From assembly GCA_029555415.1 (NCBI GenBank), contig JAKPSI010000087.1, forward strand, positions 1 through 64,000: a DNA stretch of 64,000 nt. Direction: 5' to 3'. Below, one piece after another: positions 1-64,000 of the stretch. Both the position numbers and the translations under genes were made by a program. Below the pieces are notes generated by a model. It saw only the letters and a program-made list of their open reading frames with translations. It searched no databases and was not told where the DNA came from. This DNA is from Bacteroidota bacterium (GTDB lineage Bacteria; Bacteroidota; Bacteroidia; Chitinophagales; Chitinophagaceae). Every line of letters starts with the position of its first letter. Within the stretch, counting starts at the first letter, position 1.

Positions 1-28
1 TTGTAGCTTGCAGCTTATAGCTTGAGGC
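1..28. repeat. Heptad array, TTGCAGC family
   Basis: Four 7-base words of the form TTGnAGC/TTATAGC/TTGAGGC run head to tail from the window edge to four bases before the ung stop codon. Read in the ung sense it is a run of CAAGCTA-type words. The array probably continues outside the window. Confidence 0.8.
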
Positions 29-31
29 TCT

Positions 32-724
32 TCAAAGCGCCCAATCGACAGGATCGATCCCCTTACTGATCAGCCAGGCATTGGCTTTTGAAAAATGTTT
101 ACAGCCCAGAAAGCCATTGTGGGCTGAGAGCGGAGATGGATGCGCTGCTTTCAGAATGCAATGTTTCTTTTCATCGATCAGCAGTTTCTTTTCCTGCGCA
201 AATTTTCCCCACAGCAGGAAGACCACATGATCCTTTTTATCAGAGATCTTCCGGATGACCGCATCCGTGAATTCGGCCCAGCCGATACGGGCATGGCTCA
301 TCGGTTCACCGGCACGAACCGTTAATGACGCGTTGAGCAGAAAAACGCCTTGTTCCGCCCAATGGGTCAGATTGCCATGTTGAGGGATACTAATGCCGAT
401 ATCATCCCTTAATTCCTTGAAAATATTGACCAGTGAAGGGGGCGGCGGAACGCCGTTTTGAACTGAAAAGCATAAACCATGTGCTTGCCCGGGTCCATGA
501 TACGGATCCTGGCCCAGGATCACCACTTTAACGTTCGAAAATGGGGTCGTATTAAAGGCATTGAAGATGTACTGACCAGGCGGATAGATCACTTTCCCTT
601 GCTGCTTCTCGGTCTTGATATGGAGTGCGGCCTGCTGAAAATAAGGCTTTTCAAACTCGGTTTTCAGCTGTTCTTTCCAACTCGCATCTATCTTTACATC
701 CATATCTATTCGCTTTGGCTGCAA
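32..724 (-). CDS. ung: Uracil-DNA glycosylase, family 1
   Basis: Removes uracil from DNA to start base-excision repair in the cytoplasm. The water-activating motif GQDPYHG sits at about residues 71-77 (Asp73), followed by GLCFSV and, near the C-terminus, the HPSPLS DNA-intercalation loop and GCKHF. The 230-residue length matches the family. The longest frame opens with TTG at 724; the ATG at 703 (protein starting MDVKIDASW) is the likelier start, because the extra seven residues are read from heptad-like DNA. It is divergent from the tRNA-Arg gene. The stop codon is followed directly by a heptad array. All key motifs are intact. Confidence 0.96.
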
Positions 725-745
725 GCTAAAAAAAAATTAGTTTTG
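714..745 (+). promoter_or_regulatory. Bacteroidota-type promoter of tRNA-Arg
   Basis: TTTG at 714-717 and TAGTTTTG at 738-745 are separated by 20 bases, matching the -33/-7 consensus TTTG and TAnnTTTG known for Bacteroidota housekeeping sigma. The mature tRNA begins 17 bases downstream. Confidence 0.75.
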
Positions 746-761
746 CGGTTCTTTATTATCC

Positions 762-835
762 GGTCCGGTAGCTCAGCTGGATAGAGCAGCTGCCTTCTAA
801 GCAGCAGGCCATTGGTTCGAATCCAATCCGGATCA
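762..835 (+). tRNA. tRNA-Arg (anticodon TCT)
   Basis: A complete cloverleaf can be drawn: acceptor GGTCCGG/CCGGATC with one G-T pair, D stem GCTC/GAGC, anticodon stem GCTGC/GCAGC with loop CTTCTAA, and T stem ATTGG/CCAAT with loop TTCGAAT. The anticodon TCT reads AGA (and AGG by wobble). CCA is not encoded. A promoter precedes it and an AT-rich hairpin terminator follows it, so it is probably transcribed alone. Confidence 0.95.
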
Positions 836-846
836 CAGAAATAGTC

Positions 847-898
847 AATAGTCATTAGCCGGTAGTCTTTAGTCCGTCCTAATGACTATTTTCTTTTT
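847..898 (+). terminator. Rho-independent terminator after tRNA-Arg
   Basis: A perfect 12-base inverted repeat, AATAGTCATTAG at 847-858 and its complement at 879-890, is followed by a T-rich tail. The stem and loop are themselves built from 7-base TAGTCnn words, so a heptad array has become, or supplies, the terminator. Confidence 0.75.
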
Positions 899-899
899 A

Positions 900-985
900 A
901 GCTGGATAGAGCATCCCGACTGCAAAGCGTCGGGAAGGCCATTGGATTCCCTGCCTGCCGGCAGGCAGGGAATCCAATCCGGATC
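900..985 (+). pseudogene. Partial tRNA-Arg copy with hairpins replacing two arms
   Basis: Three blocks are identical to the intact tRNA-Arg: 900-913 (D arm), 936-945 (variable region and T stem) and 971-998 (T stem, acceptor 3' half and 3' flank). The 5' acceptor strand is absent. The anticodon arm is replaced by a TCCCGAC/GTCGGGA hairpin (914-935), and the T loop by a GC-rich palindrome so that 941-978 is a perfect 38-base palindrome. It cannot make a normal tRNA. The GCA triplet in the first hairpin loop should not be read as tRNA-Cys. Confidence 0.8.
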
Positions 986-1012
986 ACAGAAATAGTCAGA
1001 AGTCTTTAGTCT

Positions 1013-1049
1013 GTAGCCGTTAGTCCATTCTAACGGCTACTCTTTTTTT
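1013..1049 (+). terminator. Hairpin terminator after the tRNA copy
   Basis: GTAGCCGTTAG (1013-1023) pairs perfectly with 1030-1040 and is followed by TCTTTTTTT. It corresponds in position to the terminator of the intact tRNA, but the stem sequence differs, so the two stems have kept pairing while diverging. Confidence 0.7.
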
Positions 1050-1115
1050 GCCTCAAATTATATCTTCTTTGAACTACGCAGAAGCATTTCTATAGGAACA
1101 TTACGCATGGCAGGC

Positions 1116-1147
1116 CCATTATCCATTATCAATTATCAATTATCATC
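1116..1147. repeat. Heptad array, CCATTAT family, at a stop codon
   Basis: CCATTAT/CAATTAT words occur in a row on the plus strand. In the sense of the leftward gene this reads TGATAAT, and the gene's own TGA stop (1143-1145) is the first word of the array. Confidence 0.85.
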
Positions 1148-4100
1148 TGAGAATATCAACATATCCCGCCATCTGCTTCCTCCCGTTCTTCGGATCCACG
1201 ATGTAATAGTAGGTTCCCATCGGTACCGGCTTGCCCTTGATCGTGCCGTCCCACGGTGTATCATAGCCGACCGAGTGGTAGATCAGTTGTCCGTATCGGT
1301 TATAGACATCCACCGTACAACCCGGATAGGAATCCAGATAACCGATGACCCATTTATCATGCACGCCGTCACCGTTCGGACTGAAGATGTTCGGAACAGC
1401 CGGGAATTTGAGGACCTTCACAAAGACCGATGAGGTATCTGCGCAACCGCCGCGGGCCGTCACTTTCAGCAGATAGGTGATGTCCGCCACCCCATTGACC
1501 GTCGGCGTTTCCACCGTATTGCTGCCATTGAAATACTGGTTGGGCGTCCACAGGAAATTCAGATCATTACCGCTCACCACCGGATGCAAGATGATGGATC
1601 CGCCTTCCAGTACCAGGCGGTCCGGACCCGCATCCACTTTCGGATACGGATACACGATCACCGTATCCGTGAAATCATTACTGCGGCATCCGAAACTATT
1701 ATAAGTATACAATGTCACATTATAAGTACCAGCTGCAGTGTAGGTATATCCGAATGTGGAACTCGTTCTCACCCCTCCGTCACCCAACGCCCAGTTCCAT
1801 TGCGTGGCCGTCCCACCCTGCTGGTTACTGATATCAGCGAACTGGAAGGGCTTGCCCACACAAACACCCGCGGGATCGGCCGTCCATTTAGCCTGCGGCT
1901 GATCATGGAACGTATTCACCGTTTTCGTTTTAGTGGCCACACATCCATCCGTACTCGTTACCTGCAGCTTCACCTGTACCGGTGTGGTGGCATAATAAGT
2001 ATGCGAAGGGTTCTGCGCGGTAGAAAAATTCACCGTACCACTGGCGGGATCACCAAAGTCCCATGACCAGTTGAACTGCGACTGTGTTCCGTCCGCGATC
2101 GTGGAAAGGTCCGTGAATACGGCGTTTGCGGCCGGCAGACATAAACTGTTCGGGAAACTGAAATCCGGTTTCGGCAACGGATGCACATTCACCCGCACGA
2201 CGGATGGTGCACTGCGGCAACCCTTGCTGGTCAGCACCACCAGGCTCGCATCAAAGGATCCCCAGGTGGCATAACTGTGAAAGATATCATCACCTACCGG
2301 ATTATTGGGCACAAAACTGCCATCTCCGAAATCCCAGATCCAGTTCGTCAGCGTTCCTTCCGTTGTGGTGGAATGCTGTGTATACTGGATCAGTTGATTC
2401 TCACAATAAGGTCCGATCACTTGCAGGGAAGCCACCGGCGGCTCCAGTACCTTGATGGTCTGTGTGGCACTGTCCGCACATCCTCCACCCGTACCCGTGA
2501 ATTTATATTGTAAGGTATGTACACCCGGTCCCGCGACAGCCGGTGAAAAAATACCGGTCGTGCTCACCGCTGTTCCACTGAAGACACCGGTGCCCGGTAC
2601 GTTTCCAATTTCAGTAGCAGCCGTGATCTGGAAAGGTGCTTTATCCAGACATACTTCATTCATCGGCACGAACAGCACCTGCGGCGCGGCATTCACCGTG
2701 ACCGTTTTCGTGATCTCATTCACACACTGCACACCGGAATAGGCGAGGTAACGGATATTGTAGGTCTTTGTTAAGGGCGACTGGAAATTCGGATACTTGT
2801 GTTTGTAGACCCTTCCTGCCACCGGGTAATCATCCGTATCAAAAACAGTGGGTGCACCTGCATTATCCCAGTAGATCTCCACTTTGGTGATGGCGCCCGG
2901 GAATACCGTGGACGCATCTTTGATGGACACCGTATCATTCGCGCAAAGTGCAGTTCCGTTAAGGGCGTTGAAATTCGCGACCGGAAAACTTCCGTTCACA
3001 TATAAATTTTGGGTGACCGTATCCCGGCAACCCTGGTTGGTCACGACATCCAGTGTGACCACATAAGCTCCCGTTGCCGTATAGCTGTGTTGCGGATTTT
3101 GCAGCACCGAAGCGTTGTTCGCGCCACTGCCCGGATCACCGAAGCTCCAGTTCCATCCGCTTACATTATCAGGCGTCGCTACTTTGGAAGTATCATTGAA
3201 CTGCGCGTAGGTATCATTGAGACAAACATCAGGCAATACATATCCCGCCAGGGGCTTGGGATGTACGATGACATTGCGCGTGAATACCGGATTCACACAA
3301 CCATGGTCATTCGTAACGATGAGGCCTACTGTATAAGTTCCTGCTGTCTGGTACACATGGGATGCCAGCTGTGTATTCGCAGCATTCGTACCGCTTGCGG
3401 GGTCACCAAAGACCCAGAGCCATGCTATCAGACTGGTCGCGTTAGGCACGGATACATCCGTGAAATTCACAGTGCCTTCCGCGCAATCCGGGCCCGAGAA
3501 ATTGAAGGCCGGCGAAGGCAGTTCCCAAACCGTAACGGTAACGGTCTGATTCATCGCCTGCACACAGGCCGTGGAGGAAGCATCCTGCACGCTGATCAAA
3601 GTATAATTGAAAACACCGGCGGTTGTAGTTGGCGCATTGACCGTTGCAGTGTTGCCGGTACTGGTGACCGTTTGCGGTGCCCCGTTATTGATCTTATACG
3701 TGAACGTATAAGGCGCGGTACTGCTGCTGCCCGTGAATGTGATCTGCGGTTCTGTTGTATTACGGCATACCCAGCTGTTGCCACTGATGATGGCTGTAGG
3801 CAGAGGATTCACGGTCACCGTTACTGATCCGGACTGGTTCTGGCCGCAATGGGTTGTAGCGCCATCCGTCACATTCAATAATTCATATACGAATGTGCCC
3901 ACTGTATTGGTCGGCACCGGAACGTTCACACTGTTACCTGCGGTAGTGGTCACCGTGAGCGGAGCTCCGTTGTTGATCCTGTACGTGAAAGTATAAGGTG
4001 CCACCGTGCCTGCACCGGTGAATACCACATTCGGTGAAGGCGCATCCCTGCATACTGAGGTATTGCCCGCGATCAAAGCCGTTGGCAACGGATTCACCGT

Positions 4101-6332
4101 AACGGTCACGGAGAGATTCAGGTCCTTACTGCAATGTGTGGTCGTACCATCCGCCACTTTAATGAGTGTATAAACGAATGTACCCGCCGTATTGGTCGGC
4201 ACCGCCACTGTAGCACTGTTGCCGCTACTGGTCACCGTTTGCGGCGCTCCGCTATTGATCTGATACGTGAAAGTATAAGGCGCTGTTCCGTCCGCACCCG
4301 TGAAAGTGATATTGGGTGACGCGTCATCCTTACAGACCGTCGTACTGCCCGTCAGTGTTGCGGAGGGTATCGGATTGACGATCACCGAACGTGTCGTGGT
4401 ATCGGACAAACAACCCACATCGGTGATCAGCGCATAGCGCACATTATAAGGCCCCGCGGCCGGATAGAGATGTGAAGGGTTATTACTGTTGCCGAATGTA
4501 TTGTCACCGAATTCCCAGTAACGCATGATCACCGGACGTCCCCCTGTTGTGGAATTATCCGTGAACTGTAATGGATTCGGGAAACAAACCGGCGGTGCCA
4601 GGAAGTCCGCTACCGGCGGATCGAACACCTGCAGGTTATACGTGATCTCCTGGGTTCCGCTGCAACCATCCGGAGTGGGATTTTGTGCCGTCACCCGTAT
4701 CGGGAAAGTGCCAACACTGGTGATCGTATAAGGTGTACTGATCTTATAACGGTAGAGTTGTTTACCATTGATCGTCCATGTAGAATCATACACCGGATTC
4801 GCAATAGAAACATTCGGGAACAGTCCGCTGAAATCCCAGGTGATGCTGGTGGGCTGATACGGGAAGACGATCGAGAAATAGAAGGGTGCATTCTTACACG
4901 CCGCGGGGAACGGTACCGTGGCATACTGATTCTGGATCGAAATGAACTGATACAGGTCGCGCACATTCGTACCCGCGTTATATCCATATGATTCCACATT
5001 CCCGAAACCATATGCGATGGCGAGGAAGCCGCTGTCGGATGTGATCTGATGCGTGGGATTGAGCAATGTGGAATTGGTCACCTCTTCCCTGACATAGGAG
5101 TACTGCGTACTCGGGATCGCGACCGGAACCGCAACCGGCGAAACACCATCCACTTTCAGCGAACTGAGATTGGATGTTTTGGTGATGATGTTGAGGAAGT
5201 GACGCGTGATATTGGTGTTCGGTGGTGTCAGGTCGGCACGGGCCGATAACACCGTGGTACTCGTCAGTGTCTGCTCCACCGGATTCAGCGCGATCATTTC
5301 CGGATCGCCCACCGAATTGTTATCGCAGTTCATCGTGATCACATACTGGAACACACAGATCGGTTTATCCGCAGTGATGATTCGGGATGTATTATTTCCG
5401 TTCGTATTGATCTCGTAATAAGAATTGCTGATCAGCTGTGCCAATGGTATCGGCACGCCATTCACACTGACGACGGTCGTGGGATCCTTCACCATGATCC
5501 GGAAAATATCATAAGACCGCAGCATGAAAGGCGCCGTGATATAGGTCTGCCCCCAGGCCACCAGCGGGAACATCTGCTGATACAGGTTATCTCCCGAACC
5601 CGCATTGGCACAGCCCATGGCCGTCCAGGTGGATCCGGCGAAAACAGAAATGGGCTTACACGGCGCATTGTTGGCCGATATGGATTTGACGTAAGATCCG
5701 GTCAGGTCGCCGCTGTTGGCCGACTGATACTGATACACATCTCCTTTGTTCAGTGTAACCTGAAAAGGCACATTGGCCGGATGGGTATTATTGCCATCCG
5801 CCTGCTTGGGCGTGATCTCGATCGTTGTATTATCCTCCGTGGCACATACTGCGAATTCCGATTTTGAATTGTTCGATGATGCTACGGATGCATAAGTTGC
5901 GATATAATATTCCCTTCCCAATACATTTGTGGGTAACACCAGCGTGGATCCGGAGCGTGCGGCATTGAGTTCGTGTGCATAGACCACGACCGGATGATCG
6001 GTCACGATATGGATCCCTTTATTCGTACCCACGCCCGCCACTTGTGTATTCAGCGCCAAACTATTACTGGGTGAGGAAGTGGAGGTCAGACGCAGTGTCG
6101 TCACCTGATTCGCGGTCACACTGAATGTTACGACATTACCATTCACGGACATGGTACCGGTCGCGTTCTGATCGGATGTGACATATAAAGCCAGGCGGGA
6201 AGTGGTGCCGTCGATATGGCCGAGATAGATGATCCAGAAATCCTTTCCTTTATTGGAATAGTCCTGCGCATGAAGCTTTGTACCGGCGAGTATACCGGTC
6301 AGCACTAACCAGAAAAGAAGGGCCTTTTTCAT
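1143..6332 (-). CDS. Giant secreted PKD protein, type IX substrate (type B CTD)
   Basis: A 1729-residue exported protein. Residues 1-22 are a signal peptide (MKKALLFWLVLTGILAG). The N-terminal part (FWIIYLGHIDG, then a block with DHPVVVYAHELN) resembles the IgGFc-binding N-terminal domain. Many PKD-type Ig domains follow, with motifs such as YWEFGDN, WLWVFGD and WIWDFGDG. The last 85 residues carry the gliding-motility-associated C-terminal sorting domain (FSPNGDGVHDKW, NRYGQLIY, WDGTIKGKPVPMGTYYY). Type B CTD proteins are exported by the type IX system and held at the cell surface; an adhesin role is inferred. Three tandem copies of a roughly 95-residue module lie between 3533 and 4380. The gene starting at 62523 has a related N-terminus. 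No ligand can be assigned. Confidence 0.93.
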   Translation of the reverse strand: MKKALLFWLVLTGILAGTKLHAQDYSNKGKDFWIIYLGHIDGTTSRLALYVTSDQNATGTMSVNGNVVTFSVTANQVTTLRLTSTSSPSNSLALNTQVAGVGTNKGIHIVTDHPVVVYAHELNAARSGSTLVLPTNVLGREYYIATYASVASSNNSKSEFAVCATEDNTTIEITPKQADGNNTHPANVPFQVTLNKGDVYQYQSANSGDLTGSYVKSISANNAPCKPISVFAGSTWTAMGCANAGSGDNLYQQMFPLVAWGQTYITAPFMLRSYDIFRIMVKDPTTVVSVNGVPIPLAQLISNSYYEINTNGNNTSRIITADKPICVFQYVITMNCDNNSVGDPEMIALNPVEQTLTSTTVLSARADLTPPNTNITRHFLNIITKTSNLSSLKVDGVSPVAVPVAIPSTQYSYVREEVTNSTLLNPTHQITSDSGFLAIAYGFGNVESYGYNAGTNVRDLYQFISIQNQYATVPFPAACKNAPFYFSIVFPYQPTSITWDFSGLFPNVSIANPVYDSTWTINGKQLYRYKISTPYTITSVGTFPIRVTAQNPTPDGCSGTQEITYNLQVFDPPVADFLAPPVCFPNPLQFTDNSTTGGRPVIMRYWEFGDNTFGNSNNPSHLYPAAGPYNVRYALITDVGCLSDTTTRSVIVNPIPSATLTGSTTVCKDDASPNITFTGADGTAPYTFTYQINSGAPQTVTSSGNSATVAVPTNTAGTFVYTLIKVADGTTTHCSKDLNLSVTVTVNPLPTALIAGNTSVCRDAPSPNVVFTGAGTVAPYTFTYRINNGAPLTVTTTAGNSVNVPVPTNTVGTFVYELLNVTDGATTHCGQNQSGSVTVTVNPLPTAIISGNSWVCRNTTEPQITFTGSSSTAPYTFTYKINNGAPQTVTSTGNTATVNAPTTTAGVFNYTLISVQDASSTACVQAMNQTVTVTVWELPSPAFNFSGPDCAEGTVNFTDVSVPNATSLIAWLWVFGDPASGTNAANTQLASHVYQTAGTYTVGLIVTNDHGCVNPVFTRNVIVHPKPLAGYVLPDVCLNDTYAQFNDTSKVATPDNVSGWNWSFGDPGSGANNASVLQNPQHSYTATGAYVVTLDVVTNQGCRDTVTQNLYVNGSFPVANFNALNGTALCANDTVSIKDASTVFPGAITKVEIYWDNAGAPTVFDTDDYPVAGRVYKHKYPNFQSPLTKTYNIRYLAYSGVQCVNEITKTVTVNAAPQVLFVPMNEVCLDKAPFQITAATEIGNVPGTGVFSGTAVSTTGIFSPAVAGPGVHTLQYKFTGTGGGCADSATQTIKVLEPPVASLQVIGPYCENQLIQYTQHSTTTEGTLTNWIWDFGDGSFVPNNPVGDDIFHSYATWGSFDASLVVLTSKGCRSAPSVVRVNVHPLPKPDFSFPNSLCLPAANAVFTDLSTIADGTQSQFNWSWDFGDPASGTVNFSTAQNPSHTYYATTPVQVKLQVTSTDGCVATKTKTVNTFHDQPQAKWTADPAGVCVGKPFQFADISNQQGGTATQWNWALGDGGVRTSSTFGYTYTAAGTYNVTLYTYNSFGCRSNDFTDTVIVYPYPKVDAGPDRLVLEGGSIILHPVVSGNDLNFLWTPNQYFNGSNTVETPTVNGVADITYLLKVTARGGCADTSSVFVKVLKFPAVPNIFSPNGDGVHDKWVIGYLDSYPGCTVDVYNRYGQLIYHSVGYDTPWDGTIKGKPVPMGTYYYIVDPKNGRKQMAGYVDILR
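3533..4380 (-). repeat. Three tandem 95-residue modules inside the PKD protein
   Basis: Each module begins NPxPTA, has a VCRD/VCKD cysteine motif, then APYTFTYxINxGAP, then a TAGxFxYTL segment and a second cysteine near TTHC. The spacing of the two cysteines suggests one disulphide per module. Similarity is high in protein and moderate in DNA, suggesting old duplication. Confidence 0.8.
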
Positions 6333-6742
6333 AAACTACACAAGCAGTGACGAACGAAATTAAATGACGGATATCAAGGGATAGTGGGCGGGAATTTTCA
6401 GAGAAGGCTATCAGATCCTGAGTTGCCGGCCGGGTTGTGGGCCGTTGAAATCTAATCAAATGTAAATCATTGTTTTAAATTTTAAAAGCTGGGGGCTTAA
6501 AGAATTGATTATTTGTCACATAGGCATGGAGGACATTGCAGCTATTAGCTAATAGCTAGCAGCTAACAGCTGCTCTTTTGGTCATAAGACCAACAAAGGC
6601 GTAGTTCAGGTATATCAAATCCCTATGTGAATTCCTCCATGGCCTATGTGCCTACCTGCCTGCCGGAAGGCAAGTGTGACAAAAAAAAGTCGGTTTCCTC
6701 ATTTAACCCGATAGCTTAAATTGCATCCACAACCAACACACA
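6333..6742. repeat. Gene-free stretch with inverted repeat and heptads
   Basis: No coding region was found. CACATAGGCATGGAGGA (6517-6533) is repeated inverted at 6633-6650 with one inserted base. Between the arms lies an AGCTATT/AGCTAAT heptad array (6540-6574), and beyond them a GC palindrome remnant CTGCCTGCCGG (6657-6667) like that inside the tRNA copy. The stretch must also hold the promoters of the two divergent genes, but no clear TAnnTTTG was seen. Confidence 0.65.
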
Positions 6743-7480
6743 TTGAATATTCTGCGCAACATCTTCGCACGCATTTGGGCTATCTGGGGCATCACCTCCT
6801 TTATCTCCACCTTTCTGATCATATTCATCCCCTCCCAAATCAGCTGGCTCATGCCGCCTAAGGTGGGACAGGATTATTTCATAGCCGTTTCCCGTATCTG
6901 GATGCGTATCTGGTTGACCCTGGTTGGGTGCCCCGTTAAGATCAAAGGAAAAGACGCATTCAAAAAGGGCCAGACCTATATCATTACCTGTAATCATAAT
7001 TCGTTAATGGACGTGCCGATCTCCTCTCCTTTCATTCCGGCCGGAAACAAGACCATCGCCAAATCCAGCTTCGCCAAAGTGCCATTGTTCGGATTCTTTT
7101 ACCGTAAAGGTTCTGTGCTGGTGGACAGAAAAAACGACAACAGCCGCAAGCAGAGTTTCGACAAGATGAAAGCGGTCCTGCGCCATGGCATTCACATGTG
7201 CATCTATCCCGAAGGCACCCGCAACCGTTCGAATGAACCCCTCAAAAAATTCCACGACGGCGCCTTCCGTCTCGCGATCGATACCCAAACCCCCGTCATC
7301 CCCGCTGTAATCTTCAATACCAAAAAGACCTTACCGGCGAACAAGGCTTTCTACTTCATGCCGCACCGGTTGTCCATGCATTTCCTGCCAGCTATATCGC
7401 CTGATGGTGAAACGACGGAGTCGTTGAAAGAAAAAGTATTTGCGGTAATGAGTCAATACTACGAAGGCGGGAAATTTTGA
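6743..7480 (+). CDS. plsC: 1-acyl-sn-glycerol-3-phosphate acyltransferase
   Basis: Transfers an acyl group to lysophosphatidic acid to make phosphatidic acid at the inner membrane. The N-terminal 35 residues are hydrophobic. The catalytic NHNSLMD (H-x4-D) motif is at about residue 90, and the substrate-binding motif YPEGTRNRS is at about residue 155. The 245-residue length is typical. The frame opens with TTG at 6743; the next in-frame ATG would remove the first membrane segment, so TTG is preferred, with no Shine-Dalgarno to help. The TGA stop lies inside a TTTTGAA heptad array. Ornithine-lipid or other acceptor specificity cannot be excluded. Confidence 0.88.
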   Translation: MNILRNIFARIWAIWGITSFISTFLIIFIPSQISWLMPPKVGQDYFIAVSRIWMRIWLTLVGCPVKIKGKDAFKKGQTYIITCNHNSLMDVPISSPFIPAGNKTIAKSSFAKVPLFGFFYRKGSVLVDRKNDNSRKQSFDKMKAVLRHGIHMCIYPEGTRNRSNEPLKKFHDGAFRLAIDTQTPVIPAVIFNTKKTLPANKAFYFMPHRLSMHFLPAISPDGETTESLKEKVFAVMSQYYEGGKF

Positions 7481-7757
7481 ATGTTGAGTTTTGAATTTTG
7501 AGTTAGTGGATCATCCCGTTCAATTCAGCTTTGGAGATTAAAAATTCAAAATTTAAAATTAATACAGGGTCGCTTGTAATTCGGGTCTTCACTAATGACA
7601 CGCAGAAGATAGTTTCACATTGGATGACTTACGCCAATCATTGAGCGAATGAACGCATCTTTTCAAAACGACCTTGTTTTAATTTTGAATTTTAAATTCT
7701 GAATTTTGAGTTTGAGAACAATGTCGAATAATTCAAATTTCAAAATTCAAAATTCAC
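7474..7757. repeat. Four alternating heptad arrays between convergent genes
   Basis: Arrays at 7474-7505 (TTTTGAA sense), 7536-7562 (AAAATTC), 7676-7713 (GAATTTT) and 7729-7757 (CAAAATT) alternate in orientation, so each neighbouring pair could fold on itself. The first contains the plsC stop codon and the last ends one base before the lptD stop. The spacer between (about 7563-7675) shows nothing recognisable. Confidence 0.8.
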
Positions 7758-7758
7758 C

Positions 7759-10584
7759 TTAATAGCCGGTGAAGTACCTCGTCCGGTTGATCTTCAGGTC
7801 CTGCAGCACACTCGCTTTCGGATTCAATGTGAAACTGAAGGAACGATACAGACCCACCGGGGTAACGTTGATGGATAACTGCCAGCAGTGCATCTCCCGG
7901 TTGATCGACATCTGGAAGGTCTGCAGTTTATTGGTATGGAAATCATAGTACCCGTTGGTACTGAAATTCCATTTGGGCGTCAGGCTGAAGCTGCCGCTGA
8001 AGTTGAGGTTGGAATTGACATCCTTCGTGAAGCCGCTGTAATCCGGCTTGATCCTTTCCTGGAAATACAATGAGTAGGAGAAAGAGATCTGCCAGGGGAT
8101 GTTGAAGTCCACGAACTCTGAAGGATTCTGCCGCATATAATCCAGCAACCGTTGCTGATCACCGATCAGGGACGGATCATTCAGACGCTGCTGCACCGCT
8201 TTCTTCTTCTCCTCTTCCTTCTTCGGATCCTTGGGCTTGCTGGAGAAACTGGTACTGATGGAGATACTTCCGTTCGACAAACGGCCCGGCTTGAATTTAC
8301 CGCCCTGCCATGCATATTTCGCGATCGGCATACCGCGACTGTCCGTCTGATAAGGATTCAGTGTGGTATTGGCGGAGATATTGATCTTCTCAAAAAGATT
8401 GGCGCGGAAATAGAACTGCACCGGAGCCAGCTTCATGGAATCCGCGAAGAAATTATAACCGGTCGACAATCCGTAACCATCGATCAGCCGGATCTTCCTG
8501 ATCGCCGCCTCCCCTGTATCCTTCTTACTCCTGTACTTCATCTCCAGATTATTGTCGAGCGAGAAACTCATCCCCCCGTACTTTCCTTCTCCGAAGAATC
8601 CATACATGCTGCCTTCATATTCATTGAAGCGGAAACGGTAATTGGTCGTATCCACTTTCGAATAATAAAAGTGACTGCGTGAGAGATCAGGCTTGTAGTT
8701 CAGGCTGACGGAGGGGCGCATCACGTGACGGATCGCGATGATACGGGAACCTTTGAACTGGTATTTCCCGAAGATCGCGGTGTTCAGACTCAGACCGAAT
8801 GAAGCGGTCTGGTCCATAAAGAATCCTTTGGTGATCGTGGTGTCAAGTTTCTTTTTGACATCATTCCAGGAACGGCGGAATTTCTGCGCGATCCAGTTCT
8901 GCTGATAAGAAATGGAAGGCGATACCAGCAATGCCCCGCCGAATAACGGAGGCAATTGCAGGTTGATCGGGAAATTATGCTGTGCACCCCACTGCATGGT
9001 ATCGATCAGACGTTTGAAACGGAATGCGGTATCATAAAAGGAGACCTGGTTACGGAAACTACCGTTATACCCCACTCCCAGTTTCTCGAACCACTTGGGT
9101 GCGCCCATGGCCTCTTTCTTCTGAAAAGGATAAAGGGTATTGACGGTGAAACCAGCGTCAGGCAGACTGAGGTTCACAAGTCTTGTCCGGTTATTCTGAC
9201 TATGGTTCGCACTCAGCGTGAGGTTGAAGGGTTTATCCTTCCACGATTTCGAGTAAGAGATCGAAGATCCGAGCTGGTTATTGAAATTGGCCTGGTTGCT
9301 GTTCGGGATGTTCCGGTTATAACTCGTGGAACCCGCGTTCACACTGGCAGAGAAGGAAGTCCCGGGACGGGCTTTACTGTCCACCGAGTGACTCCACGTA
9401 ATGAAGAAACTCTTGTTCTTCGAATAATCCGGATCGCCTTTGAAATTGATCTTGGTATTCTGGATACTCAGGTTGAAACTGCCGCTGTAATGATAACGCT
9501 TGCGGTAGGTAGGGTTCAAATTGATGGACCATCCGCCGTAGGAATAAACGTTTCCGTACACTTTCGCGTCCCAGTAATCATTCAGCACTTTATAATAACC
9601 GAGTCCTTCAAGACCGAGCCCATACACTTCATTCGTCGCGAATTGCGGCGGCAGTAATCCGGAGTGCCGGCCCTGTGTAAGCGGGAACAATCCGAACGGG
9701 ATATAGATCGGCACCGGCACGCCTTCAAATTCAGGATGGGCGGGCCCGGACACGGCCAGTTTATTATTGATCACTTTCATCTTCGGCGTAATGAAAGCGA
9801 AGTGCGGGTCATCCAGGTTACAGGTGGTAAAACGCGCGCGGGAAACATAAGCCGTATTCTCGCTGGTGCGTTTGATGGTCTGTCCCTGCACGATGATCTC
9901 ATTCATCGTCGTATAGGTGTTCTTCGTCAACCCCACTTGTGACTTGAAATTATACCGGATCGTATCACTGGTGAATTCATTATCGGCGCTCTTGAAATGC
10001 GCGTTCTCGGTGATGGCGCCTGTACTGTCGCGTTTGTTCACCGCGGTCACGATCTGCGTCTGCTGATCCATTTCCACGCGCGGCGCAGTCAGTTCGATAT
10101 CCTTATAATTCGTTTTCGTTTTACCATACAGCAGGATCTTCTTATCCACGATCTGTATCACCGCCGAATCGGAAGCCTGGTATTTCACCGGGGCGTCTAA
10201 AGAGTCTTTGGATATCTTCAGATTGAATGTGTCAACTTTTTGAATAATTCGATTTGAATCCCGTACAGGTAGAACGGTGGTGTCGGAGGATAAGTTTTGG
10301 GTTATGGGTTTTGGGTTTTGGGTTGCACCCGTAACTACTGAGTCTTCCCGACTGCCTACTGCTTTATCCGCCGTAGCTTTAGCGGAGGCGGGCTGACTAC
10401 CGACTACCGACTTCTGACTAGGAACTGCTCGTTTTGGTACTGTATCCAGTATTGTTAAATGACTGCCAAAATCAGACACCCATGCAGCGTAACCGGGGGT
10501 TTTCCACGTTACTGTGCATAACAACAGTAAAGCCGGTATCCCCCTTAAAAACCATTTTGGTCTAATTTTGTACAATTGATTCAT
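7759..10584 (-). CDS. lptD: LPS-assembly outer-membrane protein LptD
   Basis: The outer-membrane translocon subunit that inserts lipopolysaccharide into the outer leaflet. After an N-terminal export signal and a linker come an OstA-like periplasmic domain (from about residue 130, YQASDSAVIQ to KMKVINNKLAVSGPA) and a long C-terminal beta-barrel of amphipathic strands ending in RTRYFTGY with a terminal aromatic residue. The 941-residue length fits Bacteroidota LptD. Residues about 52-98 are encoded by intergenic-type repeats (see 10291-10432) and look dispensable. It is divergent from an amidase-MlaD-OstA cluster, consistent with an envelope biogenesis locus. Naming rests on domain order, not on a search. 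Confidence 0.87.
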   Translation of the reverse strand: MNQLYKIRPKWFLRGIPALLLLCTVTWKTPGYAAWVSDFGSHLTILDTVPKRAVPSQKSVVGSQPASAKATADKAVGSREDSVVTGATQNPKPITQNLSSDTTVLPVRDSNRIIQKVDTFNLKISKDSLDAPVKYQASDSAVIQIVDKKILLYGKTKTNYKDIELTAPRVEMDQQTQIVTAVNKRDSTGAITENAHFKSADNEFTSDTIRYNFKSQVGLTKNTYTTMNEIIVQGQTIKRTSENTAYVSRARFTTCNLDDPHFAFITPKMKVINNKLAVSGPAHPEFEGVPVPIYIPFGLFPLTQGRHSGLLPPQFATNEVYGLGLEGLGYYKVLNDYWDAKVYGNVYSYGGWSINLNPTYRKRYHYSGSFNLSIQNTKINFKGDPDYSKNKSFFITWSHSVDSKARPGTSFSASVNAGSTSYNRNIPNSNQANFNNQLGSSISYSKSWKDKPFNLTLSANHSQNNRTRLVNLSLPDAGFTVNTLYPFQKKEAMGAPKWFEKLGVGYNGSFRNQVSFYDTAFRFKRLIDTMQWGAQHNFPINLQLPPLFGGALLVSPSISYQQNWIAQKFRRSWNDVKKKLDTTITKGFFMDQTASFGLSLNTAIFGKYQFKGSRIIAIRHVMRPSVSLNYKPDLSRSHFYYSKVDTTNYRFRFNEYEGSMYGFFGEGKYGGMSFSLDNNLEMKYRSKKDTGEAAIRKIRLIDGYGLSTGYNFFADSMKLAPVQFYFRANLFEKINISANTTLNPYQTDSRGMPIAKYAWQGGKFKPGRLSNGSISISTSFSSKPKDPKKEEEKKKAVQQRLNDPSLIGDQQRLLDYMRQNPSEFVDFNIPWQISFSYSLYFQERIKPDYSGFTKDVNSNLNFSGSFSLTPKWNFSTNGYYDFHTNKLQTFQMSINREMHCWQLSINVTPVGLYRSFSFTLNPKASVLQDLKINRTRYFTGY
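10291..10432 (-). repeat. Intergenic repeats inserted in the lptD reading frame
   Basis: In the lptD sense strand, AGTCGGT heptads (10393-10432), a TCCGC/GCGGA hairpin element (about 10361-10392, encoding ASAKATADKA) and AACCCAA heptads (10291-10326, encoding TQNPKPITQN) lie in succession. All are in the stop-free orientation and keep the frame, making a low-complexity linker between the signal region and the OstA-like domain. Confidence 0.8.
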
Positions 10585-10594
10585 ACGCAGGGTG

Positions 10595-10602
10595 CAAAAG
10601 TA
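10595..10602 (-). promoter_or_regulatory. -7 element of lptD
   Basis: TACTTTTG on the minus strand is an exact TAnnTTTG, 10 bases before the ATG, followed by GCA as in other promoters here. No clear TTTG is seen at -33. Confidence 0.6.
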
Positions 10603-10753
10603 AATCTTTCGACCCTAAAGATTATGTGAAGATTCATGACCTGCAGGATCGAATTTGCCATCAAAAACTTAAAAAAACCGAAAGAGATCCGGTAATTCCG
10701 GTCATCTTTCCGACCCGTTCAATAACCACCATTTTTATTTATTTTGCACAGGT

Positions 10754-11719
10754 ATGAAAAAAACGCTTTGGCTCCTTCCCGTTCTGATCGGCTCAGTACT
10801 GCTGTTCTCATTTACAGGATCACATTCTAAACCGGTTCCGGGCCGTCGCCCGATACAGACCCTGATCATCGACCCGGGTCACGGTGGCCAGTATCCCGGC
10901 GCCCGTGGTACTTTTTCCCGTGAATGTGATGTCACGCTTTCCGTTGCCCTGAAGCTGGGAGCCGCCATCCAGAAGGAGTTCCCGAATATCAAAGTCGTTT
11001 TTACCCGCACCACGGATGCCAACGCGGGTTTCAGGAGCAACCTGAATGATGACCTCCATTATCGCGCCAATATCGCCAACGAATCCGGCGGCGACCTCTT
11101 CATCTCCATTCACTGCAACTCCGCAGGCCGCGCACCCGGTGGCTGGTATGGTAAGAAAGTAGTAGGCTATACGACCGCTACGAAAAAAGTGAAAGTGAAG
11201 AAGAAATGGGTAACAAGAACGGTCAGGGTTCCCCGTTATGAGAACTACTGGATCGAGAATGTGGCCAGAGGAACTGAAACATACGTGTGGGCCGTAGGCA
11301 AGAATGAAAGTAAAACCAGTGCGATCAATGATAACGCGGATTACGGTGAGGTAGATTCCCTTTCTACGGTCTCCCTGCCCGATCCCAATGATCCGGCCGA
11401 AAAAGCCCGGATGCTGATCTATACCCAGAACTATTTCCGCAAAAGCCTGACCCTGGCCGATTTCATTGAAAAGGAATTCATCAGTACCGGCCGCGTCAGC
11501 CGCGGTGTAAAGCAACGTAATGATAAAGGGATCTGGGTCCTCCAGGCCACGGGCATGCCCAGTGTACTGGTCGAGATCGGGTTCATCTCCAATAAATCCG
11601 AGGAACAGTACATCAACAGCGATGAGGGCCAGGAACAGATCGTTGACGACATCCTCAGTGGCTTCCGGAACTACAAGCAGAAATTCGAGGCCAAGGCTGC
11701 TTCCCAGCTGGACCAATAA
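10754..11719 (+). CDS. N-acetylmuramoyl-L-alanine amidase, Amidase_3 family
   Basis: Cleaves the amide bond between MurNAc and the stem peptide, in the periplasm, during septum splitting or wall turnover. An N-terminal hydrophobic signal (MKKTLWLLPVLIGSVLLFSF) precedes the catalytic domain, which starts at about residue 35. Zinc ligands and catalytic residues are visible: DPGHGG, the Glu of SRECD, SIHCN and VEIGF. A basic insertion of about 60 residues (from GGWYGKK to GTETYVW) sits between the third and fourth motifs; in AmiB/AmiC-type enzymes an insertion here blocks the active site, so regulated activity is plausible. No LysM or AMIN domain is present. It lies 43 bases upstream of the MCE gene. 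Confidence 0.93.
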   Translation: MKKTLWLLPVLIGSVLLFSFTGSHSKPVPGRRPIQTLIIDPGHGGQYPGARGTFSRECDVTLSVALKLGAAIQKEFPNIKVVFTRTTDANAGFRSNLNDDLHYRANIANESGGDLFISIHCNSAGRAPGGWYGKKVVGYTTATKKVKVKKKWVTRTVRVPRYENYWIENVARGTETYVWAVGKNESKTSAINDNADYGEVDSLSTVSLPDPNDPAEKARMLIYTQNYFRKSLTLADFIEKEFISTGRVSRGVKQRNDKGIWVLQATGMPSVLVEIGFISNKSEEQYINSDEGQEQIVDDILSGFRNYKQKFEAKAASQLDQ

Positions 11720-11762
11720 TCAGCCGATTGGAAATAATTAGCTAATTTGGCACCCGGAATCC

Positions 11763-12800
11763 ATGCGGTCAGGCCAGCCTTATCCGGCTACCCGCATGAA
11801 AAGCAATCGAATGAAAATCAGCAACGAAACCAAGGTTGGCGTCCTCACTATTACCGCCCTGACCCTGCTTGTATTAGGGTTCAATTTCCTCAAAGGAAAA
11901 GACCTGTTCAACCGCAGTGAAAAGATCTATGCGGTGTTCAAGGATATTGGCGCACTCGCTAAATCAAATGAGGTCAAGATCAACGGTTTTGTGATCGGTA
12001 AAGTATATCAGCTGAAAGCGGTCGACAAGGATATCTCCGGCACGATCGCCGTCATCAATCTTTCACAGGAAGTCAATATTCCGGATAATTCCCAGGCTTA
12101 TATCTCCACCCCGCTCGTCGGCGGTTCGATCATCGTGATCGAAAGAGGTGACTCCAAAACTTTCCTGAAACCCGGTGATACATTGCATACCAGGAAGGAC
12201 GCAGGCATCCTGGATGACGTGAAAGCGCAGATGAATCCGACCCTGAACAAGGTCCGCAATACACTCGACTCACTCAATGAAGTGTTCGCCAGCATCAAAC
12301 AAATGCTGAATGCGGATACCCGGAACAGTTTGCAGGCCGTGCTCCTGAACCTCAAGGTATCCACTGCATCCCTCAACGCGATCCTGGACCAGAACGGTCC
12401 GCTGTACCGTACGCTCAATAATGCCGGGAGCATCTCCGAGAACCTGAAGAAGAACAACGACAGCATCAACGAGATCATCAGCAACGCTAAAATGCTGACC
12501 TATAAATTATCCAAACTGGACCTGACCGGAACCGTGGATACGCTGAAAACCGCCATCGGTGAGTTCCGCACCACATTGACCAAAGTGACCGATCCGCATG
12601 GCACACTGGGCCTGCTGATGAGCGATCCCAAATTATATAACAAGATCAATGATGTGATGCTGGCCGCGGAGATCCTGGTGGATGACCTGCGCACCCATCC
12701 GAAACGATACGTTAATTTGTCCATCTTTGGCAAAAAAGATAAAACGGGGCCGCTAACTTCACCGGCCAAAAAGGATACCCTCCCTTCCGGGGGCAACTGA
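11763..12800 (+). CDS. MlaD/MCE-family lipid transport protein
   Basis: A single-pass inner-membrane protein with one MCE domain, of the type that binds phospholipid or hydrophobic substrates and moves them across the periplasm with an ABC transporter. The best start is the ATG at 11811 (protein MKISNETKVGV, followed at once by the membrane segment VLTITALTLLVLGF); ATGs at 11763 and 11796 add 12-16 residues. The MCE domain (VYAVFKDIGALAKSNEV to GGSIIVIERGD) covers about residues 40-120 of the long form. The C-terminal half is helical, coiled-coil-like, and rich in Asn and Ser. No ATPase or permease gene (mlaF/mlaE) is adjacent. Its stop codon overlaps the start of the next gene by one base (TGATG), implying coupled translation. 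Confidence 0.88.
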   Translation: MRSGQPYPATRMKSNRMKISNETKVGVLTITALTLLVLGFNFLKGKDLFNRSEKIYAVFKDIGALAKSNEVKINGFVIGKVYQLKAVDKDISGTIAVINLSQEVNIPDNSQAYISTPLVGGSIIVIERGDSKTFLKPGDTLHTRKDAGILDDVKAQMNPTLNKVRNTLDSLNEVFASIKQMLNADTRNSLQAVLLNLKVSTASLNAILDQNGPLYRTLNNAGSISENLKKNNDSINEIISNAKMLTYKLSKLDLTGTVDTLKTAIGEFRTTLTKVTDPHGTLGLLMSDPKLYNKINDVMLAAEILVDDLRTHPKRYVNLSIFGKKDKTGPLTSPAKKDTLPSGGN

Positions 12801-14575
12801 TGCGAACCACGAAATACATTTTTTATTTACTGATCACGGGATGTCTCTTCTTCCCTTCGCTGCTGCATGCGCAGGTTCCGTGGAGCGCACCGAAAACCAC
12901 GACCTCCGTTCCGGAAGACAGTCTCATCACGGTAGAGATCCTTCCCGGCGCGCGTAAACTGGAATTCAGGAAACTGAACGACAGCACCCAGTTACAGATC
13001 CTCGCAGGTAATGTGAAACTGAAACAGGGCAATACCCTGTTCGATTGCGACAGCTGCGTGATCAACAACAGCGCGAATACGTTCGAGGCCTGGGGCAATG
13101 TGCATATCAACGATTCCGATACCACGAATATCTATGCCGGACACCTGCGTTATATCATCAATGACAAGCATGCCTTCCTCGACGGCGGCGTGAAACTCAC
13201 GGATGGCAAGGGTTCCCTGACCACCCCCGATCTGGAATATGATGTGACCACCAAGATCGGCATCTACAAGAATGGTGGTAAAGTGATCAACAAGAAATCA
13301 ATTCTCACCAGTAAGGAAGGTTATTATTATACTGACCTGAAGGATGTGTATTTCAAATACCATGTGGAGCTGAAGGATCCGGCGTATTCGATCACGACCG
13401 ATTCATTGCTGTACAATACGGAAACGGAATCCACACGTTTCATCGCAAAGACGGTGATCATCGACAGCAATGGCCGCATCATTGAGACCAGTGAAGGATA
13501 TTATAATCAGAAGACCGGTAAGGCCGATTTTGGTTCACGTCCTTCTATCCGTGACCTGAAAGCCCGGACACTCATCCGTGCCAATCATATGGAATTCGAT
13601 GACAGCTCTCACACTTCTCTTGCAGAAGGCAATGTGGTGTACATCGATTCCACCAACAATACCACGATGCTGGCCGGGCGTATGCTGCGCAATAACAAGA
13701 CAGACGCGATACTGGCCACCAACAAGCCCCTGCTGATCATCAAGCAGGACAAGGATTCCATCTTCATCACTGCGGATACATTATTCTCAGCACGACTCAG
13801 CGATCTGCACCGCAATGCGGATACGATACAAGCAAAAGATTCACTGGGCAGAAAGGATTCTGTGGGTAAGAAAGATTCGCTTGGGGTCAAAGACCTGAAA
13901 TTGCGCAAGGATTCCATTGTGATCAAAGACCTAAAACTGCAGAAAGATTCGCTGGTGTACGATACACTGAAAGGCCGGAAAGTGATCGCGCTGGATAATA
14001 CAAAAGACAGTACCAACCGCTATTTTGAAGGATACCGGAACGTGCGCATCTTCTCGGATTCCCTGCAGGCGATCAGCGACAGCCTCTTCTACTCTTTCAA
14101 AGATTCGACCTTCAAATTATTCCAGCATCCTGTGATCTGGTCGAAGGAAAGTCAGATCACCGGCGATACAGTATACCTGTTCACGAAGAACAAGAAAGCC
14201 GACCGGATGAAGGTATTCGAGAACAGTTTCCTCGTCAATAAATCCGGCCCCGAGCTCTTCAACCAGATCAGCTCCACCCGTCTGGATGCCTGGTTCCTCG
14301 ATGGTTCCATCGATTCGGCGCGGGCAAAGGGTTATGTATCGTGCATCTATTTCATTCAGGATGATGACAGCGCATACACCGGCATCAATGAATCCACGGC
14401 GGACATGCTGGATATCTATTTCGAAAAGGATGAGCTAAAACGCGTGGTATTCCGCAGCGATGTGACCGGTACCCTCTGGCCCATTCGTCAGAAAGATCCG
14501 AAGACGATGCGGTTGCCGAAGTTCATTTGGCTGGAGGAGAAAAGGCCGAAGACGAAGTTCGAATTATTTGAATAG
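12800..14575 (+). CDS. OstA-like LPS transport protein (LptA type)
   Basis: A 591-residue exported protein with a signal peptide (YIFYLLITGCLFFPSLLHAQ) and an OstA/LptA-like beta-jellyroll region from about residue 65, in which repeated turns such as GNVKLKQGNTLFDCDS, GNVHINDSDT and EGNVVYIDS alternate. By family it should bind lipopolysaccharide in the periplasmic bridge between the inner membrane and LptD; the partner gene lptD lies 2.2 kb upstream, divergently. It is much longer than LptA of Proteobacteria. About residues 346-388 are a hexapeptide repeat (KDSLGR type). It is translationally coupled to the MCE gene. Confidence 0.83.
   Translation: MRTTKYIFYLLITGCLFFPSLLHAQVPWSAPKTTTSVPEDSLITVEILPGARKLEFRKLNDSTQLQILAGNVKLKQGNTLFDCDSCVINNSANTFEAWGNVHINDSDTTNIYAGHLRYIINDKHAFLDGGVKLTDGKGSLTTPDLEYDVTTKIGIYKNGGKVINKKSILTSKEGYYYTDLKDVYFKYHVELKDPAYSITTDSLLYNTETESTRFIAKTVIIDSNGRIIETSEGYYNQKTGKADFGSRPSIRDLKARTLIRANHMEFDDSSHTSLAEGNVVYIDSTNNTTMLAGRMLRNNKTDAILATNKPLLIIKQDKDSIFITADTLFSARLSDLHRNADTIQAKDSLGRKDSVGKKDSLGVKDLKLRKDSIVIKDLKLQKDSLVYDTLKGRKVIALDNTKDSTNRYFEGYRNVRIFSDSLQAISDSLFYSFKDSTFKLFQHPVIWSKESQITGDTVYLFTKNKKADRMKVFENSFLVNKSGPELFNQISSTRLDAWFLDGSIDSARAKGYVSCIYFIQDDDSAYTGINESTADMLDIYFEKDELKRVVFRSDVTGTLWPIRQKDPKTMRLPKFIWLEEKRPKTKFELFE
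13830..13965 (+). repeat. Hexapeptide repeat in the OstA-like protein
   Basis: Seven consecutive six-residue units of the form K-D-(S/L)-x-x-x interrupt the OstA repeats and are followed by YDTLKGRK. The 18-base DNA units are already diverged, so it is not a fresh slippage product. It is probably a charged flexible loop. Confidence 0.75.
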
Positions 14576-14577
14576 GT

Positions 14578-14730
14578 TTCACGCAACGACGCAAAGTCGC
14601 AGCGACGCGACGTTTTTCCAGATAAAATTCAGAGATAAAATTGAAATGAAGGATTGTAGTTCAATCCCAAATAAATCGTTGCGCCATAGCGTCGTGGCGT
14701 CGTTGCGTGACCGTCGTTGCGTGAACGCTA
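14578..14730. repeat. Inverted GCGTCGTTGCGTGA repeat tract
   Basis: TCACGCAACGACGC (about 14578-14591) is found inverted at about 14698-14711, with further degenerate copies of CGTCGTTGCG on both sides. The tract separates the convergent OstA-like and nhaD genes and may form a long hairpin acting as terminator. No coding sequence is seen. Confidence 0.65.
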
Positions 14731-16008
14731 AAAAATCGATTGCTGCAAAATGTACACCGCCGCTCCTGCAAAGTACCCCAGCAGCGCCAGCCACCCTATC
14801 TTCTTCAAATACCACATGAACGGGATCTGTTCCAGTCCCATGGCCGCAACGCCGGCTGCGGAGCCGATGATGAGGATACTGCCACCGGTACCGGTAGCGT
14901 ACGCCAGGAATTCCCAGAAATAATGATCGGTACTGTAAACCGTAAGCGGATACATCCCCTGCGCAGCAGCCACCAGCGGCACATTGTCCACTACGGATGA
15001 AAGCAGACCGATGCTGGTCACGATGCGATCGGGTGTATGCAGATGCGTATCCATCCAGACCGCGAGCTGACCCAGTTCACCTGAAGTTTCCAGTGCCGCG
15101 ATGGCCAGCAGGATACCGAGGAAGAAAAGGATACTGGGTGTATCTATTTTGCGCAACGCGTAAGCGACTGTGAAATGCTGACGGTCGGCCTCATCCTTCC
15201 CACTGTGTATGGATTCCGTGATCATCCATAAAATACCGAGTCCGGCCAGGATGCCCATGAACGGCGGCAGGTGGGTGACGGATTTGAACAAAGGGATCAT
15301 GAGCAGCAACAGGATGCCGCAATAAAAAACAGTGGCGCGCTCACGGGGTGTACTGCTGATCTCAGCATCTTTATGCGGTACCACGACCGGCGCGGTGATC
15401 TGTCCTTTGAAAACAAAACGCAGCAGCAGCAAGGGCACGAGCAGATTGATGGCAGAAGGCAGGATCAGTGCTTTCATGATATTCAGGGCCGTGACCTGAT
15501 TGCCGATCCAGAGCATGGTGGTGGTCACGTCACCAATGGGCGACCAGGCCCCGCCTGCATTTGCCGCGATGACGATGAGGCCGGCGAGCATCCAACGGTC
15601 CTCTTTTTTGGCCACGAGTTTACGGATAAGGGTGATCATGACGATCGTCGTGGTCAGGTTATCGAGGATGGCCGAAAGGAAAAAGCTGAGGATACCGATG
15701 ATCCAGAGCAGGCGGCTTTTCTGGAGCGTTTTGATACGGCGGGTGATGAGTTCGAAACCATCATGCGCGTCGATCAGTTCCACGATGGTCATGGCGCCGA
15801 GCAGGAAAAACAGGATCTGTGATAATTCGCCGAGGTGTCCGGACAGGCTTTCCGTCACGACTGCCTTATCTCCTTCTCCCATAATGAGCACGACCCAGCA
15901 GAGCACACCGGTGACGAGTGCGGTGGCGGCTTTATTGATCCGGATCGTTTGTTCAAATGCGATCGCGGCATAGCCGGCAATGAAAATGATGAGGAGCAGG
16001 ATGTTCAT
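14728..16008 (-). CDS. nhaD: Na+/H+ antiporter, NhaD type
   Basis: A 426-residue inner-membrane protein with about 11-12 hydrophobic segments. Segments such as FFLGAMTIVELIDAH-like (FLLGAMTIVELIDAHDGF), ILDNLTTTIVMITLIRKLV and ANAGGAWSPIGDVTTTMLW are typical of NhaD antiporters, which expel sodium or lithium in exchange for protons. The second half repeats the pattern with SVVDNVPLVAAAQGMY and ATGTGGSILIIGSAAG. It is a single gene with no obvious operon partner. A TATTTTTA element lies eight bases before the ATG (one base off consensus). Confidence 0.92.
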   Translation of the reverse strand: MNILLLIIFIAGYAAIAFEQTIRINKAATALVTGVLCWVVLIMGEGDKAVVTESLSGHLGELSQILFFLLGAMTIVELIDAHDGFELITRRIKTLQKSRLLWIIGILSFFLSAILDNLTTTIVMITLIRKLVAKKEDRWMLAGLIVIAANAGGAWSPIGDVTTTMLWIGNQVTALNIMKALILPSAINLLVPLLLLRFVFKGQITAPVVVPHKDAEISSTPRERATVFYCGILLLLMIPLFKSVTHLPPFMGILAGLGILWMITESIHSGKDEADRQHFTVAYALRKIDTPSILFFLGILLAIAALETSGELGQLAVWMDTHLHTPDRIVTSIGLLSSVVDNVPLVAAAQGMYPLTVYSTDHYFWEFLAYATGTGGSILIIGSAAGVAAMGLEQIPFMWYLKKIGWLALLGYFAGAAVYILQQSIF

Positions 16009-16042
16009 GGAATGTTAAAAATACAATGAAAAGAGTAAGGTT

Positions 16043-16335
16043 GCGTGTTATGGGTTTTAGGTTAAAGGTCACAGAGCGAAAGCTTAAACACTTAGTACAT
16101 ATAAGACACATAGGCACACTTAGAGAGAAAGGGCACAGAGATCAAACCCCTGTGCTCTTTCTAAGTGAAACTAAATGCCTCAGTGCACTATGTGTTTAAG
16201 CTTTTGCCTTTTGCGCTTGCGCAACATACTCCTTTCGGCATGGGACTATTGACTAACGACTGCTCCGCAGACTTTTGCATTTCCTTTACACCTGATTGGC
16301 ATCATTTTTCGTTCTGTAGTTACAAAATCATCAGC
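16043..16335. repeat. Repeat-filled intergenic stretch
   Basis: It contains GGGTTTT-type heptads (16043-16070), a tract of words resembling CACATAGGCACACTTAGAG with an inverted partner (16070-16200), and a GACTATT heptad block (16244-16262). No gene is supported; an open frame from 16165 into the next gene is repeat read-through. Confidence 0.65.
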
Positions 16336-16824
16336 ATGAAAATCAGAATCGCCATCTTCATCGTTGCCTCAATGCTTTTTTTACTGAAAGATGCCTCCGC
16401 GCAGGACTACAAGACCGCGCTGGGTGTGCGTTTGAGCAGTAGTGCCGCTAACGTTAACAATTCCATTTCCATCAAGCATTTCCTGAATCAGAAGACCGCC
16501 ATTGAGGGTTTGTTCTCCTTTGGTGATCCGCTGGCATTCGGTGTGTTGCTGGAGAAACACAAAAGTTTACAAACCGCCGGACTGCAATGGTTCTATGGTG
16601 CGGGTGGGTATCTGAGTTTCATCAAGACCTATAATCCTAATAAATTGAGGAATGAGACGAATGCCAATTTCGGCGCGCAGGGTGTGATCGGCCTGGATTA
16701 TAAATTCACGGGGATCCCGCTGAACCTTTCGCTCGACTGGAAGCCGGAGCTGAACCTGGTGAGTGATATCAACTTTGAACCGGCCGCGATCGGGTTGACG
16801 GCGAGGTTTACATTCGGGAAGTAG
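16336..16824 (+). CDS. Small outer-membrane beta-barrel protein, unknown
   Basis: 162 residues with a clear signal peptide (MKIRIAIFIVASMLFLLKDASAQ) and alternating amphipathic strands (YKTALGVRLSSS, GLQWFYGAGGYLSFI, GAQGVIGLDYKF, AIGLTARFTFGK) ending in a Phe-containing strand, as in eight-stranded outer-membrane barrels. The start was chosen at the ATG directly before the signal peptide; the open frame extends 57 codons further up through repeats. No function can be assigned. Confidence 0.75.
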   Translation: MKIRIAIFIVASMLFLLKDASAQDYKTALGVRLSSSAANVNNSISIKHFLNQKTAIEGLFSFGDPLAFGVLLEKHKSLQTAGLQWFYGAGGYLSFIKTYNPNKLRNETNANFGAQGVIGLDYKFTGIPLNLSLDWKPELNLVSDINFEPAAIGLTARFTFGK

Positions 16825-17287
16825 AGAAGGGCACAGAGATCAAAAGCTTAAACACATAGTGCACTTAGGCACAAATAGAAAAAGGTCACGGAGGAATGTC
16901 TCTGTGGCCTTTTTCTATAAAGCCAAAGCGAATACGGTCATGCCAGGATATAAAGCATCTGATTAACCGCATCAAGATCCCTCCTGCGTCGGGATGACAG
17001 TCTTTTTAACTCCGTTTGTTCTGTCCGTTATGCTGTCATGCCGAGGAACGAGGCATCTCCTCTCCTGAAGCTGCAGATCCTTCCTGCGCCGGGATGACAG
17101 TCTTTTTAACTCCGTTTGTTCTGTCCGTTATGCTGTCATGCCGAGGAACGAGGCATCTCCTCTCCTGAAGCAGCAGATCCCTCCTGCGTCGGGATGACAG
17201 AAATAATACCTTTTTGGGGCTCCAGTTTGAAAATGACTTTACCCATAACACGCCTAATTCAAAACTCAAAATTCAAAATTCAAAATT
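16825..17287. repeat. 100-base tandem hairpin units and flanking repeats
   Basis: The GGGATGACAG motif recurs at 16991, 17091 and 17191, exactly 100 bases apart, with near-identical sequence between. Each unit carries the arms GTCATGCCGAGG..GGCATCT and AGATCCxTCCTGCG..GGGATGAC, which are imperfect inverted copies, so each could fold into a hairpin. A degenerate older unit lies at about 16938-16990. It is preceded by CACTTAGGCAC-type words and followed by a CAAAATT heptad array (17253-17287). Confidence 0.8.
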
Positions 17288-17398
17288 GTTGTGTCTTTGT
17301 GACACAACCGACTTATCCACACCTCGTTGATTCCTGCAAATATTTTAGGGTTTATGCGTTTTTGTGCGGGAATTTAACATATTTTTAGTCCGCTAAAA
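17288..17398 (+). promoter_or_regulatory. Two inverted repeats before the DeoR gene
   Basis: GTTGTGTC/GACACAAC (17288-17308, 5-base spacer) and TTTTAG/CTAAAA (17383-17398, 4-base spacer) lie upstream of the regulator. The second is only seven bases before the start codon, a position suited to autorepression. The function is inferred from position and symmetry alone. Confidence 0.45.
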
Positions 17399-17405
17399 CT
17401 AATGG

Positions 17406-18155
17406 ATGCTTAAGAAAGAGAGGCAGGCCTACATCCTCCACCAGGTCAACCTACATAATAAGGTATTGTCCTCCCTGTTATGCTCGGAGATCAATGTCTC
17501 GGAAGACACGATCCGCCGTGACTTACAGGAACTTGCCGAAGAAGGCAAGGTCATTAAGGTACATGGTGGCGCACTCTCTCAATCCTTCAATGAAGTCCAT
17601 TTTCCTTCGAACGCCGTTTATTCACAGAATCAGAAGAAAAAGATCGCGCAGAAAGCCATCGGGCTGATCAGTAATGGCATGTTCATTCTGACCAGTGGAG
17701 GCACTACGATTCTGGAGATGGCCCGTTCCCTTCCGCCGCAGCTGAAGGCGACCTTCATTTCCGGAAGTATCCCGGCGATCCTGGAGTATATGCATCACCC
17801 CAATATCGAGGTGATCCTGATCGGAGATAAAATTTCAAAGAACTCCAAGATCACTGTTGGTTCTGAAGCCATTGCGAAGATCCGTCAGATGAAGGCCGAT
17901 ATCTGTTTCCTGGGCACTAATGCCATCGACATCAAGCAGGGCGTGACGGATAATGATTGGGATGTCGTGCAGCTAAAGAAGGCCATGATAGAGTCTTGTA
18001 AGAAGGTGGTTTGTCTGGCTATCGCAGAAAAAGTAAATACCGTACAGCCTATCCAGGTGTGCGGTTTGAACGATATTAACACGTTGATCACGGAACTTGA
18101 CCCGGGCAACCCGGTTTTGCAACCCTACGTTGAGGCAGGGATCGAAGTGTTATAA
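17406..18155 (+). CDS. DeoR/GlpR-family transcriptional regulator
   Basis: A 249-residue cytoplasmic repressor-type protein. The N-terminal winged helix contains the family signature (residues about 27-60, VSEDTIRRDLQELAEEGKVIKVHGG). The C-terminal DeoR sensor domain (ISNGMFILTSGGTTILEMA, FISGSIPAILEYM, CFLGTNAIDIKQGVTDND) normally binds a phosphorylated sugar. It lies 40 bases upstream of susC on the same strand, so it probably controls the sugar or glycan uptake genes that follow, and may be co-transcribed with them. The effector is unknown. Confidence 0.93.
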   Translation: MLKKERQAYILHQVNLHNKVLSSLLCSEINVSEDTIRRDLQELAEEGKVIKVHGGALSQSFNEVHFPSNAVYSQNQKKKIAQKAIGLISNGMFILTSGGTTILEMARSLPPQLKATFISGSIPAILEYMHHPNIEVILIGDKISKNSKITVGSEAIAKIRQMKADICFLGTNAIDIKQGVTDNDWDVVQLKKAMIESCKKVVCLAIAEKVNTVQPIQVCGLNDINTLITELDPGNPVLQPYVEAGIEVL

Positions 18156-18195
18156 TTGAAACAATGCTTATTTATTATATCAAAACAAAACAGCT

Positions 18196-21100
18196 ATGAG
18201 AAAAGTTCTCCATTTATTGCTGGCTTTTTCGCTGGTGATGCTGTTCGTCCCCGCCGTGGTTCACGCGCAGGAACGGACCATAACCGGCACGATCGTGTCA
18301 GAGGATCAAAAGTCTGCGCTGCAAGGCGTAACGGTCCGGGTGAAAGGTACCCGCCGTATCGTACAGACGGACGCGAACGGTAAATTCACCCTGAAACTCA
18401 ATCCGGGTGATGTGTTAGTGATCTCCTATGTAGGATATCAGACACAAGAAGTAAAAGCCGGAACCGGTGATGCCATTGGTATCAACCTGAAAGTTGCAGA
18501 TAACATGATGGGTGAAGTGGTCGTTACTGCGATGGACATCAAAAGGAACCCGAGGGAATTGGGTTACTCTGTTCAGAAAGTAAGCGGCTCTGATATCCAG
18601 GAAACTCAACGCGAAAACTTCCTCAACAGTTTACAGGGACGTGTAGCGGGTCTGACACTGGACCAAACCTCTGGTGTAGCAGGAGCTTCTTCTTCTGTTG
18701 TACTGCGTGGTTTCAACTCCCTTTCACTGAGCAACCAGCCGCTGTATGTAGTGGATGGTGTGGTACTGGACAACTCTTCACTGAATGAAACCTCTTCCGG
18801 TGGTGCTACCAACGGTCTGGCTTCTGACCGTCCCAACCGTCAGAGTGACTACCAGAACCGTATCGCGGACATCAACCCGAACGATATCGAAACGATCACT
18901 GTACTGAAAGGACCCGAGGCTACCGCTCTTTACGGAAGTCAGGCTTCTTCCGGCGCCATCGTTATCACTACCCGTAAAGCCAAAACCAACAAACTGGCTG
19001 TACAGTATGATAACGCCTTCCGTTCTCAGGAAGTAACACGCTGGCCCGAAACCCTGAGTGGTTACAGTGGTGGTACGAATGGTGTACCGAGCAACAGCTT
19101 CCGTCACTTCGGACCTCAGTATCCTGCAGGCACACAGCTGTTCGATAACAAACGTCATTTCTTCCGCACGGGTACATCCCAGACCCATAACCTGGGTATG
19201 GACTTCGGTCTGAAATCTTCCAAGTTCCGTTTATCCGGCGCTTATTTCAACCAGAAAGGTGTGGTGCCGAACAACGACTTCACACGTTATAACTTCCGTG
19301 CTTCCAACACCACCAAGTTGTGGAAGGATAAGATCGATATCACGCCTTCTTTCGCGTATATCAAATCCACCAACAACAAGGTACTGCGCAGCGCCGGCGG
19401 CTTCCTGCTCGGTCTGCTGATCTGGCCGGAAACGAACGACATCCGTAAATTCGAGAATGATCAGACCGGTGACAAGACCGACCTGTTCGACGGAGTTTCC
19501 GCGAATGGTGAATACGACAACCCGTTGTGGAACGTATACAACAACTTCGGTAAAGATGAAACATCCCGTAAAACATATAGCCTGGGTATCAACATCAACC
19601 CCTTCAAATGGCTGACCCTCTCCGGTCGTTTCGGTTATGATACTTACGACCAGAACGGTTTCCTGTTCTTCCACCCCCAATCCTTCTACGTTTCTGCAGG
19701 TACAGGTGGTACACTGGATAACTACTGGAGAAAATATAAAGGTTACAACCACACCATCACTGGTACAGTGAACAAGAAGATCGGCAAGAACTTCGGTCTC
19801 CGTGTAATGGGCGGTACGATGTGGCAGGATTACAAAACTGAAATGTTCGCCGTTTATGGTACGAACATCGTTGACTCAGTAGGTGGTCTGCTGAACGCTT
19901 CCGGTAACGGTAAAATGTATAAGAATGGCTCTGTTGTAACTGATAAGGACCTGAAAGCCCTGATGGGTAATTACATGGACAGTTCTGTTACACGCGTCAG
20001 CACACGCTTACGTCTGAACCGTAACAAATTCGGTCTGTGGAACTATGTAGAACAGCGTCAGATCGCTTACTTCGGAGAAGTAGCACTGAGCTTCAAGAAC
20101 TTCGCGTTCCTGAACTATACACGCCGTTTTGAACAGTCTTCTACCCTGCCGGTAAAGAACCGCAAATACAACTATCCCGGTGCGAGCTTATCCCTGATCG
20201 TGAGCGATATGTTCCCGGCGCTGAAGAAAGGAAAAGTCCTCAGCTACTGGAAACTGCGTACCTCACTGGCCAGCACAGCCCGTCTGAACTCTCCCTATTC
20301 CACACAGTCAGTATTCGTTGATAACACAGCATCCGGCGGTGGTTACACTTACGGATTCTTCAACAACAACGCTGAATTGTATCCGGAAAAACAAAGCACC
20401 CATGAAATGGGTACTGAGTTCCGCCTCTTCAACAGCAGGCTGAGCATCGAAGCCACTTATTACAATACGCTGAACAAAGGACAGATCATCGAGAACTTCC
20501 GTCTCAGCTATGGTACCGGTTTCGTACTGAACACACAGAACGCAGGTTCTACCCGTAACAAAGGTCTGGAGCTCTCCATCAACTACGGTGTGATGAAGAA
20601 GAAAGACTTCAACTGGGATATGAGTTTCAACTTCAACCGCATGCGTAACAAAGTGGTTGGTCTTCCCAAGAACCTTTCTGAATACTACATCGCTGATACA
20701 TGGCTGTACACAGCCCGTGGCGGTTTGATGCTGGGTGGTCCTACCACTTCCATCACCGGTTCCACTTATGCGAAAAATGCAGCCGGCCGTGTGCTGATCA
20801 ACCCTGCTAACGGTCTGCCTGTTGTGGATGCGACATTCCGCATCATCGGTGACCGTAACCCCGATTTCTCTCTGGGATGGAATAACAGTTTCCGTTACAA
20901 GAACTGGAAGTTGAGCATGCTGTGGGACCTGAAAGTGGGTGGCGACATCTACAATGGTACCAACGAGTTCATGACCATCAATGGTATCAGCAAACTGACA
21001 CAGGACCGTTACAAGCCCCGTGTAGTAAGTGGTATACTGAACGATGGATATGAGAACAGCGCGACTCCGCACGAGAATACGATCGTTGTGGTTCCTGCCT

Positions 21101-21402
21101 TCAACGATTCTTACTATTCCCTGATGCCTGATGAGGCATTCATTGAAAGAAATGTGCATTGGTTCCGTCTGCGCGACATTTCACTGAGCTATGTATTCCC
21201 CAAATCATTCATCAAAGGCTTCTCTAACCTGAGTCTGTTCTGCACTGGTAATGACCTGATCCTGATGACCAACTACAGCGGAGCGGATCCTGGTGTGAAC
21301 GGTAACACAGCCGGCGGCCGTGGTGTTGGTGCATTCGGTTTCGATTACGGAACCCTGCCCGCACCGATGAGTGTCAACTTTGGTCTTCGCGCAGCTTTTT
21401 AA
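18196..21402 (+). CDS. SusC/RagA-family TonB-dependent outer-membrane transporter
   Basis: A 1068-residue barrel transporter that takes up oligosaccharides or peptides using TonB energy. A signal peptide (residues 1-25) is followed by a carboxypeptidase-D regulatory-like domain (ITGTIVSEDQKSALQGVTVRVKGT, about 28-105), a plug domain with VVLRGFNSLS and the SusC signature YVVDGVVLD (about residue 180), and a 22-strand-type barrel ending in NFGLRAAF with a terminal Phe. No extra anti-sigma-interacting N-terminal domain precedes the carboxypeptidase-like domain. It forms an operon with SusD 20 bases on. The substrate cannot be told from sequence. Confidence 0.95.
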   Translation: MRKVLHLLLAFSLVMLFVPAVVHAQERTITGTIVSEDQKSALQGVTVRVKGTRRIVQTDANGKFTLKLNPGDVLVISYVGYQTQEVKAGTGDAIGINLKVADNMMGEVVVTAMDIKRNPRELGYSVQKVSGSDIQETQRENFLNSLQGRVAGLTLDQTSGVAGASSSVVLRGFNSLSLSNQPLYVVDGVVLDNSSLNETSSGGATNGLASDRPNRQSDYQNRIADINPNDIETITVLKGPEATALYGSQASSGAIVITTRKAKTNKLAVQYDNAFRSQEVTRWPETLSGYSGGTNGVPSNSFRHFGPQYPAGTQLFDNKRHFFRTGTSQTHNLGMDFGLKSSKFRLSGAYFNQKGVVPNNDFTRYNFRASNTTKLWKDKIDITPSFAYIKSTNNKVLRSAGGFLLGLLIWPETNDIRKFENDQTGDKTDLFDGVSANGEYDNPLWNVYNNFGKDETSRKTYSLGININPFKWLTLSGRFGYDTYDQNGFLFFHPQSFYVSAGTGGTLDNYWRKYKGYNHTITGTVNKKIGKNFGLRVMGGTMWQDYKTEMFAVYGTNIVDSVGGLLNASGNGKMYKNGSVVTDKDLKALMGNYMDSSVTRVSTRLRLNRNKFGLWNYVEQRQIAYFGEVALSFKNFAFLNYTRRFEQSSTLPVKNRKYNYPGASLSLIVSDMFPALKKGKVLSYWKLRTSLASTARLNSPYSTQSVFVDNTASGGGYTYGFFNNNAELYPEKQSTHEMGTEFRLFNSRLSIEATYYNTLNKGQIIENFRLSYGTGFVLNTQNAGSTRNKGLELSINYGVMKKKDFNWDMSFNFNRMRNKVVGLPKNLSEYYIADTWLYTARGGLMLGGPTTSITGSTYAKNAAGRVLINPANGLPVVDATFRIIGDRNPDFSLGWNNSFRYKNWKLSMLWDLKVGGDIYNGTNEFMTINGISKLTQDRYKPRVVSGILNDGYENSATPHENTIVVVPAFNDSYYSLMPDEAFIERNVHWFRLRDISLSYVFPKSFIKGFSNLSLFCTGNDLILMTNYSGADPGVNGNTAGGRGVGAFGFDYGTLPAPMSVNFGLRAAF

Positions 21403-21422
21403 TAAATAAAAACTAACGCAAC

Positions 21423-23060
21423 ATGAAAAAGCTTGTAAATATCATTCTCGCAGGAGCTGTGGCCGTTCTGATCTTCCCGGTCAGTTCCTGTACCAAAAAG
21501 ATCGACGAGGCTTTCGCCAATCCGAATGCCCTGACAGTTCAGCCCATTGAAGCCATCCTTCCAGGTGTGGAAGCAGGTATGGCTACCTTCTTCTCCGCCA
21601 ATGGTACCGGTTACGGTGTGCAGAACGATCTGCAGTTCATCGGCCGTTTCGTTCAGTACTGGGCCACCAATACAACGGGTAGTCAGTACGACCAGATGGG
21701 CGATAACTTCATCAACAAAAGTGATAACCTCGGTTCTATCTGGGCGATGATGTACTACGGTATGGGCCAGAACGTGGCCAGCATCATCAAATGGGGTTCC
21801 GAGCAGAACAAATGGGACTTCGTAGGTGTGGCGCAGGCCATCCGCGCATGGGGCTTCCTGACCACTACGGATATCCATGATGATATCATCCTGAAAGAGG
21901 CCTTCCGCCCCGATCTGCTGGTTTTCAAATACGATCCTCAATCGGATGTATATGCTGAAGTACTCAGTCTTTGCGATCAGGCACTTGCCAATTTCAACAA
22001 AGCAACAGCACCCAGCACAGGTTTCGCACAAGCCGATTTCTACATGAATGGCGGCGACCTGAACAAATGGAGGAAATTCTGTTATGCGGTGAAGGCAATG
22101 GTGTTCAACCGTTATACGAATAAGACAGCGCTGTATTCTGCTGACTCCGTAGTGAAATACTGCGATCTGGCTCAGCAAACGAATGCAGACAATACTACGC
22201 TGCGCTGGTCCAACGCCGGTAGCACTGGTACATATAGTTACTGGTCTCCCTTCCGTGGTAACGTAGGTACACTGCGTCAGACCAAATTCATCGCCGACCT
22301 CATGCAGGGTGTGAACACACAGTTCCCCACCGGTGAGATCGATCCCCGCGCTTATTACATCATCCGCGAGAATACGAATGGTACTTTCAAAGGCACGCGT
22401 CCCAATAAAGGAACGGACGGTCTCGTTGCTGCTGATCAGCCTGCAGGCTTCTGGGGCCAGGCATTCGGAACCACTTCCGCGCCTTCCAGCGATGCAAGCT
22501 GCCGCTACCTGTTCCGCAACGCTCCCATCTTCCCCTTCATCACAGCCAGTGAAATGGCCTTCGTGAAAGCGGAAGCACTGTACCGTAAAGGTGATAAAGC
22601 AGGCGCACGTGCTGCTTACCTGAAAGGTATCCAGCTGAACTTCGAGCAACTCAGGTCTGATTACGAAACCAACGTTCCTGTTGCCAATAAGATCACGGAT
22701 AGCCGCCGCGACAGCTACCTGGCTAACCCCATCGTAGTGCCTGCCGCAGCGAACCTGACCCTCTCCCATATCATGATGCAGAAATACATCGCGATGTACG
22801 GCTGGGGTGGTGTTGAAACATGGGTGGACATCCGCCGTTTCCACTACACAGACCTCGATCCGGCCACTGGCCAGCAGGTATACCGTGAGTTTGCTCCACC
22901 GACCGGTATCGACCTTTATCCGAACAACTTCGGAAAATGGATCTATCGCCACAGGCCGCGTTATAACTCCGAATACCTGTACAATATCGATGAACTGAAC
23001 AGGGTTGGCGCATTCGCTCCCGATTATATCACCAAAGAATGCTGGTTCTCCAAGCCCTAA
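21423..23060 (+). CDS. SusD/RagB-family outer-membrane lipoprotein
   Basis: A 545-residue surface lipoprotein that forms the lid of the SusC transporter. A type II signal with lipobox PVSSC places the lipidated Cys at residue 23. Helical TPR-like regions (GDLNKWRKFCYAVKAMVFNRY, MAFVKAEALYRKGDKAGAR) and the C-terminal IDELNRVG segment resemble the SusD-like group associated with RagB. The pairing with SusC directly upstream supports the call. Charged residues typical of the SusD lipoprotein export signal are present after the Cys (TKKIDE). Confidence 0.92.
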   Translation: MKKLVNIILAGAVAVLIFPVSSCTKKIDEAFANPNALTVQPIEAILPGVEAGMATFFSANGTGYGVQNDLQFIGRFVQYWATNTTGSQYDQMGDNFINKSDNLGSIWAMMYYGMGQNVASIIKWGSEQNKWDFVGVAQAIRAWGFLTTTDIHDDIILKEAFRPDLLVFKYDPQSDVYAEVLSLCDQALANFNKATAPSTGFAQADFYMNGGDLNKWRKFCYAVKAMVFNRYTNKTALYSADSVVKYCDLAQQTNADNTTLRWSNAGSTGTYSYWSPFRGNVGTLRQTKFIADLMQGVNTQFPTGEIDPRAYYIIRENTNGTFKGTRPNKGTDGLVAADQPAGFWGQAFGTTSAPSSDASCRYLFRNAPIFPFITASEMAFVKAEALYRKGDKAGARAAYLKGIQLNFEQLRSDYETNVPVANKITDSRRDSYLANPIVVPAAANLTLSHIMMQKYIAMYGWGGVETWVDIRRFHYTDLDPATGQQVYREFAPPTGIDLYPNNFGKWIYRHRPRYNSEYLYNIDELNRVGAFAPDYITKECWFSKP

Positions 23061-23083
23061 TGCTCATTATTAAAAACACCACT

Positions 23084-23812
23084 ATGCGTACAAAATATTT
23101 ATCTGCAATCGGAATCATCAGTATCCTCACCGCAGGGGTACTGATGAACTCCTGCACCAAATCGTTCGACGAAAGAAGAATTGCACAGGCTGACATGAGC
23201 AATACCAGCGTAGTTCAGGCTTATGTTGCCATGGTCAACGCTTCCCGTAATCATATCTGGATCGATAATAACCGTGTTACCGGTACCGCACTTGCAACTG
23301 CAGGTCTGTTCCCGGCTACAGGTTACGGATTCAGTGTAACCGGTGGTACACGCGCTTTCCTGCTGCGTGATACTTCCGCTACGACCACACAGATCCAGTA
23401 TTCTTTCGCCCAGGACCTCCAGGCCGGCAAGAATTATACGATGTTCATTTATGATACCATCACTTCACCCAAGCAGAAAACAGTGGAAACATCGATCCTG
23501 ACGCCCAAAGACACCACTGCCCGTCTGCGCTTCGCCAATTTCATTTACAATACGAGCTCAGTTGTGAATGTGGATGTATTCTCTTATCTGAACAACGCCA
23601 ACGTATTCACGAACGTTCCGACAACGGATGTTACAGGATTCATTCCTTATCAGTCCGGCAGAACGGATACGCTGTACATTCGTGAAACAGGTACACAGAA
23701 CCTGCTGATCAAACAAGCAGTAGGCCCCTTCACTACCAAACGCAGCTACACGGCGGTTTACCGTGGCAGCTACAAAGGCACAAAGGCGGTTTCTACTTTC
23801 GCTAACTTCTAA
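23084..23812 (+). CDS. DUF4397-type surface lipoprotein
   Basis: A 242-residue lipoprotein with lipobox LMNSC and the same CTKxxDE pattern after the Cys as the SusD protein, suggesting surface export. The body has two beta-rich repeats of DUF4397 style (VAMVNASRNHIWIDNNRV and LRFANFIYNTSSVVNVDVFS). The start was set at the ATG before MRTKYLSAIG; the open frame reaches 15 codons upstream into the SusD end. It is third in the SusCD operon and ends at a strong terminator. Probably an accessory glycan- or ligand-binding component (inference). Confidence 0.8.
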   Translation: MRTKYLSAIGIISILTAGVLMNSCTKSFDERRIAQADMSNTSVVQAYVAMVNASRNHIWIDNNRVTGTALATAGLFPATGYGFSVTGGTRAFLLRDTSATTTQIQYSFAQDLQAGKNYTMFIYDTITSPKQKTVETSILTPKDTTARLRFANFIYNTSSVVNVDVFSYLNNANVFTNVPTTDVTGFIPYQSGRTDTLYIRETGTQNLLIKQAVGPFTTKRSYTAVYRGSYKGTKAVSTFANF

Positions 23813-23829
23813 GAAGATCATCTTTACAT

Positions 23830-23866
23830 AAGAAACCCCGGCGGTAACGTCGGGGTTTCTTTTTTT
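23830..23866 (+). terminator. Terminator of the SusCD operon
   Basis: AAGAAACCCCG pairs with CGGGGTTTCTT around a 10-base loop, followed by a T run. The A run on the other side means it could also stop leftward transcripts. Confidence 0.88.
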
Positions 23867-23871
23867 GAGAA

Positions 23872-24052
23872 GATTGTTTGATGGTTTGATGGTTGGGGCG
23901 TGTTATGTGAAAAGCGATCCTTTCACACGAGATGAGCTGACAGCCAGAAGCCAGTAGCCATATTTTTTGATAGTTGTTGCGTATTAAAAGAAAAGAATTC
24001 CAACCCAACGGGATCAATTTGCAGCTTGTCACCTGTAGCTTGCAGCAGTTGA
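23872..24052. repeat. Repeat words after the SusCD operon
   Basis: It holds an 8-base GTTTGATG repeat (23876-23893), an AGCCAGA heptad block (23938-23961) and a TTGCAGC block (24019-24050) close to the stop codon of the next leftward gene. No gene is present. Confidence 0.65.
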
Positions 24053-24075
24053 AAAAAGACCATTGCTTTATTTCC

Positions 24076-25482
24076 TTATACCGATGCTCCAAAAAACAGA
24101 TAGCATAACAATATCGACGTAACGATCCCCACCAGGTCCGCCAGTAACATGGAACCGATGGCGTAGCGTGTATTCCGCACACCCACGGCGCCGAAATACA
24201 CCGCGATCACATAGAAAGTCGTATCAGAAGAGCCCTGCAGGATGCAGGACAACCGGCCCGCGAAAGTATCCGCACGTCCCCCGCTCATCGCATCCGCCAT
24301 CATGCCTCTGGCAGCGCCTCCGCTGAAAGGCTTGACCAGCGCGGTGGGCAGGCCATCCACAAAACGGGTATCTGTTCCCAACGCCGCGAAAAGGTTTTTG
24401 ATACCATCGATCAGGTAATCGAACGTGCCGCTGGTACGCAGCATACTGATCGCAACCAGCATACCCACCAGATAGGGAATGATCTTCACCGCAGTTTCGA
24501 AACCACCCCTCGCCCCTTCTATGAATGCACTGAAGATATCGATCTTCTTATACAAGCCTCCCAGCACGATCAGCACCAGGATCAGCAGCAACAATCCATT
24601 GCCGAATGCGCCGGAAAAGAATTCGAGTGATGTTTTATCAAGCGTAGAAAGATACCAGATGAGTCCTGCGATGATGGCCGACAACCCGCCGATCCAGGCC
24701 AGGATCACAGGCTGCAACAGATTGATCCGCTGCCTGAGCGATACGATGAACAAAGCCGCCATCGTAGCCGCGAAGGTGGCGATCATACAGGGAATGAAAA
24801 TATCCGTGGCATTGGCCGCTTTAGCACTGGCCCGCAGCGCGATGATGGCCACCGGGATCAGCGTGAGACCGGATGCATGCAGACACAAGAACATGATCTG
24901 CGCGTTAGAAGCACGGGCTTTGTCCGGATTCAGCTCCTGCAGACTTTCCATGGCCTTGATGCCAAATGGCGTGGCCGCATTGTCAAGCCCCAGCAGATTA
25001 GCGGAAAAATTCATCATCATATGTCCGTGCGCCGGATGACCTGCAGGTACATCCGGGAAAATGCGGGAAAAGAAAGGTCCGATGATGCGCGAGAGGAACC
25101 GGATCCCGCCCGCTTTTTCAGCGATGCTCATGAACCCCATGAAGAGCGTCATCACCCCGATCAGGCCGATACAGAGATTCACGGCATCCTTACAGGTCTC
25201 GATCACCCCGTTCACTTTCTGCGCCTTCAACCCCACCAGATTCTGCCCTTCCTTTTTATAAATGATACTCCCGGCCGTGACCCGCTGAACGGAATCCAGC
25301 TGTTGCACAATGGCCGGATCGGCTGATACGATCGCGGTTTCTTTCACTTTCAGGGAATCCCCATTCTTACCGATCACCATTTGGGTGAAGATCTGCTGAT
25401 CCCCATCCACAGCCAGGAAACGTACCCCGGCCACCAGGATGGCGATGATGATGAAGGCGGACCAGATGCGTGAAAGTGCCAT
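24076..25482 (-). CDS. Fused SpmA-SpmB nucleoside-recognition-domain protein
   Basis: A 468-residue inner-membrane protein. The SpmA-like half carries MNFSANLLGLDNAATPFG and PDKARASNAQIMFL; the SpmB-like half carries PYLVGMLVAISMLR, RLSCILQGSSDTTFY and GVRNTRYAIG. Both halves contain Gate/nucleoside-recognition domains. In Firmicutes the two are separate and needed for spore-core dehydration; in non-sporulating Bacteroidota the role is unknown. An N-terminal soluble insert of about 70 residues follows the first membrane segment. The frame is open to 25554, but the 24 extra residues come from heptad repeat DNA, so the ATG at 25482 (MALSRIW) is preferred. It is a single gene. Confidence 0.88.
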   Translation of the reverse strand: MALSRIWSAFIIIAILVAGVRFLAVDGDQQIFTQMVIGKNGDSLKVKETAIVSADPAIVQQLDSVQRVTAGSIIYKKEGQNLVGLKAQKVNGVIETCKDAVNLCIGLIGVMTLFMGFMSIAEKAGGIRFLSRIIGPFFSRIFPDVPAGHPAHGHMMMNFSANLLGLDNAATPFGIKAMESLQELNPDKARASNAQIMFLCLHASGLTLIPVAIIALRASAKAANATDIFIPCMIATFAATMAALFIVSLRQRINLLQPVILAWIGGLSAIIAGLIWYLSTLDKTSLEFFSGAFGNGLLLLILVLIVLGGLYKKIDIFSAFIEGARGGFETAVKIIPYLVGMLVAISMLRTSGTFDYLIDGIKNLFAALGTDTRFVDGLPTALVKPFSGGAARGMMADAMSGGRADTFAGRLSCILQGSSDTTFYVIAVYFGAVGVRNTRYAIGSMLLADLVGIVTSILLCYLFFGASV

Positions 25483-25483
25483 G

Positions 25484-25602
25484 TAGGTTTTGAGTTTTGG
25501 GTTTTGAGTTTTGGGTTGCGGGTTATGGGTTATGGGTTTCGGGTTAGGGAACATCTGCTTTAGGAAACCACTGCCTACTGCCCACTGCGAACTGCCAACT
25601 GT
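25484..25602. repeat. Heptad arrays GGGTTTT and ACTGCCT
   Basis: GGGTTTT/GGGTTAT words (25484-25550) abut the spmAB start codon; in that gene's sense they read AACCCAA, free of stops, and translate as the seven-residue repeat NPKPITH. A second array of ACTGCCT/ACTGCCC words spans 25567-25602. Confidence 0.85.
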
Positions 25603-25654
25603 TCCCTGAAAGTTAAGCGATTACGTTCAAAATCAATAAACACTTCCGAAACCT

Positions 25655-25662
25655 TATCTTTG
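25655..25662 (+). promoter_or_regulatory. -7 element upstream of ychF
   Basis: TATCTTTG is an exact TAnnTTTG and is followed by GCGG. It lies 80 bases before the ychF start, implying a leader of roughly 70 bases. No clear -33 TTTG is seen. Confidence 0.5.
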
Positions 25663-25742
25663 CGGCCCTGAAACCCGCCGTTAAGGCCGGAACCCCGTAT
25701 GGACGGGACAGGCATATTAAAAATAAAAAAAGAGACCCGGAA

Positions 25743-26840
25743 ATGGCATTGCAAGCAGGAATCGTCGGATTACCCAATGTAGGAAAATCAACTTTATTCA
25801 ATGCGGTGAGTAACAGCGCCAAAGCGCAGGCCAGCAACTACCGCTTCTGTACCATCGACCCTAACGTGGGACTGGTGGATGTACCCGATCCGCGCATGAA
25901 CAAGCTGGCCGAATTGGTGCAGCCCAATCGTACCGTCCCCACCCAGATCGAGATCGTGGATATCGCCGGCCTCGTACGGGGTGCCAGTAAAGGTGAAGGT
26001 CTCGGTAATAAATTCCTCGGTAATATCCGTGAAGTGGATGCCATCATCCATGTGGTCCGCTGTTTCGAAGATGAGAATATCCTCCGTGATGAGGGCTCGA
26101 TCAATCCGGTTTCCGATAAGGAGATCATTGATACAGAACTGCAATTGAAAGACCTCGACACCGTGGAGAAGAAACTCAGCAAGACTGAAAAATTAGCACG
26201 TACGGATACCAAGCTGAAACATGAACTGGATGTATTGATCCAATGCAAGGAACAACTGGAAAAGGGCAAAAGTATACATGCACTGGGCCTCTCTAAAAAT
26301 GATAAAGCTTGTATCGCCGATCTGTTCCTGCTTACTGAAAAACCGGTCCTGTATGTTGCGAATGTAGACGAAGCCTCTATGCACACCGGCAATAAATACT
26401 CACAGGCTCTCATCGATGCAGTAAAAGATGAAGACGCGCAGGTGATCATCATGAACAACAATATCGAAGCACAGATCGCTGAAATGGATAATGCCGATGA
26501 CCGCGCCTTGTTCATGGAAGAATACAAAATGACCGAGCCGGCTCTCGACCGACTCATTCACTCTGCTTACAAACTCCTCAATTTATATACCTACTTCACC
26601 GCCGGTGTACAGGAAGTCCGCGCCTGGACGATCCACGAAGGCTGGAAAGCCCCTGCTGCTGCGGGTGTCATCCACACCGACTTCGAAAAAGGTTTCATCA
26701 AAGCCGAGGTCATCGCCTACGAAGACTTCGTAAAATACGGCTCCGAAGCGGCCTGCCGCGAGAACGGAAGACTGAGAATTGAAGGAAAAGAGTATGTGGT
26801 GAAGGATGGGGATGTGATGCACTTCCGTTTCAACGTATAA
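25743..26840 (+). CDS. ychF: Ribosome-associated GTPase/ATPase YchF (Obg-like ATPase 1)
   Basis: A 365-residue cytoplasmic P-loop protein of the OBG family that prefers ATP and binds ribosomes. The Walker A motif GLPNVGKST is at residues 8-16, the switch region DIAGLVRGASKGEGLGNKFL follows at about 70-90, the G4-like NVDE is at about 205, and a TGS domain (TYFTAGVQEVRAWTI to VKDGDVMHFRFNV) closes the protein. The length and all motifs match the family. It is a single gene with its own promoter. Confidence 0.97.
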   Translation: MALQAGIVGLPNVGKSTLFNAVSNSAKAQASNYRFCTIDPNVGLVDVPDPRMNKLAELVQPNRTVPTQIEIVDIAGLVRGASKGEGLGNKFLGNIREVDAIIHVVRCFEDENILRDEGSINPVSDKEIIDTELQLKDLDTVEKKLSKTEKLARTDTKLKHELDVLIQCKEQLEKGKSIHALGLSKNDKACIADLFLLTEKPVLYVANVDEASMHTGNKYSQALIDAVKDEDAQVIIMNNNIEAQIAEMDNADDRALFMEEYKMTEPALDRLIHSAYKLLNLYTYFTAGVQEVRAWTIHEGWKAPAAAGVIHTDFEKGFIKAEVIAYEDFVKYGSEAACRENGRLRIEGKEYVVKDGDVMHFRFNV

Positions 26841-27255
26841 GGTTCTTAGAAGCATCTGAAAACGCTTCATCATTATTGCTTTGTAGCTACTGCTGCAAGC
26901 CACAAGCTGCAAGCTACAAGTGGGGAAAAGTTCTTAGGGGCTTTATTAAAGCTTCATCAATTATGCCATGTAGCATCAGCTGCAAGCCACAAGCTGCAAG
27001 CTACAAGTGTGTCATAGGTTTCTTTTGTACTAAGATTATCATTACCTGTTCTAAGATTCCAATTAGTAAAAGGATATATCTTTCCACGAAACAGTTTACT
27101 ACGAAGCCCCTTGCAGCTTGAAGCTTATAGCTTGAGGCTATCTCTGAACTACCTTCTTCATCAGGCGCCAATTAGTATCAGGATCTGCATTCCCGAAAAA
27201 TCATTCACTACGAAGCCTCTTGCAGCTTGTAGCTTATAGCTTGCAGCTCCAACTT
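26841..27255. repeat. Two tandem pairs of repeats facing each other
   Basis: Copies starting at about 26842 and 26929 (GTTCTTAG..GCTTCATCA..CAAGCTG heptads) are direct repeats, as are copies near 27056 and 27169 (CCAATTAGTA..ACTACGAAGCC..CTTGCAG heptads). The heptad blocks of the first pair (26895-26922, 26981-27008) are the reverse complement of those of the second (27111-27138, 27221-27248). No gene is present. Confidence 0.75.
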
Positions 27256-27269
27256 AGTGAAACCTCTGC

Positions 27270-30200
27270 TCAAAAGAGCGCTGTGATCGTCGCCCTCCCC
27301 GTATGTATCATCCTGGAAGTCCCGGGCTTCCTGCCATCATACTGAAATCCCAGTTCGAGGTTATTCAGTAAACGCTTATTGTAATTAAGCGACCATAGAT
27401 AGTTCTTGCCGGGCTGGAGTCCGTCCAGCATGATATAGCTGACGGCGGTAGTGGCCGGGTATTTGAAGTCGATATTATTGAACGTGAATTTGGCAGTGAG
27501 GGAACTGTTCTGTAACAGGCTGTACTTACTTTCGACGTTCAGTGAATTGGAGACCGCTTTCTCGCCTCCGTATTGCTGTGCATTCTTCTTCACTTCATAT
27601 TTATAACCGGTCACGATCCGGAAGGAAGAACCCCGGATGAAAGTGAACATCGGTTCCGCATTGCTGATATCCAGGTGATAGTTCCGGTTACTGAATTGCG
27701 GGGTCAGTAATTCCAGCATCCCGTTCTTCGCATTCAGTGTAAAGGCGAATGCTTTATTGAAATTCAAACGGGTCTTGAAGATCCAGTCGTTCTTCCGCCG
27801 GGTCTCATACCCGTAGGTCAGTAAGGCCTTGCCGTTATCACGCGAACTGGCCAGATCGAATCCCCAAACAGAACCAAACCGGTTAAAGCTGAGCGTATTG
27901 GTCCAGTTGGTACCGGAACTGATCAGCGCCTGGTTATTGATATCATACTTGAATGGGTTGAACGCGAAACTGCCCGTGGCCAGTGATTTCCGGACATTCT
28001 GCAGGGTGGTCATGAGTATCGTGCGGGAAAGGATCCTCTTCATACCCGTCAGTTTTCCGTTGCCCAGTATGGCTTTGGGACTGATCGTGAAATTGTAATT
28101 GAAGGTGATGTAATTCGCCTTGATGAATTCATTGGTGGGCGTGAAGATCCGGATATACTTGGCCTGATCGGGGAATAACGCGAATTCAAATTCATTCAGC
28201 TGCTGCACCCCATCCGCATTATAATCGATCCAGGCATATTGACCGGTACCGGCGGGCACTTCCAGGTAAGCGAAATCGCGGCGCTGCTCCTGCCCTGTTC
28301 CCACCTCATATAACACATCTCCATTGAGTAATCCTTTCCACTCATTCATACGGTATTCAATGCGTCCCAGGATCGTTTCATCATCCTTATAGGGTGACAA
28401 ACCATTAGTTGCTGTTTTCAATTTCCGGAAAGTGGTATTCAGGAAGAGTTTCCGCTTTTCATTCTTCAGCAATTCCGTCTGCAGGTTCAGGTTGATACTG
28501 CGGTCGCCTTTCACCAGTTTATCAAGCAGCGGATATTTATCCTGCCGCGTGAAGAAAGTGATGCCATATCGGTTCTTCCGTAGTTCATCCGATTTCAGAT
28601 ATACAGAATACGTATCGAAAGAAAAGGCCTGTGGTAATAGATTTCCGTTGGCACTTTGCGCGGTCTTGTTCTGCTCCAGCGCGTAACGAAAACCAAGCCG
28701 CCAGTTCTTCAGGGTTTTCATTTGCTTGCTCATATCAATGACCGGTCGCAGGAAATCACCTTTCGCCGCACCTGTCTTGAAATGTGTCAGCACGAACTGG
28801 TTGTTGAATATCCAGCCCTTCCAGTTGAAACTGTGCTGGAGCGATTGCTGGAAGCCATCGTAGTTATCTGAACGATGGTATTGCGTCAGCAGATAATTCA
28901 CGCTATGGCCTTTGCCGTTCTTCAGTCCTGCACCGGCCCTGACGATCTGCTCATCTGCCAGAGGGAGGAAAGCCTCCAGGCCCCAGTCGCGGCCGAACTC
29001 CACGCCCCGCAAGCGTTCCAGCGGTTTGAATTTCCGCTGCACATATTCATAATCGAGGCTGGTATTCAGTACCAGTCCGCGCAAGGAATCCAGTGATTTG
29101 TTACTGGCCAGCTGGAATTTAGCGGCATAGCCCCGGTCGTCACCATTATTTTTTGAGGAGAATGTATTCACATCCGAATTACTGGTGGCCAGTTCGGTCT
29201 TCAGGTTCGTATTCTTTGTGATCGCATAATCGATACCGAAATTCAGGATCTGCTGTTTCTTGGGTGTGACGAGGATCGTTACCGGCTCATAACTGCCTTG
29301 CTTCACACCGGCAATGGGCGCGACATACTTGTACACTTTTCCGTTTGCACCATTGAAATCAGGGACATAGTTACCTTTCCCATCGCCCACGGTAATGAAG
29401 GACAAACTGTATTTCGCCAGTTGCGGATCGGTGGAATACTGGTAAAATGAATCGATGCCGGTACCGGGATTGAAATAGATCTTCTGATACAATACCTTGC
29501 CGGCCGCGAACGTGTCAAGCGTTGCGGAAGGATACAATGCATTCTGGATACTATCACCAATACCGGACAGGAACTGCTTTTGAGCCGGATCGAGCTCCTG
29601 ATTGATCGTAGAGTTCTTGGCGTCACTGTTGCTGAAATAACCCAGACTGATCTTCAGCTTTTTATTGAGTTCGAATTCCTGCGCCAGGAAAACATTGGCA
29701 TTGAGGAAATTCCGGTCGGCATATTCGAATTCCACCTGAATGCGGGAATCCTTGGTGATCATGCGCCGCGGCGTGAACGTGATCTCGGCGGAATTATAAT
29801 TGATGACGTAATCCTGATCCTCACCGCGTGACAACAACTGCCCGTCGATGAATACTCTTTCCGTATTCGCCAGCACGATGAAGAAGAACTCATTGTTAGC
29901 GCCTTTGAGGCGATACGGCCCCTGATTACCTTCCTGTGCAGCGATCAGGTTGCGTGTGAACTTCCCTTTGGCGATGGAACCACTGACCATGGTGCTGGAG
30001 CTGAGATGCTTGTTCAGCTGCTGTGTGGTCTGAAAGGTGATCCCCTGCAGTCGCTTATAGAAATTGAGGAAATAGCTCTGGTTGCGGCGGATCTCGATAT
30101 CACCCAGATTGAGCTGCCAGTTCTTCTTTTTGAATTGCAGGAAGACCTGATCGAATTCATTCAGTTGCTGGGTATTCCCATCCGGTTGTATCGGGATATT

Positions 30201-30737
30201 ATTATCCGTGATCGCGGCCTGGATCTCGATACTGTCGCCCAATACCCCACTCAACTGCATGTTCAGGGATGAATTGATCACCGCGTCCTGATTATTTCCG
30301 AAACCGATGGCACGGTTCATGCTGCCTTCCGCCCGGATATTGCCGAAATCGAACGCGCCTTTGGGTTGTTCGTCCATCCCATTCCGGAAACTGAATGGCG
30401 TGATGTAGAAATTATTCATGATGGAATCGAAACGCATACGCTGGGCGGTAGCGTTCATCGAAAAAGGGAAAACGCGGTACGTGACCAGCACGGAATCAAA
30501 TGCGGGTTTATGGATCCAGATGAGATAAGACCGAACCAGATCGAGGCGATAATCGGCAGCAGCCACCCTGGCAACTGAGAAACTATTGGGTACGATGGAG
30601 AGGGTGTCGATACGGAGGGTATCACTGCCGACCCGGAAAGTATGCTGACGGAGATTGGAGAGTGGGTCCTGGGCATGGCAGAACAGCGTGAAAACGCAGG
30701 AAAGGACAAGGAGCTGTATTCTGCCTAAATAACTCAA
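27270..30737 (-). CDS. Large outer-membrane beta-barrel protein, unknown
   Basis: 1155 residues with a signal peptide (MSYLGRIQLLVLSCVFTLFCHAQ). About residues 120-330 contain a conserved-looking block (IRAEGSMNRAIGFGNNQDAV, LNMQLSGVLGDSIEIQAAITD, LQFKKKNWQLNLGDIEI) and then a small beta domain (GPYRLKGANNEFFFIVLANT to YNSAEITFTPRR). The remainder alternates amphipathic strands and turns in the manner of a very large barrel, ending in GRATITALF with terminal Phe. It resembles uncharacterised surface-associated proteins of Bacteroidota; I do not recognise a named family. It is transcribed alone, divergent from the next type IX substrate. Confidence 0.72.
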   Translation of the reverse strand: MSYLGRIQLLVLSCVFTLFCHAQDPLSNLRQHTFRVGSDTLRIDTLSIVPNSFSVARVAAADYRLDLVRSYLIWIHKPAFDSVLVTYRVFPFSMNATAQRMRFDSIMNNFYITPFSFRNGMDEQPKGAFDFGNIRAEGSMNRAIGFGNNQDAVINSSLNMQLSGVLGDSIEIQAAITDNNIPIQPDGNTQQLNEFDQVFLQFKKKNWQLNLGDIEIRRNQSYFLNFYKRLQGITFQTTQQLNKHLSSSTMVSGSIAKGKFTRNLIAAQEGNQGPYRLKGANNEFFFIVLANTERVFIDGQLLSRGEDQDYVINYNSAEITFTPRRMITKDSRIQVEFEYADRNFLNANVFLAQEFELNKKLKISLGYFSNSDAKNSTINQELDPAQKQFLSGIGDSIQNALYPSATLDTFAAGKVLYQKIYFNPGTGIDSFYQYSTDPQLAKYSLSFITVGDGKGNYVPDFNGANGKVYKYVAPIAGVKQGSYEPVTILVTPKKQQILNFGIDYAITKNTNLKTELATSNSDVNTFSSKNNGDDRGYAAKFQLASNKSLDSLRGLVLNTSLDYEYVQRKFKPLERLRGVEFGRDWGLEAFLPLADEQIVRAGAGLKNGKGHSVNYLLTQYHRSDNYDGFQQSLQHSFNWKGWIFNNQFVLTHFKTGAAKGDFLRPVIDMSKQMKTLKNWRLGFRYALEQNKTAQSANGNLLPQAFSFDTYSVYLKSDELRKNRYGITFFTRQDKYPLLDKLVKGDRSINLNLQTELLKNEKRKLFLNTTFRKLKTATNGLSPYKDDETILGRIEYRMNEWKGLLNGDVLYEVGTGQEQRRDFAYLEVPAGTGQYAWIDYNADGVQQLNEFEFALFPDQAKYIRIFTPTNEFIKANYITFNYNFTISPKAILGNGKLTGMKRILSRTILMTTLQNVRKSLATGSFAFNPFKYDINNQALISSGTNWTNTLSFNRFGSVWGFDLASSRDNGKALLTYGYETRRKNDWIFKTRLNFNKAFAFTLNAKNGMLELLTPQFSNRNYHLDISNAEPMFTFIRGSSFRIVTGYKYEVKKNAQQYGGEKAVSNSLNVESKYSLLQNSSLTAKFTFNNIDFKYPATTAVSYIMLDGLQPGKNYLWSLNYNKRLLNNLELGFQYDGRKPGTSRMIHTGRATITALF

Positions 30738-30866
30738 TAGCAGCGAGTTTTGTTAAAAATCGTAAAATTGATACGATTTATTGTGCAAAAGTTATTCCAC
30801 CGTGTTAATTACGCTAAAAAGCAGCATTTTTGACCCCAAATTGTCTTTGAGCAGTATCAGAAAAAT

Positions 30867-33020
30867 ATGATGAGGAGCCTGAGATCACTGTGTTTATTGT
30901 CTTGTTTCATGCTCGCCTTTGCCTCCGGGGTAAGGTCACAGCAGAATAATGTCTGGTATTTCGGTACCAGTGCCGGGATCAGTTTCAATCCCCTTGGAAG
31001 TACACCCCTGCCACGGCCGCTTACGGATGGCGTCATGAACACCAATGAAGGTTGTGCTTCGATCTGTGACGGGAACGGCGCGCTTTTGTTCTATACGAAC
31101 GGACAAACCGTTTACAATAAGAATCACCAGGTCATGGCCGGAGGAACGGGTCTGCTCGGTCACCCATCTGCATTTCAATCGGCAGTTGTGGTACAATTGC
31201 CTTCCAACCCTTCGCACTATTATATTTTTACCGCGGATGCTTATGAGAATTTATGTGCGGCCGGTTACAATGTTTCTGAAGTGGATATGTCCCAGAATGG
31301 CGGATTAGGTGCCGTGATCATGCAGAACAAGCCTTTGTCCGCCCCCGGTACGGAAAGACTGACCGCTGCCCGGCATGCGAATGGGACGGACGTATGGGTC
31401 ATTACGAATGATCTTAACTCGAATGTATTCCGGGTATGGCTGGTGAGTTGCACCGGCCTTTCCGCCGCGCCGGTCGTTTCTACCGTTGGTGAGATCATGG
31501 ATACGGATGACATGCAGCGGATCGGCGCATTCAAAGTGAGTCCTGACGGCAAACATTTATGTCAGACCCATTTCCCGCAGGTGGATAATCAAACGGCGGA
31601 AAACTTCGCACAGTTGTTCGACTTTGACAATGCGACCGGTATCATCTCCAATCCCAAACTGATCAATTATCCCGGATCACAATTCAATGCTTGTGAATTC
31701 TCCCCGGATTCAAAACTTTTATACATCACCGGAACTCGGATGAGCTATGTGGCACAGTTCGACTGTACGCAACCCACGGCAGCAGCGGTGATCGCTTCAA
31801 AGACCAATATCCCTGCCTCCAAAGGGTTTTATGGAATTCAAATGGGGGCGGACGGAAAGATCTACATGACAAAGTCGAGCCAGGCACTTACTGCGATCAA
31901 CAATCCGAATACACGCGGTATTGGCTGTAATCTGCAAATGGATAAAATACCGCTGGGCAGGAATGCGAATCTCAACCTTCCGGCATTTTTGAATGACCTG
32001 ACCTATAATCCCGATACCCATATTGATGCGATCGTACTGGATTCCTGTACAGGAAAGATCCAGTTCAAAGCACCGGTCATTTTTGCACCCGGTTCAACCT
32101 TTAACTGGGATTTCGGAGATGCCACGACATCAGTTCTGACCGACCCCATTCATACATTTGTTCCACCCGACAGAGCTTATACCATTAAACTCACTATTCA
32201 ACCGGCAGGAGGATGTGGCGTGATCGAAAAACAAATGCAGTTGGTCCCTTCAGGGAAAAAAGCAACTGCTGATTTCAGCTATGTCGTCGTTTGTGATTCG
32301 GGTTATGTACGTTTCACCTCGTTGAATACGCTGGAACCGGATACACTGATCCAGGACAGGATCTGGGATTTCGGGGACGGGAACACATCGACCAATACAA
32401 ATCCGATACACTATTATACTACTGCTGGAACTTATAATGTTACGCTGACCAATCTGACCGGTACGGCCTGCCTGAACCGCCAGAAGACGAGACCCGTAAC
32501 GTTCGAACAACTGACCATTTCCGCGACACCACCCCTTTCCAGCATCAATGAGGGTGAATCCGTGCAATTGAATGTAACCGGTGCTGGCGTTAAATTCCAG
32601 TGGTCACCTGCCACCTGGTTATCGAATCCCAATATCGCCAATCCGGTCGCGAAACCGCGTCTGGACACGAGTTATGTGGTCACCGTAACGAATGCCAGTG
32701 GCTGCAAGGCAACAGATACTGTGGTGATCAAAGTGAAGCCGATACCGGGCATCTATGTTCCGAATGGATTTACGCCGAATGATGACGGACTGAATGACAT
32801 CTTCAAACCAACGGTCGGAGAATTCTATACGCTGCTGGAATTCTCAGTTTACAACCGGTGGGGTCAGCAACTGTTCACGACGAAAGAAAAAGGAAAGGGC
32901 TGGGATGGAAAGATCGGCGGAACGATACAGTCCAACGGTGTGTATGTATGGATCGTCCGGGCTTTGACGCCTGACCAAAAGCGGGACGATCGTAAGGGAA
33001 CCGTGGTATTGATGCGCTGA
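30867..33020 (+). CDS. Secreted PKD protein, type IX substrate (type B CTD)
   Basis: 717 residues. A signal peptide (SLCLLSCFMLAFASGVRSQ) precedes a propeller-like N-terminal half (WYFGTSAGISFNPLG, GALLFYTNGQTVYN, HYYIFTADA, FSPDSKLLYITGT, YGIQMGADGKIYM). Two PKD domains follow (FNWDFGDAT, RIWDFGDGN), then an Ig-like segment and the type B gliding C-terminal domain (NGFTPNDDGLNDIFKP, YNRWGQQLF, GWDGKIGG, NGVYVWIVRA). It is expected to be exported by the type IX system and kept on the cell surface. Two ATGs are adjacent in frame; the first is used. A small outer-membrane protein gene follows 36 bases on. Confidence 0.92.
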   Translation: MMRSLRSLCLLSCFMLAFASGVRSQQNNVWYFGTSAGISFNPLGSTPLPRPLTDGVMNTNEGCASICDGNGALLFYTNGQTVYNKNHQVMAGGTGLLGHPSAFQSAVVVQLPSNPSHYYIFTADAYENLCAAGYNVSEVDMSQNGGLGAVIMQNKPLSAPGTERLTAARHANGTDVWVITNDLNSNVFRVWLVSCTGLSAAPVVSTVGEIMDTDDMQRIGAFKVSPDGKHLCQTHFPQVDNQTAENFAQLFDFDNATGIISNPKLINYPGSQFNACEFSPDSKLLYITGTRMSYVAQFDCTQPTAAAVIASKTNIPASKGFYGIQMGADGKIYMTKSSQALTAINNPNTRGIGCNLQMDKIPLGRNANLNLPAFLNDLTYNPDTHIDAIVLDSCTGKIQFKAPVIFAPGSTFNWDFGDATTSVLTDPIHTFVPPDRAYTIKLTIQPAGGCGVIEKQMQLVPSGKKATADFSYVVVCDSGYVRFTSLNTLEPDTLIQDRIWDFGDGNTSTNTNPIHYYTTAGTYNVTLTNLTGTACLNRQKTRPVTFEQLTISATPPLSSINEGESVQLNVTGAGVKFQWSPATWLSNPNIANPVAKPRLDTSYVVTVTNASGCKATDTVVIKVKPIPGIYVPNGFTPNDDGLNDIFKPTVGEFYTLLEFSVYNRWGQQLFTTKEKGKGWDGKIGGTIQSNGVYVWIVRALTPDQKRDDRKGTVVLMR

Positions 33021-33056
33021 CGGCGTCTTTCATTTCCTGCATTTAATATTTTACAT

Positions 33057-33626
33057 TTGGAAGTGCCAAATCACAAACTGAGATATTGCTTTATTTGTAT
33101 ACTCTTCATCTGTATACTTTCGTCTTCGCTTTTTGCACAAGCAAAAAGTGACAGTGTCCGTGAACGCGGCTACAGTCACCAGTTATCCGCAGGCATCTCC
33201 TTCCCTGCCGGCGTTTTCTCGGATTCACATGTCATCGGTGGCGGCATCGATTATACCTGGAGCAATGCAAGGTTCGGAAGATCCGATAAACGTATCAAAA
33301 AAGCGCTAGGATTCAGTACTGCGGCGGGCTTGGACTATTTCCTCGGAAAGACGGACAATTACAATTTCCAGTACCGGAACTATCTGTACAGTTATGTGTA
33401 TGGAGGTATGATCTTCAACAGTGGACGAAAATCTTCTGTGAGTTTGCTGGCGGGCCCATCCTTACAAACGTATACGAAAGTGACCGATCTGGGCTATGGT
33501 ATCACCATACGCGGTGCGTATTTCCTGAAAGAGAATATGGCGATCTCTCCTGCCCTGATGTACATGAAGCATAAAGAAGCGGATGCATTGTGGGCGGCGG
33601 GGGTGCGGTATTATTTTTATTTCTGA
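33057..33626 (+). CDS. Outer-membrane protein, unknown
   Basis: About 189 residues with a hydrophobic signal (LRYCFICILFICILSSSLFAQ) and barrel-like strands ending in AGVRYYFYF. No ATG fits the signal peptide: the frame begins with TTG at 33057 or, two codons later, GTG at 33063, which is the better start. It is sandwiched between a type IX substrate and an esterase-family gene, with gaps of 36 and 2 bases, so all three may be co-transcribed. The position next to a type B substrate recalls PorP/SprF partners, but the sequence does not show that family. Confidence 0.75.
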   Translation: MEVPNHKLRYCFICILFICILSSSLFAQAKSDSVRERGYSHQLSAGISFPAGVFSDSHVIGGGIDYTWSNARFGRSDKRIKKALGFSTAAGLDYFLGKTDNYNFQYRNYLYSYVYGGMIFNSGRKSSVSLLAGPSLQTYTKVTDLGYGITIRGAYFLKENMAISPALMYMKHKEADALWAAGVRYYFYF

Positions 33627-33628
33627 CC

Positions 33629-34867
33629 ATGAAGTACAAGATCCTGATTTGCTACTGTTCATTCCTACTTACAACTGTTGTATGCGCGCAGCCCCAAACA
33701 CGCGCCTGGGTTAAGTCTCACACGGATGCCATCCGGACCGTGGAGCCTGATTCCACTGATTTCAGTGACCTGGCTCCGATCGGTGATGCGATCGGTGACG
33801 CACGTTTTGTGATGCTGGGAGAACAGGATCATGGGGACGCACCCACTTTTCTGGCCAAGACCAGACTCATCAAATACCTGCATGAGGTGAAAGGATTCAA
33901 TGTACTGGCTTTTGAGAGTGATTTCTTCGGATTGAACCAGGGATGGGATCTGCAGGACAAGAAAGATGTCACTGCATTCGTGAAGCGCAACATCTTCCCG
34001 GTCTGGACAGGTTGCAATACCTGCCGCAATTTGTTCAACACTTATATTCCGGCCACACAATCCACCACCCATCCTTTACAGATCACCGGGTTCGACAACC
34101 AGATGATCCTGACCTATTCTTTTTATAACCTCATTCATCAGCTGGACAGTGTGATACGTGCCCTGGATCTGCCGGTAAGTCACGATCCGGAATACAGCAC
34201 CCGTATATTACCTGTGATCGATTCATTGAAGTTCTGGTACGCAGCACCCCCGAATGATAAAACTTTTTTCGATCGTTGCGGTACCATTGCAAGGAACATC
34301 CATGACCAGCTGGCTTTAAAAGCAGGTCCGGACAATTTCTGGACGATGGTTGCGGAAAACATTTATAAAGAAACACTGACCTTTCAAAAAGCGGATGATT
34401 TTCGCGTGCCCAGGAATACGAGGGATGAACAAATGGCACTTAACCTGAGGTGGCTGGCAGAACACAAATACCCGGGCGAAAAATTCATCATTTGGGCGGC
34501 CAATTCCCATGTAGCCAAATATGCAGATAGTGACGGCAAGAGATCCCTTGAAGCCATGGGGCATTTCTTTACCCGCGACAGCAACTATCTGGATCAAACC
34601 TATGTGCTGGGCTTCAATTCTTACTCAGGAACTGCCGGTCGGCTGGGTTACAAGGATTATGATATTCAGAAACCGAAAAAGGATGGATTTGAAAACTGGA
34701 TACCTTCCACCCTGCCGTATGCATTCGTTGATTTCCGGAAAATGAACTTCAGAAAAGAATACTTCTTACTCAAGGGATTCGGGCATATGAGCTTTAAGAA
34801 CAATTGGGCTGAGGTGTTTGATGGGGTGTTTTTTATCCGGGAGATGTATCCTTGTGAGAAGAAATAA
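33629..34867 (+). CDS. Erythromycin esterase family protein
   Basis: 412 residues with a signal peptide (MKYKILICYCSFLLTTVVCAQ). The EreA/EreB-type fold is shown by FVMLGEQDHGDAPTFLAKTRLIKYL (the catalytic-His region), VLAFESDFFGLNQG and KFIIWAANSHVAK. Members hydrolyse ester bonds; a few open the lactone ring of macrolides, but most chromosomal homologues have unknown substrates. A secreted location argues against a classical cytoplasmic resistance enzyme. The start lies two bases after the previous stop codon. Resistance should not be inferred from this sequence alone. Confidence 0.85.
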   Translation: MKYKILICYCSFLLTTVVCAQPQTRAWVKSHTDAIRTVEPDSTDFSDLAPIGDAIGDARFVMLGEQDHGDAPTFLAKTRLIKYLHEVKGFNVLAFESDFFGLNQGWDLQDKKDVTAFVKRNIFPVWTGCNTCRNLFNTYIPATQSTTHPLQITGFDNQMILTYSFYNLIHQLDSVIRALDLPVSHDPEYSTRILPVIDSLKFWYAAPPNDKTFFDRCGTIARNIHDQLALKAGPDNFWTMVAENIYKETLTFQKADDFRVPRNTRDEQMALNLRWLAEHKYPGEKFIIWAANSHVAKYADSDGKRSLEAMGHFFTRDSNYLDQTYVLGFNSYSGTAGRLGYKDYDIQKPKKDGFENWIPSTLPYAFVDFRKMNFRKEYFLLKGFGHMSFKNNWAEVFDGVFFIREMYPCEKK

Positions 34868-34894
34868 AAGTGGCGGGTGAAAAACACCCGCCAC
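34866..34894 (-). terminator. Terminator between convergent genes
   Basis: GTGGCGGGTG (34870-34879) and CACCCGCCAC (34885-34894) form a perfect 10-base stem. The T-rich tail is on the minus strand, so it mainly serves the leftward oligopeptidase gene. Confidence 0.8.
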
Positions 34895-34915
34895 GGCTTC
34901 ATTAATTCTAACCAC

Positions 34916-34978
34916 CTTTCACCTCTCACCTATTACCTATTACCTATTACCTATTACCTATTACCTATTATCTATTCA
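34916..34978. repeat. Heptad array, CCTATTA family
   Basis: About nine CCTATTA/CCTCTCA words in a row. In the sense of the leftward oligopeptidase gene they read AATAGGT, rich in TAG/TAA, and the gene's TAG stop (34972-34974) is part of the array. Confidence 0.88.
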
Positions 34979-37134
34979 CTAATTCCTTCTAAAGCGAACA
35001 GGAAAGAATACTGCAATGCCACCATTTTCAGGTATTCAAAACGGCCGGAAGCCCCGCCGTGTCCGGCATTCATGTTCGTGTACATCAACAGCACATTCTT
35101 ATCCGTCTTCATGGCCCGCATCTTCGCCACCCATTTGGCGGGCTCGAAATACTGCACCTGTGAGTCATGCAGACCAGTGGTGACCAGCATATTCGGATAA
35201 TCTTTCTTTTCTACATTGTCCATGGGTGAATAGGATTTCATATAGAAATATTCATCCTTATTGGCAGGGTTACCCCACTCCAGGTATTCTCCCGTAGTGA
35301 GCGGAATACTGGCATCACTCATGGTCGTGATCACATCCACATAGGGTACACCGGCCACCACACCGTGCCAGAGATCGGGGCGCATGTTCGTAACTGCTCC
35401 CATTAACAGACCACCGGCGCTGCCGCCCATGGCATAAATATGTTCTTTGGAAGTGTATTTCTCTTTGATGAGGAATTCAGCGCAGTCAATGAAATCATAG
35501 AAGGTATTCTTCTTATGCATCATCTTGCCATCCTCATACCACTGGCGTCCCATTTCCTGTCCGCCGCGGATATGCGCGATGACATACACGAAGCCACGGT
35601 TCAGCAGACTCAGCTGATTGCGTCCGAATGCAGGATCGGAAGTATAACCATACGATCCGTAGGCGTATAACAAAAGCGGATTGGAGCCATCTTTCACCAG
35701 CCCTTTTTTATAAACGATGGAGACCGGCACTTTCACGCCATCCCTGGCAGTGGCCCAGGCGCGTTCGGTCACATAATCGGCTTTATTGTATCCCCCCACG
35801 ATCTCCTGCTGCTTCTTCAGCACTTTCTCCTTCGTATCCATGTTATAATCATACACAGAACCCGGGGTGATCATGGAAGTATAATTGAACCGCAGGACAT
35901 TGGTGTTGAAATCAGGATTATTGGACAGGGAAGCGAGATAGGCAGGCTCATCAAATGCGATATAATGTTCTGACTTATCTTTCTGGTTGATGATCCTCAC
36001 TTGTACCAATGCATCCTTTCTTTCCGTGATCACCAGATGATTGGCGAAAAGACTGACATTGGCCAGATACACATCCTTACGGTGCGGGATCACTTCCGTC
36101 CAGCTTTCTTTGGAAGTCTTATCCAGCGGGCATTCCATCAGCCTGAAATTCGGCGCATCCAGATTGGTGCGGATATAGAACTTGTCGTTGTAATGATCGA
36201 TATCATAGACCAATCCCATCACCCGGGGCTGGAAGATCTTAAATGCAGCGGCTGGTGTAGCGGCATCCAGGATCTGGAATTCACTTTCCTGTTCACTCAG
36301 CTCGGATGCGATCACGATGAACTTCCGTGATTTCGTTTTCCCCACGCCGATATAATGCCGGTTATCCTTTTCTTCGAACACTTTCACATCAGTTGCAGGA
36401 TCGGTTCCGGCCACATGGCGCCAAACCTGGTATCCCAGCAGCGTCGTAACATCCTTACGGATATAGAATAACGTCTTGTTATCCGCTGCCCAGGCATAAT
36501 TGCCGCCTTCGGTATTGATGATGCTTTCAGGCAGGTATTCACCGGTCTTCAGGTTCTTGATCCGTAAAGTATACAGGCGACGGCTCACCACATCCTCCCC
36601 GATCGCCATCCATTGGTTGTCATCCGTGACCTGCATACCAGTGGCGGCATAATAAGTGGTGCCCACGGCCGCTTTATTGGCGTCATGCAGGATCTCTTCC
36701 GGTGCATCCAGGGATTCTTTCTTCCGGCAGCTAACGGCGTATTGCTTGCCTTCCTCATAGCGGTCGTAATACCAGTACCCGTTATCCTTGTATGGAACGG
36801 AAGCATCATTCTCCTTGATACGGCCTTTCATTTCATCGAACAGTTTATCCCGGAAACCGCGGTAGCCCGACATCATCGTGTCGAGGTACTTGTTCTCCTC
36901 TTCCAGATAGGCTACGGCTTTGGAACTGTCGGCCGTCTTTTTGAAATAGGCGTTCATCCAGTAATAATCATCCACCCGGGTATCGCCATGGGCGGTCATA
37001 CTGAACGGGTGTTTCTCTGCTACGGGTGCCGCAACGCCCTGCGGCCAGTTATATGCTTGTTTTTTCACTTGATCGGAATTGTTACAGGATAAAATAAAAA
37101 AGGTCAGGCTGATGAATAGAAGGATCTGCTTCAT
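34972..37134 (-). CDS. Oligopeptidase B-like S9 peptidase, lipoprotein
   Basis: 720 residues. An N-terminal beta-propeller (about 60-420, including RVDDYYWMNAYF and the YYDRYEEGKQYAV segment) covers a C-terminal alpha/beta-hydrolase domain. The catalytic Ser lies in GGSAGG (about residue 560), Asp in GLHDSQV (about 645) and His in MNAGHGG (about 680). S9A oligopeptidase B enzymes cut short peptides after Arg or Lys. A lipobox-like LSC at residues 15-17 predicts a membrane-anchored periplasmic enzyme. It is a single gene; its stop codon lies in a heptad array. Confidence 0.93.
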   Translation of the reverse strand: MKQILLFISLTFFILSCNNSDQVKKQAYNWPQGVAAPVAEKHPFSMTAHGDTRVDDYYWMNAYFKKTADSSKAVAYLEEENKYLDTMMSGYRGFRDKLFDEMKGRIKENDASVPYKDNGYWYYDRYEEGKQYAVSCRKKESLDAPEEILHDANKAAVGTTYYAATGMQVTDDNQWMAIGEDVVSRRLYTLRIKNLKTGEYLPESIINTEGGNYAWAADNKTLFYIRKDVTTLLGYQVWRHVAGTDPATDVKVFEEKDNRHYIGVGKTKSRKFIVIASELSEQESEFQILDAATPAAAFKIFQPRVMGLVYDIDHYNDKFYIRTNLDAPNFRLMECPLDKTSKESWTEVIPHRKDVYLANVSLFANHLVITERKDALVQVRIINQKDKSEHYIAFDEPAYLASLSNNPDFNTNVLRFNYTSMITPGSVYDYNMDTKEKVLKKQQEIVGGYNKADYVTERAWATARDGVKVPVSIVYKKGLVKDGSNPLLLYAYGSYGYTSDPAFGRNQLSLLNRGFVYVIAHIRGGQEMGRQWYEDGKMMHKKNTFYDFIDCAEFLIKEKYTSKEHIYAMGGSAGGLLMGAVTNMRPDLWHGVVAGVPYVDVITTMSDASIPLTTGEYLEWGNPANKDEYFYMKSYSPMDNVEKKDYPNMLVTTGLHDSQVQYFEPAKWVAKMRAMKTDKNVLLMYTNMNAGHGGASGRFEYLKMVALQYSFLFALEGISE

Positions 37135-37236
37135 TTGGCTGGTTTTTGGTATTCCAATATACGAAGAAGCAGCTAACTATTGCCGGGAAGGCGGGAAGAC
37201 GTATATGACCAGCCCACGCTGAAGATGTTGACGTGG

Positions 37237-37465
37237 GTTAAGCGCGACTTGCAGTCGCGCTTCCCTATTCTTTCGCTTCCAGCGATCAAAATATCAAATG
37301 TTCCAATTGTTCTGCGAAGCCTCCGGGCTTCGCAGGTGAGCGTTAAGCGCGACTTGCAGTCGCGCTTCCCTATTCTATCGCTTCCAGCGATAAAAAATTG
37401 AATGTTACAAAGGTTCTGCGAAGCCTCCGGGCTTCGCAGAAGAGAAGCCTCCGATCTTCGCAGGT
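37237..37465. repeat. 105-base tandem units of three hairpins
   Basis: Units starting at 37237 and 37342 are near-identical. Each holds three perfect hairpins in order: GCGCGACT/AGTCGCGC, TCGCT/AGCGA and CTGCGAAGCC/GGCTTCGCAG. A partial third copy of the last element (AGAAGCCTCCGATCTTCGCAG) follows at about 37443-37463. There is no gene in 37135-37621; the rest is AT-rich with a CCCGGGGG-type tract at 37551-37560. Confidence 0.82.
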
Positions 37466-37568
37466 GAGAAAGTTCGGGAATTGATTGATGAAACCTGCGT
37501 CTGTGCATTTTAAAACGTGCAGGATGCGCTCCCTTTCTCTTCCGGAGAGGGGGCCCGGGGGATGAGGT

Positions 37569-37600
37569 AAAAAAAATGCGGAGATCTTCATCTCCGCATT
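37569..37600 (-). terminator. Terminator of sdhB / sdhCAB operon
   Basis: An 11-base perfect stem (37575-37585 with 37590-37600, loop CTTC) is followed on the minus strand by a run of eight T. It lies 22 bases past the sdhB stop. Confidence 0.88.
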
Positions 37601-37621
37601 ACCTATTCATTCAGTTATATA

Positions 37622-38386
37622 TTATTTGTCGATGGTCAGTCCCGCCACCAGGTATTCATTGTTCAGGCGGGCGATATTGCTCATCTTGATCTCTTTCGGA
37701 CAAACCGCTTCACAGGCACCGGTGTTGGTACAGGAACCGAAACCTTCTTTATCCATCTGCGCGATCATATTGGTAACACGGCTCTTGCGCTCAGGATTTC
37801 CCTGCGGAAGTAAAGCCAGGTGAGAAACCTTGGCAGAAACGAAGAGCATGGCGGATGAATTCTTACAGGCTGCAACGCAGGCACCGCAACCGATACAGGC
37901 CGCAGCAGCAAATGCAGCATCCGCGTTATCCTTCTGGATCGGGGTCGCATTCGCATCCACCGGACTACCGGTATTCACGGAAACATAACCACCGGCCTGG
38001 ATGATACGGTCGAAAGCGGAACGGTCCACCATCAGGTCTTTGATCACCGGGAAGGCATTCGCTCTCCAGGGTTCAATGACGATGGTATCGCCATCTTTGT
38101 AAGCACGCATGTGCAGCTGACAAACCGTGTTCGCATGCCAGGGGCCGTGCGGACGTCCATCAATGTACATGGAGCACATACCGCAGATACCCTCGCGGCA
38201 ATCATGGTCGAACGCGATCGGATCATGTCCTTCGCGGATCATCTGCTCATTCAGCACATCGATCATTTCCAGAAAAGACATCTCCGAAGAAATATCCTTC
38301 ACTTTGAAAGTCTCAAACTTACCCTTCGCATTGCTATTCGCCTGTCTCCAGACCTTCAGCGTCAAATTCATTAAGTAATGTTCCAT
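37622..38386 (-). CDS. sdhB: Succinate dehydrogenase/fumarate reductase iron-sulfur subunit
   Basis: Carries electrons from the flavoprotein to the membrane quinone site. The [2Fe-2S] site is CREGICGMC (about residues 63-71), the [4Fe-4S] site [11 protein letters not shown] (about 160) and the [3Fe-4S] site [12 protein letters not shown] (about 222). The 254-residue length fits. Starts at ATG 38386 or 38371 (MNLTLKVW); the second matches family N-termini better. Last gene of sdhC-sdhA-sdhB. Confidence 0.96.
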
Positions 38387-38437
38387 TACGTAATATTTAT
38401 AAAGTTCTTATTTCCGTTTTCCTGCTGCTTTAGTGAA

Positions 38438-38475
38438 TTTCTCAAATTCAAAATTCAGCATTCAAAATTCAAAAT
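38438..38475. repeat. Heptad array between sdhA and sdhB
   Basis: CAAAATT-type words on the plus strand read TTTTGAA in the operon sense. The array begins at the sdhA TAA stop and lies in the 89-base gap inside the operon. Confidence 0.85.
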
Positions 38476-40452
38476 TTACTTGTAGCTTCTTTGCGTCAGC
38501 TTCGCCACCTCAAACGTCAACGCCTCCTTATGTAATTCCCATGCACTCTCTCCTTTGTACTCCCACGCGGATACATAAGCGAAATTGTCGTCATCACGTT
38601 TTGCTTCACCTTCTTCGGTCTGGCTTTCTTCACGGAAGTGACCACCGCAGCTTTCGTTACGGTTCAGTGCGTCCTGACACATCAGTTCTCCGAGTTCAAT
38701 GAAATCCGCTACCCGTCCGGCTTTGTCCAGTTCGGGGTTCATTTCCTCGATCGTACCCGGGATGCGCACATTCGACCAGAATTCTTTCTTCAGCTGCTGG
38801 ATCTCAGCGATCGCTTCTTTCAGCCCCTGTGCGTTACGGGCCATACCGCATTTCTCCCACATGATCTTACCAAGACGTTTGTGGTAGGTTTCAACGGTAG
38901 TATCACCTTTGATGCTCATCAGCTTATTGATACGTTCTGCAACGGCTTTTTCCGTTTGCTCGAACGCTTCGTGTGTGGTCGGGATCGGTTTAGTGGCGAT
39001 ATCATCGGCCAGGTAATTACCGATCGTGTATGGGATCACGAAATAACCATCGGCCAGCCCCTGCATCAGCGCGGAAGCACCGAGTCGGTTCGCACCGTGA
39101 TCGGAGAAGTTGGCTTCACCGAGCGCGTAGAGACCCGGGATATTCGTCATCAGTTCATAATCCACCCAAAGGCCACCCATGGTGTAGTGTACCGCGGGAT
39201 AAATGCGCATCGGGACTTCGTAGGGATTTTCACCTGTGATCTTTTCATACATGTCGAACAGGTTACCGTACTCCTCTTTCACTACCTCTTTACCGAGGCG
39301 GATCAGGGTTTCGGTATCCGGATTTTCGATGCCGTGTTTATTGGCTTCAGCCTTACCGTATTTATTGATCAGGTTGAATTTGAAGTCGAGGTATACCGCC
39401 TGTTTGGTGGTACCAACGCCATAACCCGCGTCACAACGCTCTTTCGCGGCACGGGAGGCCACGTCGCGCGGAACGAGGTTACCGAATGCTGGATATCTTC
39501 TTTCGAGATAATAATCGCGTTCTTCCTCAGGGATATCATTCGCTTTACGCGGATCGTCTTTTTGTTTGGGCACCCAGATACGACCATCATTCCGGAGCGA
39601 TTCTGACATCAGCGTCAGCTTGCTCTGGTGATCACCGGTAACAGGGATACAAGTGGGGTGGATCTGAGTGAAGCAGGGGTTACCGAAGTAAGCGCCTTTT
39701 TTGTGTGCTTTCCAGATAGCGGTCACGTTACTGCCCATGGCGTTCGTACTGAGGTAGAATACGTTTCCGTAACCACCGGTACAAAGCAATACGGCATGAC
39801 CGAAATGGCGTTCGAGTTTACCGGTCACCAGATCACGCGCGATGATACCACGCGCTTTACCATCCACCATTACCACATCCAGCATTTCATGGCGGGTGTA
39901 CTGATGTACATTACCGAGGGCTACCTGGCGTTCAAGGGCCTGGTAAGCGCCGATCAGCAGCTGCTGACCTGTTTGGCCTGCAGCGTAGAAAGTCCGTTTT
40001 ACCTGCGTACCACCGAAAGAACGGTTATTGAGCAGGCCACCATATTCACGGGCGAAGGGAACACCTTGTGCCACGCACTGGTCGATGATATTGACACTGA
40101 CCTCAGCCAGACGATGTACATTGGCTTCGCGGGCGCGGTAGTCGCCTCCTTTGATCGTATCATAGAAAAGACGGAAAACAGAGTCTCCGTCGTTCTGGTA
40201 ATTCTTAGCTGCGTTGATACCACCCTGTGCGGCGATGGAGTGCGCGCGGCGGGGAGAATCCTGGAAGCAGAAAGCTTTCACTTTATAGCCCAGTTCTCCG
40301 AGAGAAGCGGCAGCAGAGGCACCGGCAAGACCCGTACCTACTACGATCACTTCCAGTTTGCGTTTGTTCGCGGGATTGACCAGCTTACAATGGCCTTTAT
40401 AGTCCACCCATTTCTGATCTAAGGCCCCGGCCGGAATTTTTGAATTCAACAT
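38476..40452 (-). CDS. sdhA: Succinate dehydrogenase/fumarate reductase flavoprotein subunit
   Basis: Oxidises succinate to fumarate with covalent FAD (or the reverse). The FAD-binding motif [19 protein letters not shown] is at about residues 36-54, and the flavin-linking His lies in [15 protein letters not shown] (about 68-82). The substrate region HPTCIP and the [12 protein letters not shown] segment follow. The 658-residue length matches the Bacteroidota/Wolinella-like B-type enzyme. Middle gene of the operon. Confidence 0.96.
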
Positions 40453-40497
40453 AACCTTGTTATGATTTTTCGCTAATAATATTTTATCTATTCCCTC

Positions 40498-40555
40498 TCA
40501 CCATTATCCATTATCCATTTTCAATTATCCATTATCCATTATCCACTATCCACTT
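40498..40555. repeat. Heptad array between sdhC and sdhA
   Basis: CCATTAT/CAATTAT words on the plus strand (GGATAAT in the operon sense) start directly at the sdhC stop codon and fill half of the 103-base gap. Confidence 0.87.
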
Positions 40556-41245
40556 TTAGTGTGCCCACCCCATATACAAACTCACCGGCATCATGGCAAA
40601 AGCCAGGGAGACGATCAGGGCATAAACGAATCCGATCGTTTTGATCGGCTGGATATAACGGTTGTTGCTGACGCCCAGTGTGCGGAATGCACTCTGGAAA
40701 CCATGCAGCAGGTGCCAGAAAAGGGAGAAGCAGGCCACTACATATACAATGACCACCCAGAGTTCACTGAATGTGATCTGCATCAGGGCGAACATATTGT
40801 GCATTTCCACACCGTTCACCTGTGTTTGTTCCACGCCTGTGAAGCGGGATGGGATCCAGAAATGATACCAGTGCAGGATGAAGAACAATAACAGGATGGT
40901 TCCAAGCAGACCCATGCTGCGGCTGTACCATTTACTGCCACGGTTACCGAGTTGTTTATCGTAGCCAACGGAACGTTTGCTGCGGTTGCTGAACTCCAGT
41001 ACATAGCCCTGGATGATGTGGATGAAGATGCCGGCGAAAAGGCCGATCTCTACCACACGGATCACGATCATGGCGCCCATGAAGTGAGCGGCTTTGTTGA
41101 ACATATCGCCGCCGTCATTCGCCCAGATACAGGCATTGACTCCGGCATGAACTACCAGGAAAGTGATGAGGAATAAACCCGTCAGACCCATTACCAGTTT
41201 CCGGCCGACTGAAGAAGTGAAGACATCAGACCATTTCATAAGCAA
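40556..41245 (-). CDS. sdhC: Succinate dehydrogenase cytochrome b subunit (type B)
   Basis: A 229-residue membrane anchor with five hydrophobic segments (GLTGLFLITFLVVHAGVNA, MIVIRVVEIGLFAGIFIHI, LLGTILLLFFILHWYHF, SELWVVIVYVVACFSLFWHLLHG, TIGFVYALIVSLAFAMM). Histidines in these segments (HAGVNA, HIIQG, HWYHF, HLLHG) can bind the two haems of type B enzymes, which reduce or oxidise menaquinone. First gene of the operon, with a consensus promoter 27 bases upstream. Confidence 0.94.
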   Translation of the reverse strand: MLMKWSDVFTSSVGRKLVMGLTGLFLITFLVVHAGVNACIWANDGGDMFNKAAHFMGAMIVIRVVEIGLFAGIFIHIIQGYVLEFSNRSKRSVGYDKQLGNRGSKWYSRSMGLLGTILLLFFILHWYHFWIPSRFTGVEQTQVNGVEMHNMFALMQITFSELWVVIVYVVACFSLFWHLLHGFQSAFRTLGVSNNRYIQPIKTIGFVYALIVSLAFAMMPVSLYMGWAH

Positions 41246-41271
41246 TACTTGGGGTTGTTGTCAAATTTTTG

Positions 41272-41305
41272 CAAAAATACTGACCCGGCGTCAAAAACAG
41301 GCAAA
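41272..41305 (-). promoter_or_regulatory. Promoter of the sdhCAB operon
   Basis: On the minus strand TTTG (41305-41302) and TATTTTTG (41279-41272) are 22 bases apart, matching the Bacteroidota -33/-7 pattern, with GCA following the -7 box. Confidence 0.68.
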
Positions 41306-41338
41306 AGATTTAAGGCCATAAGGCTATTCCCGCAGCAC

Positions 41339-41905
41339 CTAATTGTTGAGCCGGTTGGATATTTCTCCGTCGATCTTCTTGAACAAATGAAAGGGCTTAT
41401 ACGTACGCCAGTTATCGATCTCCATCAGTTCCACAAAGCGATTCAGGCGCGCGTGACGGAAATCATACTGGGTCTGTTCAGGCATATTCAGGCATACGGC
41501 CCAGCCATTCTCCTCGGCCAGTTCATCGTATAATTCCTCATAATAATCCCTGCCGTCGCTATGGAAATTCAGCACATTCTCCCCGATCAGGATGAACTTA
41601 TGGATCCCTTCCCACATGAATTTCTCCAGCACTTCACGCTTGAGTTCCATGATATCATTCTCTACCGCGTCATTCCACTCTCCGATCATTTCAATAATGG
41701 CATATTTTTCTTCATAGTCGGCCATCAGTACTTTCAGGTAAAGGGTGCGACTGCCGAAATCATCCCATTGCGGATGGATATAATAATTGTAGACGGTCTG
41801 TGAAAATTCGAATTCAGAATACTCACGCCCGAAGAACGGCGAGCGCTGATCTTCTTCGCTGGTATAAATATGGCGCCAGTTAAAAAAGGGTTCGATGGTA
41901 TGCAT
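41339..41905 (-). CDS. Conserved hypothetical protein
   Basis: 188 residues, soluble, acidic and rich in aromatic residues (HTIEPFFNWRHIYTSEED, FSQTVYNYYIHPQWDDFGS, NFHSDGRDYYEELYDELAEENGW). No signal peptide or membrane segment. It begins 19 bases after the thrC stop on the same strand, so it is probably the last gene of the threonine operon. I do not recognise a characterised family. Confidence 0.75.
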   Translation of the reverse strand: MHTIEPFFNWRHIYTSEEDQRSPFFGREYSEFEFSQTVYNYYIHPQWDDFGSRTLYLKVLMADYEEKYAIIEMIGEWNDAVENDIMELKREVLEKFMWEGIHKFILIGENVLNFHSDGRDYYEELYDELAEENGWAVCLNMPEQTQYDFRHARLNRFVELMEIDNWRTYKPFHLFKKIDGEISNRLNN

Positions 41906-41924
41906 AAGAATGACTACTGCAAAT

Positions 41925-43220
41925 TTAAGACAGCAGGTATTCTTTCAGGCGGGAATAATCCGCGGCCATCCGTATACTTTTCTTTTTCAGACTGAACAAA
42001 TGAGATAACATGGCGGGAACCGGAATGGAGTGCCCGATCTCAGATTCCACGGCCTCCGGGAATTTGACCGGATGCGCAGTTTCCAGGAAGATGCCCCGGT
42101 CGTCAGGATGATTAGCCAGATATCGTTGCAGTGCCAGATAAGCCACGGCCCCGTGCGGATCGAGCATATAATGATGTTCCTGATAAACGGAACGGATCGT
42201 ACTCCGTGTTTCAGCATCGCTGATGCTGACCGAAGATAGTTTTGATGTCAGTGCCGGGAATTCATGTTTGAAGATCTCCAGGATCCTGACGAAATTGGAG
42301 GGATCCGCCACATCCATGGCATTTGAAATGGTGGGAACCGCCTGCAGTACCGGCATTTGACCCGTTTGCAGGTATTGGGTCACCGTATCATTGGCATTGC
42401 AGGCTGCGATGAAATGAGGAACCGGCAGACCGGATGCATGGGCCAGGATACCGGCACAGATGTTGCCGAAATTTCCGCTGGGCACACAGATCACCGGATC
42501 GGGTCCCGCTTCCACACATTGTTTATAGGCAAAGAAATAATAGAACTGCTGCGGCAACCAGCGGGCTACATTGATCGAATTGGCCGAGGTCAGGAATCTC
42601 TGACCACTCAATTCAGCATCTTTGAATGCTTTCTTCACCATTTGCTGGCAATCATCGAAAGTGCCTGCAATTTCCAGCGCGGTGATATTTTTTCCGAGTG
42701 TGGTCAGTTGTTTTTCCTGCACCGGACTTACTTTCCCGGACGGATAAAGTATGACCACTTCCACGCCCGGCACATCATAGAATCCATGTGCCACTGCGCC
42801 GCCGGTATCACCGGATGTGGCCACGAGTACGGTCACTTTGCGCGTTTCGTCTTTGAGAAAATAACCCAGGCAACGGCTCATGAACCGCGCGCCGATATCT
42901 TTGAATGCCAGTGTGGGCCCGTGGAATAATTCCAGTGAAGCCATGCGTTCATTCACTTTCACCAGCGGGATCTCAAAATCCACCGTCTCTTTCACGATCT
43001 GCCTCAGCACCGCTTCCGGTATATCTTCCCCCACATACGGCGCGATCACCCGGTACGCGATCTCCTCATTCGAATAGTTACGGATATTGCCGATCAGCTC
43101 CGGATCCACCACCGGTATGCGTTCCGGAAAATACAATCCCCCATCAGGGGCCTGGCCGTTGATCGTTGCTTCTTTAAAACTAACAGCAGGCGATGTTTTA
43201 TTTGTACTGTAGAAGAGCAT
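41925..43220 (-). CDS. thrC: Threonine synthase
   Basis: A PLP enzyme converting O-phosphohomoserine to threonine, the last step of the pathway. The PLP lysine lies in GPTLAFKDIGARFM (about residue 110). The phosphate-binding TSGDTGGAVAHGF and VCVPSGNFGNICAG motifs are intact. The 431-residue length fits the E. coli-like subclass. It follows thrB by 105 bases holding two heptad arrays; the one before its start is in the stop-free orientation. Confidence 0.96.
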   Translation of the reverse strand: MLFYSTNKTSPAVSFKEATINGQAPDGGLYFPERIPVVDPELIGNIRNYSNEEIAYRVIAPYVGEDIPEAVLRQIVKETVDFEIPLVKVNERMASLELFHGPTLAFKDIGARFMSRCLGYFLKDETRKVTVLVATSGDTGGAVAHGFYDVPGVEVVILYPSGKVSPVQEKQLTTLGKNITALEIAGTFDDCQQMVKKAFKDAELSGQRFLTSANSINVARWLPQQFYYFFAYKQCVEAGPDPVICVPSGNFGNICAGILAHASGLPVPHFIAACNANDTVTQYLQTGQMPVLQAVPTISNAMDVADPSNFVRILEIFKHEFPALTSKLSSVSISDAETRSTIRSVYQEHHYMLDPHGAVAYLALQRYLANHPDDRGIFLETAHPVKFPEAVESEIGHSIPVPAMLSHLFSLKKKSIRMAADYSRLKEYLLS

Positions 43221-43227
43221 CGAAATG

Positions 43228-43340
43228 TTGAGATTTGAATTATGAATTTTGAATTGGGGTAGCTCGTTACAAATTGCAGTTTTGCCTGCGTAGCCGGCTG
43301 TTTACTACCGACTAAAGACTATTGACTATTGACTAACTAC
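43228..43340. repeat. Two heptad arrays between thrB and thrC
   Basis: TTTTGAA words (43228-43256, plus strand) read CAAAATT before the thrC start. GACTATT words (43303-43340) read AATAGTC after thrB and extend into thrB itself: its last residues VVSQ and the TAG stop are written in heptad words. Confidence 0.87.
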
Positions 43341-44252
43341 TGCCTTCACTCCTTCCTTATTAATAGTTGTCACATACGTATGAAACTCGATCCCGATCCT
43401 TGTGTACACCTCTTTCATCACTTTCTCTACTTCCAGCGCAGTGTTCCGGTCTTTACTCAGCATGAACACCGACGGGCCGGAACCGGAAATACCACCCCCA
43501 AGCGCACCCGCTTCTTTGCATCCTTTCTTTACCTCATCGAAACCGGGGATCAAAAGGCTGCGCAAAGGTTCAATGATCACATCTTCCAGCGAACGGCCGA
43601 TCAGGTCATAGTCGCCTTTAATGAAACCCGTGACCAGTCCTGCGATATTACCCCATTGTTTGATCGCATCTTTAAGATAGATCTTTTCCCGGAGGATCTG
43701 CCGCGCATCGGATGTCCGTACTTCGATCTGCGGATGCACCACCGTTACATGCAGATCGGGTGCATCCACACGAACGATATCCAGCGGATGGATACACCGG
43801 ATCAGACTAACGCCACCGAGGATGCAAGGCGCGATATTATCCGCGTGCTTCACGCCCGATGCAAGCTTCTCCCCGTTCATCGCGAACTGTACCAGTTCAT
43901 CAGTGCTGAATGCACTATCCAGTAATAAACCCGCTCCCACCGCAGCTCCTGCCGCACTGGCCGCACTGGATCCGATCCCGCTGCCGGGTTTGATATGTTT
44001 TTCGATCGTGACTTCGAATCCGAATTTATTACCCGTCTTTTCCAGGATGGATAACAATACCACACCCGCCACATTCTTTTCAGGTTCTGTAGGCAGGTTG
44101 TACTGATCACGGTTGATGATCCGGACGACAGGCTCGTCGATCAGGGTCAGTTCCATGATATCATTCGGTTCATTGAGGGCAAGACCCAGGATATCGAATC
44201 CGCAGACCAGATTGGCGACCGTTCCCGGTGCGTGTACCGTTACTTTTTTCAT
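43326..44252 (-). CDS. thrB: Homoserine kinase
   Basis: A GHMP kinase that phosphorylates homoserine with ATP. The ATP-binding motif PGSGIGSSAASAAGAA is at about residues 88-103, and the C-terminal GGGISGSGPSVFML glycine-rich motif is present. The start is the ATG at 44252 (MKKVTVHAPGTVANL), one base after the thrA stop; the open frame extends 14 codons up into thrA. At 308 residues it is normal for the family. Confidence 0.96.
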   Translation of the reverse strand: MKKVTVHAPGTVANLVCGFDILGLALNEPNDIMELTLIDEPVVRIINRDQYNLPTEPEKNVAGVVLLSILEKTGNKFGFEVTIEKHIKPGSGIGSSAASAAGAAVGAGLLLDSAFSTDELVQFAMNGEKLASGVKHADNIAPCILGGVSLIRCIHPLDIVRVDAPDLHVTVVHPQIEVRTSDARQILREKIYLKDAIKQWGNIAGLVTGFIKGDYDLIGRSLEDVIIEPLRSLLIPGFDEVKKGCKEAGALGGGISGSGPSVFMLSKDRNTALEVEKVMKEVYTRIGIEFHTYVTTINKEGVKAVVSQ

Positions 44253-44253
44253 G

Positions 44254-46698
44254 TCAGATCTTTGAAGCTCTTGTGATATCAGCGAATACACCACTGGCCG
44301 TTACTTCCGCACCTGCGCCGGCACCTTTCACCACCATCGGCTGTTCCTTGTACCGGTCGGTATAGAAAAGTACGATATTATCCTTGCCGTACAGATGATA
44401 GAGATCGTGCTGCGGGTTGATGTGCTGCAAGCCCACTGAAGCTTTGCCTTCATTGAAAGTAGCGACGAATTTCAGGATGCAGCCTTCCGCCTTCGCCTTG
44501 TCATACAACGCGCGGAAATGCGCTTCCTCTTTGGCCATGGCGGCATAGAAATCCTCCACCGATCCTTTGATGCAGGATTCCGGCAGGAAGGAATTATTGC
44601 CGATCTGATCCATCTCCAGCACCTGTCCTGCTTCACGCGCCAGGATCATGATCTTGCGCATCACATCGGTACCACTGAGGTCCAGTCGCGGATCGGGCTC
44701 TGTATACCCTTCGGCCTGTGCCTGCCGCACCACATCCGCGAACAGCTTCGTACCGTTATAATTATTGAAAACGAAATTCAGTGTACCGCTCAGCACCGCT
44801 TCGATCCGGTGTACCCGGTCGCCGCTGCGCAGCAGGTCGTTCAATGTGGCAATGACCGGCAAACCCGCTCCCACATTGGTCTCGAACAGGAACTGGCAAT
44901 TGAACTCACGCGCCAGGTCCTTCAGTTTTTTATAATTGCTGTAAGCGGAAGAAGCGGCTACTTTATTACAAGCCACTACGGAAACGCTCTTCTTCAGTAA
45001 TTGCTCATACACTGATGCTACCGCATCATTCGCGGTCACATCCACGAATACCGCGTTGCGCAGGTTCTTCGCGATGATGGTATTGACGAATTGTTGCAGG
45101 TTAGCGGTCTCGCCTCCGTCCAGTTGTTCTTTCCATTTAGAGAGATCGATACCGTTCTCATCCAGTACCATCTTGCGGCTGTTGCTGAGTCCGGCCACAT
45201 GCAGCTGCAGGCTCATCTGTTCCTGCAGGAAAGCGATCTGCTGATGCAATTGCCCGAGCAGTTTCGCACCCACATTACCCGTGCCCACGATGAACAGATT
45301 CACTTGTTTATAACTGGTCTCGAAGAATTCTTCATGCAGTACGTTGATGGCTTTGCGGACATCGGCGGATGAAATGACCGCGGAGATATTCTTTTCGGAT
45401 GAACCCTGCGCGATCGCACGCACATTCACCCCATTCCTGCCCAGCGCGCTGAACATGCGTCCGCTGATACCCGGGTGGCTCTTCATGTTCTCTCCTACTA
45501 ATGCAACGATCGAGAGACCGGTCTCCACTTTCAGCGGATCCACTTTCTGTAAAGCGATCTCATTGGCGAAAGCCACGTCCACGACCGTTTTGGCACGTTC
45601 AGCAGCCGCCGCTTCGATGCCCACACATATACTATGCTCGGAAGAACTTTGCGTGATCAGGATCACATTGATCTTTTCATTGCTCAGGGCTTCGAATAAT
45701 CGTTTGGAAAAACCGGGGATACCGATCATGCCACTGCCTTCCAGACTGATCAGTGCCAGATTACCGATACTGGAGATACCGCGAACGATATTGCCGTTGA
45801 CGTTGGCAGCCGATTCGATCAGGGTGCCTTCATCCTTCGGCGCGAATGTATTCTTGATCCATACAGGGATATGACTGTTCATCACCGGCTGGATGGTCGG
45901 CGGATAAATGACCTTGGCACCGAAATGCGATAATTCCATCGCCTCCTGATAAGAGATATGCGGAATGATGCGTGCATTACTGGTCAGACGCGGATCAGCG
46001 GTCATCATACCGCTTACATCGGTCCATATCTCCAGTGAGGAAGCCTTTACTGCAGCGGCAACGATCGCCGCTGTATAATCAGAACCACCGCGGCCGAGTG
46101 TGGTGGTGACCCCATCTTTATCAGATGCGATGAAACCAGGCAGGATGTACAATCCGGATGTATCCACCGCGAAGTATTCAGCGATCTGTCTTTTGGTAAC
46201 GGAGAAATCCACTTCTGCTGAAGTATAATTCGCATTGGTACGGATGAGTTCGCGGGAATCCTTCCAGGTGGCGGGAATACCATCCGCCAGCAATTTAGCG
46301 GCGATGATGCGGGAGGATAACCATTCGCCATACGCAGCGATCCTGTCCTTGGAACGGGCCGTCAACTCACCCAGCAGGAAGATACCATTGCAGATATCTT
46401 CGATCTCATTACAACTTTTCTTCACCAGACTGAGCAACTGACTCTGGTTCGCCACCGGGATCAGCTGACGAACTGCATCCATGTGGCGTTGCTCGATCGT
46501 TTCCAGTTTTTGTTTATAGGTTTCATCACCGGCAGCAGCCAGTCCGGCCGCACCCAGCAGCAGGTCCGTGACACCACCAAGCGCGGATACGACCACGATG
46601 CTGCGGTCCTTAGCGGCGGCGGCTTTAACGATAGCGGCGACCTTACTTATATTTTCTGCATTGGCAACGGATGTGCCTCCGAATTTTAAAACAAGCAT
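44254..46698 (-). CDS. thrA: Bifunctional aspartokinase / homoserine dehydrogenase
   Basis: Catalyses the first and third steps from aspartate to homoserine. The aspartokinase domain starts KFGGTSVANAENI and includes GRGGSDYTA. Two ACT domains lie at about residues 310-460. The homoserine dehydrogenase part begins at about 465 (NLFIVGTGNVGAKLL) with the NADPH site, followed by EANVGAGLPV-type sequence (ETNVGAGLPVIATLNDLL) and FTEPDPRLDLSGTD-like residues (GYTEPDPRLDLSGTDVMRK). Length 814 residues, as in E. coli ThrA. First gene of thrA-thrB-thrC; ACT domains suggest feedback inhibition and the upstream leader suggests attenuation. Confidence 0.96.
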   Translation of the reverse strand: MLVLKFGGTSVANAENISKVAAIVKAAAAKDRSIVVVSALGGVTDLLLGAAGLAAAGDETYKQKLETIEQRHMDAVRQLIPVANQSQLLSLVKKSCNEIEDICNGIFLLGELTARSKDRIAAYGEWLSSRIIAAKLLADGIPATWKDSRELIRTNANYTSAEVDFSVTKRQIAEYFAVDTSGLYILPGFIASDKDGVTTTLGRGGSDYTAAIVAAAVKASSLEIWTDVSGMMTADPRLTSNARIIPHISYQEAMELSHFGAKVIYPPTIQPVMNSHIPVWIKNTFAPKDEGTLIESAANVNGNIVRGISSIGNLALISLEGSGMIGIPGFSKRLFEALSNEKINVILITQSSSEHSICVGIEAAAAERAKTVVDVAFANEIALQKVDPLKVETGLSIVALVGENMKSHPGISGRMFSALGRNGVNVRAIAQGSSEKNISAVISSADVRKAINVLHEEFFETSYKQVNLFIVGTGNVGAKLLGQLHQQIAFLQEQMSLQLHVAGLSNSRKMVLDENGIDLSKWKEQLDGGETANLQQFVNTIIAKNLRNAVFVDVTANDAVASVYEQLLKKSVSVVACNKVAASSAYSNYKKLKDLAREFNCQFLFETNVGAGLPVIATLNDLLRSGDRVHRIEAVLSGTLNFVFNNYNGTKLFADVVRQAQAEGYTEPDPRLDLSGTDVMRKIMILAREAGQVLEMDQIGNNSFLPESCIKGSVEDFYAAMAKEEAHFRALYDKAKAEGCILKFVATFNEGKASVGLQHINPQHDLYHLYGKDNIVLFYTDRYKEQPMVVKGAGAGAEVTASGVFADITRASKI

Positions 46699-46699
46699 G

Positions 46700-46735
46700 A
46701 TATGAATTGATAATTGATAATGGATAAATGATAAT
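46700..46735. repeat. Heptad array before thrA
   Basis: GATAATT/GATAATG words on the plus strand read ATTATCC in the thrA sense, stop-free, and reach almost to the ATG. Confidence 0.82.
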
Positions 46736-46790
46736 GATGAAGAAGTCCTTCTTCAAACAGCAAGCAGCCCAATGGTGATATGGTAATATA

Positions 46791-46890
46791 CAACCCTTAA
46801 CGGGTTGTTGTGATCGTTGTGATAATAGTAGCGCCGGCTGTAAAGGACAGCTGGGAAGCGGCGTTGATATGAATACTATTAATGATCACG
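46791..46890 (-). promoter_or_regulatory. Threonine/isoleucine leader peptide and hairpin (thr attenuator candidate)
   Basis: On the minus strand a 30-codon frame runs from GTG at 46890 to TAA at 46800-46798 and ends ATIITTITTTR, eight consecutive Ile or Thr codons, like the thrL peptide of E. coli. The stop codon lies in the loop of a 7-base hairpin (46791-46797 with 46803-46809). Stalling at Thr or Ile codons could alter this hairpin. Downstream, AAGGAC (minus strand, in the 46741-46756 region) can pair with GTCCTT inside the leader frame, an alternative fold. No T-rich terminator tail was seen, so the mechanism (transcriptional or translational) is open. Confidence 0.65.
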
Positions 46891-46935
46891 TTGTGAATTG
46901 GGAACGCAATATAATTAAAAATCGCGGAAGATGAA

Positions 46936-47751
46936 TCAGGAGAGAACGGAATCCGCCGCTTTTTTTACGCTGCCGTGCAGCAGCAGCAGGGCTTTGGCCT
47001 TTTCGTAATCCTGCAGCTTGACCCTTTCCATGAGCATGCGGGTGCCACGGTCGACCAACTTATCGTTCGTTAGTTGCATATTGACCATCTTATTGTCCTC
47101 TACCCTGCCCAGTTGTATCATCACGGAAGTAGAGATCATATTCAGTACCAGTTTCTGCGCAGTACCGCTTTTCATGCGGGTGCTGCCGGTCACGAATTCA
47201 GGCCCCACCACCACTTCGATCGGATGATCGGCCGCGGCACTGACGGGTGAATCCGGGTTGCAGGAGATACTGCCGGTAACGATACCGCGTTTGCGGCATT
47301 CTTCCAGTGCGCCGATCACATAAGGTGTGGTGCCACTGGCAGCAATTCCGATCACGACATCTTTATTGGAAACATGAAATGCTTCAAGATCTTTCCAGCC
47401 CTGGAGTTTATCATCCTCCGCAAATTCAACCGCAGAGGTGATCGCTTTTTCTCCCCCCGCAATGATGCCGATCACGAGTCCATAAGGAACACCATAAGTG
47501 GGTGGGCATTCACTGGCATCCACGATACCAAGACGGCCCGAAGTACCGGCACCGATATAGAACAGGCGACCGCCCATCAGCATGGCATCGCTGACCGCTT
47601 CCGTGAGTTTTTCGATCTGCGGCAGTGCTTTTTCAACGGCCATCGGAACAGTTTGGTCTTCGGCGTTGATATTCCGCAGCAGTTCTCCCACACTCATCTG
47701 TTCAAGGTGGCGGTAATTGCTGGGTTGTTCGGTTATCTTTTTGAATGCCAT
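46936..47751 (-). CDS. murQ: N-acetylmuramic acid 6-phosphate etherase
   Basis: Splits the lactyl ether of MurNAc-6-P to give GlcNAc-6-P and lactate in peptidoglycan recycling. The SIS domain shows YIGAGTSGRLGIVDASECPPTYG, with the catalytic Glu in DASECPP, a second Glu in SAVEFAEDD, and GIAASGTTPYVIGAL for sugar-phosphate binding. The 271-residue length is at the short end of the family. It lies 11 bases downstream of the kinase gene and is probably co-transcribed with it. No PTS permease (MurP) is adjacent, consistent with a kinase route to MurNAc-6-P. Confidence 0.95.
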   Translation of the reverse strand: MAFKKITEQPSNYRHLEQMSVGELLRNINAEDQTVPMAVEKALPQIEKLTEAVSDAMLMGGRLFYIGAGTSGRLGIVDASECPPTYGVPYGLVIGIIAGGEKAITSAVEFAEDDKLQGWKDLEAFHVSNKDVVIGIAASGTTPYVIGALEECRKRGIVTGSISCNPDSPVSAAADHPIEVVVGPEFVTGSTRMKSGTAQKLVLNMISTSVMIQLGRVEDNKMVNMQLTNDKLVDRGTRMLMERVKLQDYEKAKALLLLHGSVKKAADSVLS

Positions 47752-47762
47752 AATTTCTTTAG

Positions 47763-48605
47763 TTAGCTGTGGTAGGCTGCCAGTCCGCTCATCGGGTTCT
47801 TCAGTACCGTACCGAGCTCGAACTCATAACTGGCGCAAAGTTGCTGCAACACATCCTTAAAACCAAATGCAACACTTCCGGTGAAATGGATGGGCATTTT
47901 CCAGCTTTCACGGAATTTGCAGAGATGATGAAAGAAGAAATCATTCAGGCCATCCTCAATGATATTTTCCACCATATAATGACCTCTGTTTTCAGCCAGG
48001 AATTTTGTAAAGCCCGCCAGGTAACGGTTCGGGAAGGGTTTCTTGTATACATTTTCCAGGATCTCCTGGCGGTTGGTAGTATAAGTAAGGTCGAAACGGC
48101 CACGGAGTTCCCAATCGAAGGTTTCATACAGGTAGTACTGCAGTACTTTTTTACCCAGATACACCCCGCTTCCTTCATCACCCAGCACATAGCCCAGTCC
48201 GGGCCTGTTCTGCACGATCTTCTTCCCGTCATAATAACAGGCAAAGGATCCGGTTCCCAGGTTGCTGGCGATCCCTTTCTTGCGGCCGCATAATCCGCGC
48301 GCCGCTGCCATGAGGTCGTGTGTCACTTCTGTTTTTGCTTCAGGGAATACTTTGCGGATGGCCTTTTTGACCAGTTTCACATTATCTGCGGCTGCACAGC
48401 CGGTACCATAATAGTAGATCTCGCCGACCTGGATATTCTTCAGTTTGGAAGCCAGCTCTTTCCTGAGCAGCTCACTGATCTGGTCAGCACCCATGAAATA
48501 AGGGCTGATCCCCTGGGTGAATATGGTTCTTTTCCGGCCATTATTGATGAGGCACCATTCGCCCTTTGTAGCGCCCACATCGGCGATCAGTTTTACAACA
48601 GACAT
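47763..48605 (-). CDS. BadF/BadG-type sugar kinase (N-acetylhexosamine kinase)
   Basis: A 280-residue ASKHA-fold kinase. The phosphate-1 loop is LIADVGATKGEWCL (about residues 6-19), the adenosine region GTGSFACYYDGKK (about 118) is followed by GLGYVLGDEGSGVYLG, and the C-terminal FTGSVAFGFKDVLQ is present. Its place directly before murQ suggests it phosphorylates MurNAc (and perhaps GlcNAc) to feed the etherase, as MurK does in other bacteria. The substrate is inferred from context. Confidence 0.88.
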   Translation of the reverse strand: MSVVKLIADVGATKGEWCLINNGRKRTIFTQGISPYFMGADQISELLRKELASKLKNIQVGEIYYYGTGCAAADNVKLVKKAIRKVFPEAKTEVTHDLMAAARGLCGRKKGIASNLGTGSFACYYDGKKIVQNRPGLGYVLGDEGSGVYLGKKVLQYYLYETFDWELRGRFDLTYTTNRQEILENVYKKPFPNRYLAGFTKFLAENRGHYMVENIIEDGLNDFFFHHLCKFRESWKMPIHFTGSVAFGFKDVLQQLCASYEFELGTVLKNPMSGLAAYHS

Positions 48606-48723
48606 ATTTTCTCCTTCCTGTTCTCCGTTCTAGGCCCAATTACACGCCATTTTACAGCTCTTCGCGCCTTTAAACTTTAAACTTTTCTCTATTTTGCATC
48701 AAATTACGCAATAAAGAAACACG

Positions 48724-50319
48724 ATGACGCATAAAAAACTGCAGATCTGGTTCCCCCTCCTCTTTTCCATCGTACTGATAGCGGGTATGTTCCTCGGTTA
48801 CAGCATGCATAACCCCGGAGGAAAGGCCGGTGATTTCTTCTCTGAATCAAAGGGTGGCCCCCTGCAGGAAGCATTGTATTTCATTCAGACCCGTTATGTT
48901 GATACGGTGCATATCGATTCATTACAGGGCCGCGCGATCCAGCAGATGATGAGCGATCTGGATCCTCACTCCGTTTACTTCCCTCCCGTTGAACTGAAAG
49001 AAGTGAATGAAGAACTGGCCGGAAATTTCCAGGGCATTGGTGTGGAGTTCAATGTTTTCAATGATACCGTGAATGTGGTCTATGTCATTGCAGGTGGCCC
49101 CAGCGAAACCGCCGGTGTTCAGATCGGCGACCGCATCATCCGTGTGAATGCACACAGTCTGACCGGTAAGAACTATCCTACCGATTCCATCAAGAAATAT
49201 ATCCGCGGAGAATCCGGATCCAAAGCCACGCTGGATATCGTACGCAATAACAAAGCACTCTCGATAGCGGTCACCCGTGGTACCATCCCCGTCCCTTCAC
49301 TTGACGCTTCGTACATGATCGATAAAACGACCGGTTATATCAAGCTCAATAAATTCACGCAGTCCACGTACGAAGAATTCATGCAGGCCCTGGAAGGATT
49401 ACAGAAACAGGGATTAAAGCACCTGGTGCTCGACCTGCGCGGGAATGGTGGTGGCTTCATGAATGAAGCAACGGATATCGCGGATGAATTCCTTTCGGGT
49501 GATAAACTCATCGTGTATACCGAAGGCGTCAACAACCCCAAACGTGAATACCGCTGTAAAAGACAGGGTCTTTTTGAAACCGGTAAACTGGAAGTGCTGG
49601 TGGATGAACTGACCGCAAGTGCCAGTGAAGTACTGGCGGGTGCTTTGCAGGACTGGGACCGCGCGACCATCGTGGGCCGCCGTACTTTTGGTAAAGGACT
49701 GGTGCAGGAACAATACCCCCTGAGTGATGGCTCCGCGATACGGCTCACCATCGCCCGTTACTATACACCGTTGGGCAGAAGCATTCAGCGCCCGTATGAT
49801 AAAGGCAAGAAAGTGTACATGGACGAATTGTGGGACCGTTACTCCAATGGTGAACTGATGTATGCCGACTCCAATAAGATCGCGAATGGCAAATCATTCA
49901 AAACGCCCGGTGGACGCACCGTGTATGGCGGTGGCGGCATCATGCCGGATGTGTTCGTAGCACTGGACACGACAAGCTATCAGCGCAGCATCACCCGTTT
50001 ACTGGTGAATGGTGATCTGAATTCATTCTCCTATAATTACTACCTGCAGCATCGTCAGCTGGTGGATCCTTATGGCAATGCCGCTGATTTCATCAAAGGA
50101 TTCAATGGTAATGCAGCCGGTATGTGGAATGATTTCGTGGCGTATGCCGCTAAGGATTCTGTGAACCTCACTGGAATAAAACCTTCAGACAAAACATCGT
50201 TGCAGCAACGGCTCTTGGCCTTACTGGCGCGCTTCAAATGGCGCTCCAGCGGATATTTCCAGGTGCTCAATGCTGATGATACCGTTATCAATAAGGCGAT
50301 CCTGTCTCCCGTCAAGTAA
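48724..50319 (+). CDS. C-terminal processing peptidase, S41 family
   Basis: A 531-residue periplasmic protease with an N-terminal membrane segment (IWFPLLFSIVLIAGMFLGYSM). A PDZ domain covers about 85-175 (GIGVEFNVFNDTVNVVYVI, AGVQIGDRIIRVN). The catalytic domain carries LVLDLRGNGGGFMNEA, the nucleophile Ser in TASASEVLAGAL (about residue 300) and the Lys in RRTFGKGLVQEQ (about 325), the Ser/Lys dyad of CtpA/Prc. The C-terminal 150 residues are less conserved. Likely trims or degrades envelope proteins. A small secreted protein follows 15 bases on. Confidence 0.94.
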   Translation: MTHKKLQIWFPLLFSIVLIAGMFLGYSMHNPGGKAGDFFSESKGGPLQEALYFIQTRYVDTVHIDSLQGRAIQQMMSDLDPHSVYFPPVELKEVNEELAGNFQGIGVEFNVFNDTVNVVYVIAGGPSETAGVQIGDRIIRVNAHSLTGKNYPTDSIKKYIRGESGSKATLDIVRNNKALSIAVTRGTIPVPSLDASYMIDKTTGYIKLNKFTQSTYEEFMQALEGLQKQGLKHLVLDLRGNGGGFMNEATDIADEFLSGDKLIVYTEGVNNPKREYRCKRQGLFETGKLEVLVDELTASASEVLAGALQDWDRATIVGRRTFGKGLVQEQYPLSDGSAIRLTIARYYTPLGRSIQRPYDKGKKVYMDELWDRYSNGELMYADSNKIANGKSFKTPGGRTVYGGGGIMPDVFVALDTTSYQRSITRLLVNGDLNSFSYNYYLQHRQLVDPYGNAADFIKGFNGNAAGMWNDFVAYAAKDSVNLTGIKPSDKTSLQQRLLALLARFKWRSSGYFQVLNADDTVINKAILSPVK

Positions 50320-50334
50320 TTAAACCCTCCACAT

Positions 50335-50973
50335 ATGAAAATTTCAACGCTGTTGTTCTCCGTATTCTTCTGTCTGCAAGTTGCCGGTCAAGCCTCTGAG
50401 TTCAGACTCATTCCGGGCGTATCCGCCGGTCCGGTGAAATTAGGCATGAACGAAGCGCAGGTCCATAAAGTGCTGAAAGGAAAATTCACGGTCAAGAACT
50501 ACAGCCAGGAACTCAGCGATTTTGTGAGCGGCAGCAGTAATTATCATCTCGACAGCATTCCTCAATTCGTCATCGGCTTCGACAAATCGCTCACAGCGCA
50601 GGATGACGCGCTGGAGAACAGCCCTGTCTTCAATATGTATTTCATGAAGGATAAACTGGTCTATATCGGCATCACCTCCTACAGCATTTCAGATGAAATG
50701 AAAAAAAGTGTGATCATGAAGGATTCGATCCGTTTCGGAATGTTCTTTGAGGATTGCCATCCGCAGATCGGCGATGATTTCATGCCCGTTACCTATGGCA
50801 CTTATTCAGGCGACCATGTTTATTATAAAGATGGATTTGAAATGACCTATGATGAGGATATACTCACTTTCATAGCGATTTTCAGTAAAGACCTGAACTA
50901 TCCCAAAAAACTCGCGCTCAACAGCCGTCGTTTAAAAGCCGACCAGATCAAAGCGGAAAAGTCCAAAGATTAA
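50335..50973 (+). CDS. Secreted protein of unknown function
   Basis: 212 residues with a signal peptide (MKISTLLFSVFFCLQVAGQ). The mature part begins with a segment (LIPGVSAGPVKLGMNEAQVHKVL) resembling the opening of SmpA/OmlA or other small periplasmic domains in which a conserved G-(x)-V-K-L-G-M precedes a helix. It lies 15 bases after the S41 protease, so it may be a partner or substrate. No recognised enzyme motif. Confidence 0.75.
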   Translation: MKISTLLFSVFFCLQVAGQASEFRLIPGVSAGPVKLGMNEAQVHKVLKGKFTVKNYSQELSDFVSGSSNYHLDSIPQFVIGFDKSLTAQDDALENSPVFNMYFMKDKLVYIGITSYSISDEMKKSVIMKDSIRFGMFFEDCHPQIGDDFMPVTYGTYSGDHVYYKDGFEMTYDEDILTFIAIFSKDLNYPKKLALNSRRLKADQIKAEKSKD

Positions 50974-51002
50974 AAAAGGGCCTGCAGCTAAGCTGCAAAC
51001 CC
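50971..51002 (-). terminator. Leftward hairpin terminator
   Basis: TGCAGC/GCTGCA (50983-50988 with 50992-50997), extended by GGG/CCC, is followed on the minus strand by TTTTTT. It overlaps the stop codon of the gene on the plus strand. It would end transcripts from the membrane-protein gene at 51155-51535. Confidence 0.65.
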
Positions 51003-51094
51003 TGGTATGTACCGGCCTGAAGGCTGGTCACTTTGTTATTATTGTCAGTAAGATAAGTTCCGGTCCAAAATGGCTTGGGTACAGTCTAGTATCA

Positions 51095-51150
51095 TCTATC
51101 ACCTTTCCCCTATTACCTATCACCTATTACCTATTACCTATCACCTATTC
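51095..51150. repeat. Heptad array, CCTATTA family
   Basis: CCTATTA/CCTATCA words. In the sense of the leftward gene they read AATAGGT/GATAGGT and begin four bases after its TGA stop. Confidence 0.87.
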
Positions 51151-51154
51151 CAGA

Positions 51155-51535
51155 TCACTGCTTATCCCTGTTCGCATCCCACCATTTCTTCTCGATCAGG
51201 TAAGAACCGAAGAGGCCAAGGCCGCCGCCGATCGCGATCAGTGAGAAATAGATCGGAGGATTATGACCATGATCCCTCCAGCCTTCGATCGTGCGTGTAT
51301 ACAGAACGAAGTTATCAAGGATATAAGCCAGGAAAAGTCCAACTCCGGATCCGATGAGCAGCAACGCCCATTTCAGGTTCTTGTAAGGAGCAGGCCTGTT
51401 GGCGAATTCCTTGGGGTTCATGCCCTTTTCGATCATGGCCAGATTCTGGCGGGTTTTAAGATATACGATACCAAAGACCATGGCAAATCCACCAACGAAC
51501 ATGATGATCGGGATTAATACTTCTGCGCCGTTCAT
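51155..51535 (-). CDS. Small membrane protein, DUF6249-like
   Basis: 126 residues with three hydrophobic segments (VLIPIIMFVGGFAMVFGIVYL, WALLLIGSGVGLFLAYIL, YFSLIAIGGGLGLFGSYLI) and a conserved cytoplasmic loop after the first (TRQNLAMIEKGMNP). This pattern fits the DUF6249 group often found beside ECF sigma factors; here a sigma gene lies 248 bases away on the other strand. Function unknown. Confidence 0.72.
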   Translation of the reverse strand: MNGAEVLIPIIMFVGGFAMVFGIVYLKTRQNLAMIEKGMNPKEFANRPAPYKNLKWALLLIGSGVGLFLAYILDNFVLYTRTIEGWRDHGHNPPIYFSLIAIGGGLGLFGSYLIEKKWWDANRDKQ

Positions 51536-51707
51536 AAAATGTGTTTTTAAAGTTTAAAGTTGCTCCGTCATTCTCTCTGACTACGGATCCGGTTTCCGGG
51601 TTACAGGTTTTTAGAGAAATATACAGGATCGGTTTACAAGATATCAGACTACAAGAGCTGTCCTCAGGTTACAGCCCCTCTCCGTAGCATATATATAGGT
51701 ATGCCTG

Positions 51708-51724
51708 TTCCGGAAAGTCCGGAA
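51708..51724. promoter_or_regulatory. Inverted repeat upstream of the sigma gene
   Basis: TTCCGGA, three bases, TCCGGAA: a perfect 17-base dyad centred 67 bases before the sigma factor start, in the divergent region shared with the DUF6249-like gene. Possible operator. Confidence 0.4.
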
Positions 51725-51782
51725 ATAAATATTCGTAATTTTAGTGTAACCCAATGCTTTAAGTTGTAGTCTTACTCCTTGT

Positions 51783-52364
51783 ATGTATGCCGGACTGAAT
51801 GATAATGAGGTCATTACCCAGGTACTGGGAGGTGATCATCAGGCCTTTGCGGGACTGGTGAACAAATACCAGAACTATGTCTTCACCCTGGCATTACGCA
51901 TGCTGAAGAACCGGGAAGACGCGGAAGAGATCGCCCAGGATGTGTTCGTAAAGGCATATAAAGCCCTGGCGGATTTCAGGGGGGAATCAAGGTTCAGCAC
52001 CTGGCTGTACACCATCGTGAACACCACCTGCCTGACCTTTTTAAGGAAGAAAAGGCCTGAGATCCATACGCTGGACAATGAGCAGGTGTTTGAAAGGGCC
52101 AGTAACATCGACGCAGGGATGAGAGCCGATCAGGTGGAACAGAAATCGAGACAGTCGATGGTCAATCAGGCCATTGCCCTGCTGGCTCCGGATGATGCCG
52201 AGGTGATCACCTTGTTTTATAAGGCCGAACAGAGCCTGGATGAGATCGCCCGTATCCTGCGCGTGGAACCGAATACCGCCAAAGTGCGGTTGCACAGGGC
52301 AAGGGCAAGGCTGAAAGAAAAAATGGAAACTCATTTTGCCGCCGAGGTAAAGGACCTATATTGA
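51783..52364 (+). CDS. ECF-type RNA polymerase sigma factor
   Basis: 193 residues. The sigma region 2 (about 20-90) includes FAGLVNKYQNYVFTLALRML, NREDAEEIAQDVFVKAY and FSTWLYTIVNTTCL; region 4 (about 125-185) includes QSLDEIARILRVEPNTAKVRLHRARARLK. There is no C-terminal extension. The gene 16 bases downstream encodes a membrane protein whose soluble N-terminus looks like an anti-sigma domain, the usual arrangement. Target promoters are unknown. Confidence 0.94.
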   Translation: MYAGLNDNEVITQVLGGDHQAFAGLVNKYQNYVFTLALRMLKNREDAEEIAQDVFVKAYKALADFRGESRFSTWLYTIVNTTCLTFLRKKRPEIHTLDNEQVFERASNIDAGMRADQVEQKSRQSMVNQAIALLAPDDAEVITLFYKAEQSLDEIARILRVEPNTAKVRLHRARARLKEKMETHFAAEVKDLY

Positions 52365-52380
52365 TTTAAACCGATCGTAT

Positions 52381-52896
52381 ATGGAAACACAACACAATAT
52401 GGATGACCGTTTATGGGATTACCTGGATGGTCGTGGCAATGCCGCTGAACGCAGCAGTATTGAAGAACTGATCGCACAGAACAGTGCCTGGAAAGAGAAA
52501 TACCGGGAACTGCTGGATGTCCATGCACTGATGCAGGGCAGTGAACTTGATATGCCTTCGATGCGCTTTTCAAAGAATGTAATGGAAGAGATCGCGAAAC
52601 TGCATATCGCGCCCGCCACCCGCACTTATATCAATAATAAGATCATCTGGGGGCTTACCCTTTTCTTCGTGACCGTGCTCATCGGATTCCTGATCTACGG
52701 CTTCGGACAGGTCAACTGGTCCGGCGGCTCCAGCGGACCGATCACACAAGAACTGAACAAACTGAACACCGGTAAACTCGATTTCAGCAAATTCTTCAAC
52801 AACTCATGGGTCAATGGTTTCATGATGATGAACATGGTATTGGGACTGTTCCTGCTGGATCAGTATCTGACACGGAAGAAGAAAGCATTCAACTGA
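52381..52896 (+). CDS. Membrane anti-sigma factor candidate
   Basis: 171 residues: an acidic cytoplasmic N-terminus (DDRLWDYLDGRGNAAERSSIEELIAQN, about 8-34) of the zinc-less anti-sigma helical type, then two membrane segments (IIWGLTLFFVTVLIGFLIYGF and GFMMMNMVLGLFLLDQYL) with a short exported loop between. Position directly after the sigma gene supports anti-sigma function. The HxxxCxxC zinc motif is absent. Its TGA stop starts a TGATAAT heptad array. Confidence 0.78.
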   Translation: METQHNMDDRLWDYLDGRGNAAERSSIEELIAQNSAWKEKYRELLDVHALMQGSELDMPSMRFSKNVMEEIAKLHIAPATRTYINNKIIWGLTLFFVTVLIGFLIYGFGQVNWSGGSSGPITQELNKLNTGKLDFSKFFNNSWVNGFMMMNMVLGLFLLDQYLTRKKKAFN

Positions 52897-52920
52897 TAAT
52901 GGAGAATGGAGAGATGATAA
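52893..52920. repeat. Heptad array at the anti-sigma stop codon
   Basis: TGATAAT, GGAGAAT, GGAGAGA, TGATAAT words begin with the gene's own TGA stop, in the stop-rich orientation. Confidence 0.82.
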
Positions 52921-52975
52921 TGATCGTGATTTGAGCCAGTCGTCCATAAATTCAAGCCAACCTGCAACTTATCAA

Positions 52976-53007
52976 CCCCGGAACTATTAATTCCGGGGTC
53001 TTATTTT
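52976..53007 (+). terminator. Terminator of the sigma/anti-sigma operon
   Basis: CCCCGGAA (52976-52983) pairs with TTCCGGGG (52991-52998) and is followed by TCTTATTTT. Confidence 0.85.
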
Positions 53008-53089
53008 ATCGCGCTAATCGATCTGCAGGAAAAATGTTCAATTGTTCTTCGAAGCGTGTTTTTTCAAGGCAATTTCAGAGGCCCCCTCA

Positions 53090-53156
53090 TTATCCATTCT
53101 CCATTCTCCATTATCCATTCTCCACTTTCCATTATCCATTATCAACTATCAACTAA
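53090..53156. repeat. Heptad array before the CBS-family gene
   Basis: About nine CCATTCT/CCATTAT words on the plus strand, stop-free in the sense of the following gene. If translated they give the repeating peptide IIHSPFS, which is why the open frame extends 45 codons above the true start. Confidence 0.87.
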
Positions 53157-53190
53157 TCATTTACCTTTGCCCTCAAACGATAACCTGTCC

Positions 53191-54552
53191 ATGGATATTA
53201 AGAACAACATCCTCGAAACGATCGGCAACACGCCGCTCATCCGTCTCAATAAACTGACAAAGGACCTCCCCTGCACCGTACTGGCCAAAGTGGATTATTT
53301 CAATCCCGGCAACTCCATCAAGGACCGCATGGCCGTGAAAATGATCGAAGTGGCGGAACAGGAAGGGAAACTGAAACCCGGTGGTACCATCATCGAATGC
53401 ACATCCGGAAATACCGGTATGGGTCTGGCACTGGCCGCCGTGGTGAAAGGATATCATTGCATCTTCACCACTACGGATAAGCAGAGTAAGGAAAAGATGG
53501 ACATCCTGAAAGCCGTAGGTGCGGAAGTGATCGTGTGCCCGACCAATGTGGAACCGGAAGATCCGCGCAGTTATTATTCCGTAGCACGCCGCCTGGCCCG
53601 TGAGATCCCCAATTCTTTCCATTGTAATCAGTATGATAATCTGGCCAACCGACTGGCCCATTATGAAACAACGGGACCTGAACTATGGCGCCAGACCGAT
53701 GGGAAGATCACACACCTGGTTTGCACAGCAGGTACCGGTGGTACCGTAACGGGAACAGCACAGTACCTTAAAAAGATGAATCCGGATATCCAGATCTGGG
53801 CGATCGATGTCAAGGGTAGTCTGCTTACTAAATATTTCCGCACCGGCGAGATCGACATGAAGGAAGTGCATCCTTATTTCAGTGAAGGATTCGGGGAAGA
53901 CTTTGTACCGGAGAACTATGATATGAGTGTGATCGACTATTTCGAACAGGTGACGGATAAGGATGGCGCGGTGATGGCCAGGCGACTGGCCCGCGAAGAG
54001 GGATTGTTCTGCGGTTACAGCGCGGGCAGTTGTATCCAGGGACTCATGCAGCTGAAGGATAAACTGAAAAAGGACGACCTGGTGGTCTGCATCCTGCACG
54101 ACCATGGCAGCCGCTACGTTGGCAAGATCTATAATGACCAGTGGATGATCGAAAGAGGATTCCTGGACGTGAAAACATTCAGTGATATCATCAGCTCCCG
54201 TGGCGCTTCCAAGAAACTGATCACGGTGGATGCAGGACAACTTGTATATGAAGCGGTCGATCTCATGAAGAAATATGATATTGAGCATATCCCCGTTACA
54301 AAGAACAATGAACTGATCGGCGCCATCAGTGAAAGCGGTCTGTTCCAGAAGATATTCGACAACCCGGAGATCAAGAACTCCAAAGTGGGTGATGTCGTGG
54401 AGCCTTTGTTCCCGTTCGTTGAGTTTGATACGCCGGTAGAGAAACTTTCACACCTCATTAATAAGGAGAACGGGGCGGTTCTGGCCAAGGATGAGCTGGG
54501 CAGTTATCACATCGTCACCAAATATGACGTGATCCAGGCCTTCGGAAAATAG
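53191..54552 (+). CDS. Cystathionine beta-synthase / cysteine synthase with CBS domains
   Basis: A PLP enzyme of 453 residues forming cystathionine from serine and homocysteine, or cysteine from an activated serine. The N-terminus MDIKNNILETIGNTPLIRL is canonical. The PLP lysine lies in NPGNSIKDRMAVKM (about residue 45), the phosphate loop in ECTSGNTGMGLAL (about 71), and GTGGTVTGTAQYL at about 182. Two C-terminal CBS domains (about 330-453) probably bind adenosyl ligands and regulate activity. The start is fixed by homology, upstream frame being repeat-derived. Terminator immediately after. Confidence 0.92.
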   Translation: MDIKNNILETIGNTPLIRLNKLTKDLPCTVLAKVDYFNPGNSIKDRMAVKMIEVAEQEGKLKPGGTIIECTSGNTGMGLALAAVVKGYHCIFTTTDKQSKEKMDILKAVGAEVIVCPTNVEPEDPRSYYSVARRLAREIPNSFHCNQYDNLANRLAHYETTGPELWRQTDGKITHLVCTAGTGGTVTGTAQYLKKMNPDIQIWAIDVKGSLLTKYFRTGEIDMKEVHPYFSEGFGEDFVPENYDMSVIDYFEQVTDKDGAVMARRLAREEGLFCGYSAGSCIQGLMQLKDKLKKDDLVVCILHDHGSRYVGKIYNDQWMIERGFLDVKTFSDIISSRGASKKLITVDAGQLVYEAVDLMKKYDIEHIPVTKNNELIGAISESGLFQKIFDNPEIKNSKVGDVVEPLFPFVEFDTPVEKLSHLINKENGAVLAKDELGSYHIVTKYDVIQAFGK

Positions 54553-54577
54553 CACACAATAAGTGACAATACTGTTG

Positions 54578-54613
54578 AAAAAGGGGTGTTTGAACGTCAA
54601 ACACCCCTTTTTT
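54578..54613 (+). terminator. Terminator after the CBS-family gene
   Basis: A perfect 15-base stem (54578-54592 with 54598-54612; core GGGGTGTTTG) with a 5-base loop and T run. It works in both directions because of the A run on the 5' side. Confidence 0.92.
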
Positions 54614-55094
54614 CGTAGATCTACGATATGTTTTCGGGGAGTTACCGCAACTCTGTAATGGCCACTCTACGTGGTTTTCAGTAAATAATGACGTATAAAA
54701 AAGGAGCAATTTTGCTCTATGTAATTAATGAACTGCTAATTATTTTTGTCTTCCTGAATCGCCAATATCCAAGTAGAAAGACTAACAGAAATCCAGAACA
54801 GATCCTTAGAAAAACCAAAGTTTAAAATCCAAGATCCAGAAAAAACCAAAGTCCAAACCGATCCTTAGAAAAACCAAACCAAGATCCAAGTCCAATTCGA
54901 AAAACCAATCCGATCCAAGATCCAAGAAAAAACCAAACCAAGATCCAAGTCCAGTTCGAAAAACCAATCCAATCCAAGATCCAGGAAAAAACCCATCCCA
55001 AGTCCTTGAAAACCATCTGTAGTCACCGTGTCCAAATCCAATGAAAGAATTAAACGTCCGGAACCCTCCTGCTGCCTGAAAAGGTTGCAGGAGG
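54614..55094. repeat. Gene-free stretch with 59-base tandem units
   Basis: From about 54788 to 55015 the DNA is built from GATCCAA, AAACCAA and GTCCA words. A 59-base unit is clearest at 54872 and 54931, nearly identical. The strand is strongly purine/C biased (almost no T on the plus strand), and a minus-strand frame through it encodes only F, W, G and L runs, so it is not a gene. A CCTCCTGC/GCAGGAGG hairpin follows at 55065-55094. Confidence 0.78.
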
Positions 55095-55245
55095 CGCGGT
55101 GATCTTCCGGCCAACTTTCGCAACAATCATCCTCTCCGCTTTTTGGCGGATTTTTTTTGCCCCAACCTCCCCCTCCAGCCCGCTCTCCAAAAGAAATGAG
55201 GAGTACATCTTATTCAAATTCATCTTAACTAATACATCAGCACGC

Positions 55246-55300
55246 CCATTCTCCATTCTCCATTATCATTTCTCCATTATCCATTCTCCATTCTCTTTTC
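55246..55300. repeat. Heptad array before the kinase-fold-like gene
   Basis: CCATTCT/CCATTAT words, stop-free in the gene sense, ending 15 bases before the ATG. Confidence 0.85.
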
Positions 55301-55314
55301 GTAACTTTCAGGCA

Positions 55315-56430
55315 ATGAGTTTCGTCGAGAACCAGAACGCCCGGGAAGTCAAGCAAAGCGATAAACCTTCGCGCAAGAAACCCATGTACCCGGTCAATGA
55401 GCGGCTGCACCAGTATCTGGCGCAACAAGGCCGGGAAGTAAGGTTACCCGTTACTTATAATGATCTCCGCAATTTCACCTGGTCCGTTCCGCTGAAGGAC
55501 CGCAATGGCCATGACACGCTCTGGGAAAAGACATCGTATGACAGCCGCGACTGGGAATATATCCGTGACGGTCTGGTCAGGATCTACGCGATCCTCAAAA
55601 CAGAGGGCGATTTCAGTTTCATCAGTCACCTGGATGTGGCACGTATCGACTACTGCACCTTCGGCAACTCCCACCCGTTCCGGATCCGGATCGTCAATAA
55701 ATTCAACGATAACTACGACCATTATTATATCAAGATCGCGGATGCCTCAAGGATCTATGGCCTGGAACTGGAACATATCCTGTCCCCGAACCGCATGACC
55801 TTCTTCACCTGGCAGAATACACTGGTGGAAGAACACATTCCGGGTATCCCGGGTGATCTGTTCATCAAACAACTGATGGACGCACCTGATACCAATAAGA
55901 TCAGGCTCGCCAAGGAATTCGTTAAATTCAATGAGCGTTGTTTCGTCAGGCTGCTGGGTGATATGCGCAGCTATAATTTCGTGGTGGATATCACTCCGGA
56001 TGTGGAGGATTATCAGTACCGCATTCGCTGTATCGACTTCGACCAGCAATCTTATGAAGGCAGGAAGAACCTTTACCTACCGCAGTTCTTCAAAGAGAAC
56101 TATCCTTTCGTCAATCTTTGTCTCAGGCACCTGAACCGGGAATCCATCGAACAATACCAGTTCGAGGAAAGGACGATGATCACGTTCCGGCTGGCTTCCT
56201 CCCGCTACCGGATCATGGAATTGCTGGATATCATGACAGCAGATACGATCTCCCCGGATACTAAAGTGAATGAACTCAAGACCGAACTGGCGGAATACTT
56301 CGAAAACTCATCCTTCCTGAAATGCAATTCCATGGGGCAGGTGGTCAAAACGCACCTGAAGCAGTCGCTTCGTAAGAATCTGTTCCTCGTTCAGCGGAAT
56401 CTGGGAAAACAAGCGGATTCCGCCCTTTGA
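55315..56430 (+). CDS. Conserved protein with protein-kinase-like active-site motifs
   Basis: 371 residues, cytoplasmic. Not a family I can name. Residues about 211-225 (RLLGDMRSYNFVVDI) contain D216 and N221 spaced as in the HGDxxxxN catalytic loop of aminoglycoside-phosphotransferase-like kinases, and 240-243 (IDFD) match the metal-binding DFD/DFG position 20-25 residues later. Upstream, K140 in YYIKIADAS and E151/E153 could be the ATP-binding Lys-Glu pair, and EEHIPGIPGDLF resembles the hinge. The catalytic-loop His is replaced by Leu. The N-terminus is basic (about 15-25). Start at ATG 55315; the earlier open frame is heptad DNA. Substrate unknown. Confidence 0.7.
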   Translation: MSFVENQNAREVKQSDKPSRKKPMYPVNERLHQYLAQQGREVRLPVTYNDLRNFTWSVPLKDRNGHDTLWEKTSYDSRDWEYIRDGLVRIYAILKTEGDFSFISHLDVARIDYCTFGNSHPFRIRIVNKFNDNYDHYYIKIADASRIYGLELEHILSPNRMTFFTWQNTLVEEHIPGIPGDLFIKQLMDAPDTNKIRLAKEFVKFNERCFVRLLGDMRSYNFVVDITPDVEDYQYRIRCIDFDQQSYEGRKNLYLPQFFKENYPFVNLCLRHLNRESIEQYQFEERTMITFRLASSRYRIMELLDIMTADTISPDTKVNELKTELAEYFENSSFLKCNSMGQVVKTHLKQSLRKNLFLVQRNLGKQADSAL

Positions 56431-56528
56431 GCACGGTCCTTTCCCACTAACGCAAAATGGGGTATATTGCGCCCCGTTACATTGCTGCTTGCTATTTTTA
56501 CAAACACATTTAAAAAAGCAGATCCAAC

Positions 56529-57596
56529 ATGAAAAAGTACAGAGCCGGGGTATTGTTCGGCGAAGAGCTGGAAGCCCTTTACAATGACGCCAAAGCGAAC
56601 AATTTTGCCCTTCCTGCCGTCAACACCATCGGTACCAACACCATCAACGCCACCCTAGAAACAGCGGCGAAAGTGAACTCCCCCGTTATCGTTCAGTTCT
56701 CCAATGGCGGTGCCCAGTTCATTGCCGGTAAAGGCATGCCGAACGACCAGCTGCAAGGCAATATCTACGGAGCTATCTCCGGTGCCCTGCATATCCACAA
56801 CGTGGCGAAGCACTATGGTGTATCCGTTGTATTGCATACGGACCATGCTGCAAAAAAATGGCTGCCCTGGATCAGTGGTCTGATCGATGCAGGTGTACAG
56901 TTCCATAAAGAAAAAGGACAACCCCTCTTCAGTTCCCACATGCTCGATCTGAGCGAAGAACCGATCCAGGAGAATATTCATACTTCCGTTGAATTCTTCA
57001 AACGCATGCAGCCCCTCGGTATGGGTATCGAGATCGAATTGGGTGTAACAGGCGGTGAAGAAGACGGCGTAGATAACAGTGACGTTGAGAACTCCAAACT
57101 CTATACGCAGCCTGAAGATGTGGCTTATGCTTATGAAGAGCTGGGTAAGGTCGGCAAATTATTCACTGTCGCGGCCGCATTCGGCAACGTACACGGCGTG
57201 TACAAACCGGGTAATGTGGAACTGCGTCCTGTGATCCTCCACAACAGCCAGGAATACATCCAGAAGAAACATAATACAGGCGAAAAACCCGTATACTTCG
57301 TATTCCATGGTGGCAGCGGCTCCCCGCAGCATCAGATCCGCGAAGCGATCGGCTATGGTGCCATCAAGATGAATATCGATACCGACCTGCAATGGGCTTT
57401 CTGGGAAGGCATCCTGAACAATTACAAAAAGAACGAAGGATACCTGCAGGGCCAGCTCGGCAACCCCGAAGGCGAGGACAAACCGAACAAGAAGCATTAC
57501 GATCCCCGTGTATGGCTGCGTAAAGGCGAAGAGAGCTTCATCAAACGTCTGGAAGTGGCTTTTGAAGACCTGAATTGTATTAACAGAAATAGTTAA
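56529..57596 (+). CDS. fbaA: Class II fructose-1,6-bisphosphate aldolase
   Basis: A zinc-dependent aldolase of glycolysis and gluconeogenesis. 355 residues. The zinc ligands lie in VVLHTDHAAKKW (about residues 99-110), the E-rich MGIEIELGVTGGEEDGVDN loop (about 168-190), AAFGNVHGVYKPGN and VFHGGSGSPQHQI; AIGYGAIKMNIDTDLQWAF contains the phosphate-binding NxDTD. It matches the E. coli FbaA (class IIA) subgroup in length. A TATTTTTA box 29 bases upstream may be its -7 element. The last codons and the TAA stop merge into a heptad array. Confidence 0.96.
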   Translation: MKKYRAGVLFGEELEALYNDAKANNFALPAVNTIGTNTINATLETAAKVNSPVIVQFSNGGAQFIAGKGMPNDQLQGNIYGAISGALHIHNVAKHYGVSVVLHTDHAAKKWLPWISGLIDAGVQFHKEKGQPLFSSHMLDLSEEPIQENIHTSVEFFKRMQPLGMGIEIELGVTGGEEDGVDNSDVENSKLYTQPEDVAYAYEELGKVGKLFTVAAAFGNVHGVYKPGNVELRPVILHNSQEYIQKKHNTGEKPVYFVFHGGSGSPQHQIREAIGYGAIKMNIDTDLQWAFWEGILNNYKKNEGYLQGQLGNPEGEDKPNKKHYDPRVWLRKGEESFIKRLEVAFEDLNCINRNS

Positions 57597-57624
57597 TAGG
57601 TTATAGGTAAAAGGTAACAGGTAA
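57588..57624. repeat. Heptad array across the fbaA stop codon
   Basis: ATAGTTA, ATAGGTT, ATAGGTA, AAAGGTA, ACAGGTA words. The first includes the last codons (Asn, Ser) and the TAA stop of fbaA. Confidence 0.87.
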
Positions 57625-57649
57625 ACAGCCCCTGCTTTATATCATTGAG

Positions 57650-57679
57650 ATCCTGCCGGAAACGGCGGGATTTTTTTTA
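57650..57679 (+). terminator. Terminator of fbaA
   Basis: ATCCTGCCG (57650-57658) pairs with CGGCGGGAT (57663-57671, one T-G pair), loop GAAA, followed by eight T. Confidence 0.9.
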
Positions 57680-57768
57680 TAAAATGGCTTGATGGCTAAG
57701 GGAATCTCACTCCGGATTAAACCCAATGCTCAGTGCCAATTGCAAACTGCTCAAAGTTCAATCCCTCT

Positions 57769-57815
57769 CACCTATCCATTATCCATTATCATTTATCCAT
57801 TATCAATTATCCTTC
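57769..57815. repeat. Heptad array at the stop of the small lipoprotein gene
   Basis: CCATTAT/CAATTAT words; in the leftward gene's sense GATAATT supplies the last two codons (Asp-Asn) and the TGA stop. Confidence 0.85.
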
Positions 57816-58126
57816 CTTCCATTACTGATCCAGCAAAGTATCGCAGATCGCTCAGGACCAGTCAGGGTTTTCCCTATAGGCATTCGCCCGGATGCGACAG
57901 CCTGGCTTATCTGACCAGATCCATCATGTGCGGTAATATACACATCCAGCACTGGTCGTTGCACATCATCATGGCATCCGGCATCGCTGCAATATTGATG
58001 AAGAATGGGTTTCACTGTTTGGGCAAAACTGATATTAGGATCACAGGTTGAAGTATTTGTATGTGATTTACTGCAGGCAGACAGTAAAGATGTGATCAGC
58101 ATGAGAGCGTAAACATAACGAAGCAT
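57803..58126 (-). CDS. Small lipoprotein with CX4CH haem-like motif
   Basis: 107 residues with lipobox LLSAC (Cys at about 17). The sequence FAQTVKPILHQYCSDAGCHD resembles the start of single-haem cytochrome c domains of the planctomycete type (PILxxxCxxCH), but here four residues separate the cysteines. An earlier Cys (STCDPN) and a late Cys (ILCWI) could form a disulphide. The start is the ATG before the signal peptide; the frame extends 17 codons up. Either an unusual c-type haem lipoprotein or a disulphide-stabilised domain. Upstream, 58127-58326 holds only repeats and a terminator. Confidence 0.72.
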   Translation of the reverse strand: MLRYVYALMLITSLLSACSKSHTNTSTCDPNISFAQTVKPILHQYCSDAGCHDDVQRPVLDVYITAHDGSGQISQAVASGRMPIGKTLTGPERSAILCWISNGRKDN

Positions 58127-58197
58127 TGGCGAATGTAACACCTCAATATTATCCCAATATGAATAGCGGTTAACCATGTGTTAAACAACAGTAATAC

Positions 58198-58275
58198 CTA
58201 CTTTCCACTATCTATCACCTCTTACCTGTAACCTCTTACCTGTCACCAATTATCCATTATCAACCATCAATTAAT
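58198..58275. repeat. Heptad arrays downstream of the porP/sprF-like gene
   Basis: CCTCTTA/CCTGTAA words (58198-58245) followed by CCATTAT words (58248-58275). In the leftward sense both are stop-rich and lie just past the terminator. Confidence 0.83.
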
Positions 58276-58280
58276 AAAAA

Positions 58281-58304
58281 AGGCCTCCGGGATCCCGGAG
58301 GCCT
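58281..58304 (-). terminator. Palindromic terminator of the porP/sprF-like operon
   Basis: A perfect 24-base palindrome, half-site AGGCCTCCGGGA, followed on the minus strand by TTTTTT. It lies 23 bases past the stop of the leftward gene. Confidence 0.88.
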
Positions 58305-58326
58305 GCTTACTATTAAGGGCCTTTCA

Positions 58327-59223
58327 CTATTTCATGATATTATAGCGCAATACCAGTTCATGTGCGAAGGAACCGGCATCATAGATGCTGAGCGGTGAAT
58401 TGTAGATATCGAATGCATATCCTACCGTGAACTTCTTGTTGATGTTCACACCTGCGGAAAGGATGAAGCTTTGCTTTTTACGCATTGCTACACCCCACCA
58501 GAACACTTCATTATGCTCTACGTGGAAACCAGCCTGAAGATCGACAGGTGCATTGGGCAGGTAAGTGACCAGGACATGCGGTGTGATGGTGGTATTGTTA
58601 TCCACGTTCCATTTGTAACGCGCGTTGAAATAGTAGTGACGGTACAAACGGGCGGATTCCGTAGTGGTCAGGTTGCCGGTATAGAAGTCCAGTTTGGACT
58701 GCACCAGTTGTGAAACGGATGCGCCGATCTGGAGGTGTTTGCCGGTGTAAGAAAGACCAAAACCCGCGTCGAACAGGGAGCGGTTATCAGATGTACCCAG
58801 TGCCGGATCAGCACCCAGTGTGCTGCTCAGCTTGGCTCGGTCCAGTGAGAATTGCTGAAAACGTGCTTCCAGTCCCAGTGAGAAGATCCCGCCTTTACCG
58901 GTTTCAATATGCTTTGCAAAAGCAACCGTTGCACCGGTACGTGAAGTAGGTCCGGTTTTATCTGAATACAGATAACCACCCAGCCCGATCTGATGCTGCG
59001 GAAGATCCACAGAACCGAATACGGTTGATGTTTTCGGACTTCCGTCGATACCACTCCATTGGGTACGGTAAGTAGCGCCTAAGGTCACTTTCTGATCCAC
59101 CCCGGCCAGGGAAGGATTGAACAATCCACCCTGCATTTCGTACAGGGAAGAAGTATGGATCTGCTGCGCGGACGCACCGAGTACGGAACCGGCGAACAGG
59201 AATGCAAGAATATAATGTTTCAT
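58327..59223 (-). CDS. Type IX secretion membrane protein, PorP/SprF family
   Basis: 298 residues. A signal peptide (MKHYILAFLFAGSVLGASAQ) is followed by the family opening (LYEMQGGLFNPSLAGVDQKVTLGATYRTQW) and a 14-strand-type outer-membrane barrel (GLGGYLYSDKTGPT, GLGLSYTGKH-like GFGLSYTGKHLQIGASVS, VGYAFDIYNSPLS). Such proteins anchor or help export type B CTD substrates such as SprB. The substrate gene lies directly upstream, 19 bases away on the same strand, so this is a matched pair. Confidence 0.94.
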   Translation of the reverse strand: MKHYILAFLFAGSVLGASAQQIHTSSLYEMQGGLFNPSLAGVDQKVTLGATYRTQWSGIDGSPKTSTVFGSVDLPQHQIGLGGYLYSDKTGPTSRTGATVAFAKHIETGKGGIFSLGLEARFQQFSLDRAKLSSTLGADPALGTSDNRSLFDAGFGLSYTGKHLQIGASVSQLVQSKLDFYTGNLTTTESARLYRHYYFNARYKWNVDNNTTITPHVLVTYLPNAPVDLQAGFHVEHNEVFWWGVAMRKKQSFILSAGVNINKKFTVGYAFDIYNSPLSIYDAGSFAHELVLRYNIMK

Positions 59224-59242
59224 GATGTTGTTGTGTTTTGGC

Positions 59243-62200
59243 TTATCTCAAAATTGTTACGTTACCCTTCACTCCTACTTTCTTACCATTGATGAGTGTG
59301 TACTCAACGATGTAGTAGTAAGTTCCGTCTGCTACGGCTTTACCACTGAAAGTACCATCCCAGTTATTGGTATAGTTGGCATTCTCATAAACGACGTTAC
59401 CATAACGGTTGAACACCCTTACATGCACCTGTTTGCTGCAGGTACCGCCGTTGTTCGTTACGATCCAGCGGTCGTTCAGGCCATCACCATTCGGTGTAAA
59501 TGCATCCATCACTTTGATACAATCGGGCAGTACGTTCACATTCACATTATCCGCGGACACACAACCATTGGTTGCAGTTACGGTCAGCGTGTACGCGGTC
59601 GTAACTACAGGCTGTACCAGCGGAGCAAGTGAGCCTGTATTGGAACCAATGATACCCGTATTCGGTGTCCAGGTGAATGATTGTACAGGAAGGCTGGAAG
59701 AACCTGCCAGCGTTGTATAATCACCCTGAAGAATTGTAACATCCTGACCTGCATAAACAGTCGGATGCGGTTTCACGCCGATCGTAACGGTCTTGGTGAA
59801 ATTACCGCAGAAAGCATCTTTCACACTGATCACGTGATTACCTGCTGCTAAACCTGTGAAGGTATTGGCAGGCTGATAAGCCCCGCCATCGATACTGTAT
59901 GTATAAGGTGCGATACCACCAACTGCATTGATCGTCACTGCACCTTGTGCTGCATTGTCACAGGTAACAGTGAGCGCTTCAGTCATGGAAACATTGTAAG
60001 CGGTAGTATCTCCGTACTCCATGATCGCTCCGGCAGTGCTGGCCACACCAAATCCGGACACGAACAATTTGCGGTTCGCCATGGTCACACCTGCGGGAAC
60101 CGTACGGGGTGCGAAAGCAAGGTTATTGAAGATCGTACCTGTTGGAGAAAGATCCAATGTCCAGCTGGCACCGCCATTTGTGGTCTTAAGGAGCACACCA
60201 CCGGGTGTGACCACATAACCATTGTTGATATCATGGAAAAGGACAGCATTCAGGTTACCTACCGGTGAGATCGTTGGGATGTTACCCGTGATATCCACCC
60301 ATGATGCACCACCATCCGTAGTACGGTATACTCTTCTCACGGACTGACTGGTGAACATGTTACCCACTGCAAATACAACATTGTCGCTCAGTGCCTGAAT
60401 ATCGGTATAAGTGATCGCAGTATTCGGGAAGCCGGTCGGGAACTGATTGAGCGCCGGGAAAGGATTGATGCTTGTCCAGGTCGTACCTCCATCGGTCGTT
60501 TTGTAGATACCGTTACGGGAACCGGCTACATAACCCACTAAACGGCTCGGGAAAGCCATTTGTGAAAGTGTCGGTGCAGTGAATGCCGGTGTGGTGGTCG
60601 TTGCAGAAATATCAACGGTCTGCCATGTCGTTCCGCTGTTATAAGAACGGAAGAATGTAGATTTCCTGCTGGCGGTCGGAACACTGAAAGAACTGTAACC
60701 GACAGCATAAACGGTGTCGTTTCCAACGCCTGCAACATCATTCATCTGGTAGTTGACATCCGTATAAGCAGGGTCGAGTGTGGTACCTTTATCCGTTGAT
60801 TTGTATATCACTCCATTGCTGACCGCAACATAGAATTTACCTGTATTAGGATAAGCCTGCCCATTGATAGAATAGAAAGATGCAGCAAAATCGGGTCTGC
60901 TTTTATCCACCCAGGTCTTGCCACCATCTGAGGTGACTACGATCGTTGAACTACCGGAAGCAATTCCATTATTACAATCCGCAAATTCGGTTTCAGCATA
61001 ACCACCACCGGGAGCTACGAAGTTGTAATTCGTGACCCAGTTCTGCCATGCTGCTGCCATTGCATAAACACCATTGGAGCCCATGGAAAGCATTTTGCCA
61101 TCAGGAGCGATATCGAAAGCCCACGTGGAGCTTGAACTGTAATTCTGACCCTGGGGAAGACTGTTATAACGTACCCAGTTCCTGCCGGTATCACTGGAAA
61201 CCCAAAGCAAGCCATTGCCTGCCGCTGCAAACAACTGGCCCGCGCTGTTCCTGCGCATCTGATATGGGTTAGAAGCCAGTAACACCTGAGGGTTAGGGAT
61301 CGGTGTTGCATTCAGGGGCGGGAAAGGGAAATTCAAAACCTGATATTTACCTTTTTCATATCGTCCCGGCACATTCACATTCAATGTACTGTCATTCTTT
61401 CCGGTATTCACACGTACCACGGTATTATTGTTGAATGACATAAGGACAACCGTTGAATCGTTGATGATATTCATGGCACGGTATGTCTGAGCTGCGGGAG
61501 TGATATTAGCGTAACGTGAACTGCAAAGTACGGTCGCAACCGTTACACCTGTATAACCGAGCCTCTCCTTACTGAGTGAATAATCCACGATGCCATTCTT
61601 CGTTACTTTCCACAGCAAAGCTGCAGTATGCGCACCCGAAGTAGTATTGGTATTATTAGGTACACAGGTTGTTGTATTTACAGCTGGATGTGCCGGGAAT
61701 AAAGGGCTGCCTGATCCACAAACGAAACCAGTTGAATCATTGATGAATTCAATGCGGTAGATATCCTTCGCTTTCGCATCCACATTATATGCAACAGGAG
61801 CGAGATTGGGATTATTGATATAACCGATACGGGTGATTCCGTTCACTGGCGGTGCGGACAGGGAGTCCCATGTGCTGCCACCATTACGTGTAACATATAA
61901 TTTGGGAAGGGAATCAGGTGTATTGAATGTACCGCCGATATAACCTACTGTAGATGACGTGAACCAAACCGCGTTGATGGCTTTCTGGTTACCATACAGC
62001 GGATTCACTACCAGTGACCAGGTGCTACCGCCATCCGTTGTTTTGGCCAGACATCCTGAACTACCCACCGCATAAGCGATACTGGCCGTTACAAAATGTA
62101 CGTCTGCAAAAGTCGGCTTGGTCACCAAACCCGTACTGGTCGTAAATGTGAACACACCATACTTCCAGTTCAAACCGCCATCCGTGCTTTTCGCGATACC

Positions 62201-62398
62201 ACCGTCTGAACCAACGGCGATCACATTCGTATTGTCGAAATAGTCAACATCCAGCACTGTAAAACCGAATGGACGGGGATTGCTGAAACGCCAGTTCGCA
62301 GTATTGTACTGCCCCTGCTGACCTTTTGCGATCCCACTGACACAGATCATAATGAACAACAGGTAAGCGCACTTACTCACAAAGCAGTTCTTTGTCAT
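59243..62398 (-). CDS. Secreted BNR/YCF48-like repeat protein with SprB repeat and type B CTD
   Basis: 1051 residues with a signal peptide ending at about residue 26 (SGIAKGQ). Most of the protein is a propeller built from about nine BNR/YCF48-like repeats with the motif STDGGxxW (for example AKSTDGGLNWKYG, AKTTDGGSTWSLV, YKTTDGGTTWTSI, YRTTDGGASWVDI). At about 800-870 comes a SprB-type repeat (GGIAPYTYSIDGGAYQPANTF), then an Ig-like segment and the gliding-type C-terminal domain (DAFTPNGDGLNDRW, FNRYGNVVYENANY, WDGTFSGKAVADGTYYY). Exported by the type IX system with the PorP/SprF partner that follows. A surface adhesin or gliding role is inferred. Confidence 0.93.
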   Translation of the reverse strand: MTKNCFVSKCAYLLFIMICVSGIAKGQQGQYNTANWRFSNPRPFGFTVLDVDYFDNTNVIAVGSDGGIAKSTDGGLNWKYGVFTFTTSTGLVTKPTFADVHFVTASIAYAVGSSGCLAKTTDGGSTWSLVVNPLYGNQKAINAVWFTSSTVGYIGGTFNTPDSLPKLYVTRNGGSTWDSLSAPPVNGITRIGYINNPNLAPVAYNVDAKAKDIYRIEFINDSTGFVCGSGSPLFPAHPAVNTTTCVPNNTNTTSGAHTAALLWKVTKNGIVDYSLSKERLGYTGVTVATVLCSSRYANITPAAQTYRAMNIINDSTVVLMSFNNNTVVRVNTGKNDSTLNVNVPGRYEKGKYQVLNFPFPPLNATPIPNPQVLLASNPYQMRRNSAGQLFAAAGNGLLWVSSDTGRNWVRYNSLPQGQNYSSSSTWAFDIAPDGKMLSMGSNGVYAMAAAWQNWVTNYNFVAPGGGYAETEFADCNNGIASGSSTIVVTSDGGKTWVDKSRPDFAASFYSINGQAYPNTGKFYVAVSNGVIYKSTDKGTTLDPAYTDVNYQMNDVAGVGNDTVYAVGYSSFSVPTASRKSTFFRSYNSGTTWQTVDISATTTTPAFTAPTLSQMAFPSRLVGYVAGSRNGIYKTTDGGTTWTSINPFPALNQFPTGFPNTAITYTDIQALSDNVVFAVGNMFTSQSVRRVYRTTDGGASWVDITGNIPTISPVGNLNAVLFHDINNGYVVTPGGVLLKTTNGGASWTLDLSPTGTIFNNLAFAPRTVPAGVTMANRKLFVSGFGVASTAGAIMEYGDTTAYNVSMTEALTVTCDNAAQGAVTINAVGGIAPYTYSIDGGAYQPANTFTGLAAGNHVISVKDAFCGNFTKTVTIGVKPHPTVYAGQDVTILQGDYTTLAGSSSLPVQSFTWTPNTGIIGSNTGSLAPLVQPVVTTAYTLTVTATNGCVSADNVNVNVLPDCIKVMDAFTPNGDGLNDRWIVTNNGGTCSKQVHVRVFNRYGNVVYENANYTNNWDGTFSGKAVADGTYYYIVEYTLINGKKVGVKGNVTILR

Positions 62399-62461
62399 AA
62401 TGGATAACTTTTTAGTTTTGGTATAAGGGAAAGCAATATTAGAGTATGCCCGAAAACTGGC

Positions 62462-62479
62462 TGTAGAATTAATTCTACA
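62462..62479. promoter_or_regulatory. Perfect 18-base palindrome between divergent type IX substrate genes
   Basis: Half-site TGTAGAATT is repeated inverted with no spacer. It sits 64 bases upstream of one start and 44 bases upstream of the other in a 124-base divergent region, where an operator for both genes would be expected. It has no T tail, so it is not a terminator. Confidence 0.55.
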
Positions 62480-62522
62480 TTGAGTTAGCTATATTCGTCT
62501 CAATATTGGAACGTAATTGCTG

Positions 62523-64000
62523 ATGCGCCGGCTTTCTATCATATTAATTATTAGCCTCTTAGGGTGGTCGGGTTTGCAGGCCCAGGACAAGTCGAACCGT
62601 GGCCGCGAATTCTGGCTGGGATATAATTTCAATTATAGTTTCTACTGGGAAAGCCCGGTCAACGCACAGGAACTGGCCATTTATATCAGCACGGAACAAG
62701 CCGCAACGGTCACCGTCAGCATCAGCAATACCGGCTTCATCCGTGTTCTGAATATTCCCGCCAATACAGTTGACGCGACCATCACCATCCCAAAACAAGG
62801 ACCGGATGACGCACGTATCCTCACTGATGGACTCAGCAATCATGGTATCCATATCGTCAGTGATGTGCCCGTAGCCGTTTATGCGCACCAATACGCCACC
62901 ATGGTTTCCGGTGCTACGATGCTCATGCCCGTTGAAACATGGGGCTATTCCTACTACTCCATCAATTATTATCAGACCACTTCGCAAAGCAGTCCGAACG
63001 ACTGGTACTCCTGGTTCAATGTTGTTGCAACGGAGGATAATACCAGAGTGGAGATCACACCATCAGATACCACCAAGAATGGTTGGCTGCCCTACCAAAC
63101 GTATACTGTCAATCTGAACAAAGGAGAGATCTATAATGTATTCGGCAAAGCGATCTTCGACGGTAATCCTTCCCATGCCAGTAAGGACATGACCGGCAGT
63201 AAGATCATTTCCGTTCCGGGCGCAGATGGCAATTGCCACCCGGTTGGTGTGTTCTCCGGATCCGGCGGGATCCGCCTCTGTCGGGGTGATGGCGGCGAAT
63301 TCGTTCACCAGCAGGTATTCCCCGCACAGGCATGGGGCACCCGTTACCTGACCTATCATACGATCAATAACACCAATACCAATATCACGGAAACCAACCG
63401 GAACATCTATCGTGTCTGCGTGCAGGACCCCACCACTATCGTGAAGAAGAACGGGGTACCCATGACCGGTATCATCAAGAATTTCTACTACGAGTACATG
63501 GATTCTACCGGTGGTGATTATATCGAATCGGATAAACCGATCCAGGTAGCGCAGTACATGACCAATAAGAATCAGTGCTGGAACTTCCCGACCACTACCC
63601 CCGCTCCGCTTTCTTACGGTGATCCCGAGATGTTCTACATCAGCCCGATCGAACAGGGACAACGTTCTGTACTTTTTTATGTAAGCCGCAAGTCATCGAT
63701 CGATTATGTGTATGCGAACATCCATCTGCCCACAGCCGCCGTCAATTCTTTATTGGTGGATGGGGCCGCTGTACCTTCCGGACAGATCATTCCGCATCCG
63801 CACCTGCCCTCCTACTCTGTAGCACTGGTGCGTTTCATTGGACCAGCAACGCAACACACCATCACCTGTGACTCCGCATTCACGTCCACCGTTTACGGCC
63901 TGGGTAATTATGAGAGTTATGGATATAATGTAGGTACGCTGATCAATAACCTGAACAATTACAGTGCGATCAGGAATACACTGAATCAGACCGCGGTCAC
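62523..64000 (+). CDS. Secreted IgGFc-binding-like protein, partial (3' end outside window)
   Basis: Open from ATG 62523 to the window end (492 codons, no stop). A signal peptide (LSIILIISLLGWSGLQAQ) is followed by SNRGREFWLGYNFNY, GIHIVSDVPVAVYAHQYATM, WFNVVATEDNTRVEITPSD and YGLGNYESYGYNVGT, matching block by block the first 470 residues of the protein at 1143-6332 (SNKGKDFWIIYLGH, GIHIVTDHPVVVYAHEL, YGFGNVESYGYNAGT). It is probably a paralogous surface protein with PKD domains and a type IX CTD further on; that part is not visible. Confidence 0.9.
   Translation, partial: MRRLSIILIISLLGWSGLQAQDKSNRGREFWLGYNFNYSFYWESPVNAQELAIYISTEQAATVTVSISNTGFIRVLNIPANTVDATITIPKQGPDDARILTDGLSNHGIHIVSDVPVAVYAHQYATMVSGATMLMPVETWGYSYYSINYYQTTSQSSPNDWYSWFNVVATEDNTRVEITPSDTTKNGWLPYQTYTVNLNKGEIYNVFGKAIFDGNPSHASKDMTGSKIISVPGADGNCHPVGVFSGSGGIRLCRGDGGEFVHQQVFPAQAWGTRYLTYHTINNTNTNITETNRNIYRVCVQDPTTIVKKNGVPMTGIIKNFYYEYMDSTGGDYIESDKPIQVAQYMTNKNQCWNFPTTTPAPLSYGDPEMFYISPIEQGQRSVLFYVSRKSSIDYVYANIHLPTAAVNSLLVDGAAVPSGQIIPHPHLPSYSVALVRFIGPATQHTITCDSAFTSTVYGLGNYESYGYNVGTLINNLNNYSAIRNTLNQTAV

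Follow-up and report, generated by a model that had tools for sequence, protein, structure and literature searches.

A partial copy of a tRNA-Arg gene, in which foreign hairpins stand at the anticodon arm and in the T loop, lies next to the intact gene in the window analysed here, a stretch of 64,000 nt (G000:C122:1-64000) of a 3.97-Mb genome in 139 contigs. This copy is probably, though by no means certainly, an ORF-less relic or scar of a homing-type element that targets tRNA genes with a GIY-YIG nuclease and leaves a hairpin at the attacked loop. Since the window has no such ORF, the copy is assigned to these elements by family likeness, namely by its layout, its hairpin families and the complete locus on contig C48 of the same genome.

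The intact gene (Table 1) is the only tRNA that ARAGORN and Rfam report in the window, and the copy was called a tRNA neither by ARAGORN nor by Rfam at the gathering score. The 63 nt between tRNA and copy are too short for any ORF, and thus no GIY-YIG nuclease is encoded there. The initial annotation had described a second tRNA-Arg copy with its anticodon arm swapped for a hairpin and a palindrome in its T loop, and sequence comparison confirmed this description, including the perfection of the palindrome. The segment ATTC+P20+GAAT (946-973) substitutes for the T loop, where P20 is a 20-bp palindrome; the longer palindrome around it owes its perfection to a single A that the intact gene lacks, by which GGATTC and GAATCC match. 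The D arm had been thought to be kept, but this holds only for the D loop and the 3' strand of the D stem: the copy begins at tRNA nucleotide 14, and hence the 5' strands of the D stem and of the acceptor stem are absent. Likewise, the copy had been taken to span 900-998; it does begin at 900, but the tRNA sequence stops at 987. The compensated terminator ascribed to the copy is present as a terminator-like hairpin, in which changes relative to the first hairpin fall on both arms. The 3' flanks of the intact gene and the copy are 83% identical over 80 nt. At up to two mismatches, P20 has two matches in the window (0.00 expected).

Table 1. Features of the tRNA-Arg locus in the window, and P20 in two other partial tRNA copies of the genome
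Feature	Position	Strand	Basis or remark
Intact tRNA-Arg (anticodon tct)	762-836	+	ARAGORN; Rfam RF00005, 70.6 bits for 762-835
3' flank of intact tRNA; terminator-like hairpin, arms 847-858 / 879-890, then T-rich	837-898	+	Inverted repeats
Partial copy, tRNA nt 14-27 (D loop and 3' strand of D stem)	900-913	+	Exactly as 775-788; repeat family D2
Foreign hairpin TCCCGACTGCAAAGCGTCGGGA (TCCCGAC-TGCAAAGC-GTCGGGA) in place of the 17-nt anticodon arm (789-805)	914-935	+	
Copied variable region and 5' T stem	936-945	+	Identical to 806-815
Perfect 38-bp palindrome, P20 and T-arm flanks, 19-nt arms	941-978	.	Inverted repeats
P20, 20-bp palindrome CCTGCCTGCCGGCAGGCAGG, inside T loop of the tRNA-Arg copy	950-969	.	
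Copied 3' T loop, T stem and acceptor 3' half	970-987	+	Identical to 819-836; repeat family D1
Duplicated 3' flank; terminator-like hairpin, arms 1013-1023 / 1030-1040	988-1049	+	Inverted repeats
P20 in copy of tRNA-Leu(caa), C48, anticodon loop			CTCAAAA^TCTGC
P20 in copy of tRNA-Leu(gag), C103, D loop			GGCGAAA^TTGG

The locus is flanked on the minus strand by genes for a uracil-DNA glycosylase (32-724) and a 1729-aa PKD-domain protein with a CHU_C type IX secretion signal (1143-6332). Terminator flanks that consist of AGTC-like repeats (AATAGTCATTAG...), as at 837-898 and 988-1049, recur genome-wide, on C22, C69, C112 and other contigs.

The window copy has counterparts in its own genome. 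There are 15 exact copies of P20, of which 12 lie outside tRNA copies and three within partial tRNA copies (Table 1). Around all 37 places at which Rfam reports a tRNA, six partial copies were found, at five tRNAs, and all six bear hairpins; they come from the window or from stretches first picked by a hairpin or window match, and stretches picked by tRNA position alone (most of L088-L101; L269-L275) held no copy, hairpin-bearing or not. The six carry P20 in a loop (three), a TCCCGA-type hairpin replacing the anticodon arm (four: Arg, Lys twice, and Ala), or both. One of the two Lys copies is itself one of the 37 Rfam places and an ARAGORN call. On C48 a GIY-YIG ORF (PF01541, 60.6 bits) lies between the intact tRNA-Leu(caa) and its copy; at the other four tRNAs with copies, no GIY-YIG ORF was seen between tRNA and copy.

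P20 is present in 15 of the 99 genomes searched, its own genome counted. It had been suggested that the same palindrome be sought in the tRNA loops of relatives, and it was indeed found in further partial tRNA copies of several genomes: in the 14 other genomes all 44 P20 copies were examined, and visual reading placed eight of them in partial tRNA copies, with nothing but such reading for the tRNA-Gly case (L075). At L044, L069, L071, L072 and L076 the copy and the intact tRNA are separated by a GIY-YIG ORF, and two of these relatives' loci (L044 and L076) combine this ORF with an Arg(tct) copy that carries P20. Two layouts were found. In the 5' layout a hairpin-bearing 5' piece of the tRNA is followed by the ORF and the intact tRNA, and in the 3' layout the intact tRNA with its terminator is followed by the ORF and a hairpin-bearing 3' piece with its own terminator. 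The window locus has the 3' layout without the ORF. Tandem forms occur at L044, L071 and L134.

A PF01541 search of nine genomes, long GIY-YIG proteins included, together with one further search gave 45 overlapping loci. Of these, 28 hold a tRNA, and 27 of the 28 hold a further tRNA-like stretch by BLAST, accepted at E up to 2 and at least 14 nt, a criterion under which some matches are weak by themselves. The tRNA types at the GIY-YIG loci of the relatives are Leu, Arg, Met, Val, Lys, Pro, Ser and Phe, and the hairpins, read by eye, differ among the tRNA copies. One universal mobile palindrome was considered and rejected, because the copies of other tRNA types carry hairpins of the TCCCGA, TCCGCC and CCCGCC families.

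For a wider view, an alignment of six such proteins, mostly of Leu type, was used as a query, and the best 80 of 466 loci were kept. They belong to Bacteroidota, Ignavibacteriota and several Patescibacteria-type phyla. The nuclease ORFs are 77-91 residues long, and the GIY-YIG proteins match PF01541 with 60.6 and 62.6 bits. Among these best 80 of 466 loci, a tRNA on the same strand lies within 530 nt of the ORF in 71, and within 300 nt in 69; the nearest tRNA is tRNA-Leu in 70 loci and tRNA-Lys in one, a share that is partly an effect of the query, which was built mostly from Leu-type proteins. In nine of the 80, no tRNA was found in the stretch examined. Where the ORF precedes the tRNA (49 of the best 80), its stop falls 0-30 nt upstream of tRNA nucleotide 1 in 37 cases, while seven ORFs overlap the tRNA and five stop further off.

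In the same best 80 of 466 loci, a motif search, from which three of the 71 loci were left out for short flanks, found a P20-family hairpin in 62 of 68 when the remnant side was searched, but in 3 of 64 control windows at a greater distance and in 8 of 67 on the far side of the intact tRNA. Among the six loci without a motif match, L153, L157, L161 and L221 have altered hairpins, L181 has a decayed remnant, and no hairpin is visible on the remnant side of L194. At L202, L206, L211 and L223, a single tRNA loop contains one hairpin nested in another or a tandem pair. One Leu D-loop pattern, sought in 395 evenly drawn Bacteroidota genomes, was absent from all of them, which marks this form as patchy. 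Viral carriers were considered and set aside: one D-loop pattern matched 22 viral contigs, in no case within a tRNA, which by estimate is about chance. A tblastn search with one Leu-type nuclease returned no phage record at E 1e-5.

The exactness of the insertions was examined with a scan that assumes no hairpin and asks whether skipping 10-60 nt, plus up to 22 tRNA letters, restores tRNA identity on both sides. At a threshold of 18, 126 loci with 135 tRNA calls yielded 105 hits, 11 duplicate loci having been left out, and a shuffled-tRNA control gave none in 133 scans. Two excisions in the window copy restore the tRNA, with scores of 26.9 and 20.2. Four hits (window p10, L176 p18, L181 p18 and L201 p24) were discarded as non-remnants, and the 101 retained sit in 77 of the 126 loci; the 49 loci without a hit include some with no tRNA in the stretch and some with decayed or partial remnants. 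Exactly 20 nt were excised in 51 of the 101 hits, and 33 excised segments contain exact P20. Compared with random local segments of the same length, the excised segment ranks above 95% in palindromic character in 71 of the 101 hits and above 99% in 58.

The positions of these segments largely follow the tRNA structure. Of the 78 pure insertions, 38 lie in a loop interior (29.0 expected under uniformity) and 27 at a stem/loop edge (6.9), compared with 12 within a stem (32.6) and one at a linker edge (5.8). The other 23 hits replace tRNA letters: four replace exactly the anticodon arm, five are confined to the T or D loop, and 14 include stem letters. As the loci are related, none of these hit counts represents independent events.

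By its sequence, the remnant looks like the local tRNA. In the aligned stretch, 46 of 69 tRNA-Leu remnants have no mismatch to the local tRNA, and the tRNA of another locus fits better in only one of 69 to the left of the hairpin and in none of 69 to the right, with ties to a mean of 3.4 (left) and 7.6 (right) of 56 other tRNAs. The idea that the hairpin is the left end of the element is unsupported, as the local tRNA fits on both its sides. Since a hairpin is already present in remnants identical to the intact tRNA, it dates from the event itself or from shortly afterwards.

In the wider family, outside the window, the nuclease ORF adjoins a tRNA and the tRNA type tracks the nuclease clade. 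On a nuclease tree of 83 columns with weak resolution (stars on 5 of 112 inner branches), tRNA type requires seven changes, compared with a minimum of 12 and a mean of 14.8 in 1000 shuffles. Hairpin family requires 10 changes (shuffle minimum 15), the labels of 20 loci, the non-Leu rows, having been set by eye, and hairpin position within Leu requires 20 (shuffle minimum 23). No signal was found for the anticodon, that is, the isoacceptor (19 changes; shuffled mean 19.9), or for phylum (10 changes; shuffled mean 9.98, 44 rows).

These observations suggest the following course of events. The complete element would be little more than a bare GIY-YIG ORF of 77-91 residues between an intact tRNA and a hairpin-bearing partial copy, an arrangement that other genomes show, as does the tRNA-Leu(caa) locus here. 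The putative nuclease would cut a tRNA gene at a loop position, and one broken end would then be extended on a donor locus, whose hairpin, a short piece of tRNA and the ORF would be copied. Synthesis would return to local sequence next to the tRNA or slightly beyond it, by which the intact tRNA would be regenerated. The native part of the tRNA at the break would remain, and the hairpin would both mark and destroy the cut site. In the window the ORF would have been lost, and the hairpins at two places in one copy may represent two attacks or marking at two sites.

Junctions at two loci bear on the switch back to the local locus. At L226 and L188, which show insertion most clearly, the end of the ORF is followed by a few shared letters, a second local upstream flank (28 and 17 nt, respectively) and the intact tRNA, as expected if a loop was broken, one end was extended by copying a donor, and synthesis then returned to local sequence; at most other 5'-type loci the upstream flank is present once. 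The model also predicts an excess of mismatches on the ORF side, and in 48 Leu hits with a clear side these number 13 in 749 nt, against 5 in 970 nt on the native side (Fisher p 0.016, relatedness ignored).

Several points stand against this model. The hairpin interrupts the remnant, and the intact tRNA retains the supposed cut site uninterrupted; the model accounts neither for the escape of the intact tRNA from renewed cutting, except that tandem forms may stem from such cutting, nor for self-protection of the donor. The choice of a hairpin as the mark is likewise left unaccounted for. Hairpin positions vary within one nuclease family, and the tRNA letters between hairpin and ORF match the local tRNA as well. 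In a bolder form that we hold to be quite doubtful, these would be minimal elements found across phyla, with an ORF of about 80 aa for each tRNA type, local regeneration of the tRNA, and a clade-specific hairpin that tags the displaced part; the tagged tRNA piece, which fits the local target, might guide the nuclease or give it a nucleic-acid handle for recognition, the protein being too small for a DNA-binding domain of its own.

The alternative that survives best, although we regard it as unlikely, is that independent mobile hairpins (P20 and the TCCCGA type), similar to REP or MITE sequences, enter tRNA loops, that spare copies survive, and that the nuclease is a bystander. Short hairpins are moved without target duplication in REP/BIME sequences with RAYT and at the hairpin ends of IS200/IS605, and many of the inserts described here are likewise exact and without target duplication. 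The genome has one Y1 transposase domain (PF01797, on C33, 28.5 bits at a cut-off of 23). The 12 of 15 exact P20 copies outside tRNA copies, and the occurrence of P20 in other repeats in other genomes, also suit mobile hairpins. However, all seven P20 copies of five relatives (G039, G052, G058, G067 and G087) lie in partial tRNA copies. Moreover, the marking of 62 of 68 remnants (best 80 of 466 loci), including those identical to the intact tRNA, means that the hairpin is not a late random hit, and the hairpin family tracks the nuclease clade.

Mobile hairpins that seek loops should do so elsewhere as well. The initial annotation had proposed that insertion recognises stem-loops in general; the recurrence of foreign hairpins at tRNA loops bears out part of that proposal, but general stem-loop-directed insertion is unsupported. 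Outside tRNA copies, P20 lies in predicted hairpin loops at 9 of 47 sites, where 9.8 are expected from other positions in the same sites, in a folding test so blunt that only 4 of 11 tRNA-copy sites fall in loops (2.2 expected). Loop-specific insertion was thus seen within tRNA copies and not beyond them, which also sets the present hairpins apart from REP/RAYT and IS200/IS605.

A second alternative, which seems to us rather improbable, is that the copy is a functional RNA with an extended tRNA-like fold that regulates, guides or neutralises the nuclease; its stems would have to stay, and hairpins would be admitted only in loops. The insert positions do largely respect the cloverleaf, the remnants match the local tRNA on both sides, and the terminator-like hairpin is retained. 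As RNA, 900-998 folds at -50.5 kcal/mol, which none of 200 shuffles equalled (z -5.96), but the palindrome alone supplies much of this energy. In addition, many remnants are only the 5' or the 3' part of a tRNA, from which a cloverleaf is impossible, and the 14 of 23 replacements that include stem letters also speak against a constraint on stems. The hairpin letters favour neither strand clearly: among 14 distinct 20-mers, G-T and A-C letters number six and three in hairpin 1, and three and four in hairpin 2. Paired changes at 5-12, 8-17 and 9-16 favour two overlapping 6-bp inverted repeats over one 20-bp palindrome, from few variants.

Ordinary decay of a tandem tRNA duplication or of an integrase att site, or an assembly error, is very improbable: tRNA fragments are common at integrase sites and the locus is 1 kb from the contig start, but no PF00589 integrase matches on contig C122 (three in the genome), decay would not place hairpins whose removal restores the tRNA, as the empty control scans bring out, and the same arrangement occurs in the isolates Ekhidna lutea (L152), Algoriphagus chordae (L166), Salinimicrobium sediminis (L189) and Robertkochia solimangrovi (L206).

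By sequence, the solved structures matched by the nucleases are UPF0213, SLX1 and I-TevI. We know of no mobile or tRNA-linked role for the UPF0213-type and SLX1 GIY-YIG proteins. What these proteins (1ywl, 1zg2 and 6seh) have in common with the present ones by sequence is the GIY-YIG domain.

The closest known system is SegB, a free-standing GIY-YIG homing nuclease of phages T4 and T6. The segB gene lies between tRNA genes, and its listed target is the tRNA intergenic region (PMC2988022, a 2010 review); a 2026 report places its cut sites within tRNA genes, with the motif RAWTSGAAC at 23 of 83 sites, and describes SegB-dependent amplification (PMC13096335). As in the loci described here, a GIY-YIG ORF adjoins tRNA genes, and cuts fall within such genes (PMC2988022, PMC13096335), as would be the case for the putative nucleases. 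Preferred inheritance and tandem amplification of the tRNA region are described for SegB. In contrast, SegB is phage-borne, and the accessible text of both sources describes no hairpin-marked tRNA copy, whereas the present elements are chromosomal, encode 77-91 aa, lie beside single tRNA genes and occur in Bacteroidota, Ignavibacteriota and several Patescibacteria-type phyla. Short hairpin-forming repeats that spread, partly into rRNA genes, are described for Volvox (PMC2670323) and for sponge mitochondria (RHE; PMC2800124), but in the accessible parts of these papers no nuclease ORF with a tRNA copy is described. A literature search, with preprints and most subscription papers outside its scope, recognised no bacterial tRNA-linked GIY-YIG elements with hairpin-marked tRNA copies.

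If the reading as a relic of a tRNA-targeting GIY-YIG element is true, the tRNA genes of many environmental bacteria, those of Patescibacteria type included, are hunted by a very small mobile element, which persists by rebuilding the gene that it breaks. A class of odd tRNA fragments and GC palindromes would then be explained. It would also become testable how a nuclease domain of about 80 residues distinguishes tRNA-Leu from tRNA-Arg genes, and why the attacked loop receives a hairpin.

P20 was also observed in settings other than tRNA copies. In G092 (L057-L064) a gacacaa-type repeat carries it time and again at CACAA^GACAC-like junctions, which as a target do not resemble tRNA loops. In G014 (L045-L049) it lies within an intergenic repeat, GTCATTCCGAGC...GCGAGGAATC, often at GCGAGG^AATC, and at L047 an altered flank makes the P20 palindrome longer. 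On C72 of the present genome (L024, near 3424), the flanks of P20 lengthen the palindrome to 20-nt arms (TATGTGCCTA...TAGGCACATA), and the flank looks as if it had been copied across to the other side, similar to 941-978 in the window.
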